Of a stretch of 64,000 bases of DNA, positions 1 through 64,000 are shown piece after piece. The DNA comes from Salvia splendens (taxonomy: Eukaryota > Streptophyta > Magnoliopsida > Lamiales > Lamiaceae). The translations under genes and the position numbers were made by a program. The stretch spans positions 1 to 64,000 of the forward strand of contig NW_024599134.1 in NCBI RefSeq assembly GCF_004379255.2, given 5' to 3'. Each line of letters starts with the position of its first letter. Position 1 is the first letter of the stretch. The notes beneath the pieces are model-generated. The model was not told the DNA's origin and searched no databases. It saw nothing but the letters and a program-made list of their open reading frames with translations.

Positions 1-1934
1 TTACTAATGTGTTTGTGGAGATTTGATGCCAACAAGGGGGCTATTTAATGGCAATTGTGGGGCCATCTCATGAGGGGGTGGGCAGCACCATTCATATACA
101 ATAATACAATATATATCTTGTTTTATATAGATTGATGATGTGTAGATCTTGTTTTGGTAGTGTGATTGAAATTTGTTATGGGATTATTTTTCATTGGCGT
201 GTAAGTACTGTTTGCTTGTGCTAGATTATGCTCAAATTCAATTTGGTTGCGAAGATATTTTTTAGCAAAACATTATATGTTTTGCACTAGTATGATGAGT
301 TTAAAATCTATTAAGATTGTGATTGTGATAAAGATATGAGTTTCCATGAGTTACTAGTTATTGATAGAATCTATGTTGTGTATATGTCAATTTTACATGT
401 ATGTAGAATATGAATGGAATAAAAAACCATGAGGGTCATAGGACTTACTTAGTACCCACCTAGCTATACATTAATTTAAATAGATAATATCAAGTCACTA
501 ACTGACCCACGCATATATATAGTAACAAACAAATTATTTGGTGGTCATGCTTACTAATTTTGTTTTTTCACAACAAATGAATGCGACCAAAGACTAATTC
601 TCGATAATCGGGAAACTATAATATACGTGTATTCACAATATCAAAATCCAGTCTCGTCTGAAAATCCTCTACACTTAATAAAACTTGGCATTTCATATTC
701 ACTCACTTAAAAAGTAGTAAAATATATAAATTTGACCTCAAACGGCAAAATACAGATTTCGGACACTCTCAATTTTAACATCAATAGTCCCGTCCTTAAA
801 TATCAATATTATGTGGTTATCAATTTTCGAGTGTCTTTTGATTTTACAGTGATTAATTTTATTTTATATGATAAAATTAAGACATTGCAAAATTGTCTTT
901 AGCTAAAGATCTTGGGTTCAATCTCACTTTCCTACAGTCGTCTGCATATATACAATTACATATAATCCTAAAAACATTTTTAATGAATGTATGCTAATAC
1001 ACAATACTATTAAATTTTGTGCTTGTGACAAACATATACTACAAGACATTAGTCTATGCGACTATGTTCATGCAAACATATATACTAAACTAATATTAAG
1101 TCTATGCATACATAAATATATTTAAGTCATTGCTCGCGACACACACACATATACTACTATTATATAATACTAAGAATTTAGAGAAGGAAAGGGGGGAGCA
1201 CAATTCACAAAGCATGCAATAAGAATCTATCAACAGGGGCCAACTTTGCAACGGCTTCACACGGACAATAATATAAATTTAAACATGAAATTATATATTA
1301 AAACAGTTTAATTGATACTTATTTGATTTGATACTTACAAATTTGAGATGATTTTAATTAATACGTGCAAGAATATATTTACTATTCCCAAAGTTATAAG
1401 GAATCATTGAATTCACACTTGTTTCTTTAATTAGTAACGATTCCATGAGTACTTTCTTAAAGAGCCGTTGATAGTGATCAAAGGATATTACTTTGGAGCG
1501 AAATAGTAAAAGTTCTTATATTGACAACTTTTTTTTTGTTTGCAAATTTAGTGAAAACGCATTTGTTAAACTCGTTTTTAAACCCAAGTTTTGCCCAAGG
1601 CGATATTGGCGAACACGTTTTTGAAGACTTGCTTTACGTACACAGGTTTAAACATGTAATTTTTTAACACATTATTTTTTGTTTGACAACAGGTGTACCG
1701 AATCCGCTTTTGGCGGAATCCAACTAATCTTATCCGACCGAATTTACAGATTAATGCCGAAAGTCTCACAGCATTGGTGGGGTTTGAACTTTTAAGGCAT
1801 TCTAAGTGAGCATACTATAAGCACACAATTTTCATAAACTTAGAAAGATTTTTACTAAATTGAGGTAACTCTTGTTTGGCTTTGAAATCATTTTCAACTT
1901 TGATAATTATTGTGTTTAATTTATGTTAACTAAG
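1..1934. other. AT-rich intergenic DNA, no gene seen
   Basis: No open frame here resembles a protein and no exon chain can be built on either strand. The DNA is strongly AT-rich, with scattered short TA runs. The only longer frame (minus, 1578-1769) has no recognisable content. I see no boundary of a mobile element. Confidence 0.6.
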
Positions 1935-2385
1935 TTAAAGAGGACATTTTTCTATTTGGGATGTCCCATAAAAATATTCTCTTCTATTTTTGATAACTTC
2001 TTTCTCTCTACTAAGGTGGACTCCATGATCCACTAACAATACTATAATTACTTTTTTCTTTCTATATCTCTTTTATTTACCAATTGTGCATAATTCTCGT
2101 GCCATCCCAAATGTCTATATTTTTGTGGGACGGAGGGAGTAATATTTTTAATTTCTAAATTAATATGCTTTAAATTTTTTTGAAATATATTTATATTTTA
2201 TTTATATAAATCTTAAATTAGTATTTAATCATTTTAGAAATGGAAAATGTAAGTAAGAGAAAGAAGGAGAAAAGTGGATAAAGTATGATGGAGAAACTTT
2301 ACATTTTCATAAATGAGACTATTTTTTATGGACATCCCAAAAGGGCAAATAAGACTATTTTTTTTAGACAGAAAGAGTAGTTTTA
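1935..2385. repeat. Degraded Stowaway-like MITE pieces
   Basis: Two adjoining pieces carry the 'wrapped' ends of Stowaway-type MITEs. One ends in gggacggagggagta near 2142. The other ends near 2380 in a diverged form of the same motif. Internal text such as 'gggatgtcccataaaaat' appears in inverted form. Exact ends cannot be set. Confidence 0.45.
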
Positions 2386-2593
2386 ACTTTTTAAAATCTA
2401 TTAGAAAAATCATGAAATTTAAATTTAATCAGTAATTTATGTTGGGTTTAAATCGGAAAGCAACAAATTTGTTCTTAATATATAATCCTATGAATTATGA
2501 TGAAAAGCATACACGATCTTTTTTTTTTTGGTTTGATTTACATTGCGTACCGATATGAATTTTGTAACATCAGGTCTTCCGTTTAGCAAAAAC

Positions 2594-2852
2594 ACTCCTC
2601 CATCTCGGCTAGGATGACACATTTATTAGTTGACATAAGGTTTTAGGAGTGGTTGATTAATGTGTTTAATTGGAGAGAGAAAAGATGAGTGTAAGTATTA
2701 AATGGAGAGAGAGGGTTAAATATTTTAATTGGAGTAAGAAAAATGATTGAGTGTATTCATTAGAGAGAGAAAGTTACCAAAATAGAAATGTGTCATCTTA
2801 TTTGGAACAAACTAAAAGAAAAATGTGTCATTTTAGCTGAGACGAGGGAGTA
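2594..2852. mobile_element. Stowaway-like MITE
   Basis: The ends are inverted: 'ctcctccatctcggctagga' on the left matches the reverse complement of 'tagctgagacgagggag' on the right, and TA follows the right end. The interior is non-coding and rich in gagagaga. A related copy lies at 44237-44502, where the same 'gatgacacatt' subterminal text occurs. Confidence 0.65.
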
Positions 2853-2940
2853 TATTTTTTCAGTCGTTCACAAACACATGTCTCATTTATATTTTACGAG
2901 TCAATATTTCACTCAACTTATTTAATTCACATTTTACTCC

Positions 2941-3060
2941 ATATTTTACTCCAGGAGCTCTAGAACTAAGCTTCAGGCATAACATCAAATAGAGTTATTC
3001 ACATTTTACTCCAGGAGCTCTAGAACTAAGGTTCCGGCATAACATCAAATAAAGTTTTTA
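2941..3060. repeat. Tandem duplication, 60-bp unit, two copies
   Basis: Positions 2941-3000 and 3001-3060 are near-identical direct repeats, including 'ccaggagctctagaactaag', with only a few differences. They lie just downstream of the P450 pseudogene stop. No element ends are visible, so simple slippage or unequal exchange is the likely origin. Confidence 0.8.
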
Positions 3061-3194
3061 AAAAATAGTTAAAACATCTCCTCATACCTACACCCCTAAC
3101 CATATTTCTAGAGCTTGTACAGAAACAGATGAGCACCATGCTGCGGCTGGACCGTAACAACCGTGGCGGGAACGTGTGTATACGACGGTGAGAG

Positions 3195-3412
3195 TATTAG
3201 AAATGAGTCACTCACCCCTTAAAAGGCCTTATAAGGGGAAGGGTTATCCATACTTTTATAGGTGAGCTAGGATCGTTACCAAGTCGATGTGGGACAAGAT
3301 ATTAAGAATTTTAACACGCCCACTCAAGTGTGGGCCGGAATGACACCTATAAAAGTATGAATAACCATCCCCTTATAAGGCCTTTTAAGGGGTGAGTGAC
3401 TCATTTTTAATA
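3195..3412. mobile_element. Short inverted-repeat element inserted in the P450 last exon
   Basis: Long inverted termini run from 'tattagaaatgagtcactca' on the left to the reverse complement on the right, including 'ccttataaggggaa' and 'acttttatag'. The P450 frame reads 'RFELS' on one side and 'SPSYTHVP' on the other. This pins the insertion between residues that are adjacent in the family. A short 'agag' flanks both sides. The core contains 'gatgtgggacaagat', a sequence common in plant repeats. Confidence 0.8.
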
Positions 3413-5410
3413 GAGAGCTCAAAGCGGAAGCCTCGCAGGATCATAGCCATCACCACTCTGGCCGATGCAGATGCGAGGCCCCCACCCGAACGGCAAAAAC
3501 ACAGCTTGCTTCTTCCTCTGCACCTTCGCCACTCCCTCGCTCTGGATTGAACTCTGTCGCATCGTCCCCCCAAACCTCACGGTCGTGATGCAACAAGATC
3601 ACTGGCACCGTGAGATGGACCCCGGCCGGGAGCGTTGCCTCCCCCAGCTTGGTCTCCTTGCCCACTTGCCGCCTCAGAGCAACTATCGGAGAGTAAACCC
3701 TCAAAACCTCTTATAGAATCATGGTAACTTGCGATGAGATTAGCTGTACGAGAAAAATATTGGTAGGGGCTATATTTCTAAATTTTATTTAAATTTTTTT
3801 TTTTTCAGGGATTCAGCCCCCTGAAAAGCTCCTCATTTTTGTTCGCCTATAACGACAACAACTCACGATCTTGAGGTGGTTGAGACCATCAAAATGGGGA
3901 GTTTGATGGCCGAAGACTTGCAAGACCTCGTCCCTCGCCTTCGTCTGCCATTCCGGATGTTTGCTTAGTCATCTCCTGCACTGCGAAGTAGAAGAGCTTG
4001 GACTCTTCGACTACATCATCCATGGTTATCCCGAAGCTCTTGCTGAATTCGACTCCAACAATATGCCAAGCAAGTCTTCATGCTTGGCTTCCTTTCTTCC
4101 CATCGCTTCAACCCTTGTATCGATGAGATCACAGATTGTGGAGCGAACCTCCTTTGATATTTCCACCATTCTCTTGTACGTTTTCATGGGCACATGTCTG
4201 TAAAAGATATTTGAACTAGATTAGGCTATTATACCGAGCATTGTTCTTGTATCGGATTTGCATACACAACGATACCAATAACATGCATGATTCATTGAAC
4301 CATTGACTGTTATAACGGGAATTGTTTCTGCGTCGGAACTATATTATGCAATAAGTGTTGTTATCTGTTGTGTAATCTATTACTCAAAACATAATTTCAC
4401 CAAAGATTCTCGATCATATTTTTATTTGTATTATTGCTATGACGATAAACCATGTAAGTTAAAAGGACTTGGAACTCTCTATAATTTCCTTTCTTGACTA
4501 TTCATTGAGGTGGGATTTACCTCCATCCGGGAATGTAAATAGATCGCATGGCCTTCATGGCGTAGTCGGCCTGCTCCCTTTGCAGCTCGAAGATTCTCCT
4601 ACCTTGTCGGTAGCTTCTGCTCAATGCAGTTCTTGATGTTGCACTCTTTTCCCATTCACTCACAATTTCTTCACAGCTCAAAACGAAGGCAGGTATCATC
4701 AGCTGCACCCGAAAAAATATATACACGGTGATTAGTACAAACATTAATGCAAGGGCGAGCGCAGAAAAAAATATTTATATGAGCTATGTCTTCTAAAGTT
4801 TATTTGAGAAAATATTTTTAAGCGATCCAGATCATTGACAGGGGCTTCTGTATAACACAGTCTATATAAAATTTGAAGACAGTAATAAAACCTTGAGTTT
4901 GTCCAAATGGAAAGCAGAGTTGCTGATCTTCCTGTGCTTGGCCCATTTCTCTCCCTCGTAGCTGACAACGCCTTGCACAAGCATCTTAGGCAGCGGATTC
5001 GAGCTCTGCGGCTTTGGGAATGAATTAGATTTGTTTAGAACCTCCCTAGCTTGCCCTGGATTCGTTACGATGAGTGAATGGTTTGGGCCGGGCCAGTAAA
5101 ACATATAATTTCCTGCAAATTGTGGTTTTTTTTTCAGTTCTTTGTTTTTATCATTGGTGTTGCCAAGATGAATATGCAAGATTTACCTTTATATAATTGC
5201 AATGTTTCATACATATTCCTAAAGCTAAAGTCTTGGAGAGAACAATAAAACAATGCACCAAAACTAGTAGTAACAAACTTATTGAAATTGTAGCATCATG
5301 TCTTCAAACCTCTTAATAGAAATTCACATGGTTTCATCTTAATTTATTCAACAAAAATAAGATTGAAAGACTTTTCTTTTGTATTGTTAGAGAAACAATG
5401 TAATCAACAT

Positions 5411-5656
5411 ACTTGCTCCGTCCCCCAGACCAATTTCTTTTTTCCATCTATCCCCAATTAATTGACATCTTACTTTTTACTACTTTTTGTAATGGACGTC
5501 ACATTCCACTAACTCAATCAACTCACATTTTATTATAAAATTAATATATAAAAGTAGGACCAACATTCGATTAACTTTTTCCAGTCACTTCCCACCACAT
5601 TTCTTAAAACTCGTGCTAAATCAACCGATGCTAATTAATAGGGGATGGAGAGAGTA
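5411..5656. mobile_element. Stowaway-like MITE in P450 intron 1
   Basis: The left end 'cttgctccgtcccccagac' is opposed by 'ggggatggagagagta' on the right. Typical internal text follows ('cacattccactaactcaatc', 'ttattataaaattaatatat'). It lies between the first and second exon remnants of the P450 pseudogene. Confidence 0.6.
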
Positions 5657-5963
5657 CAATACAATGAAATATCTATCATTAAGTACCATTCAAAATAGTA
5701 TCAAAGCAAGTAGCCGACTTATCTAAGCTAAAAGAAAAATAAAAACAATTGACACAACAATATATTCAAATTTGGTGAAATTTGATACTTAGTGGCTAGG
5801 GCTTTCTCCAGCTCCTTCGGCCGCAGGTAAGCCCGGTTGAGTAATTTCACCACAATACCAACAGAAATAGCAGAAATTATGGATAATGCGAGTTCCATAT
5901 TTGATCAATTTGAGAAAAGATGCTCTGTTTCTATTATTGCAAGTTTGCAACCGCCTTTTTCAG

Positions 5964-6475
5964 TACTCCCTCCTTCCGCCCGTTAAGTGTCCCCGTCAAT
6001 TTTGTGCATTCGTTTTAAAAAAAATGATACTCCCTCCGTCTCACTGCAAGTGATGGATTTCTTTTGGACACGAGAATTAAGAAAATGATATATACTGAGT
6101 TTAAGTGGAAAGAGTAAAGTATAGAGATGAAAAAGTAAAAGAGATAAAGAGATAATAAAGTGAGAAAGAGAGAATAAAATAAGAGAGACGGAATAAAGTA
6201 ACGATAGTTTAAGTTTTGTTTTTAGCTAAAAAAGGAAATTGATCACTTGTGCTGGGACAACTCAAAATGGAAAGTTGAGTACTTGTGGTGAGACGGAGTA
6301 ATATATAGTTAGAGTGGAGAAATGGTAAAGTAAGAGAGAGAATAATGTTAAGAAGACTTCCTAATATTATTCTATGTCTTACTTTACCATTTCTCCACTC
6401 CAACTATTTATTATCATTTTTATAAAACGAGTGCGCAAAATTGACCGGGACTCCTAATGGAGGACCTAGGGAGTA
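5964..6475. mobile_element. MITE split by a second MITE
   Basis: The outer arms match: 'tactccctccttccgcccgt' through 'cgttttaaaaaaaatgata' on the left, and 'tatcatttttataaaacgag' through 'ctagggagta' on the right. Between them sits another element (6028-6300). The right part also contains a short hairpin built on 'gtggagaaatggtaaagtaa' and its reverse complement. Confidence 0.7.
6028..6300. mobile_element. Inner Stowaway-like MITE (nested)
   Basis: The ends are 'tactccctccgtctcactgc' and its counterpart 'ggtgagacggagta'. It sits in the arm of the 5964-6475 element, so it is the younger insertion. The interior is AT-rich and non-coding. Confidence 0.7.
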
Positions 6476-6721
6476 ATGTTTATCCTCTTTGATTTTGGAA
6501 GTTTCCTAATGGGTTAGAAAGCGGGAGTAGGGGTGGGGAATTGTACCGGACTTACAGTACCTAAAAAATACCAAAAAATATCGATTTTTTGGTATACCGT
6601 ACCGAAAAATTCGGTACGGTAACGGTATTAGATTTCCTATACCGCAATATACCGAATTGTCGATGTATATCGACACTTCGGTAAAACGTGGTATACTAAT
6701 TGATTATTATATATATAAACA

Positions 6722-6963
6722 GGGTAGTGATAAAATGCAAACTTTAAATATTATATAAACTCCAAACTATGATCTGGACCGTTAAAAAATGTCAATAGAT
6801 GATAAAATAACAACAACAAAAAATGTCAACACAGCATCAACCGTTGACATTGTGTTGACATTTTTTGTTACTATTATTTTGTCATCTGTTGACATTTTCT
6901 ACCGATCCAGATCATAGTTTAGAGTTTGTAAAATATTTAGAATTTGTATTTGATTACATCCCT
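6722..6963. mobile_element. Foldback MITE with ~120-bp arms
   Basis: The element is nearly a full palindrome. 'aaactatgatctggaccgtt' on the left mirrors 'gatccagatcatagttt' on the right, and 'aaaaaatgtcaacacag' mirrors 'tgtgttgacattttttgtta'. The start gggtagtgat equals the first ten bases of the neighbouring TA-targeting element, and it abuts a TA run on the right. Confidence 0.7.
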
Positions 6964-7220
6964 ATTTATATATATATATATATATATATAGGGTAGTGAT
7001 CTATGGCAAACACCTCTTAACCAAATAACTAGAGAACAAATAATAGCCACAAGATCAAAAAAATCAAGGGCTGATATTAATTTTTGAATTTAAGGAGAAA
7101 TTAGTTCCCTCAATCACAAATTTAGTCCATAATAACAAGGCGGGGTATTATGGTCATTGCATAGAAAAAAATAGGTTCCCTAAATTCTTATCTCTCGATC
7201 TCTTCTGCAAATTCAGCCGC

Positions 7221-7610
7221 CTAGAGCAATCCGAAAACAGCGTAGACGCATTGGGCGGCGGAATCCGGGAGGATAACCGACAACAGAGCCGCGACCGCAG
7301 CGTAGCCGGAGGAGACGATCAGATTGTGCGCGAGGCGGTGGAGAGGGGGGAAACTGAGCGCAGCGGCGCATCCGAGGTAGTGCAGGGCGGAGATGGCGAC
7401 GGCAACGCGATTTGCGATTGGATGCGCGGTGAATGGGGACTGGCTGGGATCGTGAATCCACTGGTATTTGAGCTGGAGGAAGGCTTGGAGCTGTTGGGTT
7501 GGGGTGATCGGAGATGTAGCATTGTGCGGCGAGAAATGCGGCGGCGAATTTGCCGGAGATGGAGACGTAGAAGGCTTGGAGCTATTGGAATAATCTAAAT
7601 AGCGTCGCTG
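7221..7610 (-). pseudogene. Captured gene fragment, membrane-protein-like C-terminus
   Basis: A 130-codon open frame without an in-frame start begins just after a stop near 7611 and ends in TAG at 7223-7221. It has a proline/serine-rich lead ('SPSPANSPPHFSPHN'), then 'LQAFLQLKYQWIHDP', then two hydrophobic stretches ('VAVAISALHYLGCAAALSF' and 'YAAVAALLSVILPDSA'). GC content jumps well above the surrounding DNA. This looks like a piece of a real plant membrane protein gene carried inside a transposon. I do not recognise the family. Confidence 0.5.
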
Positions 7611-7705
7611 AATTTGTTATTAACAAAAAATGGCGATGGTGAATTAATATGGAGTAGTTAGTGAGTAATTATAAATATAAAACAATTCTTAAAGTGTAAT
7701 TTTTA

Positions 7706-8225
7706 TTAGGAGTGATGTGTTTTGTAAACAAGAGTGAAGTAAAATCGTAATAAAAGTGATGTATTTTGTAAACAAGAGTGAAGTAAAATCATGCTAAGAG
7801 TGATGTATTTTGTAAACAAGAGTGAAGTAAAATCGTAATAAGAGTGATGTGTTTTGTGAACAAGAGTGAAGTAAAATCTGAGTAAGAGTGATGTGTTTTG
7901 TGAATAAGAGTGAAGTAAAATCTGAGTAAGAGTGATGTGTTTTGTAAACAAGAGTGAAGTAAAATCTGAGTAAGAGTGATGTGTTTTGTGAATAAGAGTG
8001 AAGTAAAATCTGAGTAAGAGTGATGTGTTTTGTAAACAAGAGTGAAGTAAAATCTGAGTAAGAGTGATGTGTTTTGTGAACAAGAGTGAAGTAAAACCTG
8101 AGTAAGAGTGATGTGTTTTGTGAACAAGAGTGAAGTAAAATCTGAGTAAGAGTGATGTGTTTTGTAAACAAGAGTGATTTGTTTTGTAAACAAGAGTGAT
8201 TTGTTTTGTAAACAAGAGTGAAGTA
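7706..8225. repeat. 44-bp dimeric minisatellite, copy 1
   Basis: About twelve tandem units. Each 44-bp unit is two related 22-mers, both starting aagagtga: 'aagagtgaagtaaaatctga' (+gt) and 'aagagtgatgtgttttgtga' (+ac). The length is not a multiple of three and few stops arise, so long spurious frames appear on the minus strand. They are not genes. The same array occurs in the second family copy at 56650-57235. Confidence 0.9.
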
Positions 8226-8950
8226 TTCAAAATCCACTTCAATTTGACAATTTCTCCATTGAGAAACACCACGGCTCTTTTAGCATGCACTTCTCTTATC
8301 AAGGTTATGGATTCATCAACTCAGACATACATCTAAGCATCCAATTTCTGATCAAGTTATAATTATTTTTGGAGAATTACACCAGCCATATACCTAATTC
8401 AACTAGTACATAGGAAGAAAATCCTAAAACTGATATTAGAACCCTTGAATAATTTTCAATCCCAATCCATTTCGGTAGAAATTAATAATTAATTTTTTTA
8501 CTTAAATCATTTTCGAGCTAAAGCCGAGCAAAAGCGGAAAGAAAAAATGTTATCTCCACTTAGAAAATATATAATGCAAAATGGAATTCCCGACTTTCGG
8601 GTCAAGAGAATTTCAAAAATTGCGATGGCATGTCATCACTTAGAATCTTAATCTCAACTTTTATTTTCATTTCTTTATCTAGAATAATGAAGTCACCCAA
8701 TCCAAATGCAAATAACTAAGTAATTATCAAGTTATTGCCGTCATCTAAAATGGTGTTCACCGCAGCCGTCATCGCCGCGAACTGCCCGGCGGAGGACGCC
8801 TTCAGGGGAAGAACCGGCGCATGTGCGGCGGCGGCGGCGGCGGCGGAGAGGCCGGCCATGGCGGTGGCCTGAGACAATTCAGATTCAGATTCTACAAATG
8901 CGCAGAACACAATTCACGTTGATACATTTGAGATATTGAATTCCAAAAAT
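8226..8950. other. Unplaced interior of copy 1 with a GC-rich island
   Basis: This part has no counterpart in copy 2. A minus frame just beyond the array reads 'REVHAKRAVVFLNGEIVKL', which is protein-like. A GC-rich block (8740-8910, minus) encodes an alanine-rich 'GLSAAAAAAAHAPVLPLKAS'. Both could be further captured exon pieces, but I cannot name a source gene. Confidence 0.35.
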
Positions 8951-9363
8951 GCCCTTTGGCTATTATTTTTTATAAAAATCTACAAGATTATTTAAGCCAT
9001 AAGATTAATTTGAAGTATTAAGATGTGTGGCTGAGATTTGTTCTCTAGTTATACACTTAAGATTAGTTATATCTTGATCACTACCCTATATATATATATA
9101 TATGTTTATGTTATATTTATACTAAAATTTAAAAATAGAATTCTCTATTATACAAAAATAAAAACTTAAACTTAAAAATATATTTTTTTCAGGTATAACG
9201 GTATGTCGTACCGTAGTTCGGCATACCGCAAGAGTACGGTATACCAAAATGCAGTATGACAACGGTATCAAAAACTAACTTTCCGAATTTTTGGTATACC
9301 GAAAAATTTGGTACGGTATCGGCATGGTGTTTTGTCATACCGTAACTTTCAGTACTATATAGT

Positions 9364-10729
9364 TGATACGCTCGAATTTTGCACTATTTTAAGGCCATTT
9401 TTTTGTCCATTTTGAATGTCAAAGTTACCTTACATGTCCATTATTTGCATATTTTATTCATTTTGGTATTTTGACATGTTTTGTGAGAAATGTGCAAAAT
9501 AGAGCTGAAAAAGGGCATAAAAACGTCAAAGTTCGGAAGCTGGAGCAGAAGGAAACCCAGCGGGCCTCTGGCGCACGCCAGCGGTCGCTGAAAACCAGTC
9601 CAGAACGTTCTGGCTCTCTCCAGCGGCCGCTGGGCTATTCCTGCAAGATAGTCTCTGTTCAAACTCATTTTTTCGGTGATTCTGAAGTTCGATCTGGGCA
9701 TGCTACATACCATTCTCTTCGTCTTTGAAAGAGCTTTGCTTTGGTTCCTTGATCATATCAATAGGAGTTATGTGGAAAAATTTAAGGTCGTTCTACCAAA
9801 GTCACGCAAAGCTGTCAAGTGCAGAATTTTAGGCGGAAATTCAAAGAAGGAAAGAAAACATTACCTTGTGAAGCCAAATATTTTCCTTAACCTATGTGGC
9901 ACGAAAATTCCATATTTGCTATTGCTTGGAGGAATCTTTTTACCAAATTTAAATATTTTTTAAGCCTATAAATACCTCATAACCTAATTCATAATATTAA
10001 CCCTTCCGTAGCCCAAAAGGGAGCCTTCAATGCTCCTCCCCCTCCACTCCTTAACCTAATCCTTCCATCATTCTTGGAGATTGAAGCAAGGAAAGAGGAG
10101 CATGAAGACTTCAAGATTCAACCTTGGGTTTTATTTGTTTATTTCATGTCACGTACTTTAATTATTGTTTTAGTTCATCTGTCTATGGATTACTAAACAA
10201 TAGAATTTTGAGGTTCGATAGTAATTAATTTTTATGTAGTTCTTTTTATGTTTAATGTTCAGAACTCGTTCCACTTGATTTTTCTTGAACTTTTGTTCGA
10301 CTTATTACTTTGATTATAGTCAATCTTTGATCGGTGATAGCTTTGATTGGTTTATCTTATACGTCCATACAATAATTGTAACATGAGTATTGATGCATGA
10401 TAGGGAAAAAATGGTGGTAAAACTTGAGTCGGATAAACGTAGAACTAATTAAAATAATTAAATAGTTAGTGAAATCTTTATCCTTGAAATTCCTCTATTT
10501 GTCTGATTCTATCTTCTTTGCTTTTATTGTTTTACTTTATTTATTTATCTCTAGTTTTATAATTTTCAAACCCATATCTATGTTTCTCTAGATAGTATTT
10601 GATGCTTAGTACATGATAGCCAGTTGCAATTCTATTCCATGAGTTCGATATCCTGATACTGACCTTTAGCTATCCTATTTCTGCCTTATATACTTACAAG
10701 TAGTTGTAGTGCTAAAAAATAGTACATCA
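9364..10729 (+). mobile_element. Solo LTR, 1.37 kb
   Basis: The block begins tgatacgctcg and ends gtacatca, the TG...CA form of an LTR. The flanking five bases are atagt and acagt, a target duplication with one change. A TATA box (tataaatac at 9967) followed by 'cataacctaattcataatat' fits an LTR promoter. No internal retroelement domain or second LTR is present, so it is a solo LTR left by recombination. It is inserted in the subterminal repeats of the hAT remnant. Confidence 0.6.
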
Positions 10730-10771
10730 ACAGTATGGTACTCATGGTACGGTATACCGTACCGAATCACT

Positions 10772-11691
10772 CCTAAAAAATACGACAATAAATTTTCAAG
10801 ATCCGTACTAACTTCATTGTTTAACGGATCTCATTCTTCTTCATATTCTCTCATATGTTAGTATGGGCCTTGAAAAGAAGATATCATATATGTTTTTGAT
10901 GAAAATGATAGGAACAATTACACCAACTTCTGAGGGCCTCAAGTATATTTTGGTCCAACATAGTATTTGGAAGGCTCGCAATTTCTTGAGTCCTTGACGG
11001 CGTCATTGTATTCCTTTCCTTCTATGAAATAATGTCTCTATCTTATAATTTTGAGGTATTCATAATCAGTGGCGGATCCAGAACTTTTAGTATGGAGGTA
11101 CGATAAAAAAGAATATCGGCTTGGAAGTTCATAATCAATCTTTTATCTTCTCTATGTCATTGTTTTTCATCATTATTTTTCTAATAAGAAACTTCATTAT
11201 TAATAAAAACGGATTACTTTTTAGTGTTACTACATGGACTTTCATTATTAAAAATGAAAATTCTTCATGCATAGTATGTTATTTATAATGATAAATCATT
11301 TATTGGCTTATTGAAGAAAAGTTTCAATTATTTTCAAATAATAGAAGAAAATTAAATTACTTTATAAAATAATTAAGAAATTTTAAAATAAAATAAATGC
11401 CTTAAAAAAATATAAATTCATTTCAAATCGAAAATAAAGTAAAATATTTTAAAAGAATTAAGCTTAAGAGAATGGTGTAGAGATAAAATAAATATAATTG
11501 TAGAAAATAAAAAATGTTTTACAAGAAAAAAAATAAAGATATTACATATTTAATAAATGCATTAGTGAAATAAGAGAATTATTTAAACTGAACGAAAAAT
11601 TTAAAAAAAGGACCTTGCTGGGACTCGAACGCAGGTCTTGGAAATGATATGCGAACTTTCTTGGGGGTACAATTGTATCCCCTTGTTCTAT
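10772..11691. other. AT-rich intergenic DNA with a dispersed repeat
   Basis: No gene is visible. From about 11068 the text 'cagtggcggatccagaact' opens a stretch ending near 11640 with 'gctgggactcgaacgcaggt'. Similar 'cagtggcg' phrases occur near 46150 and 43870. These resemble old dispersed repeats, but no ends can be defined. Confidence 0.35.
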
Positions 11692-11934
11692 TCTCCCTCT
11701 GTTAGTGTTCAGAATTTAAAGTCTCATTTACCTTTTCTCAATTTTAAATAAATGGACTCTACTATTCACTTAACTCATTACATTTATATTCAATTATTAA
11801 ATTAATATATAAAAGTGGGGTTCACATTTCACTGAACTTATTTACCCATTTTTCTTCATAAAGTCAAACAATTTCTTAAAACTCGTTACGAATTAAAATG
11901 AAACTATAAATGGCGAACTGGAACCGAAGGAGTA
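11692..11934. mobile_element. Stowaway-like MITE
   Basis: 'tctccctctgttagtgttca' on the left is mirrored by 'tggcgaactggaaccgaagg' on the right with mismatches. Internal 'cattatattcaattattaaa'-type text is the usual filler of this group. Diverged, so probably old. Confidence 0.5.
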
Positions 11935-12350
11935 ATAGTAAGATTGACATTTATAATCAATCGGGTCATGTCCTTCGGTTTTTAGTTTTTGCTTGTCTAC
12001 AATTTAATCTAAAACAGTGCCATCATACCTTTAAAATGATTGCCAAATAAAATGCGAGAATTAATGCTTGGTTATACATATTCAATAAATTATTAGTATC
12101 ATTTTAGATTTCCAATTTTTTGGTCTCCAAGATAACAAGATAATGTTGTTTAGCATATTAAAACACTTAAAAATCGGGATCGTTTATCATCTATTCGTAT
12201 ATTAGGACACAAGTCCTTTGTAATTTGTACCATGCCATTTGTAAAATAAAAATAGAAATTGCACACTGAACCATTGTTTAATTAATACTCCATGAGAAAT
12301 AAAAATATAAAAGAAATAAAACTAGAAAAATATTTATTGCAATAAAATAA

Positions 12351-12517
12351 TACTCCCTTCGTCCTCGATTAATTGACACCAATTTTTTCAATATTAGTTG
12401 ACACTTTTTTTTACTATTTTTGGCAATGAGTCCTACATTCTATCTATTTTTTATATTATATTTCTTAAAATTCGTACCAAGTTAAACAGACTTAATTAAT
12501 CGTAGACGGTGAGAGTA
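12351..12517. mobile_element. Stowaway-like MITE
   Basis: The left end 'tactcccttcgtcctcgatt' and right end 'aatcgtagacggtgagagta' are inverted, with 'aattaat' shared next to each. The interior is short and non-coding. Confidence 0.55.
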
Positions 12518-12538
12518 ACTAGTATCATTTTAAAAAAA

Positions 12539-15500
12539 GTAAATGTCAAACTGGTCCTGAATATATGTCAATTTTATGTATTTTACGATTTTGGTCCAAA
12601 GTTAATGTCACGACCGCCCTTACTAAGGATAGTAAAGACGGGGAAATCGTGACTAGGGAAGGGACTAAGGAGCGGGGAAGCAGAAGAGGAAAACAATGAA
12701 AGACAACATCTTAAACAAAGCTTCAAAAGAAAAGTTTTAATCGATTAAATAATTAAGCAGCGGGTTAATATCTCAAGGTAATTAATATCATAAAGTAGTG
12801 TAGAGCAAAACGAAAGACTTTATCAAGAACGATTCGAAACAAGGCAGCGGAATAAAGGTGTCTAGAGAGTCATAGGGAGACGCCTATGTATGAAGACACG
12901 ACGCATCCGGAATTTCTTAAGGCTCGACTCAACATCCGCCGCAACATCACCGTTCAACCTGCACATAAAGAAAACATATGCAGGGCTGAGTACTTGACAT
13001 ACTCAGTGGACACACGCCAAAATATTTGATAAAAGTTATGTCATCCATACCATAGTGAACTCGAGTTTTAACATTTTAGAAAAGAATATCATCGAGTATC
13101 ACAAAACATTTTCGTAGACTGGCCAATCAAAACAATCTCCCCACTTTCTATACAATCAATCAATCAATCACATCCTCTTACCATAGTGCGACGAAAGTGT
13201 GGCCACACTATTCGCCCACGAGACCGACAGACTAGCAAGGACGGCTCCCGATCCCACCTGTGTACACAACCTAATAGGGTTTGCGGCCCTACTCAGACCC
13301 GAATTCATTTCACACATAGCCCTATAGCCTAACGGAGCAAGCTCAAACGAACTAGGCATTAGACAACAATCTCAACATCAAAACAATCATGGCATGACAT
13401 AACACTTTAAATCACCCTTATAGCTCCACAATCATATTTTTGAAACGTAAAAGAGTTTTAGTAAAGAAAGCCCACCTCGATTGCTTACAAACACGGTTCA
13501 CAACTTTATTGAAATCCTTGCTCTTCGTACCCACGTACGCACAACAACCCTTATCAACATCATAACCACATAATACAACACAATCAGTTTTCTATCAACA
13601 CATTACTCATGCATGCCCTGTCGTTCCTTTCACCGTTTTCTTATATTGCCTATCCCAACGTTCACCATCATAAACGATACGAACCCTTTGGCATACATCA
13701 ACGTGCAACGCATAATCACATCATAGGATAAGTTCTTACTCACACATGTATCATGTATTTCATTCAAAACTTGCCAACAAGACTATTTCAATCAAGACAT
13801 GAATCTGGCAGAATAGTGCATTCATTTTGTAAAAATCATTAAAAATCCATTCGATATCATTTGAAGCTAAAATTTGGTCACCACACAGTAGGCACATAAA
13901 GGTTTACTCAGTTAAAAATCCACACCAAAATCACATCTTTAGGTCGGTTAAAACAAAAAAACGAACTCATTGGACGAGAATACAAATTCTGACAGGACAA
14001 CACAGTTCAATTGAAAAAATTTGTTAAAAATTCATCTTTCGTCAAAAGAGACTGAAATTTTGACACAACACAGAAGACACTTAAAATTTCACTCAGTTAA
14101 AAATTCGTGCCAAAATAAGATCGTTTGGTCGGCCAAACACTCGTCGGAACCTACTGTCCGGACACCACAGTTTTCATGCTCAACATTTACAAACTAGGGT
14201 TTGCCTATCATTCATCCACACATACATATTCATGCTTTCAACACATATTCACGCTTCAAAAACGACATCACAACCATGTTCTCCTATTTACACATAGCAT
14301 TCACCAATGAATCATCTACAAACTCTCTCACACACACATACATACACGCACATGCACATACTTTCTCAAGCAAACATCATTCACAACCGATTAATTTTTA
14401 GATCTACGATTTCTACACTCACTATATGCATGAGGGGATCAAGAAACATGGATTCAATGGTAAGAAGGAGAAAGATGAATCAAAGTATACATTTCTCTTG
14501 AAAAACAATCGGTAGGAATGATGAATGATGCGATTCTTCGATGAATCTTGAATTTCCAACTCCACAATGATGCAAGAACAAGGAATTGGTGAAGGATTGG
14601 TGGAGAAGGAGAGGAAGAGAGAGATGTGTGGTATGGAGAGGAGAGGGAGGTGAAAATATCAGGGTTAGGGTTAGGGTTCTTTTAATTTATAGTCTAGGAT
14701 AAATCCCACAAATTAAATAAAGCAATTAAAATTGTGGAAGAATAAAATAGAGGTCAATGATAAATCTCACCATTAAAAAGAAAATAGGCGTGTAGTATGT
14801 GGGGGAGTAATTTTCAAAAATTGCTATTTAATTAGCATAGATATTTATTTAGTATTTACTTGGAGAGAAAGATACTCTCAAAATAAATAAAGTAACAAAA
14901 TAATTCAAGCATCTCTAAGTGGGGAAATAAAAAGGGGCATGTATAATGGGAAAAATCAAGGAAAAAAATACTTAAATCCTCAAATGAAATAGGAATAGGA
15001 TTTAAATTTGGTAATTTCTTGAAGGAAAAGACTCCCACAAAATAGGTAACGAAAAAATTAATCCTACAAGTAATTGAAGGTCATATGGGCGAAAATTATG
15101 AGGTTTTAGGGAAAGAAGGAGTCAAATCCTAATTAAAATATGATATGGAGAGATTTGGCAAGATATGGTAAGATTTAATTGGATTTTAATTCAAGGAAAG
15201 AGATAACAAGATACCAATTAAATCTACAAAAATAATTCCTTCTCCTAATTAATAGGAGGTTTCGAAAATCTCAAGGGATGTCCAAGGGGTCGAAAATCAT
15301 GTAGAATAGCATAGGGATAATTTGGTTTGGATTTAATTTGGATAAATATCCCAAAGCAATTAATTAAATCCAAGAAAGAAAGTATTATTTCCAATATATA
15401 GGAGGGCCGAAAATTTCAAATAAAATGGCTAGAATGATTATGCATTATCTCATTTAAGTTAATTCACACATTGGAAGCTTAATCACATTAACTCACAACA

Positions 15501-15717
15501 ACTAATTTCACATAATTAACTCAAACACATAGAGACTCAATTTCCACAAAAGAAATTCGCATTCAACATCCACATTAATTAAAATAAAATAAGCCATCAA
15601 ATAAAAAAAAGTCACAATTTTCCGGGGTGCTACAGTTAACTTTTACGTTTTGTATTTTACAATGTCTAAGACCAAAATCATAAAATAGACATATATTGAG
15701 GACCAATTTTTGCCTAA
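12539..15717. mobile_element. Small MITE split by a 3-kb solo LTR
   Basis: The left arm 'actggtcctgaatatatgtc' through 'acgattttggtcc' is mirrored on the right by 'gaccaaaatcataaaataga' through 'gaggaccaattttt'. Without the LTR the element would be only about 150 bp. The same terminal text bounds the gene-capturing element at 30591-32844, so a short and a gene-carrying member of one family are both present. Confidence 0.6.
12606..15634 (+). mobile_element. Solo LTR, 3.0 kb, with 5-bp target duplication
   Basis: The block starts tgtcacgaccgccc and ends ggggtgctaca, flanked on both sides by gttaa. No gag-pol domain or second LTR is present, so this is a solo LTR. The length fits the long LTRs of some Ty3/gypsy chromoviruses, which is inference only. 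A short telomere-like run (agggttagggttagggtt) lies near 14660. Short frames inside have no recognisable content. The right end lies only ~170 bp from the likely 5' end of the INO80-B-like gene. Confidence 0.75.
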
Positions 15718-16805
15718 ATCACTTGCCAATGCACTTTTTGTAAAAAAATCAAAAATAATTTAAATTTACAAAAAATTATTTTCAGAAGAATAAAGAGTGG
15801 TGTGACACCTTGCGTCTTACTTTTTCTTCCACACTGAGATTCACATTCACTACCAGAGTTGAGTCATCCCTCATCGATGCTTCTTTCCAATTTTCTTTGG
15901 GTGCTGTTGTTTTCTGATTGTTTTCAGGTAGTATTATTCTTCCATCTTCGTTTTGATGCTTAGCTCTTTTTTTTTTTCTAATCTTTTCTTTGCATTTTTT
16001 TTTCTGATTGGCTCCTTGTTTTGTTGGAGGCAGAAACAGATGATAAACTGCCAATTTTGAAATAGTTGTTATGAAATTTATGTTTACCTGGTAATTTATT
16101 TGTTCATAGATGGAATGCTTGCTAATTTGCTATGCTCTTGCTCTGGGAGAAATTTAGTTGAAATTGATGAGGGCGTTTTATCATCTGATACTTGTTCATA
16201 TCTTCAGAAATCTTGTTTGTATTGACATTTACGTCTCTGTGGCTTAAGTAGTGGCTTTCATAATTATATTTGTGAAAGCCAACTAGTTCTAGGTTAAGTT
16301 ATCAAAGTTTTTCGTTTGCTAAAGATGGATTTGGTGGATTTTGCTGTAGTTATGAAAGAACTTTGTCTCCACCAGCTATTCGTATTTGTTTCTCCTTCGA
16401 ATTTGAAACATTTCAACGCCAATACATATATTTTGTCGCACTTAACTTATTAATATTATGTTTCTTTCTTTCCTGCTTCATGCCTCTCGGAGAAACATAC
16501 CATTTTGCTTATATGTAATATTTAAGAGTGGTCTGTTTTAATTATCAAGTCAAAGCAGATAGGTGTGAGCATGCATCTGCAAATGCAAAATTTCATATAT
16601 GCTTGGCTAAGAAGTACTCAGAAAAGGAATTTTAGTCTTCTATAGCTATATTAAACTTTCCCAATATTTGTATTTCATTTTGGAAACTTTTGTTTTGACG
16701 CTTATGTGTGACTGATGAACAATCGGATTTTTGTTTCTTTTGTTAGGATTTTTATTAGCAAGAGAAAGAAGTTGAATAAGCTTCTTATTGAATTGTTTTT
16801 ATGGA
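15718..16805 (+). promoter_or_regulatory. Promoter, 5'UTR exon and leader intron of the INO80-B-like gene
   Basis: After the MITE arm there is a short promoter, then a pyrimidine-rich leader. 'gattgttttcag' followed by gtagta near 15928 reads as a donor of a non-coding first exon. A T-rich acceptor 'cttttgttag' ends at 16746, just before the coding exon. The leader intron would be ~0.8 kb. Exact transcription start is not visible. Confidence 0.5.
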
Positions 16806-19277
16806 ATGGATAGCCATGGCGATTCTGGGAGCAATACAACACGCAGAACTTCGAGGAAAAGGAGGAGTAATTTCAATCATCGTCGTTCAAATGAATCAGA
16901 ATCCCCCCAAGATAATAGAGATTCTATCTCATTATCATCAACTCCATCAGACCATGTGAGTGATGCACCAAGTGTGGGCAAGGAGTCCTCAACACCATCA
17001 CTAAACCTTTGTGATACTGAAATCGTGCATAAGATTTATGACGAAGAAAACACATTGGAGGACTCCACTAACCTTAAAAGTTGTGGTGATGATAATCCTG
17101 CTGCAGCTAGCTTGAACAGTGGGCAAATGAAGGACAATAAAATGAGCGAACAAGCGACTGGGGATTACCATTCTGAGCCACTAGGAGCAGCATCTGATGG
17201 AACTGGAAACAAAGTCAATAAGGTAAAACTAAAGGTTGGAGGTGTAACACACACCATTCACACTAGATCTAGTTCTGTCAGTTCTTCAATAGCTGGAACT
17301 TTTGCTACAAAGCCTTCGTCAGATGAAAATTATCCTCCCCCTAAGGTATTTTTCTCTAGATTGAAGGCCTTTCAGTTATTTTGATCCTGTAACTCAGTGG
17401 GCTGTATTTCTAAATGGGAATTCTATTCAACTGGTGCATTGTACGCATCATCATATTTTGAAATAGTTGCTAAAAACAGTTGTAATATTTGCATATGAGA
17501 AAGAAATTGTAGATGCTAAATGTAATAGTATTATTAAAAAAAGACCCTCTGCAAACCTGATTAAAATTCTGCCTATTTCCTGTTTTAAACACTTCTTTTT
17601 GGTCAGATGATTAGACTTCATCTTGCAAGCAGATTCATAATTTATTGAGCCTTGTATGTTGACCGACCCTAGCTGCTTTCCCTTTGGTTTTGGATATATT
17701 GCTGTCTTATTGGCCAAGTACTTGACGGCTTTGGAAACCTTACAATGTTGTTGTCTTTTAACAGGAAGATCTGAATCTCCGTGATAGAAATGAGAAGGGT
17801 GACCTTCGAGGTGTGCCGTGGAAAGATTTTTCGAGGACTGGTTTTGCCTTTGGAAAAGTGGATTCTTGTAAGGAGGATATACCTGAGGAGTCTGCCAAGC
17901 AAGCTGTAAAGCATGACAGGTCATCTAAAAGAAAGTCCATAAGCAAGAAGTATTCTGATGATGAAATATATGATGAGGATGATGATGAGATTCGGTACCT
18001 TCAAAAGCTCAAAACTTCAAGAATCACGTCGTATGATAATACAGAGTATGAAGATGGTACCTTCAGGGGCAGGAAACTACGGAAGATATCTAGGGTTATG
18101 GATAGAGATATTGAAGATTATGGCTCCTCAAGATCAGCCAAAGAGAAGAAATCCAGATCTGCAAGTGCACCTGAAGATACAGAATATACAGAGGAGGAAG
18201 AATCATTATCTGACGGTGAGGTTGAACACAAGAATAAGAAACAGAGAAAGTCAATTGACGTCGCTAAGAACTCCAAAGAAAGCTCAATTACTACCCGCCG
18301 TAGAGCTACTTTATCTGGAAGAGAGCCCTCTCCTGGTTTGGGTGCTAAATCAATCCAATTCCCAGATGGATTGCCACCTGCCCCACCAAGAAGTGAGTAT
18401 TTCTTATCGTTGTACTAGTGAATTCATTTTTCTTTTGTTACTTCGTGGTAAATTGACTGCTTATTATCGTGTTACTTTTGACAGAGACAAAGGAACAGCT
18501 ATCAGAAGTGGAGCAACAACTGAAAAGAGCTGAGGCTGCCCAAAGGCGAAGGATTCAAAATGAAAAGGCTTCTCGTGAATCTGAGGTTTGTTTGATCTTT
18601 TATGCTGACTCATTTTGTTCTCATGTATCGATTCTTGTGCATTACAGTGTAATCAAAATTCTAGTTTTGCATCAACTGGTTTCATGAGTTATGTTTTTTC
18701 CTTATTATTAGGCCGAGGCAATCAGAAAAATCTTGGGTCAAGATTCCAGCAGGAAAAGGCGAGAGGATAAGATTAAAAAACGACAGCAGGAGCTAGTGCA
18801 GGTAAAAGTTGTTCGTAGAGAGCAATCTTATTTCCAAACACTTCTATATGTTTACCCTAGTTATGCATGACGATGCAGGAGAGGAATGCAAACGGGGCTA
18901 CAGTTGCACCAGATGCTGTTAGATGGGTCATGGGACCTTCAGGGACAGTTGTAACATTTCCTGCTGAAGTTGGCCTTCCAAGTATCTTCGAACCCAAGTC
19001 TTGCAGGTATTTTGATGCGCAGATAGGCTGAGGCAACGTAGCCAAAACATGTCAACTAAATCTCAAGTTATAAGCCAAGCTCGAATTTGTGTCTTTGTTC
19101 CCATGTTTCTTATTTTTCGCATGGGTTTCCAGGTATCCTCCTCCACGAGAGAAATGTGCCGGCCCATCTTGTACAAATGTGTACAAGTACAGAGATTCCA
19201 AATCAAAGCTTCCTCTTTGCAGCCTGCAGTGCTACAAGGCACTACATGAGAATGCACAACCACTACATGCTCGCTAA
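16806..19277 (+). CDS. INO80 complex subunit B (IES2)-like protein
   Basis: Six exons give a 543-residue frame: 16806-17345, 17765-18392, 18485-18585, 18712-18801, 18879-19006, 19133-19277. All junctions are GT-AG and in phase. The first ~330 residues are low-complexity, acidic and Ser/Lys-rich, typical of a nuclear protein. Next come 'PDGLPPAPPRK' and a charged helical stretch ('EQLSEVEQQLKRAEAAQRRR'), the PAPA-1-like region of INO80 subunit B proteins. The C-terminus 'EKCAGPSCTNVYKYRDSKSK' and 'PLCSLQCYKALHENA' is a HIT-type zinc finger with paired cysteines. In yeast, Ies2 helps the INO80 remodeller move nucleosomes; the plant role is inferred by homology. I chose ATG 16806. Another ATG at 16801 is out of frame and opens a ~50-codon overlapping frame. 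Confidence 0.87.
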
Positions 19278-20409
19278 AATGGTTTATTGGTCGCTACTTT
19301 TTTGCTTCCACGGTGTACTGGGCGAGCGGGCTGCTTTATTCCAATGCTTGCCCTGTTGAAACATTGGTAAGAAGATTTTCTTCTCAGATGCATGTATGTA
19401 GGAATAAAAGTAGATATGGGAAGAAAACAATGTATATGTAGATGTATAATAGTAAAAATACACGCCAAATGCATCAGTTGAATCTGTATAATATATGTTT
19501 GACCTTGAATACTATTGTTGTTTCAAGGTTCCTGGCCAAGTGAGCTTGTTATTCATTAATGTAAAATACATGCTCAATATAGTTTTTAAATATATTAGTA
19601 TATAGTAACTAGAATCTTGACCCAAGACTTTAAGTTGGTAAAATCATAAAAGAAAAGGCTATCAATTTAAGACAAAATTGTGGCTAATGTGAGATTTAAG
19701 GCCTTTTTTTTCTTTTTCTAGGTGTAATATTTTTTAAATATTTTATAACCAGGTTTTAGTTCCTATATTTTGGTATAATAATTTCGGCGGAAAGATTTTT
19801 GCTCTTTTCGAGCATTTTTTGGTTCAAAATGCTCGTCAGCCATTAAGGATACAATAGTCTATTTGATCATTTATTTTCGGTACTGCTCCCTCTATAAATA
19901 CGAACAAGTTAAAGTAGGAGTATATAAATATGATTCATTCATCAGTGTTATACCTTACAGCAATCGGTCATGATAGATTGTCCACTTCTTCTGTCTAGTT
20001 GAGAATATGGTTAATTTATTTTTATAAGGTACCGATTAAAATATCTTCTATAATAACAAGTCTACCTATCAGTTTACAATATAGGAGAATTGAGGTGGTG
20101 TGTTGGTCAGTGAAAAGGATGAAGAAGTATGTGAAGAATGTGCTGCTTGAGGAAAAAAAGCAGCGAAATTTCAATCAGAAAACTGCAAGTCGTGGCATTA
20201 ATAGAATAACAGTAATTCTCAGACAAGCTGATAAACAAAAATCTGAGCAGATAACAGACTCAATTAAACCAATCAAACCACAAACACGATCTCTTGCAGC
20301 TTCCAACTGTCATTTAGTTATCCTACATAAAGCGCTACAACTAATAAGAAAAATTTTGGGGCGATGGCACATTGTCTCTAGTGATTTCAGGATTCCATCA
20401 CTTAATATC
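19278..20409. other. Convergent 3' ends of the INO80-B-like and calreticulin genes
   Basis: The two genes face each other. The plus-strand 3'UTR probably ends near 19500-19590, where 'aatgtaaaataca'-like text gives poly(A) context. The minus-strand calreticulin 3'UTR extends from 20409 downward. A plus frame at 19999-20430 shows no domain and overlaps the antisense UTR, so I do not call it. Confidence 0.5.
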
Positions 20410-23400
20410 CTACAGTTCGTCCTGCAATGACACATATACACAAAAATAAGAATAACTAACATGGAATTTACCTTTACCAACACCAACATTGCATACATAA
20501 ATGCATAAGTAAAGAAAATCAGGATCTTACGTGCACATCGTCATCGACCGAAGCTGTAGGGTCTTCATTGGGGTCTACTTTGGAATCATCCTCAGCATCT
20601 TCACCTTCAGCATCGGACTCCTCAGCACCATCCTCAGCCTGTGAAGAGAGTTCAAAGTTACCGTTAGTATACATATGAATCAAGGTAAATACATGTGTAT
20701 TAGTTCTAAAGAATAAACAAGTCTTACATCAGAATCAACAGCAGGATCATTCTTTGATTCCTCCTCCTCTCTCTTCTTTTCGGCCTCCTCAAAAGCAGCC
20801 TTCTCAGCCTGCAATATCAGCAGCATTGACAAATCAATAATAGATAGATTATATGTAGATAGATAGATGTATAACAGTTCTCATTCTCTTTTACAAAGAA
20901 AATGAAGTATAGAAAAAGTGAAAGAAATTGAACCAATGCGACCGACATACATCTTTTTGTGTTCCCCATGTTTCTTCTGCTACCTTCTTGGCATATTCAG
21001 GGTCATCACTTACAAGAACATTGTCAAATAGTGTTCCAGACTTCACCTGCAATATAATTCTAATAGCTGAACATACCATCCCGAGACATCCAGTCGAGAA
21101 CAAAAGGGGAAAAACTAAAATCATATGATGATGGATTAAATATGAAAATGTACCTGCCACAACTCAATGCCTACATACTTCAACTTGGGGAAAACATAAA
21201 GTTCTGGGTCATCCTTGAACTCTGCAGTTGTCCCGAAATTGAATTAACAAACTGCAATATTCTAAGAAATAATGGGGCAAAACAAATCCAAACCTGGGTT
21301 ATCAATCATTGGTGCCTTCCACTTGCCCTTGTAGTTGGGGTTCTTAATTTTCTGGTACAGATAAAAAGGGCTATTTAGACATGGTCTGCTTCACAAGCAA
21401 AATCAGTAAGCCACACTAAAATTTCAACAAACCTTTGCCTTCCATGGTCCCTTGTACTCCGGGTTAGGAATGGTAGGCACAGTCCACTCACCATCCTCCT
21501 CATCATCCCAGTCCTCAGGCTGAAAATGCAAAAAGTTGTCTATTAAATATTTTCAAATACTAGTTTCGGGTATAAAGAAGCAACAATCAACATGCCACTA
21601 AGTTACCTTTTTGGCATCAGGTCAGCAACCTCCTTGGGGATATCATCATAACCCTGTCAACAAAGAAAACTCTTAGCTTATAATTAATCCAACCCCAGGA
21701 GTTCTACACTACTCCCTTTCTAGCAGAAGATAAAATCTATTCACCTCTGGCTTCGTGTCTTCAGGATCAGGAATGGTTTCCTTGTCATCCCAATCTTCAG
21801 GCTGACATTGGTAGCAACAAAGTTATGTTAAGAATACAAGAACACACAGTTAAGAATACAAGAATACACAAATGGGAAACCACTCTAACATACAGGTACA
21901 AAAACTCACCTTCTTAGCTTCAGGGTCCTTGATCTGCTTTGGAGGCAATAGATCCCAGTCAGAGTACAAGCTCCCTGTCTGCTTCTCCACATTGTCGATG
22001 AGGATGCTGTAGGTAGCATCGGGTCGGAGAATGAAAGTATATACATGAGAGAGTTGATCAGTCTCACATGGAACATCCTTCTTGATCAAGTTGTTTTTGT
22101 CATTGTATGTTAGAATAGCATGAACCTTTTTGGTGGTGTAACCACAGATATCTGGCCCAAACATGATACTGCATCAACCAAACCAAATACCATTCAATAC
22201 ACACACTAAGTACATTGTCGATGAGGATGCTGTAGGTAGCATCAGGCCGGAGAATGAAAGTGTACACATAGGATCACAAAAGGTTGGGAGATGAGTGAAC
22301 CTGTATGGAGTGTCACCACCAAATTTCTTCTGGTCAACATCGCCACTGAGCAATTTCATGTATCCACCACCACAGTCAAGTTTTTGTTCATGCTTGACAG
22401 AAAATTGAAAAACTAAGGTCTTATCCTTGTTGCTAAATTCAGGGAATTCGGCAGAGATAGCATAAAACCTATAGTCTTCACTGGTCTGGATACCTGCAAT
22501 TGAAAAGAAAGTCAGCCTATCAAGTCTGCACTCAATTATGTCTGCACTCAATTATGTCAAATTGCAGGACACAAACGGATTATTTACCTTTGTCATTGGC
22601 ATCTCCACTCCATTTTCCAGAAGTGTAATTCCACTCGCCGGCCATATTCTCATCTTTCTTCCAATCAGATTTGACCCACCGACTCTCCCATCCATCTATA
22701 ATATTTAGCAAACAAATGCATTAGGCTACCAATGTAGGCAGCAACAACTTGCAAGGTTAAATAGCATTAAATATTAACAGTCTGCTTTGTTTCTTTTCTA
22801 GAGGCAACTGATTTTCATTTGAGAATATAGGGGAGTCACTTTAGGTTTAAGAAAGTGTTGTTCATTCATCTTTTCTGCACAAGTTTACAAAATCATTTCC
22901 ACACTAAGATATTGAAACCAATGTCAATTGAATAAATTACGTGTGAAATTTCATATGTAATTTTGGAACAGAAAAAATACGTTAAATGATAGGAGTAGGC
23001 CAAGACCAATAACCAAGAAAAATACTATAATTTGTGGCTACCACTAACAAACAAGAAGGGTAGGTTTATCACTAAACTGAATGTTAGACCAGAGTCGTTA
23101 TGGTTATACTTATCATAGCACTAGTTGCCACAAATCAAATCGACGTTTCCAAGCTCATACGCTTCGACCTAAATTCTTCCATTAGAAATAAAGGCTAAAT
23201 ATAACTGCATAGACAAAAAATTGCCCGCTAGATAAAAGGTCTCATCGAAAATTCATCCAATAGGTCGAAGATTCTCATCGCTTAAATTGAATTGCATTTT
23301 CAACTCTATAATCATAATTTACTATCACGCAATAAAATTTGATTAAAAATGAATATTGCTTCAGATCCACAGTTCAATAGGCTCAATTAGATGCGGCTTA

Positions 23401-23785
23401 AACCTAAACCAGATTTATCAAAATGTCAAATGAGCATAGACATATATGAGCGTCAAATTATACTAATTACACCGACGGAAATGTCAATTTCATCAGATCC
23501 ATAATGAATAGATCTCAATTGGTTAACCAACGATAAATCGTAGATCAAAACAATTGATTCGCACAATCATACAAGTGACAGACTGATCACACAAATCTCA
23601 AAACTAAAATGCTAGCAGAGTGCACCCAAAAAGTATAGTCAGATAGTGAGACTGATGGAGGAGTCAATACCATCGAAACGCTCCTCAAAGAATACGGCGG
23701 CGGAGGAGACGGCGAGGAGGAGAGAAAGAGTAAGAACTAGAGAGAGAGGAGTTGCGATCAGCGATCTTCTCCTTACTATCGCCAT
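20410..23785 (-). CDS. CRT: Calreticulin, ER calcium-binding lectin chaperone
   Basis: Thirteen exons on the minus strand: 23785-23671, 22695-22588, 22493-22301, 22168-21910, 21801-21745, 21653-21607, 21519-21433, 21351-21294, 21221-21154, 21046-20951, 20808-20728, 20638-20531, 20421-20410. The order is signal peptide (hydrophobic '[17 protein letters not shown]'), N-domain ('[14 protein letters not shown]', '[20 protein letters not shown]'), P-domain repeats ('[19 protein letters not shown]', '[20 protein letters not shown]'), acidic calcium-binding C-domain, and HDEL split between the last two exons. It folds glycoproteins and buffers calcium in the ER. The intended product is 429 residues. 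Exon 6 is 47 nt where 48 is expected: GAC-CCT-GAT reads gacctgat, one C short. As given, this shifts the frame and stops it in exon 8. Either an assembly error or a recent null allele. Confidence 0.93.
22212..22269 (-). repeat. Duplicated fragment of calreticulin exon 4 inside intron 3
   Basis: These 58 bp repeat exon 4 at 21989-22046 (from 'acattgtcgatgaggatgct' onward) with about four differences. In the sense direction the piece encodes '[16 protein letters not shown]'-like residues. It sits between the exon 3 donor and the exon 4 acceptor and has no splice sites of its own. Confidence 0.9.
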
Positions 23786-23884
23786 TGCTGCTATAGTGAA
23801 AAGAACAACTGAAGTCTGAATAAGAGGAGTGGTTTATTTATGCAGGTGGGATTTTGGTGCACAATAGCAAGTTAGGTGCATGCG

Positions 23885-23892
23885 TGACGTGG
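23885..23892 (+). promoter_or_regulatory. UPRE-like element upstream of calreticulin
   Basis: The octamer TGACGTGG matches the unfolded-protein-response element consensus recognised by ATF6/bZIP-type factors. It lies ~100 bp upstream of the calreticulin start codon. A TATA-like 'cataaataaa' on the gene strand lies nearer the start (about 23831-23843). Confidence 0.55.
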
Positions 23893-23956
23893 ACATTTTT
23901 GAAAGGAGAAGCCATTAGCATTGCGCCACGTCGGAGTTGGCTGTCATTGATATCAA

Positions 23957-23975
23957 CGTGGCCGGTTGGGATTGG
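23957..23975 (-). promoter_or_regulatory. ER stress response element (ERSE)
   Basis: On the gene strand this reads CCAAT, nine bases, CCACG: the exact ERSE spacing known from ER-chaperone promoters, bound by NF-Y together with an ER-stress bZIP factor. It lies 172-190 bp upstream of the calreticulin start. A further ccacgtcgg (about 23926) stands between it and the TGACGTGG site. The set fits induction of this gene by ER stress. Confidence 0.8.
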
Positions 23976-24017
23976 GAATTTACACGAATTCGAGTGGCCG
24001 TAGGTGGGCCAACACTT

Positions 24018-24101
24018 GTAGGCGTTATATAGCTGGCTTCCAATTGACGTTCTTGCCCTGTAGGCGTTATATAGCTGGCTTCCAATTGACGTTCTTGCCC
24101 T
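24018..24101. repeat. 42-bp tandem duplication in the calreticulin upstream region
   Basis: 'gtaggcgttatatagctggc' and the following 'ttccaattgacgttcttgcc' occur twice head to tail with almost no change. Each unit carries a CCAAT pentamer. The pair lies 40 bp distal to the ERSE. Confidence 0.9.
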
Positions 24102-24663
24102 TCGATTTCGTTGACTGTTTGCATAGGATCATAAGTTACACTATTAATGCGATTTCTATAATAAGAAATGTATGGTACTATTTCCTAACCTTCTCTAAGT
24201 GATAAAGTGATTTATAGATAAATCGATTCTATTGAATTTTAATGTATAATGCATAGTACCTAGCATATTTAACTTCCAAAAATTGACGCTTATCTTGTTC
24301 TGCATTGACTAAAAGTTATCGCAAATCGAATATTATGAGAAATGATATGTTACCTCTCTTATGTGAGCTCCTTATATGAGCTTCTTATATGAGCATCATT
24401 CTTATTTGACGCATGTTTAATGTTGTTCGTTTCAATTTATACCTTAGTTTGCTTTTAATACATTAAAAATCAAAACTTGATTTGCTATTTTATTAACTTA
24501 TTTGAAATTATAGAGAAAACGATCAAATCAAGTTTTGCTTTTTATGAATTTTGTGAAATTATAAATTTCAATAACATTTTTTAATGTATTAGAAACAAAC
24601 TAAATATATAAATCAAAACAAAACAACGCTAAACGTGCATCAAACGAGTGGTGCACACATAAG
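24102..24663. other. AT-rich intergenic DNA, no gene seen
   Basis: No coding frame, RNA gene or element end is visible between the calreticulin upstream region and the Mutator-like element. Two imperfect copies of 'gtgagctccttatatgagct' occur near 24362-24390. Confidence 0.5.
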
Positions 24664-24750
24664 GTATGTAGCAGGAAAAATTCTTTTTTTGTGAAAGCAT
24701 GTTAATTGAATTCCATTTTAATGAAGAGTTGTAGTTGTCTTCCGACTCAG

Positions 24751-24957
24751 GGAGTGACACACAACGGTTGTGCGTCGTTAATAGAAAGACGCATAAGCAT
24801 TATGCGTCGTTATTTAGTGACGCATAAGCATTGTGCGCCTTTATTTAGCGACGCATAACGGTTGTGCGTCTTTCGTTAGCGACGCAGCATCTTTCGTTAG
24901 CGACGCATAATGCTGATGCGTCTTTCGTTAGCGACGCATAACGTTTATGCGTCGTCC
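24751..24957. repeat. Left subterminal palindrome array of the MULE
   Basis: Several 20-22-bp palindromes of the form gacgcataagcattatgcgt follow one another with short 'ttatttagcgac' or 'tttcgttagcgac' spacers. A mirrored, looser array lies at 29148-29292. Such arrays at both ends are probable transposase-binding sites (inference). Confidence 0.8.
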
Positions 24958-25591
24958 GTCGGGTTTTAAAACAGGCAGAAGGCAGAAGCATCTCAGACGC
25001 AAACAGAGAAGAAGCACCGACGCGGAACCAGCGACGAACTACAACAATTTCCGACGATTCCCAGCAATTTCCGGTGAATTTCCACCATTTTGCAACCATA
25101 TTCCGGTAATTGTTCTTCAATTTGGCTAAATACATCCTTTATTGCTTAATTTGTGTAGGTTATCCGTAATTTAGCCAAATTAGGGTTTATGATGAAATTG
25201 ACGGATTTTTGGTCAATTTTGGTTGTTTTGTTGCATATAATTAGGGATTATGATGAAATTAGGGATTATGATGAAAATGATGGAATTTTTGGTCGATTTT
25301 CCGTAATTTGTGTATTTCATATGCATATAATTTAGCAAAATTAGGGTTTATGATGAAATTGATGGATTTGTTGGTCGATTTTGCGTAATTTGTGTATTTC
25401 ATATGCATATAATTAAATGGGTAGAAGCAATTGATTAAGTTTTTGTAATTGCGCCCCTTTTGTTGCCTAATTTGAATCTTGATGGAGTCTCCAAATTGGA
25501 ATATAGCTTGTCGTTGTCAATTGAAGTTGCAATTTAGTTAGATTTGAGTGTTTATGAAAAAATTGAATCTTGGGTGAATGTTTTGAAGTAG

Positions 25592-27100
25592 ATGGCATCT
25601 GCAAGATCCGAACAATAGTTATGTTATGGACCTGAGGATCCATCATTACTATTTCATCAAAACGACCACATTTCAGCCTCATTGTTGGCGAATGACACAA
25701 CAAATGTGTTGAGAGTTCGTAGGACGGAGAGTAAGGTTTGGGCATTGCCAATACATGAAAATGTGATGTATTGGCTTGATGTATGGGGGTTCAGAGGCGT
25801 GGTTGAATGTGGAAGGCCGATGGGGATGGACAATGAGCTTATAACTGCCTTGATCGAGCGCTGGAGGCCTGAGACACACTGTTTCCACCTTCCAGTTGGT
25901 GAAGTTACCGTAACCTTACAGGATGTGCAAAGCCTGTGGGGTTTGAGAGCAGACGGTCGTGTTTTCACTGGTCGTGACTACCCTGTTGGATATGAAGATT
26001 GGCCCAGCAAGTGTAGAGATGTGTTGGGATGGATACCTGACGCAGAGACAGAAACGAAACACGGTGGTTTGTTGATGACATCTCTGATCCACCAAGCGAC
26101 GATGTCGTTGGGTGATGGGTTGCATGCTTATGCATACATCCAAAGAACACGTATACATGCTCTGATCTTGTTAGGAGGACTTATTTTACCAGACACCACA
26201 GGGTGTAAGGTCCCCTTTATGTGGTTAAATGCATTTGACGATCCGGAAGAAGTGGCTAATATCAGTTGGAGTAGTGCTGCTTTAGCATATCTGTATCATT
26301 ATTTGTGCGAGGCTTCTGTAGGCAGGCAGAGAAGAGATGTGGGTGGACCTATGGTACTCTTGCAGCTGTGGGCGTGGGAAAGAATGCCTACATTGGGGCC
26401 AGCCTTCTTGATATCGCCTATGCACACGCCGTATACCCCGTATGGAGCTAAGTAATATATTTTTTACATTAACTCACTTAATTATGTATTTTTTTGGTAA
26501 CTTTTGACATTAAAATTATGTGTAGGTGGCACGGAGTTACTGAAATTGGAAATGCTCCTCGACATTCAGTAGCTCATTATCGTGATCAATTATCATTGAT
26601 TCGTCCGGGCCAGGTGAAATTTATTTTTGTTATCTTAGTTAATGAATTTACTATAGTATGAAATTAATTGTGTTTTTCATATTATTTTTTTGTAGTTTCT
26701 GTGGACACCGTATGCAGATTGTATCCTGCCCGATTACTGCATTGATGAGACTGAATCCTTCTTGTGCGACACGTATTTGGTCTGCTGGTCATTTGTCGAG
26801 GCACACGAGGCTGGACGCGTTTGCCGACAATTTAACCGCTACCAGCGCATTCCTCAGTATTGTGATAGGATGCTACATAATGCCGGACATCTGTGTAAAA
26901 GTCACCGCCGTGGGAGGAAGGGCGCCGATTGGGCTAAGGTACATAAATTCTTCATTGATGAATGGGACTTGAGACGCGACAGGTTCCAAGCAACTTTTGA
27001 CTATGCCACGACGACCATGGATGGTCGCATTAATCCGCACCACTATTTATATCATGTAGTGCTCGATGTCTTCTGGCAAATTTACGTTCCTGAGAACTGA
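25592..27100 (+). pseudogene. Plant mobile domain (PMD, MAIN/MAIL1-like) gene of the MULE
   Basis: Three exons (25592-26451, 26526-26613, 26696-27100) join in phase. The product contains 'VMYWLDVWGFRGVVECGRP', 'MDNELITALIERWRPETHCF', 'PVGEVTVTLQDVQSLWGLR' and 'LQLWAWERMPTLGPAF', hallmarks of the plant mobile domain, formerly annotated as aminotransferase-like. The domain occurs in host genes MAIN and MAIL1 and in transposons. The natural start, ATG 25592 ('MASARSEQ'), is followed at codon 9 by TAG (25616-25618). After it 'LCYGPEDPSLLFHQNDHI' continues in frame to the stop at 27100. So one nonsense codon disables an otherwise open gene, unless translation starts at a later ATG. The last exon ends close to the truncated end of the transposase. 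Confidence 0.8.
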
Positions 27101-28990
27101 CCCCCAACTTCCATATAATGGCCTTCACATTGGGGCCCTTGTGCTTCTTCAACACATTTGCCCTCACATGAAGCAAACAAAATTTATGGTGTATCTGCGG
27201 GGCCCTTGTCATGATTTCAGACTCCATTGCATTCAAGATTCCTTTATGCCTATCTGATATAATGCACACCTCCCTCTCGTATTTCACCACATGAGTTCTG
27301 ACATGATCCAAAACCACGACCAACTGTCGTTGGTTTCTTCATCCACCACAGCATATGCAATAGGCAAGCATGTCTTGTTAGCATCAAAACCACAAGCAAC
27401 AAGCAACTTACCTTTAAATCTTCCGGCCTTCTGGAACGCATGTATTGCAGGCCCAAATGCCCAGAAAACATAGTTGAACACCATTGTACGCCTCTGACTC
27501 AACACCTCGTTATGCTCCCACTCAACAATTGTGCCCATATTCTGTGACTGGAGTTCAAACATGTAGCTTGGCAACTGCCTAAATGATTCCTCCCATCCAC
27601 CGTATACAAACTTTATAGCCTTTCTCTTTGCATACCATGCCTTCTTATAACTGATTAACACACCAAATCTGTCTTGAACATCAGCTATTATTGAGAAGAC
27701 CTTGAAATCGGCACATTGTCGCACATGATGTCTAATCAACAGAGCTATCATTGGGGATGAAAAGTTAGCATGATCTCTATTAGCACGATGGCCTACACAA
27801 GTATGCCGATCCTTCCACTTCCTAACTTCCCACATATCGTCATGCGACCTTTGTGTAACTGAAACCTCCCACTTACATTCCCTCGTCTGTTCAGCGTCGG
27901 TGGTGCTGATGATGCCTGCCCCTGTTACTGTCGTTCATGCTAGAAATTTGCATACAGCATGCCACCTTCTTAATTTGCTCTCAACAACCTTAAACTGTTT
28001 TTCATTCCACAAACTCCACATAGTTATAGCAGTCTTCACGTGTAGCTTGGAATCAAATTTTATTCCCAACACAATCCGATGCGGCTCATTCTCATTCCAA
28101 TACAAAAGGCTGTGTTCATTACCACCAACGTCACCCGATACTCCAGACGGACGACTTGGTAATTCACGAAAGAATCTAAACCCACTAGGATTGTATTCCA
28201 GAAGTGGTTGTTCACCTTGCATAACAGGTTTACATGGTACTATCTCATCAGCAGAACTACCATCAACATCATCAGCACCATCACCATCACTGAGATCAGG
28301 GTCTGGCTCTGTCTCAGATAGTGGCCTTGGCTCATCAAGATCATCTGCAACATCTACCTCATCATTCAATCTAACACCAACATCAGCAACATCTACAATA
28401 TCTACAACATCTCTCTGCTCATTCATACTACGATCAAAGCTCATTTGTTCCACCCTCGCAGATGATCCAATACCACAGTCAAAACTCATTTGTTCAAACC
28501 TCACAGATGATCCAATACCGTAATCAACAACTGGTGGGATTTCTGCACTCCTCAGCGGTGAATACTCAACAAATAATTCAATACAACCACTTGAATTTTG
28601 AGCATTGTTCAACATAAACATTACACTTTCATCATTGCAACTCACAGAACATGTATAACTCATACCGAAAGCAAAGACTATACATTGTCTCCATAATAAT
28701 TCAATTGTGTGTTGGTGCATATCTATTCTCATCGCAACACAGATCATTGCTACCAATTCAGAATAGGAAACACATGAATTTAATATGATGGAGCTCCTCG
28801 CACGAGGTGGTTCATAACCAATACCCATATGTGGTAGTTGAGCTACTCTACCACCCCAATGCAAACTCACAAATATTTGCATGATTTCTGCATCAAAAAC
28901 ATTTAAAACAACGACAATTATGGACATTTTTCCTACAAGCCCTAATTTTATAAATTGGGTAAAACTAACAAATGAAAGCAAAATAAACAT
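27090..28990 (-). pseudogene. mudrA-type MULE transposase, truncated and broken
   Basis: The minus frame from 28990 has an N-terminal region with an acidic middle ('ETEPDPDLSDGDGADDVDG'). The MuDR DNA-binding region follows ('FDSKLHVKTAITMWSLWNEK', 'WEVRKWKDRHTC'), then the catalytic core ('KGKLLVACGFDANKTCLPIA', 'REVCIISDRHKGILNAM'). The first two acidic catalytic residues are visible in 'FDANK' and 'SDRH'. The third acidic residue and the zinc knuckle are absent because the gene stops matching near 27090. Disablements: an in-frame TGA at 27937-27935, and a one-base contraction near 27305, where WFLDHVRTH is expected and tggttttggat is read. It cannot supply transposase. Confidence 0.85.
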
Positions 28991-29147
28991 GAATAATGAT
29001 GAATGTAGCTAAATTGATGAACAAATTACCGGATCTTATGGAGTAATCGCCGGAAATCGCCTGAAGTCGCCGGAAATCGCCGAGAGAGGAATTGAAAGGG
29101 TGTTCTGTGCGCTGCGTCTGGCTTCTGAGGGTTAAAAGCCGACTGAA

Positions 29148-29292
29148 CGATGCATAAGGGTTATGCGTCATTATGGTACGCCGCATAACCATTGTGCGTC
29201 TTTGAACGAATCATAACCCTTGTGCGTCATTAAAGAAAGACGCATAAGGGTTGTGCGTTTCATTAATAACGACGCACAACCATTATGCGTCA
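29148..29292. repeat. Right subterminal palindrome array of the MULE
   Basis: Units such as 'gcataagggttatgcgtca' and 'gacgcacaaccattatgcgt' mirror the left array. Spacing is less regular and two units are damaged, suggesting faster decay at this end. Confidence 0.7.
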
Positions 29293-29544
29293 CTCCCTCA
29301 TTTAGAATGATTCTATTCTCCTTCATTAAATTGGAATTCCATTACTCGCCTAGCACAAAAGAAGAAAGACTCGTATGTAGCATTATCATTCTTCGGAATA
29401 TTATACTCTCTTCACTCTAAGGTAGTTGAGGCGTTTCTTTTTGTACGTGTTTTAGAAAAATAATATTAAATAAAGTAAGATAGATAGAGATTACCATAGA
29501 CAAGTCTCTTCTTTACATTATTTTCTCTTACATTAACTGTTTAG

Positions 29545-29799
29545 TACTCCCTCCATCCCACAATAAGAATCACATTTTGTCATTTCGGTCTGTCCCACAA
29601 TAAGAGTGACATTTCACTTTTACCATAAATAGTAAGTAGGTCTCACATTCCACTAACTCACTCCACTGACATTCTATTATAAAACCAACATAAAAAGTGG
29701 AACTCACATTCCACTAATTTTTTCAACCCACTATTCTTTATATTTCTTAAAACGTGTGTCCACACCAAATGTGACTCTTATTGTAGGATGGAGGGAGTA
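29545..29799. mobile_element. Well-preserved Stowaway-like MITE
   Basis: The ends 'tactccctccatcccacaat' and 'attgtaggatggagggagta' are nearly perfect inverted repeats with TA at both edges. Inner text ('cacattccactaactcactc', 'ttctattataaaaccaacat') is shared by most MITEs in this window, so it is a useful reference copy for the group. Confidence 0.8.
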
Positions 29800-29874
29800 T
29801 AATTTTTTCAAAACGAATGTAAAAAAAAGACTTAACTACCTTGGGACGAATGGATTTATTCTCTTTTCCAAGTT

Positions 29875-30017
29875 AGATGTGACACTTTAACTTCAGTTTA
29901 ATTTGTCCCACAAAAGAAGTTATATTCTTTTTATTTAAAAAAACATTCTCGCATAGATGTGACACTTTAACTTCAGTTTAATTTGTCCCACAAAAGAAGT
30001 TATATTCTTTTTATTTT
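29875..30017. repeat. Direct duplication, 80-bp period
   Basis: 'agatgtgacactttaacttc' and the following text through 'ttatattctttttattt' occur at 29875 and again at 29955, almost unchanged, separated by an A-rich linker. No coding content. Confidence 0.85.
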
Positions 30018-30590
30018 AAAAAAAATCACGCATACTAATATATAAAATATTTGTTTTTCTTAAAACTTAACACACTAAACATCTTCTAAAATCTAGTGCT
30101 ATTATCCAAATGTGCCAGGGAGTACTATATTTCTTTTAATAAATAGACTTATTTTGTATTTTAATTTGTCTCTAAAAACAATCTATTTTTTATTTCTGAA
30201 ATCTTTTCCATAACATATTCAATACCAATAATAAGACTCTTACTAGCAACTAACACTATTTTAATTTTTTTTATTTCTTTCTCATACTTATTTAGTTTTG
30301 TATTAAAATGTGTAGTCCAAAAGTCTCTATTATTAGGGGACAATTGAAGTATTAGTCCTTGTCACACATAATCAATTTATAATAACCTATCTTTTAAAAA
30401 TATAAACTTTCGAAATAATACCGTTTTAATGCACAATTATTAAAATATGAGAGCAATGTAAAGGAAAAATGATTGAATTGTTTTTAGTGAAGAATGTATC
30501 CCAAAATGGACCAAAATAAAAGTATCTGTTATTTAAACAGAATGTCTATCCCTCACAATGACATCTTTTTTTTGTAATTTTAGAATAGAG
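30018..30590. other. AT-rich intergenic DNA, no gene seen
   Basis: No supported gene, RNA or element end. The short minus frame at 30161-30343 is lysine/isoleucine-rich noise in AT-rich sequence. Confidence 0.5.
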
Positions 30591-30812
30591 TAAATGCCAA
30601 AATTAGTCCTAAACATATGCTCATTTTACGATTTTGGTCCTAGACATTATGTTTTGAATTTTCGCATCCCAAACATTTCAACTCGGATCACAATCGCTCC
30701 AAAACTAACTGTTCCGTCAAATTTTAACGGTCAATGTTTTAATCCTGATTTTGACCCAATTATGCTGTTAAATATGATTACTTACTCCTTAATTATATCC
30801 TAATTATTTTAA

Positions 30813-31821
30813 GAGGGAACATCATTTTTGGTCCACGAACTTTGCCAAAGTATCATTTTAGGTCCGTGAACTTTGAGTTAGTATCATTTGAGGTACTTTT
30901 TACTATTTTCAAGTTTTTTTGGACGATAATACCCTCAATACCTTAAAGTGTATATATTTTTAATAAATTTATCATATACTCATATTTTTTTATAAATATC
31001 TTTACAATATATTTTTGACAAATTTTTTAAATATAATTTGACCTTAAATATTACCACTTAATTTTGTGACATGCAAGTAAAAATGCTTCTTCAATTTTTT
31101 ATATTAATTTTTTTTAAAAATTTAATAAAGAACTTTCTTTAATAATAAAAAATTGAATAAAGATCTTTTTATAAATATCTTTACAATTTTTTTTTCGATA
31201 AATTTTCTAAATATAATTTGACCTTAAATATTATCACATAATTTTGTGACATGCAAGTAAAATTGCTTCTTCAATTTTTTATATTAATTTTTTTAAAATT
31301 GAATAAAGAACTTTCTTTAATAATATAAAATTGAATAAAGATATTTTTATAAATATCTTTACAATATATTTTTGACAAATTTTCTAAATATAATTTGACC
31401 TTTAATATTATCATTTAATTTTGTGACATGCAAGAAAAGATCTTTATTCAATTTTTTATTATTAAAGAAAAGTTCTTTATTCAATTTAAAAAAAAAATTA
31501 ATATAAAAAATTGAAGAAGTAATTTTACTTGCATGTCACAAAATTAAGTGATAATATTTAAGGTCAAATTATATTTAGAAAATTTGTCAAAAATATATTG
31601 TAAAGATATTTATAAAAAAATATGAGTATATGATAAGTTTATTAAAAATATATACACTTTAAGGTATTGAGGGTATTTTCGTCCAAAAAAACTTGGAAAT
31701 AGTAAAAAGTACATTAAATGATACTAACTCAAAGTTTACGGACCTAAAATGATATTTTCAAAGTTCACGGACCTAAAATGATATTTTGACAAAGTTCGTG
31801 GACCAAAAATGACGTTTCCTC
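30813..31821. mobile_element. 1-kb foldback MULE-type element with 9-bp target duplication
   Basis: Flanked by ttattttaa at 30804-30812 and 31822-31830. The ends 'gagggaacatcatttttggt' and its mirror 'gaccaaaaatgacgtttcct' continue as inverted arms over much of the element. The left arm also contains about three direct repeats of a ~180-bp segment ('atatctttacaatatatttt', 'taatttgaccttaaatatta'), partly repeated in inverse on the right. There is no coding capacity. A transcript would fold into a long hairpin. Confidence 0.85.
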
Positions 31822-31825
31822 TTAT

Positions 31826-32430
31826 TTTAATAAGTCACTGCTCCTGTTACACGTCCCTTCTGAAACTCCCCTGCGTAGAAATCGCCATTGCTGTAAAACT
31901 CCACGCTTTCCCGAACAATCTTCTTACTCTCCAATTCCTCCGATTCCGCCTTGCCGCTGAACCATTGCACAGGCTTCGAGTGAGTTCTCGAAGCGAAACA
32001 CAAAAACCCTAACCACTTTCCATACTCATCGCAGATTTGCTTGAAGAAATTGACATTCCCGCTCACTAAACCCTTGTTTCTCGAGAGCAAAAACAGAAAA
32101 ATCTCGACAAAAATTAAAGCTGAGAGCAGATTCTCCGAGGTGGCTAAATCGTTCAAAGTGAAGAGATGAAGAGCGCGTAGAGGAGGAGGAAGGCGGCGGC
32201 GCGGAGAGCGCGTAGATGAGGAGGAAGGCGGCGGCCAAAGGCACCGCCGCACCGGAGCGAACCGGAGGTGGAAGCGGCCTGTTGTGGGGCTTCTGCTCCT
32301 CGAGATCCTCCGCGTCGGAATCAGGCGCGATCTCGCTCACCGAAGACAAGCTGTGGAGGGATGAGCGGATGGTGGGGGATGAGCGGAGGAGTGAGGAATT
32401 CGTTCGAGTGAGCTTCGTCTGACCGTCCAT
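31826..32430 (-). pseudogene. Captured 5' fragment of a MORN-repeat protein gene
   Basis: The minus frame from ATG 32430 reads 'MDGQTKLTRTNSSLLRSSPT' then 'IRSSLHSLSS', the start of plant MORN-repeat proteins often labelled SET7/9-like. A second frame carries on with 'SENLLSALIFVEIFLFLLSR' (membrane segment), 'SKPVQWFSG' and 'ESVEFYSNGDFYAGEFQKGR', the first MORN unit. The frames differ because a ~35-bp GC-rich stretch around 32170-32240 ('gcgcgtagaggaggaggaa' / 'gcgcgtagatgaggaggaa') is duplicated. The fragment stops at the foldback insertion. The parent protein has several more MORN units; only the beginning was captured. Confidence 0.75.
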
Positions 32431-32844
32431 TTTCTGATGAAATTCGTTCTCCAATTTCATCCTCGGCCGTTGATTTTTTTCTCCGCCGTCGAACTAAAGC
32501 AGCCTCGAAAGGCGTATCGTCATTTGCTCCAGTACCGATTTCATTTCCGGTGATGGAACCAGTGCAGAATGTTAGCAGTTTAAATTTTTTTTTGAGAGAT
32601 GGAATGGGAGAGAAGGAGAGATAAAGTGAATCTCTTTTTTTTTTTAAAGTTAATTATGGATTAATATTCTAATTTAGTCAAAATTTTGCTTAATCGTCCG
32701 TTGACCGTTAGTTTTTAATGAAACCGTCCAAAATAGACTGATTTCGGCCCGAGTTGAAATGTGTGGGATGTAAAAATTTAAAAGATAATATTTATGACCA
32801 AAATCATAAAATGAGCATATGTTCAAGACTAATTTTGGCTTTTA

Positions 32845-33324
32845 GTCTTTAGAATATAGTATCATAATTGACCTAATTTTAATAGATAGGTAGTGTACTA
32901 GCCATGTAATGCATTATGCATAAACCATTAATTTATTTTTATATCAGTCCAAATTCTAAAAAGTTAAGTAGTATCTATATATATGCCATAAAATATAAAT
33001 AAGTATTGTATGCAATAACAATTTAATCTTGTACAATAGAATGACTAATATAGTAAATTAAAAAATAATACTCATATACTAACATTGTTTTCGATAATAA
33101 ACCTAAAATTAAACTAATATATGTATATCAATTATAGAAAATTTAGAATTTTAATAGAAATTAATTATTACTCTATAAAACAACATTCACATAGACATAA
33201 AAATGAGTGTATCAATAGAATAATTAATTATTAATAGAAGAGTAAAATATAAATTCTAGTTTAATTCTAGGTTAGTTTATTAAATTAACAAAGGCACATT
33301 AAAATCCGTAGTAACAATAGAAAG

Positions 33325-33358
<34 letters not shown>

Positions 33359-33650
33359 ATATATTAAATAAATCTAAAAATAAAAATTATACAGTCATGA
33401 TCATTAATATAATAAAAATATATATAGAAAATATATTTTTGTATCTAAATTCAAAATATTTACAAATATAATAAATATATTATAATTATAAATTCTTATC
33501 ACCAAAATGAGTTTATATTAAATTTATTACCATAATTATAAATCTTTATCACTATAATTGAAAGCAATCCAACACTTCTTTCCACGCAGAATAAGTTAGT
33601 TGCGAGGTCGTTGCAATGCAGCAAAGATAGCTTTCCTATAAACTTTCTTC
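32845..33650. other. Very AT-rich intergenic DNA with a TA microsatellite
   Basis: A (TA)n run of ~30 bp lies near 33327-33356. No gene or element ends are supported. Confidence 0.5.
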
Positions 33651-33771
33651 TTTTTTTTTTGGATCAAGATCAACAATGGTTCCCCATCTACCCCCGTGAT
33701 GACTTGAATTCCCGACCTATCGGTTAGAGGGGAAGCGTCTTACCAACTGAACTGCGCTTCATTGTCTTAGT
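33651..33771 (-). mobile_element. tRNA-derived SINE with target-site duplication
   Basis: Read on the minus strand, the element begins near 'gcgcagttcagttggtaaga', an A-box-like start. It passes 'ggtcgggaattcaagtc', a B-box, and ends in a run of A (T run at 33651-33660 on plus). Both sides carry 'tttcctataaactt(t/g)cttc' (33632-33650 and 33772-33790), a 19-bp target duplication with one mismatch. This is the signature of L1-type retroposition of a Pol III transcript. Body length ~120 bp. Confidence 0.85.
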
Positions 33772-33790
33772 TTTCCTATAAACTTGCTTC

Positions 33791-35803
33791 TTCGTCATGT
33801 GCATGATTCTCTCAGGTTTCCTTCTTCTCATGATTAACTTGATAATCTACCAAGCTTTGAATCTTCACGATAACATTGACATCTCAATCAAATCCAAACC
33901 AAAACCAACAGCCTGTCGTAACCTTAATTGATTAATTTTGCATTTATTTATTATAATTGATGGTTTCCTCTTATGTTGGTTGATTGTAGGATGATTGCAT
34001 GTTTGGTTGCGGAAGAAAATTATGGAGTAACAATTTTGATTATGTACTTGTTATCTCTTGCTCCAATATTAAAATAGATTATTACTTTGCAATGTGAGAT
34101 GAAAAGATCTACTCATAATTGATATATACTATATCTATGGATGCATTTAGGGTCGACATATTGTGGCCCAAAATCGAGGTTTCTTAATATATCCATGGAT
34201 GCATTTAGGGTCGACATATTGTGGCCCAAAATCGAGGTTTCTAAGACCACTTTCAATGGTATTTTGGAACTTAAAATGAAGTACTTAGGAAATAATTAGT
34301 TCAATAGTACTTCAATACCCATCCAATTTAAGGTTTTAGAGTAAAATATCCATTTTTAGTTTACACCAAATCAAATTCAATAATCACTTTTTCAAATTTT
34401 ATGAGTAAAAAAAATTGTAGTGGATAAATAATATTCTTTTAAGTATGAATTTTGTATAAATGGTTAAAGTAAAATCACTATTCAAATTTACATTAAAATG
34501 AGTTTAAGTTTAGTTTAAATGGTTTGATAGGTTCCAATATGCAAAATTCCATAAACTAGATGCGTCAGCCCAATGACTCTTGATTTCCTTAGGCGAGAAT
34601 CAAAGAGTTCTTCCAGGCTCTTCAATTCGAAAGGATTTTATTATGGACTCAATGTCCCACATTGATTGTAAGAGTAACTTATGTGGGTTTATAGATTAAA
34701 TAAGCTTTCTTTTCTAACATACTATTCTTTTTTTTAATGAGTTTTCATGTTTGGTCTTAACATTGTACTTTCATTGAGATCCCAACAACTCATAGTGGTG
34801 GCTGGAAAAATAACTTGCATTGACCAACGAATATGTTTGGGGTCGACTCAAAGTGGTGGCCTAACGAGTATGTTTGGGGTCGACTCAGAGTGGTGGCTGG
34901 AAAAATAACTTGCGACCAACGAGATGTTTGGGGTTGACTCAAGGAGGTGGCCCACGGAGTTATGGCCGAGCAAAGAAGTCGTCGTGAACAATGAGAACTC
35001 AGAGTGGTGGCCATCGTGACCAACGAGAACGGTGGCACTTAGTTTAAGGGGGGTCGATTGTTACGGAATAATGTCCGACGTTGGTTGTGAGAGCAACGGG
35101 CTCTTTCTCCTAATAAGCTAGTCTTGTAAAATGAATTCTCCTCGTCGGTAACAGATTTTCATTCTCTTACATTTACTTTCGCAATTTCTCTCACTTCTCT
35201 CGTCTCTCTCTTATGCTCTATAAGCAATTCTCTTCTTCAATTTTTCTCACCTTGATCTATGTGAGGGGTGAGTGTGTTCTTCGCAGAGATAACCTTGTTG
35301 AGATCTGCTTTTGAAGCTGGCTTGGATTTACGTCCGTAGCCGGAAAATTTTAGAGAACTTGGGCTTGAGAGTGAGACCATGTTTTATCGTGACTAATTGA
35401 GGGTATTCTTTGTTGTTTTCCGGAGAAAGATTTGTATCTCCTCTTAACAACATGCTATCTTCAATAAAACTCATTACTAGCTCAGATATGCGATTGTGCT
35501 AGATATTAGCATTAATTTCTAATGCTATTTTTTCATATGTACTCTAATATTTTAGATTGCAATTTATTTCATAGTTCTAATGATTGTGTGTATATTCTTG
35601 TTACATAGTACTCTTTCCATAAAATGTTGATCATACATTAAGAGATCTGATCTTTACAATATCACATGTTAAAACTCAATAATAGTAGAATGATATGATA
35701 AACAAAGAAAAACTCTTATCATAAAAGAGACTAGGCATGGTAGATGAATATACAGTTACATTCAACCCTAGAAATCCCCAAAGACCCTTGCGGGGGTGGG
35801 ATT
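33791..35803. other. Intergenic DNA with degenerate repeats and LTR-like text
   Basis: No gene is supported. A 58-bp unit ('gcatttagggtcgacatatt') is duplicated at 34137-34242. From 34780 to 35040 a looser array of 'atgtttggggtcgactca' and 'gagtggtggctggaaaaata' phrases repeats. 'caatgtcccacattgattgt' (34650) and 'aatgtccgacgttggttgtg' (35072) both lead on to 'aataagc', resembling two worn copies of one LTR or TRIM end. Limits cannot be set. Confidence 0.4.
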
Positions 35804-37123
35804 TTAACCGGGAAGGAAGTAGGGAGGGTGTGAGTATATAGTAGTGAAGTGTTGTTGCTCCATTAGTAGAGCATCATCGTTTATGTTAGAGTAGTGTTGA
35901 TGAGGAGGCATCGTCCACTGCGGCTGTGGATTATAGTGAGGCAAGCCCTCATAGTTGGAGGAAGTACCCCTAACATTTTGATGCTCATGGCTACTCCATT
36001 CATAGTTGTTGAAACCGAGAGAGAGCTGTGAAATGGCAAACATGGTTGGGTCGAAATAAGGGGACTCGTGGCTCGGGAATGGCTTCTCGCTCAGTGCACG
36101 GAGACGTGGATCGCATTGCAATAGCTTCTCGTAGTGCCTGTCCAATAGCCCGGGTGGGAAACTCACATAGTGCCTCCTATGTTAACAATTTTATGAGATA
36201 TGAAAATCATAAAATAACTCTACAATAAGTAAAATGCAACTTTATAATACCTCCAAACGGGAGCTTGACCTCCGGTGAAATCAGAGGCCTGCTGCCAAAG
36301 GGTATGCTTTCGGGGCTGGGGATTGACCTCGCGGTAGAACAATGGCGGTTGGTTCAGCTGCAAAGAAACAGCCAATGTGTTGTAGAATCAAGAAACAAAA
36401 GAGAGGTAAAAGAGAAAAAGAAAAGAAAAGAAACCTCTATTTCAAGAGTGGCGGGGAGGTTGTGGGGTGTGATTGCCCTCATAGCAGAGATATGCGACCA
36501 CTGGATTTCGATCTTGCTCTTGAGAGCTCCATCCAGCACCTCCCACACCAGTTTGCGTTTCGCGTAATACATCTTGGCTGTGAGATCTCCTTCATGCCTA
36601 GTCATCCTCTGCATGCCCATTTCAACTAGTAAGATAGATAACTCATCTATCCTGAACTTATACGACCAGAAATGATCTGTTCTTATCATGTTTTGTTTAT
36701 TTTATATTTTCTACGTACGCACCTGCCATGATCCAATCCTGATGTAAAGTGCGGGGAAATTGGAAGCTTTTAACTTCTCAAGAGATCCCAAATCATCCGA
36801 TTTTCGGGCTTTGGACAAACTCATCTCGAGCAGATTCAGGAAAGATGGTGTTTTGCTTAGTGTCAATCCAAGAGGGCTTGACATCTCTTCATCTCCTTCC
36901 TACACAAAATACATAATTCAATCATTCAAATCTTGGATTTATGTATTATTACAAACGCAAAGCTGTAAGGAAACATGATGAGTGAAGAGAGAACCTGGTG
37001 ATCAGACTCCAGAGAGAGTCTTATTGTCTTAACACCACTGGAATCTTCTTCATACATGCTTTGATTTGCAAGTTGAAATGCGTGACATGTGCAAGAGCCT
37101 TGTTCGTAAACATTCTCACCCAT
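35804..37123 (-). CDS. TRF2/HOY1 PH-like domain protein
   Basis: Five in-phase exons (37123-36995, 36899-36723, 36608-36435, 36357-36251, 36173-35804) give 318 residues with no disablement. The N-terminus is variable; 'LKASNFPALYIRIGSWQ' enters the domain. Core segments are 'RHEGDLTAKMYYAKRKLVWE', 'VLDGALKSKIEIQWSHISAM', 'REVNPQPRKHTLWQQASDFT' and 'FPPGLLDRHYEKLLQCDPRL', diagnostic of the plant family named for a TRF2/HOY1-type PH-like fold. The C-terminal ~90 residues are low-complexity, rich in His, Pro, Tyr and Gln. The family is usually treated as a putative nuclear regulator; its biochemical role is not settled. Upstream (above 37123) is a ~150-bp leader region, then an ATT microsatellite. 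Confidence 0.82.
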
Positions 37124-37299
37124 TGTTTCTTCTTGTTTGATTTTGTTATGGATACAGATATTGGCTATATGTAGGAAAAAAGGCTGACGCTGACGTGGAG
37201 GATTGAGAAACACCTAAAATTTTAGAGAGAATGAAATTAGAAATGAAAGAGTCCTTTTTTGGCGGCAAGGAAAAATAAATTAGAGATTTTGCTGCCATC

Positions 37300-37300
<1 letters not shown>

Positions 37301-37342
<42 letters not shown>
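37301..37342. repeat. (ATT)n microsatellite
   Basis: Fourteen uninterrupted ATT/TTA triplets lie ~180 bp upstream of the TRF2/HOY1 PH-like gene start. Likely length-variable between individuals. Confidence 0.95.
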
Positions 37343-38481
37343 CGACTATGTTTATTTCAAGATTGGCCTGTTGTCATAAACTTTTGAGTACTTTATTTTT
37401 TCTTAACTCACTTTAGATTTATGAGGATTCTCATGGATTTCATCTCTAGATCTTAACTGGAATGTATAAAATATTTTAATTAATGAGATGCAAATCATGC
37501 AATGTTACTTTATTGAATTTCTACATCAGCTAATTAATTTGGATTAGCTTTTATAATAGAGGAATGCTGAGTAACTGCATAATAACTCCTTTTTTTCTTT
37601 CAGTTTAATCAGGCCAGGAGAATATCTTCGTAGTCGCTTTCATTCCATGTATTCAAGATAAGATGCAAGAATTGTTTATTATCTGTTATTATTATATTTA
37701 TTGTTAGTGCTTTTTGATTTAAGTCTGCTAAATGCTGCATGCCAACTACTATATCATATTACTAGTATTTTAAAAATAAATAAAAAAACAAACATTATGA
37801 CGTAGATTTAAAAAGGATTATTTAAACTAAAATATACTCCGTCTGTCCGCGATTAGGAGTCTCATTTGTTTTCGGTACGGATTTTCAGAAATGTTAAGAA
37901 AAATGTGGGTAAAACAAAGAAAGTGTGGAATACGAATCTCACTTGTATATATTAGTTTTAAATGATATGCGAGTGAAATGAGTTGGTGGAATGTGGGGCA
38001 TTTTTATCATTTATCATTTGTTGTGGATTATTTTAGATGGTTTGTGTGCTGATTAACTGAGTCTTTTCTTTTGATTGTTGTTGTCTTTGAGTTGAAGTTA
38101 TGGAATTGTTGTGTCTGAACCTCTATTTTGTTAAAATTATTTATGTTTTATTTATCTCCTTTTATAGTTTTGTTCGTCCAATGGACCAAGTGAATTGGAT
38201 TAGAACACTTTTTTAACATGGAAAAAATGGTTACCTTATCTTCATACCGTGCACTAATATTATATCAATAGAATTGAGAACAAAGATCCTCATTGATTAG
38301 GTGTGAAATATAAACACAAAAAGTAATTCTAATTGGATTGTGGACATAAATAAATAAATAATTAGAGTATTATATAAAAATAAAGCACGTGGAGACTTTG
38401 ATAGAAAGTGTTGGATGCCAAATCTTCAAACGGGTAAAGACTGCGCCTTGATGGCTTTTGTAATTGCATGCGCCAAAGTGA

Positions 38482-38519
<38 letters not shown>

Positions 38520-39706
38520 GCACATGTATCTAATAATGGTGGTGTTGATTTATTGTAGTTTTATCCAATGAAAGAAACAAGGGAAACTGTCACATTCTTT
38601 GACTAAGATTGGTGCTTATAATTAATTTGAGAGAGTGACCAATCATTACTTTTATTATGATTGTGATATATAGACGATATAGTTGGTCCTCATTTCTTGT
38701 ATTGGTCATCACGTTTCAAATTGGAAATCAATGTCGACTCATGAATTCTTTATTATTTTATACTATGCCCACTACATTGTTATTTTATTAGACCATAAAA
38801 AATATCAAAGAAATTTTTTACTAGATATGTTACTAAAATTTGAATCTGAGACTTCGAACTCAAATTCTTAACATGGCTTCCCCAAACTATTATTTTGATA
38901 AAATAAAATATAGAACACTGTCAAGTAGTGTGAAATGCAAGGAGTAAGCATTTTTGGTTCTCCAATCATAGTTATGCCCTTTTTTTGGTTGATGGAAGTG
39001 TGACTAGGGAATTGGACCCATATATTAAAGAGTAGCTAGATCATCACAAAAATTCCTTTTCCATAGATGTTTTTTTTTAAATTTCACTAAACCCTAATTG
39101 ATCATAGACATGCTATAGGGAACATGTGGAGTGACGCCAAGAGAGACCCCTCCTAAATAACATGACATTTTTTTTATTCTAAAACCTATTTGATCATAGA
39201 TATGCTATAGGGAAAATTCCACAAAATTCCTAGACATAGTTTGTTTTAGCTAGTTTGAAGATGGCTAAGAAAATAGATACATTTACTTGAGGTAGCAAGT
39301 AGTAGTAATAATAGTTGTGGACACAGGGATGATTATTTGACAAAATGACTCAGGGGTGATCATTTGACGAAATTTGCTTAGAATTTTTGTAAGTGTATTT
39401 ATCTTTTATATTTAAAGATGAATGTAGAGGCATATGTACATGATGATCTTATATTTTAAATTGAGTTAGAATTAAATTACAAATTAGTTTCGTTATTAGT
39501 ATGATTCTATAGCAATAAAAAAGAAATTATATGCAAATTTATGACAAATTTTCACATGATTATGAGCTTGATTTGAAACAAATATAGAATATTTAATAAA
39601 AAAAAATTTTTTTTCTTAAAATATACTATAGATATTTAACTTAAAATTTATATACTTCATTAAATAGTTGCAAAATGATTAGTGTGCGATTTATATTATA
39701 CATTAG
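37343..39706. other. AT-rich intergenic DNA with MITE fragment and dinucleotide repeat
   Basis: A one-ended Stowaway-like piece starts at 37835 ('tactccgtctgtccgcgatt') and fades near 38010. A (CT)n(CA)n microsatellite lies at ~38485-38522. 'tgatcatagacatgctatag' and 'tgatcatagatatgctatag' recur near 39100 and 39193. No gene found. Confidence 0.5.
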
Positions 39707-39931
39707 TACTCTCTTTGTCTATAAAAAAATAATGTAGTTTCATTTTATCTTTTTGGGTGTTCATAAAAAATAGTCTCATTTCAAACATGAAACTATCTTT
39801 CATATTTCACTCACTTTTTCCATCTATCTTTTACTTTACCTACTCTTTCTCCCTCCTACTTTACTTATCAATTTCTCATTAAAATCCGTACCATCCACCA
39901 ATGAGACTATTTTTCGTGTCTGAATGAAGTA
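39707..39931. mobile_element. Stowaway-like MITE, diverged
   Basis: The left 'tactctctttgtctataaaa' is mirrored by 'tttttcgtgtctgaatgaag'. The inner stretch 'ttcactcactttttccatct' is partly self-complementary. Old copy. Confidence 0.5.
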
Positions 39932-40127
39932 TTTATAAATTTATTTTCAAGGTAATATATAATTTTTTTAATTATGTATATACAATTTGTTTATATATAT
40001 GTCACTACCTTAATGTATAGGTTAGTTCGAATCTATGGGGTATTAATTGTGTAGGTGCATGGTCTGTAAAAAGCTATTGGTCCGAAGTCCGAACTCATTG
40101 CCATATGTGAAATTTTAATGGTCATTA

Positions 40128-42021
40128 GGCCATCTACAACGCTGTTCCTATACCGTTCCTTAAACCACTATTTGAGGGCCCCACTGTACTTATTTACTCC
40201 ATTCCTTAACTAAGGAACGGAACCTGCAACCCTTCGTTTCTTATCCGTTCCTTAAATTACTATTCATTCAATTTCATTTTTTATTTTTATTTCCAACCCA
40301 ATTCAATTTAAATAAACACACTTTAATAAAAAACAAACACACTTTATTAAAAAACACACAACATTAAAAAAAATTAAAACTTAAACTAAAAAAAAACAAA
40401 AAAAAAACACACACTTCAACGTGGGAAAATAAAAAAAACTACTCCGCCGGCGAATCATCCTCCGGAGGCGGTCGAGGTTTAGGGGGAGTCGGAAGGCCAA
40501 GTTGTGCTGCCATAGCAACAATTCCGTTCCACCTGGCCGTGAATTGGGCATACGAGAAGCGGGAAGGGTCCGCCATTGTGGCGGTTATGTACGCCACCAT
40601 AAGTGTGTCCAAGCCTCCCCGCGAGCCCGATCCCGAGGCCGACTGGCTTGATTCGCCTCGGCCCTTCCTCGCTCTAGCCGCCTTCGCCGCCTTCGTCCCT
40701 TGCGGCCGACGGCGCCCACGGCTGGATCCCCCGTATTCGCCGGGCGTTGGATCCCCCGTACCCCCAAACACCTGCGGTTCACCCTCGCTGGCCCCACCGG
40801 TGTCACCAGACGAGTAGTTGCCGGTCGCCGTGTGCTTCGTGCGCTTCGAGGTTGAGCCCGAGCTCGAGCGGACACCGCCAGCCCATCTTTCCTCGTCCTT
40901 GACGAGCTGCCAAATATCAACATATTTGAACTGTAGCCCGGTGTCCTGGTAGAAGACGCGCAAAGCCGCCCTCAGAATGTCGGCGCCCGAAGCTCCGCTT
41001 TGGTAGTTCGCCTCTTCGGCCGAGTAGATGCCGCAAAATTTTTTGACCTGTACGTCGACTCGGCCAAAGTGAGCACGGAGCATTGTATATTTGCGCTTCC
41101 GGGCCACTTTCGGCTTAGTCTGGTGGTAGACATCGCGGATCTTTTCCCAGAAGCACTTGGCGGCTTGTTGATTCCCGACGATGGGATCGTACGAGACGGT
41201 GAGCCAGGCGGTGTACACCGCCTTTGTTTCTTCGTTGCTGTACGGATGCCGGCCCAGATCCTCCGGTTCCTCCTCCTCCGCCTCCTCGGCCGCCTCAGAC
41301 GCAGCCCTGGAGCTTTCACCGCCTCGGCCTCCTCCCTAGGTGGGTTCAACGGGGATATTCTCCCGAATCTGGGACAAACCCTGAGAAAGCCGCGAGCCGG
41401 GTGGTCGTGCGTAGGCATCCACATCGAAAGTGGGTGGTTGGTACCCACCCGGCGTCGCCGACCCCTGGGTGCCAGGCGTCGACGACCCGGAACCACCAAG
41501 TGTGTTGTACATGGTCTGCCAATCGCCGAACGCGTTGAGATCCCACCCACCGGAGCCGTCACCGCCGTAGTTGCCATCGCCGGACATTTTGTGTAGAGAT
41601 TGAATATGAAAATTGGAGAGGAAATGATGTTGGTTGTGTGTGAAATGAGAATGAAGTAGGAGTATTTATAGAATAAGAAAATAAAAATAAAATAAAAAAA
41701 AAAAAAAAGTTAAAAAAACGATAATATTACCGTTATAAAAAAAATTAAAAAAATCAATTTTTTTTAAAAAAAAATAATTATTGCGTCAGCAGGTGACGTG
41801 TCCCACTCGCGGGTCGGCGAGTGGAACTCACGCACGCTGCGGGGAGCGCCACGTCGCCGAAGCCCGTGGCGGCACAGACCGTGCCGCGTTTCGTTCCGTC
41901 GGCACCTGGCATGGAATGGGAACGGAACCGGGACGAAACCATGCGCCGCAACGCGTTCCGCGGCGAAACCGTTCCGGCGGAACGGCACGCGGAACGCCGG
42001 CGGCCCGCGTTGCGGGTGCTC
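40128..42021. mobile_element. PIF/Harbinger element 1 with ORF1-like gene
   Basis: Flanked by TTA on both sides (40125-40127, 42022-42024). The termini are inverted: 'ggccatctacaacgctgttc' on the left against 'gcgttgcgggtgctc' on the right. 'gttcc' and 'ggaac' motifs multiply in both subterminal regions ('ccgttccttaaac' left, 'gcggaacgccggcggcc' right). It carries one gene on the minus strand and no DDE transposase, so it depends on a partner for movement. Confidence 0.8.
40439..41587 (-). pseudogene. PIF/Harbinger ORF1-type Myb/SANT-like protein
   Basis: One frame from ATG 41587 to the stop at 40439 spans 383 codons. It is open except for a TAG at 41338-41336 between 'SQIRENIPVEPT' and 'GGGRGGESS'. 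The core 'AVYTAWLTVSYDPIVGNQQA' then 'KCFWEKIRDVYHQTKP' is the trihelix/Myb-like DNA-binding region. 'DVQVKKFCGIYSAEEANYQS' and 'FKYVDIWQLVKDEERW' continue the family signature, often mislabelled 'glutathione S-transferase T3-like' in plant annotations. The C-terminus is basic and low-complexity. ORF1 proteins of this superfamily help the transposase enter the nucleus or bind DNA. A glutamine-to-stop change is the simplest explanation of the TAG. Confidence 0.78.
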
Positions 42022-42446
42022 TTACTACAACTAATGGTTATTTATGTTTAGATTTATTTAATGACTACATATGTCAAATTGTAGCAGCATATTTAAGAAA
42101 ATAAGAAATCTTTAGTCTTAATCTCGCTCAAGTTCAATCCATCTAATTTAGTAATTGGAAATCTAGTCATCAATCTCTCCTAACATCATATCAACTAACT
42201 TATATCCCGTTAGCAATTTCGTATTATTTATTTAAATATTCACATGTGATATTTTAAATTAAACAAACATTATGATTTATGAATTACGCAAAAGAAACTC
42301 TTACTCTAATCTTTATTGTCATTTTAGTTTGTTACCCTAATCTTTAGTGTCATTTTACTTTTTGTTCAATAAAGTATTTTGCAATCTACTCTCTTTTGTT
42401 TATAACGTAGACTAATTAATTTATCTCTAAGGAGTGAATTGTAAAA

Positions 42447-42610
42447 TACTCTCTTCGTCCCTTAAAAATTGATAAAGTTGTATATGACACGAGTTTTAAT
42501 ATGCAACTGGTAAAATTAGAAAGAGATATGAAAAAATAAGAGAGAGAAGGAAAAGATAGTTGGAGCAAATTTTTCTTACTTAGACTCCATTTAATTTTAG
42601 AGGATGGTTC
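42447..42610. mobile_element. MITE fragment
   Basis: Starts 'tactctcttcgtcccttaaa'. The right end, near 'tagactccatttaattttag', is worn. Confidence 0.4.
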
Positions 42611-42954
42611 AAAATGAAAAATTAGTCTATCTTTCAGTTTTTTTTCTCCTTGGAGCTATTTCAGTCATTCTCTTAATTTATTATTTTTATCTCCTCGACT
42701 ATTCCCCAATTTTCTCTCTCTCCCATTTATTTAATTTCTATTCACCCTCTCCTTTTTCGTTTTTCTCACTCCCAATTAAATAATACTAAATGGAAGATGA
42801 TGTGTTAAAAAATCATTTGATAAATGCTCTACATTATATTTTAGTTTGCATTTACTAAATTTCGGTATATCTTTTACTTTGATACTCAAGATAGTTAACT
42901 TTAAAATGCTCTATATCAAAACTTTAGTCCCTTAAAGTCATATTTTGTCATTTT

Positions 42955-43173
42955 CATTCGTCCCTAAATAAAAATAATAGTATATTTTTATTTTTACCAT
43001 AAATGATAATTAGATCTCACATTCCACCAACTTATTCTACTAACATTTTATTATAAAATAAATATATATAAGTGAGACTTATATTCTACTAATTTATTCA
43101 ACAATTTTTCTTTACATTTCTTAAAACTCGTGTCATAACCAAATATGACTCTTATATAGGAATGGAAGGAGTA
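42955..43173. mobile_element. Stowaway-like MITE
   Basis: 'cattcgtccctaaataaaaa' opens and 'tataggaatggaaggagta' closes the element, with the group's standard interior ('tcacattccaccaacttatt'). Confidence 0.6.
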
Positions 43174-43210
43174 TAATACATAATGGGTTAATACAAATAT
43201 GCATGTATCC

Positions 43211-43418
43211 TACTCCCTCCGTCCGCGAATAGGAGTCTTGTTTTTTCATTTTGATTCGTTCGTGCCCTGTTCATAATTACTAAATGATAAATAAACCCCA
43301 CATTCTACTAACTCATTCCACATATTCTACTAACTTTCTTCCACTTATTTTTCTTAACATTTCTTAAAATCCGTGTCGAAATAAAATGAAAATCTTATTC
43401 GCGGATAGAGGGAGCACT
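43211..43418. mobile_element. Stowaway-like MITE
   Basis: Nearly perfect ends: 'tactccctccgtccgcgaat' and 'attcgcggatagagggag'. The first eighteen bases differ from the neighbours by the cgcgaatag variant, shared with the fragment at 37835. Confidence 0.75.
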
Positions 43419-44012
43419 ATATTTAAACTACTATGTTCTATTAGTGGAAGTATATATGTAAATGACATATTCGGGGATATATTAAATAACATGCAAGTTC
43501 AAAGTTTATCTATTTATTGTATGTATAGTATATATTTAATTCACGTACAGTTTATTTATAAATATATGTATTTTTGAAATTAATAATTAATTATTTAGAG
43601 CATTTAATAAATGACTATTTATCCATCTTCTTGTCATTTATTAAATAAATGTGAGAGAAAAATGGAGAAAATAGAGGAAATAGAAATTAAATAAATGAGA
43701 GAGCGAATAAAATGGGTACATGAGAAGATGATTTGGAAGTAAAAAGTTATGAGCGAATAGCGATGACTAAATTATTTGTCACAGTTAGAGAAGCGTAAAA
43801 ACGTGCGAAACAATACAAAATTACCTTAAATTAAATTAAGTCTTTTTCCAAAAATCTTTGATCCTATTCAGTGGCTAATGCAAAAATATTAGCAGAGGTT
43901 GTACAGTAAATTTTATTTTTAGTTAACATCCACTTCTTTCATTTTTTAAAAATAGAGATTTCTGTAGCGGCATGTGTTTTAAAGTGAAATCGGTATAGTA
44001 TAAAATAAAAAT

Positions 44013-44230
44013 TACTCCCTCCGTCCCATAATAATTGTCACTCTTATTGTAGGCGAGTTTTAAAAAATGTAAAGAAAAATTGGTTGGAAAAGTCAGTGGA
44101 ATGTGAGACCCACTTTTTTATGTTGGTTTTATAATAAAATGTGAGTGAAGTGAGTTAGTGGAATGTGAGACCTACTTATCATTTATGGTAAAAATGAAGT
44201 GTGAAAATTATTGTGGGATGGATAGAAATG
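44013..44230. mobile_element. Stowaway-like MITE
   Basis: 'tactccctccgtcccataat' is mirrored by 'attattgtgggatggatag'. The right terminus has lost its last bases where the next element begins. Confidence 0.65.
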
Positions 44231-44236
44231 GAAAAA

Positions 44237-44502
44237 GTGTCATCCCGCTTAAGATGACACATTTTCCTTTTTAGTTTATCCCAACTTAGATGACACATTT
44301 CCTTTTTTGGAAACTTTCTATCTCTAATTAATACACTTAACCACTTTTTCTCACTACGATTAAAATATCCATCTTTCTTTATCTCTCTACTTTAATACTT
44401 ACACCCATCTTTTCTCTCTCCAATTAAACACCTTAACCAATAACACCTAAAATCCTGAGCCGGCCAAGAAATGTGTCATCTTAGCCGGCACGGAGGGAGT
44501 AC
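44237..44502. mobile_element. Stowaway-like MITE, gatgacacatt subtype
   Basis: The left 'catcccgcttaagatgacac' matches the reverse of 'gtgtcatcttagccggcacg' on the right. It is the same subtype as 2594-2852. Confidence 0.65.
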
Positions 44503-44522
44503 TGTATAAACATTTAATAAGA

Positions 44523-45310
44523 TACTCCATTCGTCCCACTTTATGAGCCCTGGTTGGAATATTCAATAAATGGTAAGGGCGTCCACAACCCCGGCCCGGA
44601 TTCAGGCCCCAAGTTCGCTCCACGTCATCATTCTCCTAAATTTCAGGCCCAGGCCACAACTCCTATAACCCTACAGTCCCCATCCAGGCCCCAACTATTA
44701 AATTGCACTATTCACAATTTCATCCTATTTTACTTGTAAAAATTGAAAACATTGAGCAATTATAACACGAAAAATTCATTTTTAATTCAAAAATAATAAA
44801 TTATAGACTAGAAATTTTAAAAATTGATCAAAATAGGAAAATCAAAATGAGAGCTTCACTTCCAAATTTCCAACATATAATTATAAATTATACTATAAAC
44901 TAATAAAAACATAAAAAAATCTCCCTCTTTCGTCGCCCCTCTCCCTCTTCCGTTCGGCCCGAACCCTCTCTCTACGGGGCACGGCTCCGCATCCTCCAAC
45001 CCCGCGCCGGGCCGCAACGGGGAGCGTCCCGGGCCTCAACCGCAGCACCAGGCGCGTCCTGGGCCGCTCCTCGCCATCCTCCATCGAGCCAGGCCGCAGG
45101 CCGGGACCCAGGTGCAGTCCGGCCCACGGCGTTAGTGATGATCTGATAGGCCCCACATTCCACTAACTTTTTCCACTCACATTTTATTATAAAACTAATA
45201 TATAAAAGTATGATCCACATTCCATTATCTCTTTTAATCCGCTTTCCTTCACATTTCTTAAAATTCATGTCGAACTCAAATGGAACTCCTAAAGTGGGAC
45301 GGAGGGAGTA
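44523..45310. mobile_element. Stowaway-like MITE split by a PIF-type MITE
   Basis: The outer ends 'tactccattcgtcccacttt' and 'aaagtgggacggagggagta' pair well. The interior is interrupted after 'caataaatggtaa' by a GC-rich element (44577-45143) and resumes at 'taggccccacattccactaa'. Confidence 0.75.
44577..45143. mobile_element. GC-rich PIF/Harbinger-type MITE (family of 52054-52521)
   Basis: The left end 'gggcgtccacaaccccggcc' with 'cggattcaggc' matches the reverse complement of the right end of the 52054 element. The right end ('gcctgcggcctggctcgatg' reversed, then 'gttagtgatgatc') matches that element's left end. It is therefore the same family in opposite orientation. Flanks are taa and tga, one base apart. 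Confidence 0.6.
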
Positions 45311-45654
45311 TAACAGTAGTAAAAGCATGTAGTACATTTTAAAATTAAAGTGCAACAATTAAATATTTTTAATACACTAAAAAGTACTCACTTTATCCAC
45401 TGAAAATGACTCATTTTACTTTTCGGTTTGTCTCAACGAATCCATTACTAAAAATTGAAACACTTTTATCCATATTTTATTCTCTCTCTTAGTTTACTCT
45501 ATTCACTTAAAACACAAAAATAAAGTTGCATAAAATCTTGTGTCGCCTAAAGAAAGGGGTCATCTTCCTTGGGAAAGAGGGAGTACTAATACAAATAGAA
45601 TACGTGATATAGGCGTAGCTTATTGGCAGGGGACTTCACATTTGCCAATTTTAC

Positions 45655-45892
45655 TACTCCCTCCGTCCCAACTAAGTTTAGTCGTATTCCATTTTAGGAT
45701 GTCCCAACTAAGTTGAGTCATTTCTTTTTTTAACAAAAAACAAAACATCCAATCGCTCTTACTTTATTCTATCATCTACTTTAGTCTCTCATTATCTTTC
45801 CTATATTATTCATCTCTCCTATTTTTCAACACAATTTTTTTAATCTTTGTGTCTAAAAGTTTTGACTCAACTTAGTTGGGACTGAGGGAGTA
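45655..45892. mobile_element. Stowaway-like MITE
   Basis: 'tactccctccgtcccaacta' pairs with 'cttagttgggactgagggag'. A distinct subtype with the 'aactaagtt' motif just inside both ends. Confidence 0.75.
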
Positions 45893-46814
45893 TTATTATT
45901 AAGTTAATTAGTCTTGGTTATCTCATCTTCTTCCTCAAGAAGAACCGATAACCATTTTGTTTTTCTAAACTTCCTTCTGCAATTTCAAATTTCAGCCCCT
46001 TCTTCTTATTTACATTTTAGACTTCACATATCGTAGTTTGGAGAGGTGCTAAAGACATTTTTCAGAAATTTCAAAACCTTTTGAAGTACAAAATATTTTT
46101 TAAAAAAAATAAAATTGGGGAGGGCTTAAGCCCTTCCTTCATTGGCTGTGTGTTCGCCACTGATCCTATTTATTTTCATAATAATCCTGTCTATCTGGAA
46201 GTTATATATAACTAAAAATCATCTCAAATATTGGTTCTTATCATATTTTGTTTATTTATCATTCTTATCAAACTGATCATGATTTTGCAGTACACTCTAT
46301 TTCAAACTACAAGTTCAAGAGACTTTTATATATTAGCTCATAATGTTGTATTTTTGTCACATTCTAAACTCTGATAGATTTCAGAATGAGTTTCAATTCG
46401 CTGATTCTTAAGAATATAGGATTGAGATACACAATGTTTTTTAGAATAAGAGTTTTTTGAAGTCTTAGTATATTTTATTTTATATGTAGAATTAAATACT
46501 TCTTTTATGATGATAATAATTTTTTTGGATTTTAAAAAGTAACCCTAGGGCCTACTCTAGATCGCTAGAGGACTAATCCCTCGTCCCAACACCCAGAGCA
46601 TCAAGCGAATGGAACTAACTAAATGGTTTGCTTCATGCACGAAGATAGACATCAAATATGTTCATTATACCCTTTTTGGATGTATCAACTTAAGTGAGAC
46701 ATTTCCTTTTGACAATAATTAACTTATTCTATTCTCTTATCTCTCCTACTTTAGTATTTCTCTTTTTATTTCTTACTTTATTCTGTCTTACTTTATTATC
46801 TCTTTGTCTTTATT

Positions 46815-47071
46815 ACTCCCTCCGTCCCCTAGTAACTATACACTTTGGTTCCGACACGATATTTAAGAAATGTAAAGGAAAGAGGATTGAAAAAGTTAGT
46901 GGAATATGAGTTTCACTTTTCTATATTAGTTTTATAATAAAATGTGAGTGGAATGAATTAGTGGAATGTGATGTCTCTTACTATTTACGGTAAAAAGTAA
47001 GAGTGGACAATTAATAGGGGACGTATAAAAATGACAAAAGTGGAAAATTAATTAGGGACGGAGGAAATACT
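46815..47071. mobile_element. Stowaway-like MITE
   Basis: 'tactccctccgtcccctagt' is mirrored by 'aattagggacggagga'. It is inserted in another worn element whose left part reads 'cttaagtgagacatttcctt' from ~46690. Confidence 0.65.
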
Positions 47072-47223
47072 TCATTCTCTCTCTTATTTTACTATTAATA
47101 ATTGAATTAGCTAAATATCACTACCTAAATTCTTATACCAAATTGAAAACGTCTTACTTAAACCAGTACCGAATAAGTATTTTTTCATGATAACCTAATA
47201 CTATCACACAATAAAAACCAGCT

Positions 47224-47485
47224 TTTTAAATTGATTCATAATTCCTAGATTATGATCTGTGTTATATGATTCCTTTCACCATCATAACTTATTTATTTTA
47301 ACCAACTAATATATGCATATTAAATTTGCGGTGGTTATAAAAAATGAAAGTACTTCTTAAATTGATTCATAATTCCTAGATTATGATCTGTGTTATATGA
47401 TTCCTTTCACCATCATAACTTATTTATTTTAACCAACTAATATATGCATATTAAATTTGCGGTGGTTATAAAAAATGAAAGTACT
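47224..47485. repeat. 131-bp tandem duplication, almost perfect
   Basis: Positions 47224-47354 and 47355-47485 are direct repeats: both contain 'gattcataattcctagatta' and 'aaatttgcggtggttataaa' with next to no change. This indicates a very recent event. No gene inside. Confidence 0.92.
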
Positions 47486-47869
47486 AAGAAATACGAAGTA
47501 GGAAGATACTTGGAGTTCAACTATGATGTCTTGAGTCTTGACTAAGAAGGAAAAAGGCAATTTGAACTTGGAGAAAGTGAGGATTGATATGAACAACCCA
47601 CTTAACCGCCCATATATATTTGAAGGCCCACATTTACATTTCAAATCTCAAAAAGCTGTACAATTATTGGTATCATCATAAATTACAATGACTAACTGAT
47701 GTAGTGTGACTGAAAGTGATCATTGTTGCACATAATTCAACACTACTATTTACACGCATTGGATCTGCAGCTAAATCATTCCTCCCTCCATGATTTTGAA
47801 TTGGTACACCACAAATAATTACTCCTTCCATCAATAATAAAAGTTCCAATTTTCACCAGGTAAGTTTTA

Positions 47870-48108
47870 TACTCTTCCCTCGGTTCCATAGCAATAGGCA
47901 CTTTAAGGTTTGCACGGATTTTAATGCATAATTTGATAAAATAAGAGAGAAAGAAAAAAAGTAGTTGAAATTGTGTAGTGAATGATAGGACCCCATAAAT
48001 GAAAAAGTAAAAGAGAAGGGGAAAAAGGTTACCATAAGTGGATGTGGACTATTTCTATGGAACAGACGAAAAAGGAAATATACATATTTCTATGGGACGG
48101 AGGGAGTA
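47870..48108. mobile_element. Stowaway-like MITE
   Basis: 'tactcttccctcggttccat' is paired with 'tttctatgggacggagggag'. 'atagcaataggcac' marks this subtype. Confidence 0.65.
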
Positions 48109-48312
48109 AAATTATTTTACTTTGAAAATAAAATTAGCAAAAGAATTAGTGAAATATTAGTCTTATCTTTATATATTAATTTTGTAATAAAACATGAGTA
48201 CAGTTAGTGTAATATGACGTTCATTTGCAAAAAATAGTGAAAAAAAGAGACTTCGAATGAACCAGATGAAAATGACAAAATGAGACTTCTATTGGGGATC
48301 AGCGGGAGTACA

Positions 48313-48575
48313 TACTCCCTTCTATTTCTAATAAATGTCTCATATTTGACTGGTGCGTACTTTAAAAAATTATTTGGCTTTATGAAGGAAAGTGTGTGAA
48401 AACAATTAATGGAATGTAGACCCCATTTTTAAATATTAATTTTATAATCATTGTGAGTAGAATAAATTAGTAGAATGTGGTATACACTTACTAAAAATAG
48501 TAAAAGTAAAATAAGACATTTATTGAGGACCGTCCAAATAAAAGAATATGCATTTAATGCGGACCAGAGGGAGTA
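48313..48575. mobile_element. Stowaway-like MITE
   Basis: 'tactcccttctatttctaat' pairs with 'tgcggaccagagggagta' less perfectly. The interior has the common 'tttataatcattgtgagtag' text. Confidence 0.55.
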
Positions 48576-48604
48576 ATTCGTTGGAGTTAGAGTACCTCTA
48601 ATAG

Positions 48605-49610
48605 CAGTCGGTGCCGAAAGTTTACCTTGATAGAAAGTTGTTGCCCAAGATGTCTAAGGCACAAGGAGAGATACTCGAGAGAAGACCTTTTATGTGCAAA
48701 ATTCAGGTTGCACTTCAGAAGTGTGAGGTGTCAAAGGCTCCAAGGTGTGACGGGTTTAACTTTAAGTTTGTGAAAGAACTTTTGAAGGACATTGGTCAGG
48801 ATTCAGGAAGTGTGTGAGTTTATTCGTTATTCTTCGACACCAGTAGACTATCCAGAGAAATCTACCAAACTTGGGTGACTTTGATCCTGAAACTGGAAGA
48901 TGCCTTTGAGATTAAAAACTTCAGGCTGATAAGCATGATTGGAAGCCTCTACAAGATCATTGCCAAGATCTTGGCTAAAAGACTTTCGATGGTGCTACCG
49001 GACCTGATCAAGTTGACACAAACGACTTTTATCAAGATTAGACAGATGAAGTTGTTTGGTGGATCAACAAGATAAAGTTGAGTGTTGCGGTCCTCAAACT
49101 TGATTTCCAAAAAATCGTATGGCTCCGTTCGATGGGATTTCCTGGAGGAAACAATGGTAGGAAGAAGATCTGGGTTGAGATGGACAGCATGGATAATGGA
49201 GTGTGTGAGGAAGACCTCTATGTCCATCCTCGTGAATGAGTTACCCACATCGCCGTTCCCATTAAAAAAGGATTGAGGCAAAGAGACCTTATTTTCACCC
49301 TTTTTTTTTTCTTCTGATTGTTGAGACCTTCAATACAATTGTTCACAAATGAATGGAACTTGGAGTGCTTAAGAGGATTCGTGGGGTAAAACCAGATACC
49401 AGTCACCCACCTTCAATTTGCAGATGATACCATCATCTTCTCGCCGGTATACAAGAATAACACGAACAACTACAAGAAATTCTTCAATGCTTTGCTTTAA
49501 TGTCTGGCGTCAAGATCTACTATACAAAATTGACACTCATCCGTGTAAACTGTCATGATGATTGGGTAGAGGAAGTCTCAAGTTTGTTGAAGTGTGGTAT
49601 ATCCAAATTA
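48605..49610 (+). pseudogene. L1-type LINE reverse transcriptase relic
   Basis: Plus-strand pieces of a non-LTR reverse transcriptase appear in order. 'SKAPRCDGFNFKFVKELL' is the KAPGPDGF region. 'IKNFRLISMIGSLYKIIAKI' then 'LAKRLSMVLPDLI' follows. Next come 'MSILVNELPTSPFPLKKG' and 'QFADDTIIFSP', where FADD is the catalytic motif (near 49417-49428). The frame is broken by several stops and shifts. No endonuclease part, 3' tail or target duplication is recognisable, so this is a truncated old insertion. Confidence 0.8.
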
Positions 49611-49862
49611 GTTGTTAAAACAAGAACTTTAAAGCTATATATCTCATTGTTCGGAAATCAAAATTTTAAATCACTCTAATAAAAAGGCAAGATATTTAAA
49701 TCACAAAGTTTAGCTAAATTTTGGGCTGTCCCATAAATTTTGAAATTGAAATATGAAATTACGAAGTTTCAATTTTTCTCAATTGTCTTATCCATGCAAA
49801 AATCGACATCTATGTGTGATGTTAAAACCAACAATATTTCAATAAATTAAGAAGAGAAATGA

Positions 49863-51644
49863 GAGCATCCCCATCCATTCTCTTAGGCAAGAGCATGGAA
49901 GTGGGTCCAGACCTACTTTTATTCCTTTTTTACTCTCTGCTCTTCCCCAAGAGCACAACACCCACATCCAAGCTCTTCCGCAAGGACATGCTCAAGGGTC
50001 CCACCATTCTATTATTCAATTTAAATAAAAACATTTCCACAATATTAAAATGCATTAAAAATACCCGAAAAACTATTACAAATTACAAAAAAAAATAAAA
50101 AAAGTACATAATTAAAATCCAAAAAATTAAAAATTACATAATTAAAGTCCTAAATATTAAAAATTACATAATTAAAATCCTAAAAAATAAAAATTACATA
50201 ATTAAAATCCTACTAATTAAAAATTACATAAATAAAAATACCCCCGTGGAAGACTAGTCCTCTGACCCTATCCCCAATGTTTTTCGGAGACCCCGTATCA
50301 TTGCCAAATGTGAATCATGTTGCTCGGGAGTCATCCGAGACCTATCGGCCAAATTAAGTTGAGCCAAAATGGTCCACAACGAGTTGGTGGAGGGTTGAGG
50401 TGGCACAAAGGGAGCGGAGGCGGGAGCGGATGGAGTCTCGGCGCGACGGCGGTTGGCTGTCGCCTTCTTCCTTCCTTGCGGTCGGCGTTGGGAACTGCTC
50501 GTGCCGGCGTCGGGGCTACCCAAGTTAGCTCCAGCAAGCATCGGAGCTGCCGTCGGATAGGGATAACGACCTCGACCGTTTGCTGGAGGAGCTGGAGAGG
50601 ATGATAAGCCTCCCCTATACTTCGGATTTCTACGCACATGCTGCCAAGCGCCAATGTGCTTGATTGGTTTGTAATCCATGGAATGGTAGGTCGACATGGT
50701 GGCCGTGATGATTTCGGCCTTGCTCATGCTGCTCCCCGCCGACCGCTGTTCCTGGAGGTAATACCCCTGGAACTTTTGGATTTCTTCGTTGGCTCTGAAG
50801 ATGGCATTGCACACCATACTCTCGTTGCGCTTGATGGTTCCCTCCGGTCGGTTGGCATTGTACCGGCGAGAGACGCACCACCAAAACCTCTCCCCGGTTT
50901 TGTTCGTGCCAATTTCCGGATCTTCAGATATTTCGAAATAGGCTGTGAACATCTTCTCCATCTCCGGCGGAGTGTACGCGGTGCGGACGTGAACGTCACC
51001 GCCACGACTATGAGTAGGAACACTACGAGGACAAGGACGAGGAGCGTTGGGGTTGTCCTCCAGAGTTTGGGAACCGCCGATCCCTCCCGATCCTTGTTCG
51101 GGTGTCTACCCGTATCGCCCATCGGTGGCATCTTGCTCGTCCACCGGATAAGGCTGATAGCCACCCGGAATTTGAGAACCTTGGGTTTGAGGAGGAGCCG
51201 AAATTCCGTATCTGGATGGGGAAATGGTGTTGGGTTGAACCATTCGTGGTTCCATCCGCGGGAGTCGGAGGAGTGATTGCCGGAGCCGGACATTTTTTTT
51301 TTGCAAGAGTGAAATTTTTTGTGTGGAAATAGGGGTATTTATAGATGAAAAATGTGAATTTTGGGGGGAAAATGAAAAATAAAGTAAAAGTGGAAAGAAA
51401 ACGGATATAATTTATTGGGATTTGGGAAAATATTTTTTTTATTTTAAAACAATTTTTAAATTAAAATAAAAAAAATAGAAAAAGCCAACGGCATTGCCGT
51501 TGGCCAATAGGAGGTTGCCACGTCGACCTGCTCAGCGGCACGGACGTGCTCTTATTATCGAGCGCGAGCACAGCGGCTGACACGAGTGTGTCGCGCCGTT
51601 AGCACGAACGCCGTTCGCCCCATCGAGCAGCGATGGGGATGCTC
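49863..51644. mobile_element. PIF/Harbinger element 2 with ORF1-like relic
   Basis: TGA flanks both ends (49860-49862, 51645-51647). The termini 'gagcatccccatccattctc' and 'cgatggggatgctc' are inverted and start with the gagcatc text usual for plant Tourist/PIF elements. The left subterminal region contains six near-repeats of 'ttacataattaaaatcc' (50105-50235). One decayed gene lies on the minus strand. Confidence 0.82.
50254..51293 (-). pseudogene. PIF/Harbinger ORF1-type Myb/SANT-like protein relic
   Basis: The start 'MSGSGNHSSDSRGWNHEWFN' (ATG 51293) is followed by a frameshift into 'TQGSQIPGGYQPYPVDEQDA'. A TAG near 51106 follows, then an open run to 50254 that includes 'PPEMEKMFTAYFEISEDPEI', 'TGERFWWCVSRRYNANRPEG' and 'EEIQKFQGYYLQEQRSAGSS'. 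The last 100 residues are Pro/Arg/Ala-rich. It is a diverged cousin of the ORF1-like protein at 40439-41587 with the same domain order. Confidence 0.72.
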
Positions 51645-52053
51645 TGAGAAATAAAGGAATATAAAAGAAAAAAATACTTATTTTAATTAAACACGTCATT
51701 TTGAATATCGTTAAAACATGATATTTTGTGCATGAATGAGATGGTTGAGAAAATTTAAAACTTCGTGATTTAATATCCAACTTCAAAGTTCGTGGGACAT
51801 ACCAAAATTCATGATTTAAATGATTATTAACCTAAAAAACTAGTCTAATTTGTAGTGCTCTCTCTGTCTAAAGAAAGGTAAGTCGCATATTTTTGCACTT
51901 ATTTGAAAAAATTATAATAAATACTCCCTCCGTCCACAAAAATAGGACACTTTGTGAAAGACATGAGTTTTAATGTAGAATTGGTAAAGTAAGAGAAAAA
52001 GGAAAAAAGTAAGAGAGAAGTAGTGTTAGTGGAATGTGAGGTCCATATTATTA

Positions 52054-52521
52054 GAGCATCATTAACGCCGCAGGCCGGACCGCACCTGGGTCCCGGCCCG
52101 CGGCTTAACGCGTTAAACCACCATGATTTGCGGCCTGGGACCGGCCCGGTGACGCAGTCGCGTCCTGTGGCCGCGCCCGGGGTCCGACCCGGCCAGCGTT
52201 GGAGGTCCTTTGGGCCGGACCGTCCCCCCAATTTTTTTTTCTTTTTTTTATTTGTTTGCCTATTTATACCCATTTTTTCAACATTCTTCCACCAATTTCT
52301 CCATTTCTATCTTCTAAATTATTTCAATATTTTTTCTAGGACGTGTAATTTTTATTTTCCAGGGCTTAATAATTTTTTTTCTAGGATTTGTAATTTTCTT
52401 TTTTCGACTGAACAATGATTTTTCTCGGTTTTAATTGTTCGGCATTTTTTTTATTTCATGCTTAAAATAGGTTGTAAATTGTGGATAGGTGCCTGAATCC
52501 GGGTCTGGGTTAATGATGCTC
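52054..52521. mobile_element. PIF/Harbinger-type MITE, TTA duplication
   Basis: 'gagcatcattaacgccgcag' pairs with 'ctgggttaatgatgctc', flanked by tta at 52051-52053 and 52522-52524. GC-rich ends, AT-rich centre, no gene. Confidence 0.85.
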
Positions 52522-52548
52522 TTAGTAAGAGAAAAGGGAAAAAAGTAA

Positions 52549-53101
52549 GAGTGTCCACAATAGGGAGGACACGGCGGCCGCTGCGGAGTCGGCGGTGCCA
52601 CGCCTCCCTATAGTGGAGGACACATGAGGCGCGGCGATCGGCAGCGGACAGCCCACGGCCGACTAGTCGGCGTGGACACGGCGGGGTGTGGAGAGCCGCG
52701 GCAGTGCCTACGGTGGGTTACTGCGCAGCCTGGTGAGTCGCGGCGCTGCCGGATTTCCTTTTTTTTTTTAAAAAAAATTTGTTTTTCTTTTGATTTTTAT
52801 TTTGATTTTTTGAGAGAATGCAGTAAAATTGCAGTGAAGAAGAAGATGGGTTGATGAAGGAGATGGAATTTTTTTATTTTTTTATTTCCTTTTTTTGGGT
52901 TTTGACTTGAAAAAGGGAGCGGGGTTAATTCAATTAAATTTTTTATTTTAACTGAATTAAAATATGCTAATAAATGATAAAATAATGTAATTTGTGGCTT
53001 GGGAGTGTCCACTATTGCTGTGGATACTTTTTTTTGCCGTGGACAAAAAAAAGTGATTGTGGACAAAAAAAAGTAGGTTGTCCACCTTATCGTGGACACT
53101 C
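52549..53101. mobile_element. PIF/Harbinger-type MITE, TAA duplication
   Basis: 'gagtgtccacaatagggagg' pairs with 'ccttatcgtggacactc', flanked by taa at 52546-52548 and 53102-53104. The middle carries a GC-rich block ('gcggagtcggcggtgccacg') without a supported gene. Confidence 0.85.
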
Positions 53102-54047
53102 TAAGAGAGAAGTAATGTTAGTGGAATGTGGGGTGCATATTATTTGAATGTGCCATATTTTCCGTGGACCATAAAAAATGGCAAATGTGCCTTGTTTTTC
53201 GTGGGCGGAGGGAGTAGTTAAAATGGATAAATAATAATGTAAAAAAAGAATAATATAAAGAAGACTCTTCTCCATAGTATTTTTACTTTTACTTTATTAT
53301 TTATTGACTAGAATTTTTTTAAAATGAATAAAATGATTCAAATAAGATTGTTAGGACAAGGACGTACCTAGGGGTGGGTCGGTACGGTATACCGTACCGA
53401 CCGTGCCATACCGCATACCATACCGGAAATTACGGTATGACAAAATTTCATACCGATACCATACCGAATTTTCGGTATACCGGAATTCCGGTATACCGAA
53501 AATTCGGTATGATAATTTTTTATACCGTTACCATACCGTAATAACGGTATGGTAACGGTAACGGTATACCGGAAATAACCTATTTTGTCCAAAATATTTA
53601 AAATAACAATTCAAGTATTCAACTATTTAACACAAGCCCAAAACAATAAAACTTCATCATAGTCAAATCTTGTTCATAGCATTCAAATTAATAAAACTTC
53701 AACATTCAAATCCAAAACAATATATGAAGTTACGATCAACAACAATATCTTCATTTCTTGCAACCTCGTTGTCTTCATTTCTCAAAATTCCACAAAAAAT
53801 TGTTGAAGATGACCCTGCATTTGATAACCTTTATTAATAGTCGAGCATAATCACAATACACAAACAACCAAACCAAAAGAAAGCAGTTTCGAGGAAGAAG
53901 GATTTACTCAAATGGGCTGCCACTGCCACTGCCACAATCCCAACTACCTCTTCCAACAGCAGGCAACTATTTTTCTTAACACCCCCACCAAAAAAAATTA
54001 GGAGATGAAATTTGTTGGATAATATTAGTACCTCATCGTTTGTTGGA

Positions 54048-55756
54048 TCAAGTAGTAGATAAAACTTGAGAATCATCTTGACTCATGTGTGCATCTACAA
54101 AAGAAACACAAAAGTAATTAACATCTATAAGACAAAGAAACTTAATAAATTAAAGTAACACTTACTCTTTTCAATTTCTTCTATTTCTTTATACAAATCA
54201 AGGTCATCATCAGTTAGATCCTTATATAAGCTGAACTTATCTGCTTTGAGCCAATCATTCGTGCACACCAATGCCTCTACCATTTTTGGACTCAAGTTGG
54301 TCCTAAAAGGATCCACAACCCTTTTACCCAAGCTAAAAGCGGATTCACTAGCAACTGTTGAGCTTGGAATTGCAAAGATATCATTTGCAATGAGTGAAAG
54401 GATTGGATATCTAGTTCCACTTCCTTTCCACCAATCCAAAAGATCAAAAGAAGGATCAGACCGCTGCTCCATCTCATCGGCTAGGTACTTATCCACTTCG
54501 TTTGATATTTGCTTGAGTTGGTCTTGAGAAATCTCTTCTTGCACTCCATTGAAAATTTCATCAAAGAGATGCAAACCACCTTGACTGATATTGTCATCAT
54601 TGTCCACATGTTCTAGGTACAGCTTCTCAGTCTGAGTGGACAAGGTGTCATTCACCCCCTTGTACTCTCCCCACAAACATACCAAGTCATTTTTAAAACG
54701 ATCACATAACTCTTGAAGCTCTTGATCATCGTCTCTCAATTTATTGCCTCTCAATTTCTTGATGCTTACCTTAAGCATTTTGAGCTTGTTCCTTGGATCC
54801 AGAACACTAGCAATAAAAATCAATGGATTCCAATCCCCCCAGTATTTTTCAAATTTCACCTTCATTGCTTTTGCAATATCTTGAAGAATCGGATCTGAAT
54901 AATCACTGCACTTTTTCTCAATCTCAATTTGTAGAGCGAACATTGAAATTGAAATCAAATGAGATGTAGGAGTTTTTGATGCACTTAACCCTAAAGTCGC
55001 ATCATAAAAATTCTTGAGAAAATGTACAAATGCTTTTGCATTATCCCAATCATCTGCAAGTGGAGGCCCCATTCTTTTCTTACCCTTTTCATCTTTCTCA
55101 TTAAAGTAAGTCGTGAAAGGAAGCCATTCTTCATACATCCTTTCAAACACCCTTCTAAACTTCAATGCAACGTCAAGCATCTTATAGGTTGAATTCCACC
55201 TAGTTTTCACATCCATTGGTACTGTTGACATATTTGAAAACTTGGCTAGTGCAGCAAACTCCCTAAATTTGTTCAATCTAGAAGGGGATGAATGAAGGAA
55301 GACAACTGCATTCCTGATAGCCTTAATGGAAGAACCAAGCTCTTTCAAGCCATCCTTTACAATCAAATTAAGTATATGACAAGCACATCGCAAATGCAGA
55401 TACTTTCCATCAAACAATAAAGTTTTTTCAATTCTCATTCTTTTTTTCAAGTAGTCAATTGCACTATCATTAGAAGATGCATTATCAACTACAATCGTAA
55501 ATATTTTCTCTATCCCCCACTCTCTCAAGAAAATCTCAATCACCTTGCCAATTTCCTCCCCTACATGACTAGTGATTTTTGTGAAGTTAATTATTCTCTT
55601 GTGCAACTTCCAATCACTATCTAAAAAATGAGCAGTGATAACCATGTAATTTATGTTCTGGATCGATGTCCAAGTGTCTGTAGTAATACTCACTCTCTGT
55701 CCACTAAGCACACTCTGAATTTTCTTCTTCTCATCTAAATATAAATCATAAACCAT
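54048..55756 (-). CDS. hAT transposase, RICESLEEPER-like, N-terminus missing
   Basis: The main exon (55756-54166) and a short last exon (54094-54048) join in phase, ending 'AHMSQDDSQVLSTT'. Family blocks in order: 'SITTDTWTSIQNINYMVITA', 'IFTIVVDNASSNDSAIDYL', 'HLRCACHILNLIVKDGLKEL', 'DVKTRWNSTYKMLDVA', 'GTRYPILSLIANDIFAIPSS' and 'TVASESAFSLGKRVVDPFRT'. The aspartates of DTWTS and VVDN and the glutamate of SESAFS fit the hAT catalytic triad. The C-terminal dimerisation region is whole. The BED zinc finger that normally leads the protein is absent; upstream there is a stop, then ~150 bp of AT-rich DNA and the inserted element. The remaining 545-codon frame is fully open. It may be a recent copy that lost its first exon, or the first exon was removed around the insertion. 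Confidence 0.88.
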
Positions 55757-56117
55757 CCCGATATCGTATTTCCAATCTTCTTTCGGTGTTATGTGTTATT
55801 GTGTTTATTATATTTAATAGGATGAGTTGATAAAAAAATAATTGTGAATTTGTTTGAATAAATTATCATTTGAATGTTTAATTTTATTGTATTAATCAAT
55901 GTATTAATTTTTTAAATATAATATATATATATATATATAGGGTCATGATCTATGGCAAACACCCCTTAAACCTATAACTAGAGAATAAATCATGGCCACA
56001 AGATCAAAAAAATCAAGGGCTAGTATTAATTTTTTAATTTAAGGAGATATTAACTCCCTCAATCACAAATTTACTCCACAATAACAAGGCAGGGTATAAT
56101 TGTCATTGCAGCCAAAA

Positions 56118-56437
56118 TTACGTCATTGGCAAATTCACAAATTCAATTCTTTGAGAACGAACCCGCGTTCTTCGTTGAGCTCCGAGAATCCGAGCAAGCG
56201 GAAGTAGGCGGCGGAGAAGAAGCCCTACTGCGGGGATTTCGGCGACGGCGTGCCATTTTTTTCGTTTTGGCAATTGAATTGCGGCGGATGGTTGGCGGCG
56301 TGAGGTTGGGGGAATTCGGAGGGGTGTGAGAGTGAAGGGATAGGATCTGTTGGGAGATAAGAAGGATGTTTGGAGCGGCAGGACTGCAGAGTGGTGGCGA
56401 TGGCTCTGCAAATTCTGAGCTTCAAATTCTTTGCCAT
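56118..56437 (-). pseudogene. Captured 5' fragment of an OVATE-family-like gene
   Basis: The minus frame starts at ATG 56437 with 'MAKNLKLRICRAIATTLQSC' then 'RSKHPSYLPTDPIPSL'. This resembles the N-terminus of plant OVATE family transcriptional repressors, where a basic lead is followed by an S-C-R-S-K-x-P-x-x-L-P motif. The open frame continues as Pro/His-rich text and stops near 56228. The OVATE domain proper is not present. The match is by motif memory and needs a search. Confidence 0.45.
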
Positions 56438-56649
56438 TGCTATTTTAAGCTGCCATAGAATGCAGTGTAAAAGGATTTAAATATTGAGGGAATTGAAGCT
56501 CAATTTTCATCTACCCTGGTTTTGATTTTTTTTTTATTTTTGTTAGTTTGAAGATTTAAAGCAAAAAGATGTAAATCTGGTGGGGGAAATGGAATTAATT
56601 ATAGAGAAGGTATTTTTAATTTTAGTTTCTTGATGAAATTAATTTAGTG

Positions 56650-57235
56650 ACTCATGTTTTGTAAACAAGAGTGAAGTAAAATCATGCCTAAGAGTGAAGT
56701 GTTTTGTATACAAGAGTGAAGTAAAATCATGCCTAAGAGTGAAGTGTTTTGTATACAAGAGTGAAGTAAAATCATGTTAAGAGTGAAGTGTTTTGTAAAT
56801 AAGAGTGAAGTAAAATCATGTTAAGAGTGAAGTGTTTTGTAAACAAGAGTGAAGTAAAATCATGTTAAGAGTGAAGTGTTTTGTAAACAAGAGTGAAGTA
56901 AAATCATGCTAAGAGTGATGTGTTTTTTAAACAAGAGTGAAGTAAAATCATGCTAAGAGTGAAGTGTTTTGTAAACAAGAGTGAAGTAAAATCACGCTAA
57001 GAGTGAAGTGTTTTGTAAACAAGAGTGAAGTAAAATCTGAGTAAGAGTGATGTGTTTTGTGAACAAGAGTGAAGTAAAATCTGAGTAAGAGTGATGCGTT
57101 TTGTGAATAAGAGTGAAGTAAAATCTGAGTAAAATTGATGTGTTTTGTGAACAAGAGTGAAGTAAAATCTGAGTAAGAGTGATGTGTTTTGTGAACAAGA
57201 GTGAAGTAAAATCATGCTAAGAGTGATGTGCCAAT
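56650..57235. repeat. 44-bp dimeric minisatellite, copy 2
   Basis: About thirteen units of the same two 22-mers as at 7706-8225. The left half uses the variant 'aagtaaaatcatgctaagag' or 'catgttaagag'; the right half uses 'aaaatctgagtaagagtgat', as in copy 1. The array thus contains two sequence classes arranged in blocks. Confidence 0.9.
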
Positions 57236-57487
57236 TTATCCATATTTTTATAGAGTTATCCCAAATTGATATTGACATTCATTATCTGTTTGAGTTTAGA
57301 TACATAAAAATCTATTTTCACAATTCCTGCATGAAGTAGGGTGTTATTACCATGAACGTATATATTATGTGTTGAAAATTGATTCCCTCTCTATTAAAAC
57401 TATTAACCCTCTTTTGGAAAAACAAAGCTAAGAAATTGCGAAGAAATCGTAATCACACAGATCTCCTAAATTAAAACTTATTCAATT

Positions 57488-57671
57488 ATACTCCCTCCGT
57501 CCCGGGCTACTCGCTCATTTCCTTTTCGGCTCGGAGATTAAGGAATGAGTGTATAGGAAAGTCAAAAATGACGGCCGTAGATGAAATTTTTTACTAAAAA
57601 TAGAAAGAGTGCAAGTAACTTGGGACGCCCAAAAAGGAAATAAGTGCGAGTAGTGCGGGACGGAGGGAGTA
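57488..57671. mobile_element. Stowaway-like MITE inside copy 2
   Basis: 'tactccctccgtcccgggct' pairs with 'gtgcgggacggagggagta', and 'ctactcgctcatttcctttt' pairs with 'aaggaaataagtgcgagtag'. Third level of nesting: hAT, then TA-targeting element, then this MITE. Confidence 0.8.
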
Positions 57672-57788
57672 TCATACACTACGCGATAAAGCATACACAC
57701 AAGAAATCTGCATTCTAAGCAGATGATCCAGAAACACTGCCTAAGGCGCAGAGGAAATTCTGTGAATCGGCGACGTAATTGATGCAGA

Positions 57789-58049
57789 TTGGAAGGAGAA
57801 AGAAAAGGAAACCACGTAATTTCCGCATTCTTGACGACGCAGATTTCCCTTTCCGGAAATTCGATCCCGTCGTCTATGGGTCGTGATTTCCGCATTAACG
57901 TTAACCACCACAGTGCCCCCTCCTCGCCGACTGCCACCACCCACCGACCGGAAACACCCACCGACCTCTCGTCTTCGTTCAGCGAGATCGGAGGACTCAA
58001 TCGCGATGAGCTCCGCGAAGCGGCCTACGAGGTCTTCTTCAATTTGTGA
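57789..58049 (+). pseudogene. Captured fragment resembling an UNC-13/DUF810-type protein
   Basis: The plus frame contains 'MGRDFRINVNHHSAPSSPTA' then a Pro/Thr/Ser stretch. It ends 'SEIGGLNRDELREAAYEVFF' followed by a stop. The ending resembles the conserved 'D-(D/E)-(I/L)-R-E-(T/A)-A-Y-E-(I/V)-F' block of plant Munc13-like (DUF810) proteins. The fragment is cut right after this block. The identification rests on one motif and could be wrong. Confidence 0.4.
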
Positions 58050-58627
58050 AGAGAGGAATTCACTCAACCAGCGTGAAGAAGATGGGGGAGGTTTAAATTT
58101 CATATTGTAATTTCCTAAAATACCCTCAGCATATTTTCAATAATTAAAATAAATAATATTTGTTCCATTAAGATGTGTGGCTGAGATTTGTTCTCTAGTT
58201 ATACACTTAAGATTAGTTATATCTTGATCACTATCCTATATATATATATATATATATATATATAATCTATCGGTATACCGGTATACCGCAGTATACCGAA
58301 TATTCGGTATATACCGCAGATTCGGTATACCGCGGTATACCGGTATACCGAATATTCGGTATATACCGAAGATTCGGTATACCGCAGTATATCGGTATAC
58401 CGTGGATTCAGTATACCGCGGTATAGCAAAATTGATACCGTTACCGTACCGAAACACTACGGTACGGTATCATACCGTACCGGAAACTGCGGTATACCGA
58501 AAAATCGGTATTTTCGGTATTTTTCCGGTACGGTAAGTCCGGTATTTCAGTATAATTTCCCACCCCTAGACGTACCATTTATCATATATTCTCTTAATTT
58601 GAGCCTAGATTTATAGAAAAAACATCC

Positions 58628-58689
58628 AGCCCATTTTTAAATATGGGTTGGGCAGTGTATAGTGGTCCATTTGACATTAGACACACGTG
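58628..58689 (+). promoter_or_regulatory. Probable OSCP promoter motifs
   Basis: agccca (58628-58633, reverse of a TGGGCT site II element) and a nearby TGGGCA lie 120-180 bp upstream of the start codon. A CACGTG G-box follows at 58684-58689. Site II elements are typical of plant nuclear genes for mitochondrial respiratory proteins. Confidence 0.5.
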
Positions 58690-58806
58690 CCAACTGATAA
58701 TCGATGTCATGTCAAACCTAATTAATTCAATTGCTGTGAGTAAAGGGGAATTTTGAAGAAGACTAAATTGGGGGAGAAAGTGAGAGTGTTTCAACACATT
58801 TCCGAA

Positions 58807-61800
58807 ATGGCAATGGCTATGCGCATGAGATCGGGGCTTCCTCTCCTCCGCCGGGCCCTCTTTGTTGAATCTTCCTCCGCCACGGAGGGATCTGTCGCCT
58901 CCACACCTGTTCTTTCTGGTTCCACCTTCACTGAGGTATCACGAATTAGTGCGGCTGCATATGTAAAATATATTTTGCTGTGTTTTTATTTTATTTTTAT
59001 CTTTTTTCTTGTCGTATCAATATCGGAATGGCGTCTCCCTTCAATTGCCCCCCCGGTTGAGGGTTTAAATTGGAGTTATAGATGCAACTTCTCTTAAATT
59101 GTTGCCATGGTTTTGAGTTTCAACTGTCATTCTTCCCAGTTCACGAAGACCTATGCTTCTGCACCTGCTTCGAAACAGCAGAAAGTGAAGGTATGCTCAT
59201 CTTCATCTTTTTTATATTCACTTATATATATGGTGTTTGGGGATTGAATATTTTGACATGTTGGAGATCGTGGTTACTGTGATTGCTCTTTTATGACGAT
59301 TTTACTTCTGAATTATTCAATACTCCATCCGTCCTCCATTAATTGTCCACTTTAGTTTCGCCACGGGTTTTAAGAATATAAAGAAATGTGGGTTTAAAAA
59401 GTTGGTGAATTATGAGTCTCACTTTTATTTATTGGTTTTATAATAAAATGTGAGTGGAAAAAGTTAGTATAATCTGAGGTCTACTTACTATTTATGGTAA
59501 AAGTGAAAGTAGACAATTAATGGGGGACAGAGGGAGTATAAGTTTGCTATGTGAAATTAGTGCTCTTAGATTTCTAGCCATTTTTTGTGCTGATTCACCA
59601 TTTGTTTGGCAATAAATGCATTTTGCACATCACATACTATTAACTTAGCAATTCTTTAACTTTCATACATGAATTTATGTGGCTTTGTTTGAGGCAGTCG
59701 TATTATCGTATATGGCCTGCTGCTTGATCATTTTCACTTGTAGCTTTATGTAATTCAAATTGTTTAGAAGGTTTTCTTGAAATAGACCTCCTATTCATGG
59801 TATTTTTCCTGATGAAAATGTTTTGATTAGTACATTACTTACAATTTGTGAGAACATAGAATCTGATTAGCAGTGTTGTTAGGGTCGCGGGGCGCACCGG
59901 GTCGATGGGGTGAAAATTCGGGTCGCGGGTCGACGAGTCGATGGGGTCGAGAGACCCACAAAGCTAGGTTAATTTTTTTGCCTTTTAATATTAAATAAAA
60001 TAAATATATTGCTCTAATGTTTATAATATATCAAATAATATAAATGTAGACGTAATTCATGTGAATAGAGATAAAATGGAAAATAGAAATGATCAAAATA
60101 TCAAAACAATTCATAAGTCATTACACAATAAATAATTGAAACCATTGTCTGAAAATATCAAAACAAAAGAATATATGAAGGATGGCAGCAACAGGTCTTT
60201 GAATTGTTTATTTGTTTAGGAGTGAAGAGGCCGAATTCTAAAGTGTATAAAGTAGGTTTGAAAAGTTTGATGTGGTGCATGCATATATATAGAGAATTGT
60301 GATTGAGAGAGTCAGAAAACATGTGAGAGATTTGAGAAAATCAGAGATAGCATGTGTTTAGGGCGACCCAGGCGACTCACTCGACCCAGGCGACCCACTC
60401 GACCCAGCCGACCCAGCGGCGACCCTGTATCTCGATCAACCCACCCATGTTGGGGCGGTGATGGTCTCGACCCAGGCGACCCGGGCGACCCGAGCGACCC
60501 GAACGACATTTTGACAACACTGCTGATTAGTAGAATATTATGCAGAAGTTACACCAGACCTTTGTTTAATATATTATACTTCTAGGTTCCCGTGACAATG
60601 TTTGGAGTTTCTGGAAACTACGCATCGGCCTTATACATTGCAGCAGTTAAAGCAAATGTACTTGACAAAGTTGAATCTGAGCTTCTTACCCTTGTTGAGG
60701 CTTCAAAGAAAAGCCCTACTTTTGCCCAATTCATGAAGGATGCTTCAGTAACTTCAGACACCAGAGTGAAGGCAATAAATGATATCTGCAGTCAAGCTAA
60801 ATTTTCAGATATCACAAAGAACTTCATGGGTAATTGATTTTTAGCTTATGATTATTTTCTACTGATCACAAAGTTTAATTGTATGTCATTAGTGTTAGAT
60901 TTCAAGATAGAGAAGTTTAATGCATTTAACATGAGATGTGTTTTTTTTTTCAGCATTGGATCTCAATGTAGTTGGTTATTTCTACTTTCTTCTGTTTTCT
61001 TGCATTATTTATTCTGTCACTATAGAGAGTCTTTGTTTTCCATGGAATTGCTTCGTACAGTAAAATCTGAAATTGTCAAGTCTGCAAAAAGGATCTGTAT
61101 ATGTAACCAGGACATCATAGGGTTTTATTTAATCAGGAAACTGTTATCATATTTTAATGCCTTTTGCTCTTGACTGGCTTTCTCTCTCTTAGTTTCTTAT
61201 CAGTAAAATATTAATCTTTCATATGTTAGGCTTCAATCTTCATACTCATAGCAAATAACATGATATCTGCTTGATATCCTATAATTTCAAAACTCCTACT
61301 TGCATCTAGACTCCAGCAATGTCATTCAGTTAGTAACTGGGTGTAGGTTCAGCATATTATCATCTCCTTTTGGATGAAGAAGAAAGAAAAAACCAAAAAT
61401 TGGAATATTTGCAGCAGTAATGCAGGACCGATATTATATAATCGTTGACTCATTAGACATCCATCTGATGTTGATACATACAATCCTGTTAGGTTTTTTT
61501 TACGTTTATCCTGATTAAAAACTCATATATGTTTCATTACATTTCTTGTACCAGCTGTTGTTGCTGAAGCTGGGAGGCTGGGACATGTGGACGAATGGTG
61601 CAAAGATTCTCAGAGCTTACCATGGCTCACAGAGGGAAGTAAAAGTTACTGTGACAACTGTGATTGTAAGCTCACTCCTAGAATAATTGTATGTGTGTGT
61701 GTTTTACCTAAGTTGGTAGTTTATGGAGCAACCAAAGAATTATTACTCTCATGCACTCTCCTATGATGTTTCATAGATTTTATTTTTTACGCCCTTGCTT

Positions 61801-62556
61801 AATGAAAAGCTTGATCGTGCCGTCGTGGCAGGAAATCCTGTATACCCTCTCCCTGCAATGATGCCAACTTTTTTCAGAGTTTCCTATGAACTTCCTTCAC
61901 TCTTTTTGGGAGTGTATGTATAAAGCTAGTATTATCCCCTTTTTGCATAAATGTGATTTCCAGTAAGTTCTGAATGATTTGCTGCATTTTGTGGTCCTTT
62001 GAATTGCATGGCTTGGCAGAGTATCTTTTCTTGTCTATTTGTGATAGGATTACATAAATATTTGGTTGACAACTCTGCCTGATACTTAGACCATGATATT
62101 CATACACTATTATGTGAATTTGACGGGTTAGTGTACATGAATCTAGTAAAGAACAGCCCATTTGCATGCCTGCAAAAGCTTATGTTAACTTAACATATAC
62201 TACGCCATTCGAAATACATCATTTATATGTTCTCTTATGACTATTCTCTTTTCCATCTTCAGCCTTTGCCTCTGGAGGAAGAGAAAGAATTAATAGAGAC
62301 ATTGCAGGAGATACTTGGACAAGGGAAGAAGGTTAAAGTTGACCAGAAGGTGAGTTTCCTTATCATTTCGATTGGGGGGGGGGGGGGGGGTTCTCTTTCT
62401 GGTGGTAGAAATGTTAATGGCCATAAACCTGTGCAGATCGATATCGGCATTCTTGGTGGTCTTGTGGTGGAGTTTGACCAAAAAGTTTTTGACATGTCCA
62501 TAAGGACTAGGGCACGCCAGATGGAGCGCTTCTTGCGCCAACCGTCAAACCTGTAA
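58807..62556 (+). CDS. Mitochondrial ATP synthase OSCP (delta, subunit O)
   Basis: Six exons: 58807-58935, 59140-59190, 60586-60829, 61555-61665, 62263-62349, 62437-62556. The Arg/Ala/Ser-rich start fits a mitochondrial presequence. 'FGVSGNYASALYIAAVKANV' opens the OSCP domain; 'EEEKELIETLQEILGQGKKV' and 'GILGGLVVEFDQKVFDMSIR' close it. OSCP joins the F1 head to the peripheral stalk in the inner membrane. The expected product is 247 residues. Exon 4 is two bases short. After 'VVAEAGRLGHVD' one base is missing, and again where MAHRGEVKVTVT is expected (cagagggaagta, one G short). As given, the frame is lost in exon 4. Introns 2 and 5 hold a MITE, a hAT-type MITE and an 18-G run. Confidence 0.9.
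59321..59538. mobile_element. Stowaway-like MITE in OSCP intron 2
   Basis: 'tactccatccgtcctccatt' pairs with 'aatgggggacagagggagta', plus 'aattgtccactttagt' opposing 'agtagacaatt'. It sits ~130 bp past the exon 2 donor. Confidence 0.75.
59871..60522. mobile_element. hAT-type MITE in OSCP intron 2
   Basis: ctgattag flanks both ends (59863-59870 and 60523-60530), an exact 8-bp duplication. Termini are cagtgttgt and acaacactg. The left subterminal region repeats gggtcg ('gggtcgatgggg', 'gggtcgcgggtcgacg'). The right has about fifteen cgaccc(a/g)(g) units. AT-rich middle, no gene. It ends ~55 bp before the exon 3 acceptor. Confidence 0.88.
62374..62391 (+). repeat. 18-G homopolymer in OSCP intron 5
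   Basis: An uninterrupted run of 18 G lies 25 bp inside the intron after exon 5. It could form a G-quadruplex in DNA or pre-mRNA, and its length is hard to sequence exactly. Confidence 0.95.
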
Positions 62557-63477
62557 ACGGTTCATGGGTTCAGTTTCAAATGGCTTCCCTAAAAATGGGA
62601 GAAATAGAAGCAACTCTAATTTTGAATCGAAGAGAGATCTCTTGCAAATAAATGGCACTCCTGTTTCAGAGTCTCTTCAGTCATATGATAGGGACACTTT
62701 GATGTTTAAGAATAAGCTCCCTCGTAGTAATTTTTTCAATGACACAATTGATTACATATTGTCGTTGACTTGGATATCTGGAATTTATTTTTTCAAAGTA
62801 TGGAAAAAAACGTATGATGAAAGCAAGAAATGAATTCAGCAGCAACATCCCTTGCTGTAGAAGTTTCCCTCAGGAGAAACTTTATATCTCGCTAATATTG
62901 TAATTACTTTGATGCTAATATGTTTGAAGCTTTTATTATTGATAATGAACATAAATTTATAGGTTGTGTCATAGTAGATCTTTAGTTTCGGGTATTTTAG
63001 CTATCTACTACTAGGTCAATATATACACTTTTGAAGCTTTTCTTTTATTTTTTTGTGAATAGAGTGGAAAATGATCACAAACAACACATCAAAATGAATA
63101 CAAGAGGATTGATTTTGTTATTTTCTCGCGTGAAGAAGAAGAAGAAGAAATTCCCAAATACGTATACAGCTGTGCTTTCACCTTTTCAACTGATTACTTG
63201 TCATCTGAAAATCTCGAATTCAATTTCTTTTTGCTATATTGAAACAGTTTTTCATTAAAAACAACAATGCTCACTTTCAACCCCTCTCTAGACGCAATAC
63301 CAAATACGTATAGATTTTTAGATCCGTTGGCAAATTGTAATGAACTTAATTGAGGTATGCGTATTGCAATATTGCATATCAAGTTTAATAATCAACTAAG
63401 CAAGTTACTAATTAATCGAACAATAAGAATAAATTCATGAAATATATGCATGAAATTGCACCAGTAATATTTGCAGG
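62557..63477. other. OSCP 3' region and intergenic DNA
   Basis: A plus-strand frame at 62564-62833 ('MGSVSNGFPKNGRNRSNSNF') begins eight bases past the OSCP stop. It looks like 3'UTR rather than a gene, with no known domain and no intron. The OSCP transcript probably ends near 62900-62960, where AT-rich poly(A) context appears. A GAA run lies near 63135. Nothing else is supported. Confidence 0.4.
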
Positions 63478-64000
63478 ACAATAAGAGTCACATTTTACTT
63501 TTACCATAAATGGTTAGTAGACCCCACATTCCACCAACCAATTCTACTCACATTTTATTATAAAACTAACGTAGAACCATTCTTAAACGTAGAACAAATG
63601 CCAAACGGAGGTCGTTAGATCTTTTAATCCAATGGTGTTGATTTGCACAGCAACTTCCCATTACAACCAAAACTATTATTAATGGGTGAATGCAGAGAAG
63701 TGAAAAAATAAAGCATGCATGGACTCTTCTTCGTTTCATTCATTCTTCCATCAACATGTGAGTTTTTTCACATGTTGAGTCAGGAATGTCGTGAAAACAT
63801 AGTCTAATATGTATGATTTTTAATCTTGACCGTCATTTTTTCCTCATCCAATGAATAAAATATGTAGAGTTCTAGGTTCTACACTTAAGAATGGTTCTAT
63901 CTTTAACACAACCCTATATATATATATATATATATATAAGTGAGACCCATAATCCACTAACTTATTTAACCTACTTTTCTTTATATTTCTTAAAATTCGT
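63478..64000. mobile_element. Stowaway-like MITE split by a TA-targeting element, running off the window
   Basis: Typical MITE interior ('tttacttttaccataaatgg', 'cacattttattataaaacta') breaks at 63571 and resumes at 63940 with 'agtgagacccataatccact'. The right end is outside the window. Confidence 0.6.
63572..63914. mobile_element. Small TA-targeting element related to copies 1 and 2
   Basis: The right end, read inward, is 'gggttgtgttaaagatagaa' then 'ccattcttaagtgtagaac'. It aligns with the ends of copies 1 and 2 ('gggtagtgatcaagatataa', 'ctaatcttaagtgtataac'). The left end has 'tagaaccattcttaaacgta' but lacks the outermost ~17 bases. A TA run follows the right end. No gene cargo. Confidence 0.65.

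Follow-up and report, generated by a model that had tools for sequence, protein, structure and literature searches.

A Pack-MULE-like transposon family of Salvia splendens in TA microsatellites, with left and right cargoes reassorted about a central minisatellite

Introduction

Pack-MULEs and other Pack-TYPE elements carry fragments of host genes between conserved ends and have chimeric interiors, as does the sage family described here (PMC8903248, PMC4858842, PMC13317346). Pack-TYPE elements are said to acquire DNA generally through fusion with a neighbouring element, and the accessible text describes no repeat serving as the joint (PMC8903248, section 9). The words microsatellite and minisatellite are absent from the main text of PMC8903248, and the accessible parts of PMC8903248, PMC4858842 and PMC13317346 describe no reassortment of left and right halves across a repeat.

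Insertion into TA repeats is known from other MULE-like elements. The SaTars, which are non-autonomous and occur in guayule, rice, sorghum and citrus, resemble the sage family in their mostly inverted ends, their location in (TA)n or other microsatellites and their head-to-tail clusters (PMC5907723). These clusters are uninterrupted and non-nested, target duplications of 9-10 bp are found outside microsatellites, and circular intermediates were speculated to join microsatellites by recombination (PMC5907723). SaTar families differ from the sage elements in that they measure approximately 230-1900 bp and three of the five rice families are termed non-Pack-MULE; in the accessible sections of the report, a contribution of gene parts is presented only as a potential, and neither an internal minisatellite nor a reassortment of halves is described (PMC5907723). 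Similarly, MuTAnT of Medicago truncatula shares with the sage family the targeting of (TA)n and G-rich extreme ends, and generates 9-bp duplications outside microsatellites (PMC4486113). It differs in that 90% of its copies are 200-300 bp long and that a mudrA-type autonomous partner is known, and the accessible part of the report describes no gene cargo or minisatellite (PMC4486113).

Targeting of TA repeats by MULE-like elements, gene capture and internal tandem arrays are each known. In Drosophila, DINE-1 and other Helitron-type elements, which are short, non-autonomous and of another superfamily, contain an internal tandem array. To our knowledge, no transposon with an internal tandem repeat has two slots for gene cargo. 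A tandem array within a short non-autonomous element is also reported for a bacterial MITE with a minisatellite, again of a different superfamily, in the accessible part of PMC4596501. The titles and abstract openings listed in searches of the open-access literature revealed no TA-targeting MULE with both gene cargo and a conserved minisatellite, and these searches did not show the combination of these features with a reassortment readable from the array in print.

Two elements of the same construction in one window

The window, i.e., the whole stretch of 64,000 nucleotides analysed, lies on contig C609 of the Salvia splendens assembly (805.9 Mb; contigs are labelled C1, C2 and so on) and contains two elements, E1 and E2 (Table 1). 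In what follows, L1 to L28 and R1 to R32 denote clusters of left and right cargoes, while three-digit labels such as L004 or L034 denote the loci that were read.

Comparison of E1 with E2 by BLAST (E<=1e-3) aligned 176 bp of their left ends at 88.6% identity and 79 bp of their right ends at 98.7%, and TRF detected a repeat of period 44 in E1 (7710-8225, 11.7 copies) as well as in E2 (56655-57230, 13.0 copies). The sequence-only reading, which had described a shared left end of ~170 bp, a right end of ~75 bp and a 44-bp minisatellite, is borne out in these respects, as is its observation that both elements lie in (TA)n, since TA runs are present at all four ends. Each 44-bp unit consists of two related 22-bp halves, both starting with AAGAGTGA. 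Left and right ends match each other in inverted orientation over ~67 bp at 75% identity, indicating that terminal inverted repeats are present; in E1 the first ~67 bp of the left end form this diverged inverted repeat of the right end. The terminal 12 bp, AGGGTAGTGATC, are perfect at both ends of E1 and carry 2 and 1 mismatches in E2. The left-end pattern occurs twice in the window and in none of 100 shuffles. Beyond the ends, the array and the inverted similarity between ends, no match was found between E1 and E2 at E<=1e-3, in line with the claim that their cargoes differ completely.

Table 1. Positions of the features of E1 and E2 in the window
Feature	Position	Strand	Basis or remark
(TA)n left of E1	6967..6990	.	
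E1	6991..9086	+	GGGTAGTGATC...GATCACTACCC; combination L1-R1a
E1 conserved left end (~170 bp)	6991..7160	+	BLAST, E1 vs E2
E1 left cargo, cluster L1	7161..7703	+	
Host-gene fragment within L1 of E1	7210..7575	-	Genome search, annotation
E1 central 44-bp minisatellite, each unit made of two 22-bp halves	7704..8225	+	TRF, BLAST
E1 right cargo R1a	8226..9015	+	
E1 conserved right end	9016..9086	+	BLAST
(TA)n right of E1	9087..9102	.	
(TA)n left of E2	55922..55939	.	
E2	55940..58236	+	Combination L28-R32
E2 conserved left end	55940..56110	+	BLAST
E2 left cargo L28	56111..56654	+	
E2 central 44-bp minisatellite	56655..57232	+	TRF, BLAST
E2 right cargo R32	57233..58165	+	Genome search; matches more than one other locus
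E2 right-cargo fragment	57675..57775	+	Matches C17:27436641 (97%), C18:24254642 (86%)
E2 right-cargo second fragment	57823..58041	+	Matches C6:3477819 (95%), C5:3595494 (89%), C17:19991638 (81%), C18:18573885 (80%)
E2 conserved right end	58166..58236	+	BLAST
(TA)n right of E2	58237..58264	.	TRF, BLAST

Size and architecture of the family

An 18-base pattern of the left end, with at most 2 mismatches, has 967 matches in the genome against 18 for the reversed control, and a 31-base pattern of the right end has, at the same tolerance, 1,102 matches against 0. These counts point to a family of about 1,000 copies in Salvia splendens. Left ends without mismatch were sampled in list order on C1 (20 from the top of the 36 listed, then 8 of the following 11, three being skipped) and on C2 (the first 5 among 47 listed). 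All 33 have a 44-bp array within 1.5 kb, and 27 belong to complete elements, defined as a left end followed, no more than 6 kb away, by a right end of the same strand. Among these 27, 22 left and 22 right clusters are represented, in 24 combinations.

Loci beyond this sample were picked for their likeness to E1 or its modules, or because they adjoin another copy. Hence the full set of 63 complete elements has frequencies biased towards the network of E1. Roughly 6% of the family copies were read. The set includes L007, in which the right end is truncated, and counts the two elements of L015, which have fused and lack the ends that would have separated them. The second elements of L004 and L005, the minus-strand element of L010 and the loci L017, L022, L032, L042, L051, L053, L066 and L069-L072 do not have both ends within the stretch read and were left out. 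L017 and L022 each show a left end followed by several arrays, with the right end absent from the stretch read.

The array is present in 63/63 complete elements, which have a median length of 2,294 bp (range 1,657-2,983); its own median length is 726 bp (range 401-1,635), and it is partly inverted in four elements (L011, L016, L026 and L049). A TA run of at least 8 bp lies within 30 bp of both ends in 55 elements and of one end in the remaining 8. The element of L031, which on its left lies partly beside unique sequence, has a GGG...CCC body flanked by a 10-bp duplication, TACATCCATA; it is the one element of the 63 so placed, and inside TA runs such duplications are unreadable. From the inverted ends, the TA flanks and this duplication, we infer that these are non-autonomous MULE-like elements and that a transposase acting in trans probably inserts them into TA microsatellites.

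Copies also adjoin each other. Another family end was found within 150 bp at 12 of 69 testable flanks, on the same strand in 10 of the 12 (a pair that was read whole counts twice). A run of eight same-strand left ends, seven of them ~2.2 kb apart, occupies C2:36414491-36430859, where two neighbours were read.

Origin of the cargoes

The left cargo of E1, described as membrane-protein-like from the sequence alone, proved to contain a fragment of an annotated transmembrane-protein gene. In a genome search, 7210-7575 matches C18:21013675 and C17:23340619 at 87% and 85% identity, with gaps. The C18 locus has an unbroken frame of 215 codons, where the annotation gives a 203-residue transmembrane protein, and the C17 locus is a second copy of the gene with a frame of 180 codons, also annotated. 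The fragment is antisense to E1, lacks ~30 bp of the gene and is itself annotated as a gene, SASPL_155596 (protein P0006).

The resemblances proposed for E2 were not confirmed. The left cargo, called OVATE-like, gave no Pfam hit at E<=1 in any of its six frames. For the right cargo, presumed to resemble UNC-13, the four frames tested gave no support, the only hit being Pap_E4 at 0.47, far below its cut-off. Similarly, Pfam returned nothing above cut-off for the left cargo of E1 (six frames) or for the cargoes of E2 (six frames left, four right). Fragments of the E2 right cargo nevertheless match other loci (Table 1), and its outer part is found at four other places at 99-100% identity, among the matches listed.

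In other elements, open reading frames of the cargo match the C-terminus of the copper ATPase HMA4 (L010, left cargo, 1.6e-30), a UDP-glycosyltransferase (UGT; L027, right cargo, 5e-26), an F-box (L023, right cargo, 7.2e-9) and TAXi_C (L029, second right cargo, 1.6e-10); a frame in cargo of L026 matches DUF740 at 0.0041, which is under its cut-off. Eight of the 13 cargo frames tested, including that of E1's own L1, gave no convincing match, and parents have been traced for a minority of cargoes. These matches show that several cargoes come from host genes, and that the cargo is, at least often, host DNA. TA-targeting MULE-like elements, which in the accessible parts of the reports on SaTar and MuTAnT are described without gene cargo, here carry gene fragments at large scale.

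Reassortment of left and right cargoes

With 80% identity across 60% of the shorter sequence as the criterion, the cargoes of the 63 complete elements form 28 left and 32 right clusters, which occur in 38 combinations. No cargo matched one on the opposite side (E<=1e-5). In the clusters measured, members are ~95-100% identical, and different clusters are unrelated. Single-member clusters account for 20 of the 28 left and 23 of the 32 right clusters. Among clusters with two or more members, 6 of 8 left clusters have more than one right partner, and 4 of 9 right clusters have more than one left partner. L1 is joined to R1, R2, R7, R8 and R22, and R1 to L1, L2, L3 and L6; R2 is found with L1 and L26, L4 with R5, R12 and R31, each of L3, L6, L7 and L8 with two right cargoes, and each of R4 and R6 with two left cargoes. 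Among the 38 combinations there is no closed four-way set, in which two left cargoes would each occur with the same two right ones.

The genome search agrees with this pattern. Among the matches listed, L1 is found at 19 or more places, 9 with R1a within 4 kb and 10 without; R7 at 9 or more, 2 with L1 within the same distance and 7 without; and the left cargo of E2, full or nearly so, at 10 or more, 5 with the E2 right cargo within 4 kb and 5 without. The matches used, full or near-full, were 19 of 56 for L1, 15 of 63 for R1, 9 of 40 for R7, 5 of 40 for the E2 right cargo and 10 of 41 for the E2 left cargo; partial or shorter matches, further pieces of places already counted, matches to R1b and parent loci were set aside. 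Several recombinants recur at separate sites (four for L1-R2, two for L1-R7 and two for L1-R8), and because they recur as several copies at different sites, false joins in the assembly are an unlikely source.

The central observation of the sequence-only reading, that many copies carry different cargo on either side of the same array, is thus confirmed and larger than first claimed. Neither a single cargo common to all copies nor the filler of one old element was found among the copies read. The idea that one ancient transposon simply decayed differently in each copy, for which the abundance of single-member clusters could be cited, is hardly credible and is refuted by the matches of several cargoes to host genes; ~95-100% identity within the clusters measured beside no relation between clusters, and the four further places that, among the matches listed, carry the outer E2 right cargo at 99-100%, also speak against it.

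Position of the switch points

Each array was coded as a string of its 22-bp half-units, giving a repeat-variant map. By eye, the arrays beside L1 mostly open with one token string, whichever of R1, R2, R7 or R8 follows; the string is partly kept in L020 and L036 and absent in L038. All 20 arrays beside R1 end in the same half-unit, next to L1, L2, L3 or L6, and the right part of the array is common to four L1-R2 arrays and the L26-R2 array.

This pattern was evaluated on the 34 combinations without inverted arrays, by comparing 22 pairs of combinations that have one cargo in common with 539 pairs that have none, the threshold being the 95th percentile. The strings were compared by token alignment. 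Array homology anchored at the shared cargo exceeded the threshold in 13 of the 22 pairs, which are not independent, 10 of them being L1 pairs; 21/539 controls did so from the left and 26/539 from the right. In 9 of the 22 pairs, 6 of them L1 pairs, homology on the shared side gives way to background on the other, which places the switch inside the array. A further 4 pairs are above threshold from both sides, and the switch is not placeable in them. The last 9 are at background on both sides; in 4 of them one partner is the R22 element, where L1 ends at base 391. A cruder permutation test that ignores repeat phase agreed, with the observed value reached in 0/2000 shuffles. Strong or long array homology also occurs between some combinations without a common cargo.

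One switch could be located closely. Bases 105-540 of the array of L034 (L1-R7) match that of L035 (L1-R2) at 97.0% over 436 bp without gaps, while bases 745-1164 match L071, which was read without its outer left end and carries R7 with a left cargo other than L1, at 97.3-99.4%. This confines the switch to ~200 bp inside the array. L034 is a recombinant for which both likely donors have been found. The arrays are also subject to unequal change, as judged from an insert of 434 bp present once in L070 and of 440 bp present at least twice in L069, the copies being 99.5-99.8% identical.

Breaks are also found within the cargo. R1a and R1b have bases 1-357 in common at ~98% and their last 88 bases at 82%, and do not share the middle, indicating a break at base 357. 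L1 breaks at 335, 391 or 414, and R7 and R24 have the 150 bp on the array side in common and not the remainder. The minisatellite had been proposed to mark where cargo is exchanged, by strand switching or by unequal recombination between copies. The variant maps and the three-way recombinant uphold it as a site of exchange; it is only one such site, given the breaks in the cargo, and the data fit either process.

Mechanism and alternatives

The reading that we consider very probable as a whole is that of a Pack-MULE-like, non-autonomous family that inserts into TA microsatellites and in which the central minisatellite is one recombination joint. In the copies read, each element has two fixed ends and two cargo slots, one on either side of the 44-bp minisatellite; the elements would be moved by a MULE transposase in trans. 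As has been proposed for Pack-MULEs, cargo may be captured by copying when breaks linked to an element are repaired. The array would then supply the homology at which two different copies anneal or cross over, uniting the left half of one with the right half of the other, and the new combination would subsequently transpose and multiply. Two routes appear likeliest: the repair of a gap left by excision, in which the broken ends copy two different elements and anneal in the array, and recombination between the arrays of head-to-tail neighbours in one TA microsatellite. Neighbouring arrays in direct orientation would invite such half-joining by deletion or crossing-over, and two-template gap repair between dispersed copies would have the same outcome.

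Homologous exchange between dispersed copies, whether by two-template gap repair, gene conversion or ectopic crossing-over, has a prospect that falls a little short of even. The array, found in every complete element, is the main long stretch that dispersed copies share, and the 9 of 22 pairs with a placed switch have it at varied points of the array; direct proof of the template switch, however, needs recent events with both donors known, and one three-way case was found.

Somewhat doubtful, while still to be reckoned with, is the fusion of neighbours, i.e., of two elements in one TA microsatellite that are mobilised or deleted as a unit, or whose arrays undergo single-strand annealing. Events of this kind are described for Pack-TYPE elements in section 9 of PMC8903248, in its accessible part. 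In sage, head-to-tail neighbours exist (the 12 of 69 flanks above), the two fused elements of L015 have lost their intervening ends, and in L072 an array is followed by short R1-like matches (49 and 25 bp), after which come another array and R7, as a partial fusion might give. The products predicted from adjoining pairs, L2-R28 (L004/L060) and L1-R21 (L029), are nevertheless absent among the 63 elements, an argument of little weight with ~6% of copies read.

Replacement of cargo without any exchange, in which one cargo is lost and a fresh host fragment is captured on the same side while the array stays passive, is unlikely. It would account for L4-R31 and L4-R5, whose arrays are homologous from both sides despite different right cargoes, for the 9 of 22 pairs in which array homology does not support an in-array exchange, and for R1a and R1b, which are alike in the 357 bp on the array side and different further out, as if a fragment had been replaced between the end and older filler. 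However, a given right cargo recurs, together with its array flank, beside different left cargoes, as for R2 (L1 and L26), R1 (L1, L2, L3 and L6) and R7 (L1 and the left cargo of L071), and cargo and array segments that are 97-99% identical in different partners are not expected from fresh capture. As the sole process, replacement is ruled out by the three-way recombinant L034/L035/L071.

Returning to recombination at the array, a stronger form of this reading, which we put forward tentatively, is that the minisatellite is a maintained recombination joint, which would make the family a two-slot cassette with combinatorial reassortment over ~1,000 copies and new pairs spread by transposition.

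Chimeric gene models

How Pack-type transposons assemble chimeras of several genes is still debated. In the sage family, exchanges are recorded in the succession of repeat variants along the array, so that the joining step becomes readable and countable from the sequence. If the minisatellite is a maintained joint and the predicted chimeric models are transcribed, the family would be an exon-shuffling machine. As a warning, some predicted sage genes are transposon cargo, e.g., SASPL_155596 in E1.

Seven proteins were found with the parent gene, of which three are annotated sage proteins containing L1-type sequence, and predicted sage gene models seem to join pieces of different cargoes. The L1-type portion of P0005 (SASPL_109125, C3), residues 123-250, has a 100% match in L1 of L030; another portion, residues 6-110, has a 94% match in the right cargo of L063 and is absent from the stretch of L030 read. 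In P0004 (SASPL_130747, C11), the L1-type portion comprises residues 89-217, with its best match (96%) in L032, and a second portion, residues 15-64, has a 90% match in the right cargo region of L049.

Rearranged arrays and tandem copies

Several of the genomic stretches read around family copies depart from the simple layout of one central 44-bp array flanked by left and right cargo. In L011, L016, L026 and L049, part of the array is inverted, leaving two arrays that face each other or point apart. A single copy of a 434-440-bp insert interrupts the array of L070, and the array of L069 holds two or more copies. L072 carries at 435-1658, in this order, an array, short matches to the right-cargo cluster R1, a second array and then the right-cargo cluster R7; this order may reflect two elements whose fusion stopped halfway.

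Copies also occur head to tail. A search with the left-end pattern found eight left ends on one strand at C2:36414491-36430859 of the S. splendens assembly (G000), seven of the eight spaced by about 2.2 kb. Two neighbours from this run (L059) are both complete, at 2,162 and 2,163 bp, with TA repeats between them.

Cargo annotated as genes

Cargo of the family has been annotated as the genes SASPL_155596, SASPL_109125 and SASPL_130747 (the captured fragment at 7210-7575 and loci on contigs C3 and C11), and the sage gene count may be inflated by such cargo.

Other features of the window

Additional family-related and inserted features in the window
Feature	Position	Context or basis
Small element	6721-6966	Shortly left of E1 (6991-9086), between TA-rich stretches
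Inverted-repeat insert	57485-57675	Within the right cargo of E2 (55940-58236)
Right-end-like stretch, third in the window	63871-63938	Similarity to the family right end

The small element starts with AGGGTAGTGAT and ends near ACATCCCT in the window sequence, and is probably a short MITE from a related TA-targeting family. The arms of the E2 insert are about 45 bp long with 85% identity (BLAST) and its TACTCCCTCCGTCCC ends are Stowaway-like. The third right-end-like stretch matches the family right end over 53 bp at 83-85% (BLAST) and continues into a TA repeat.
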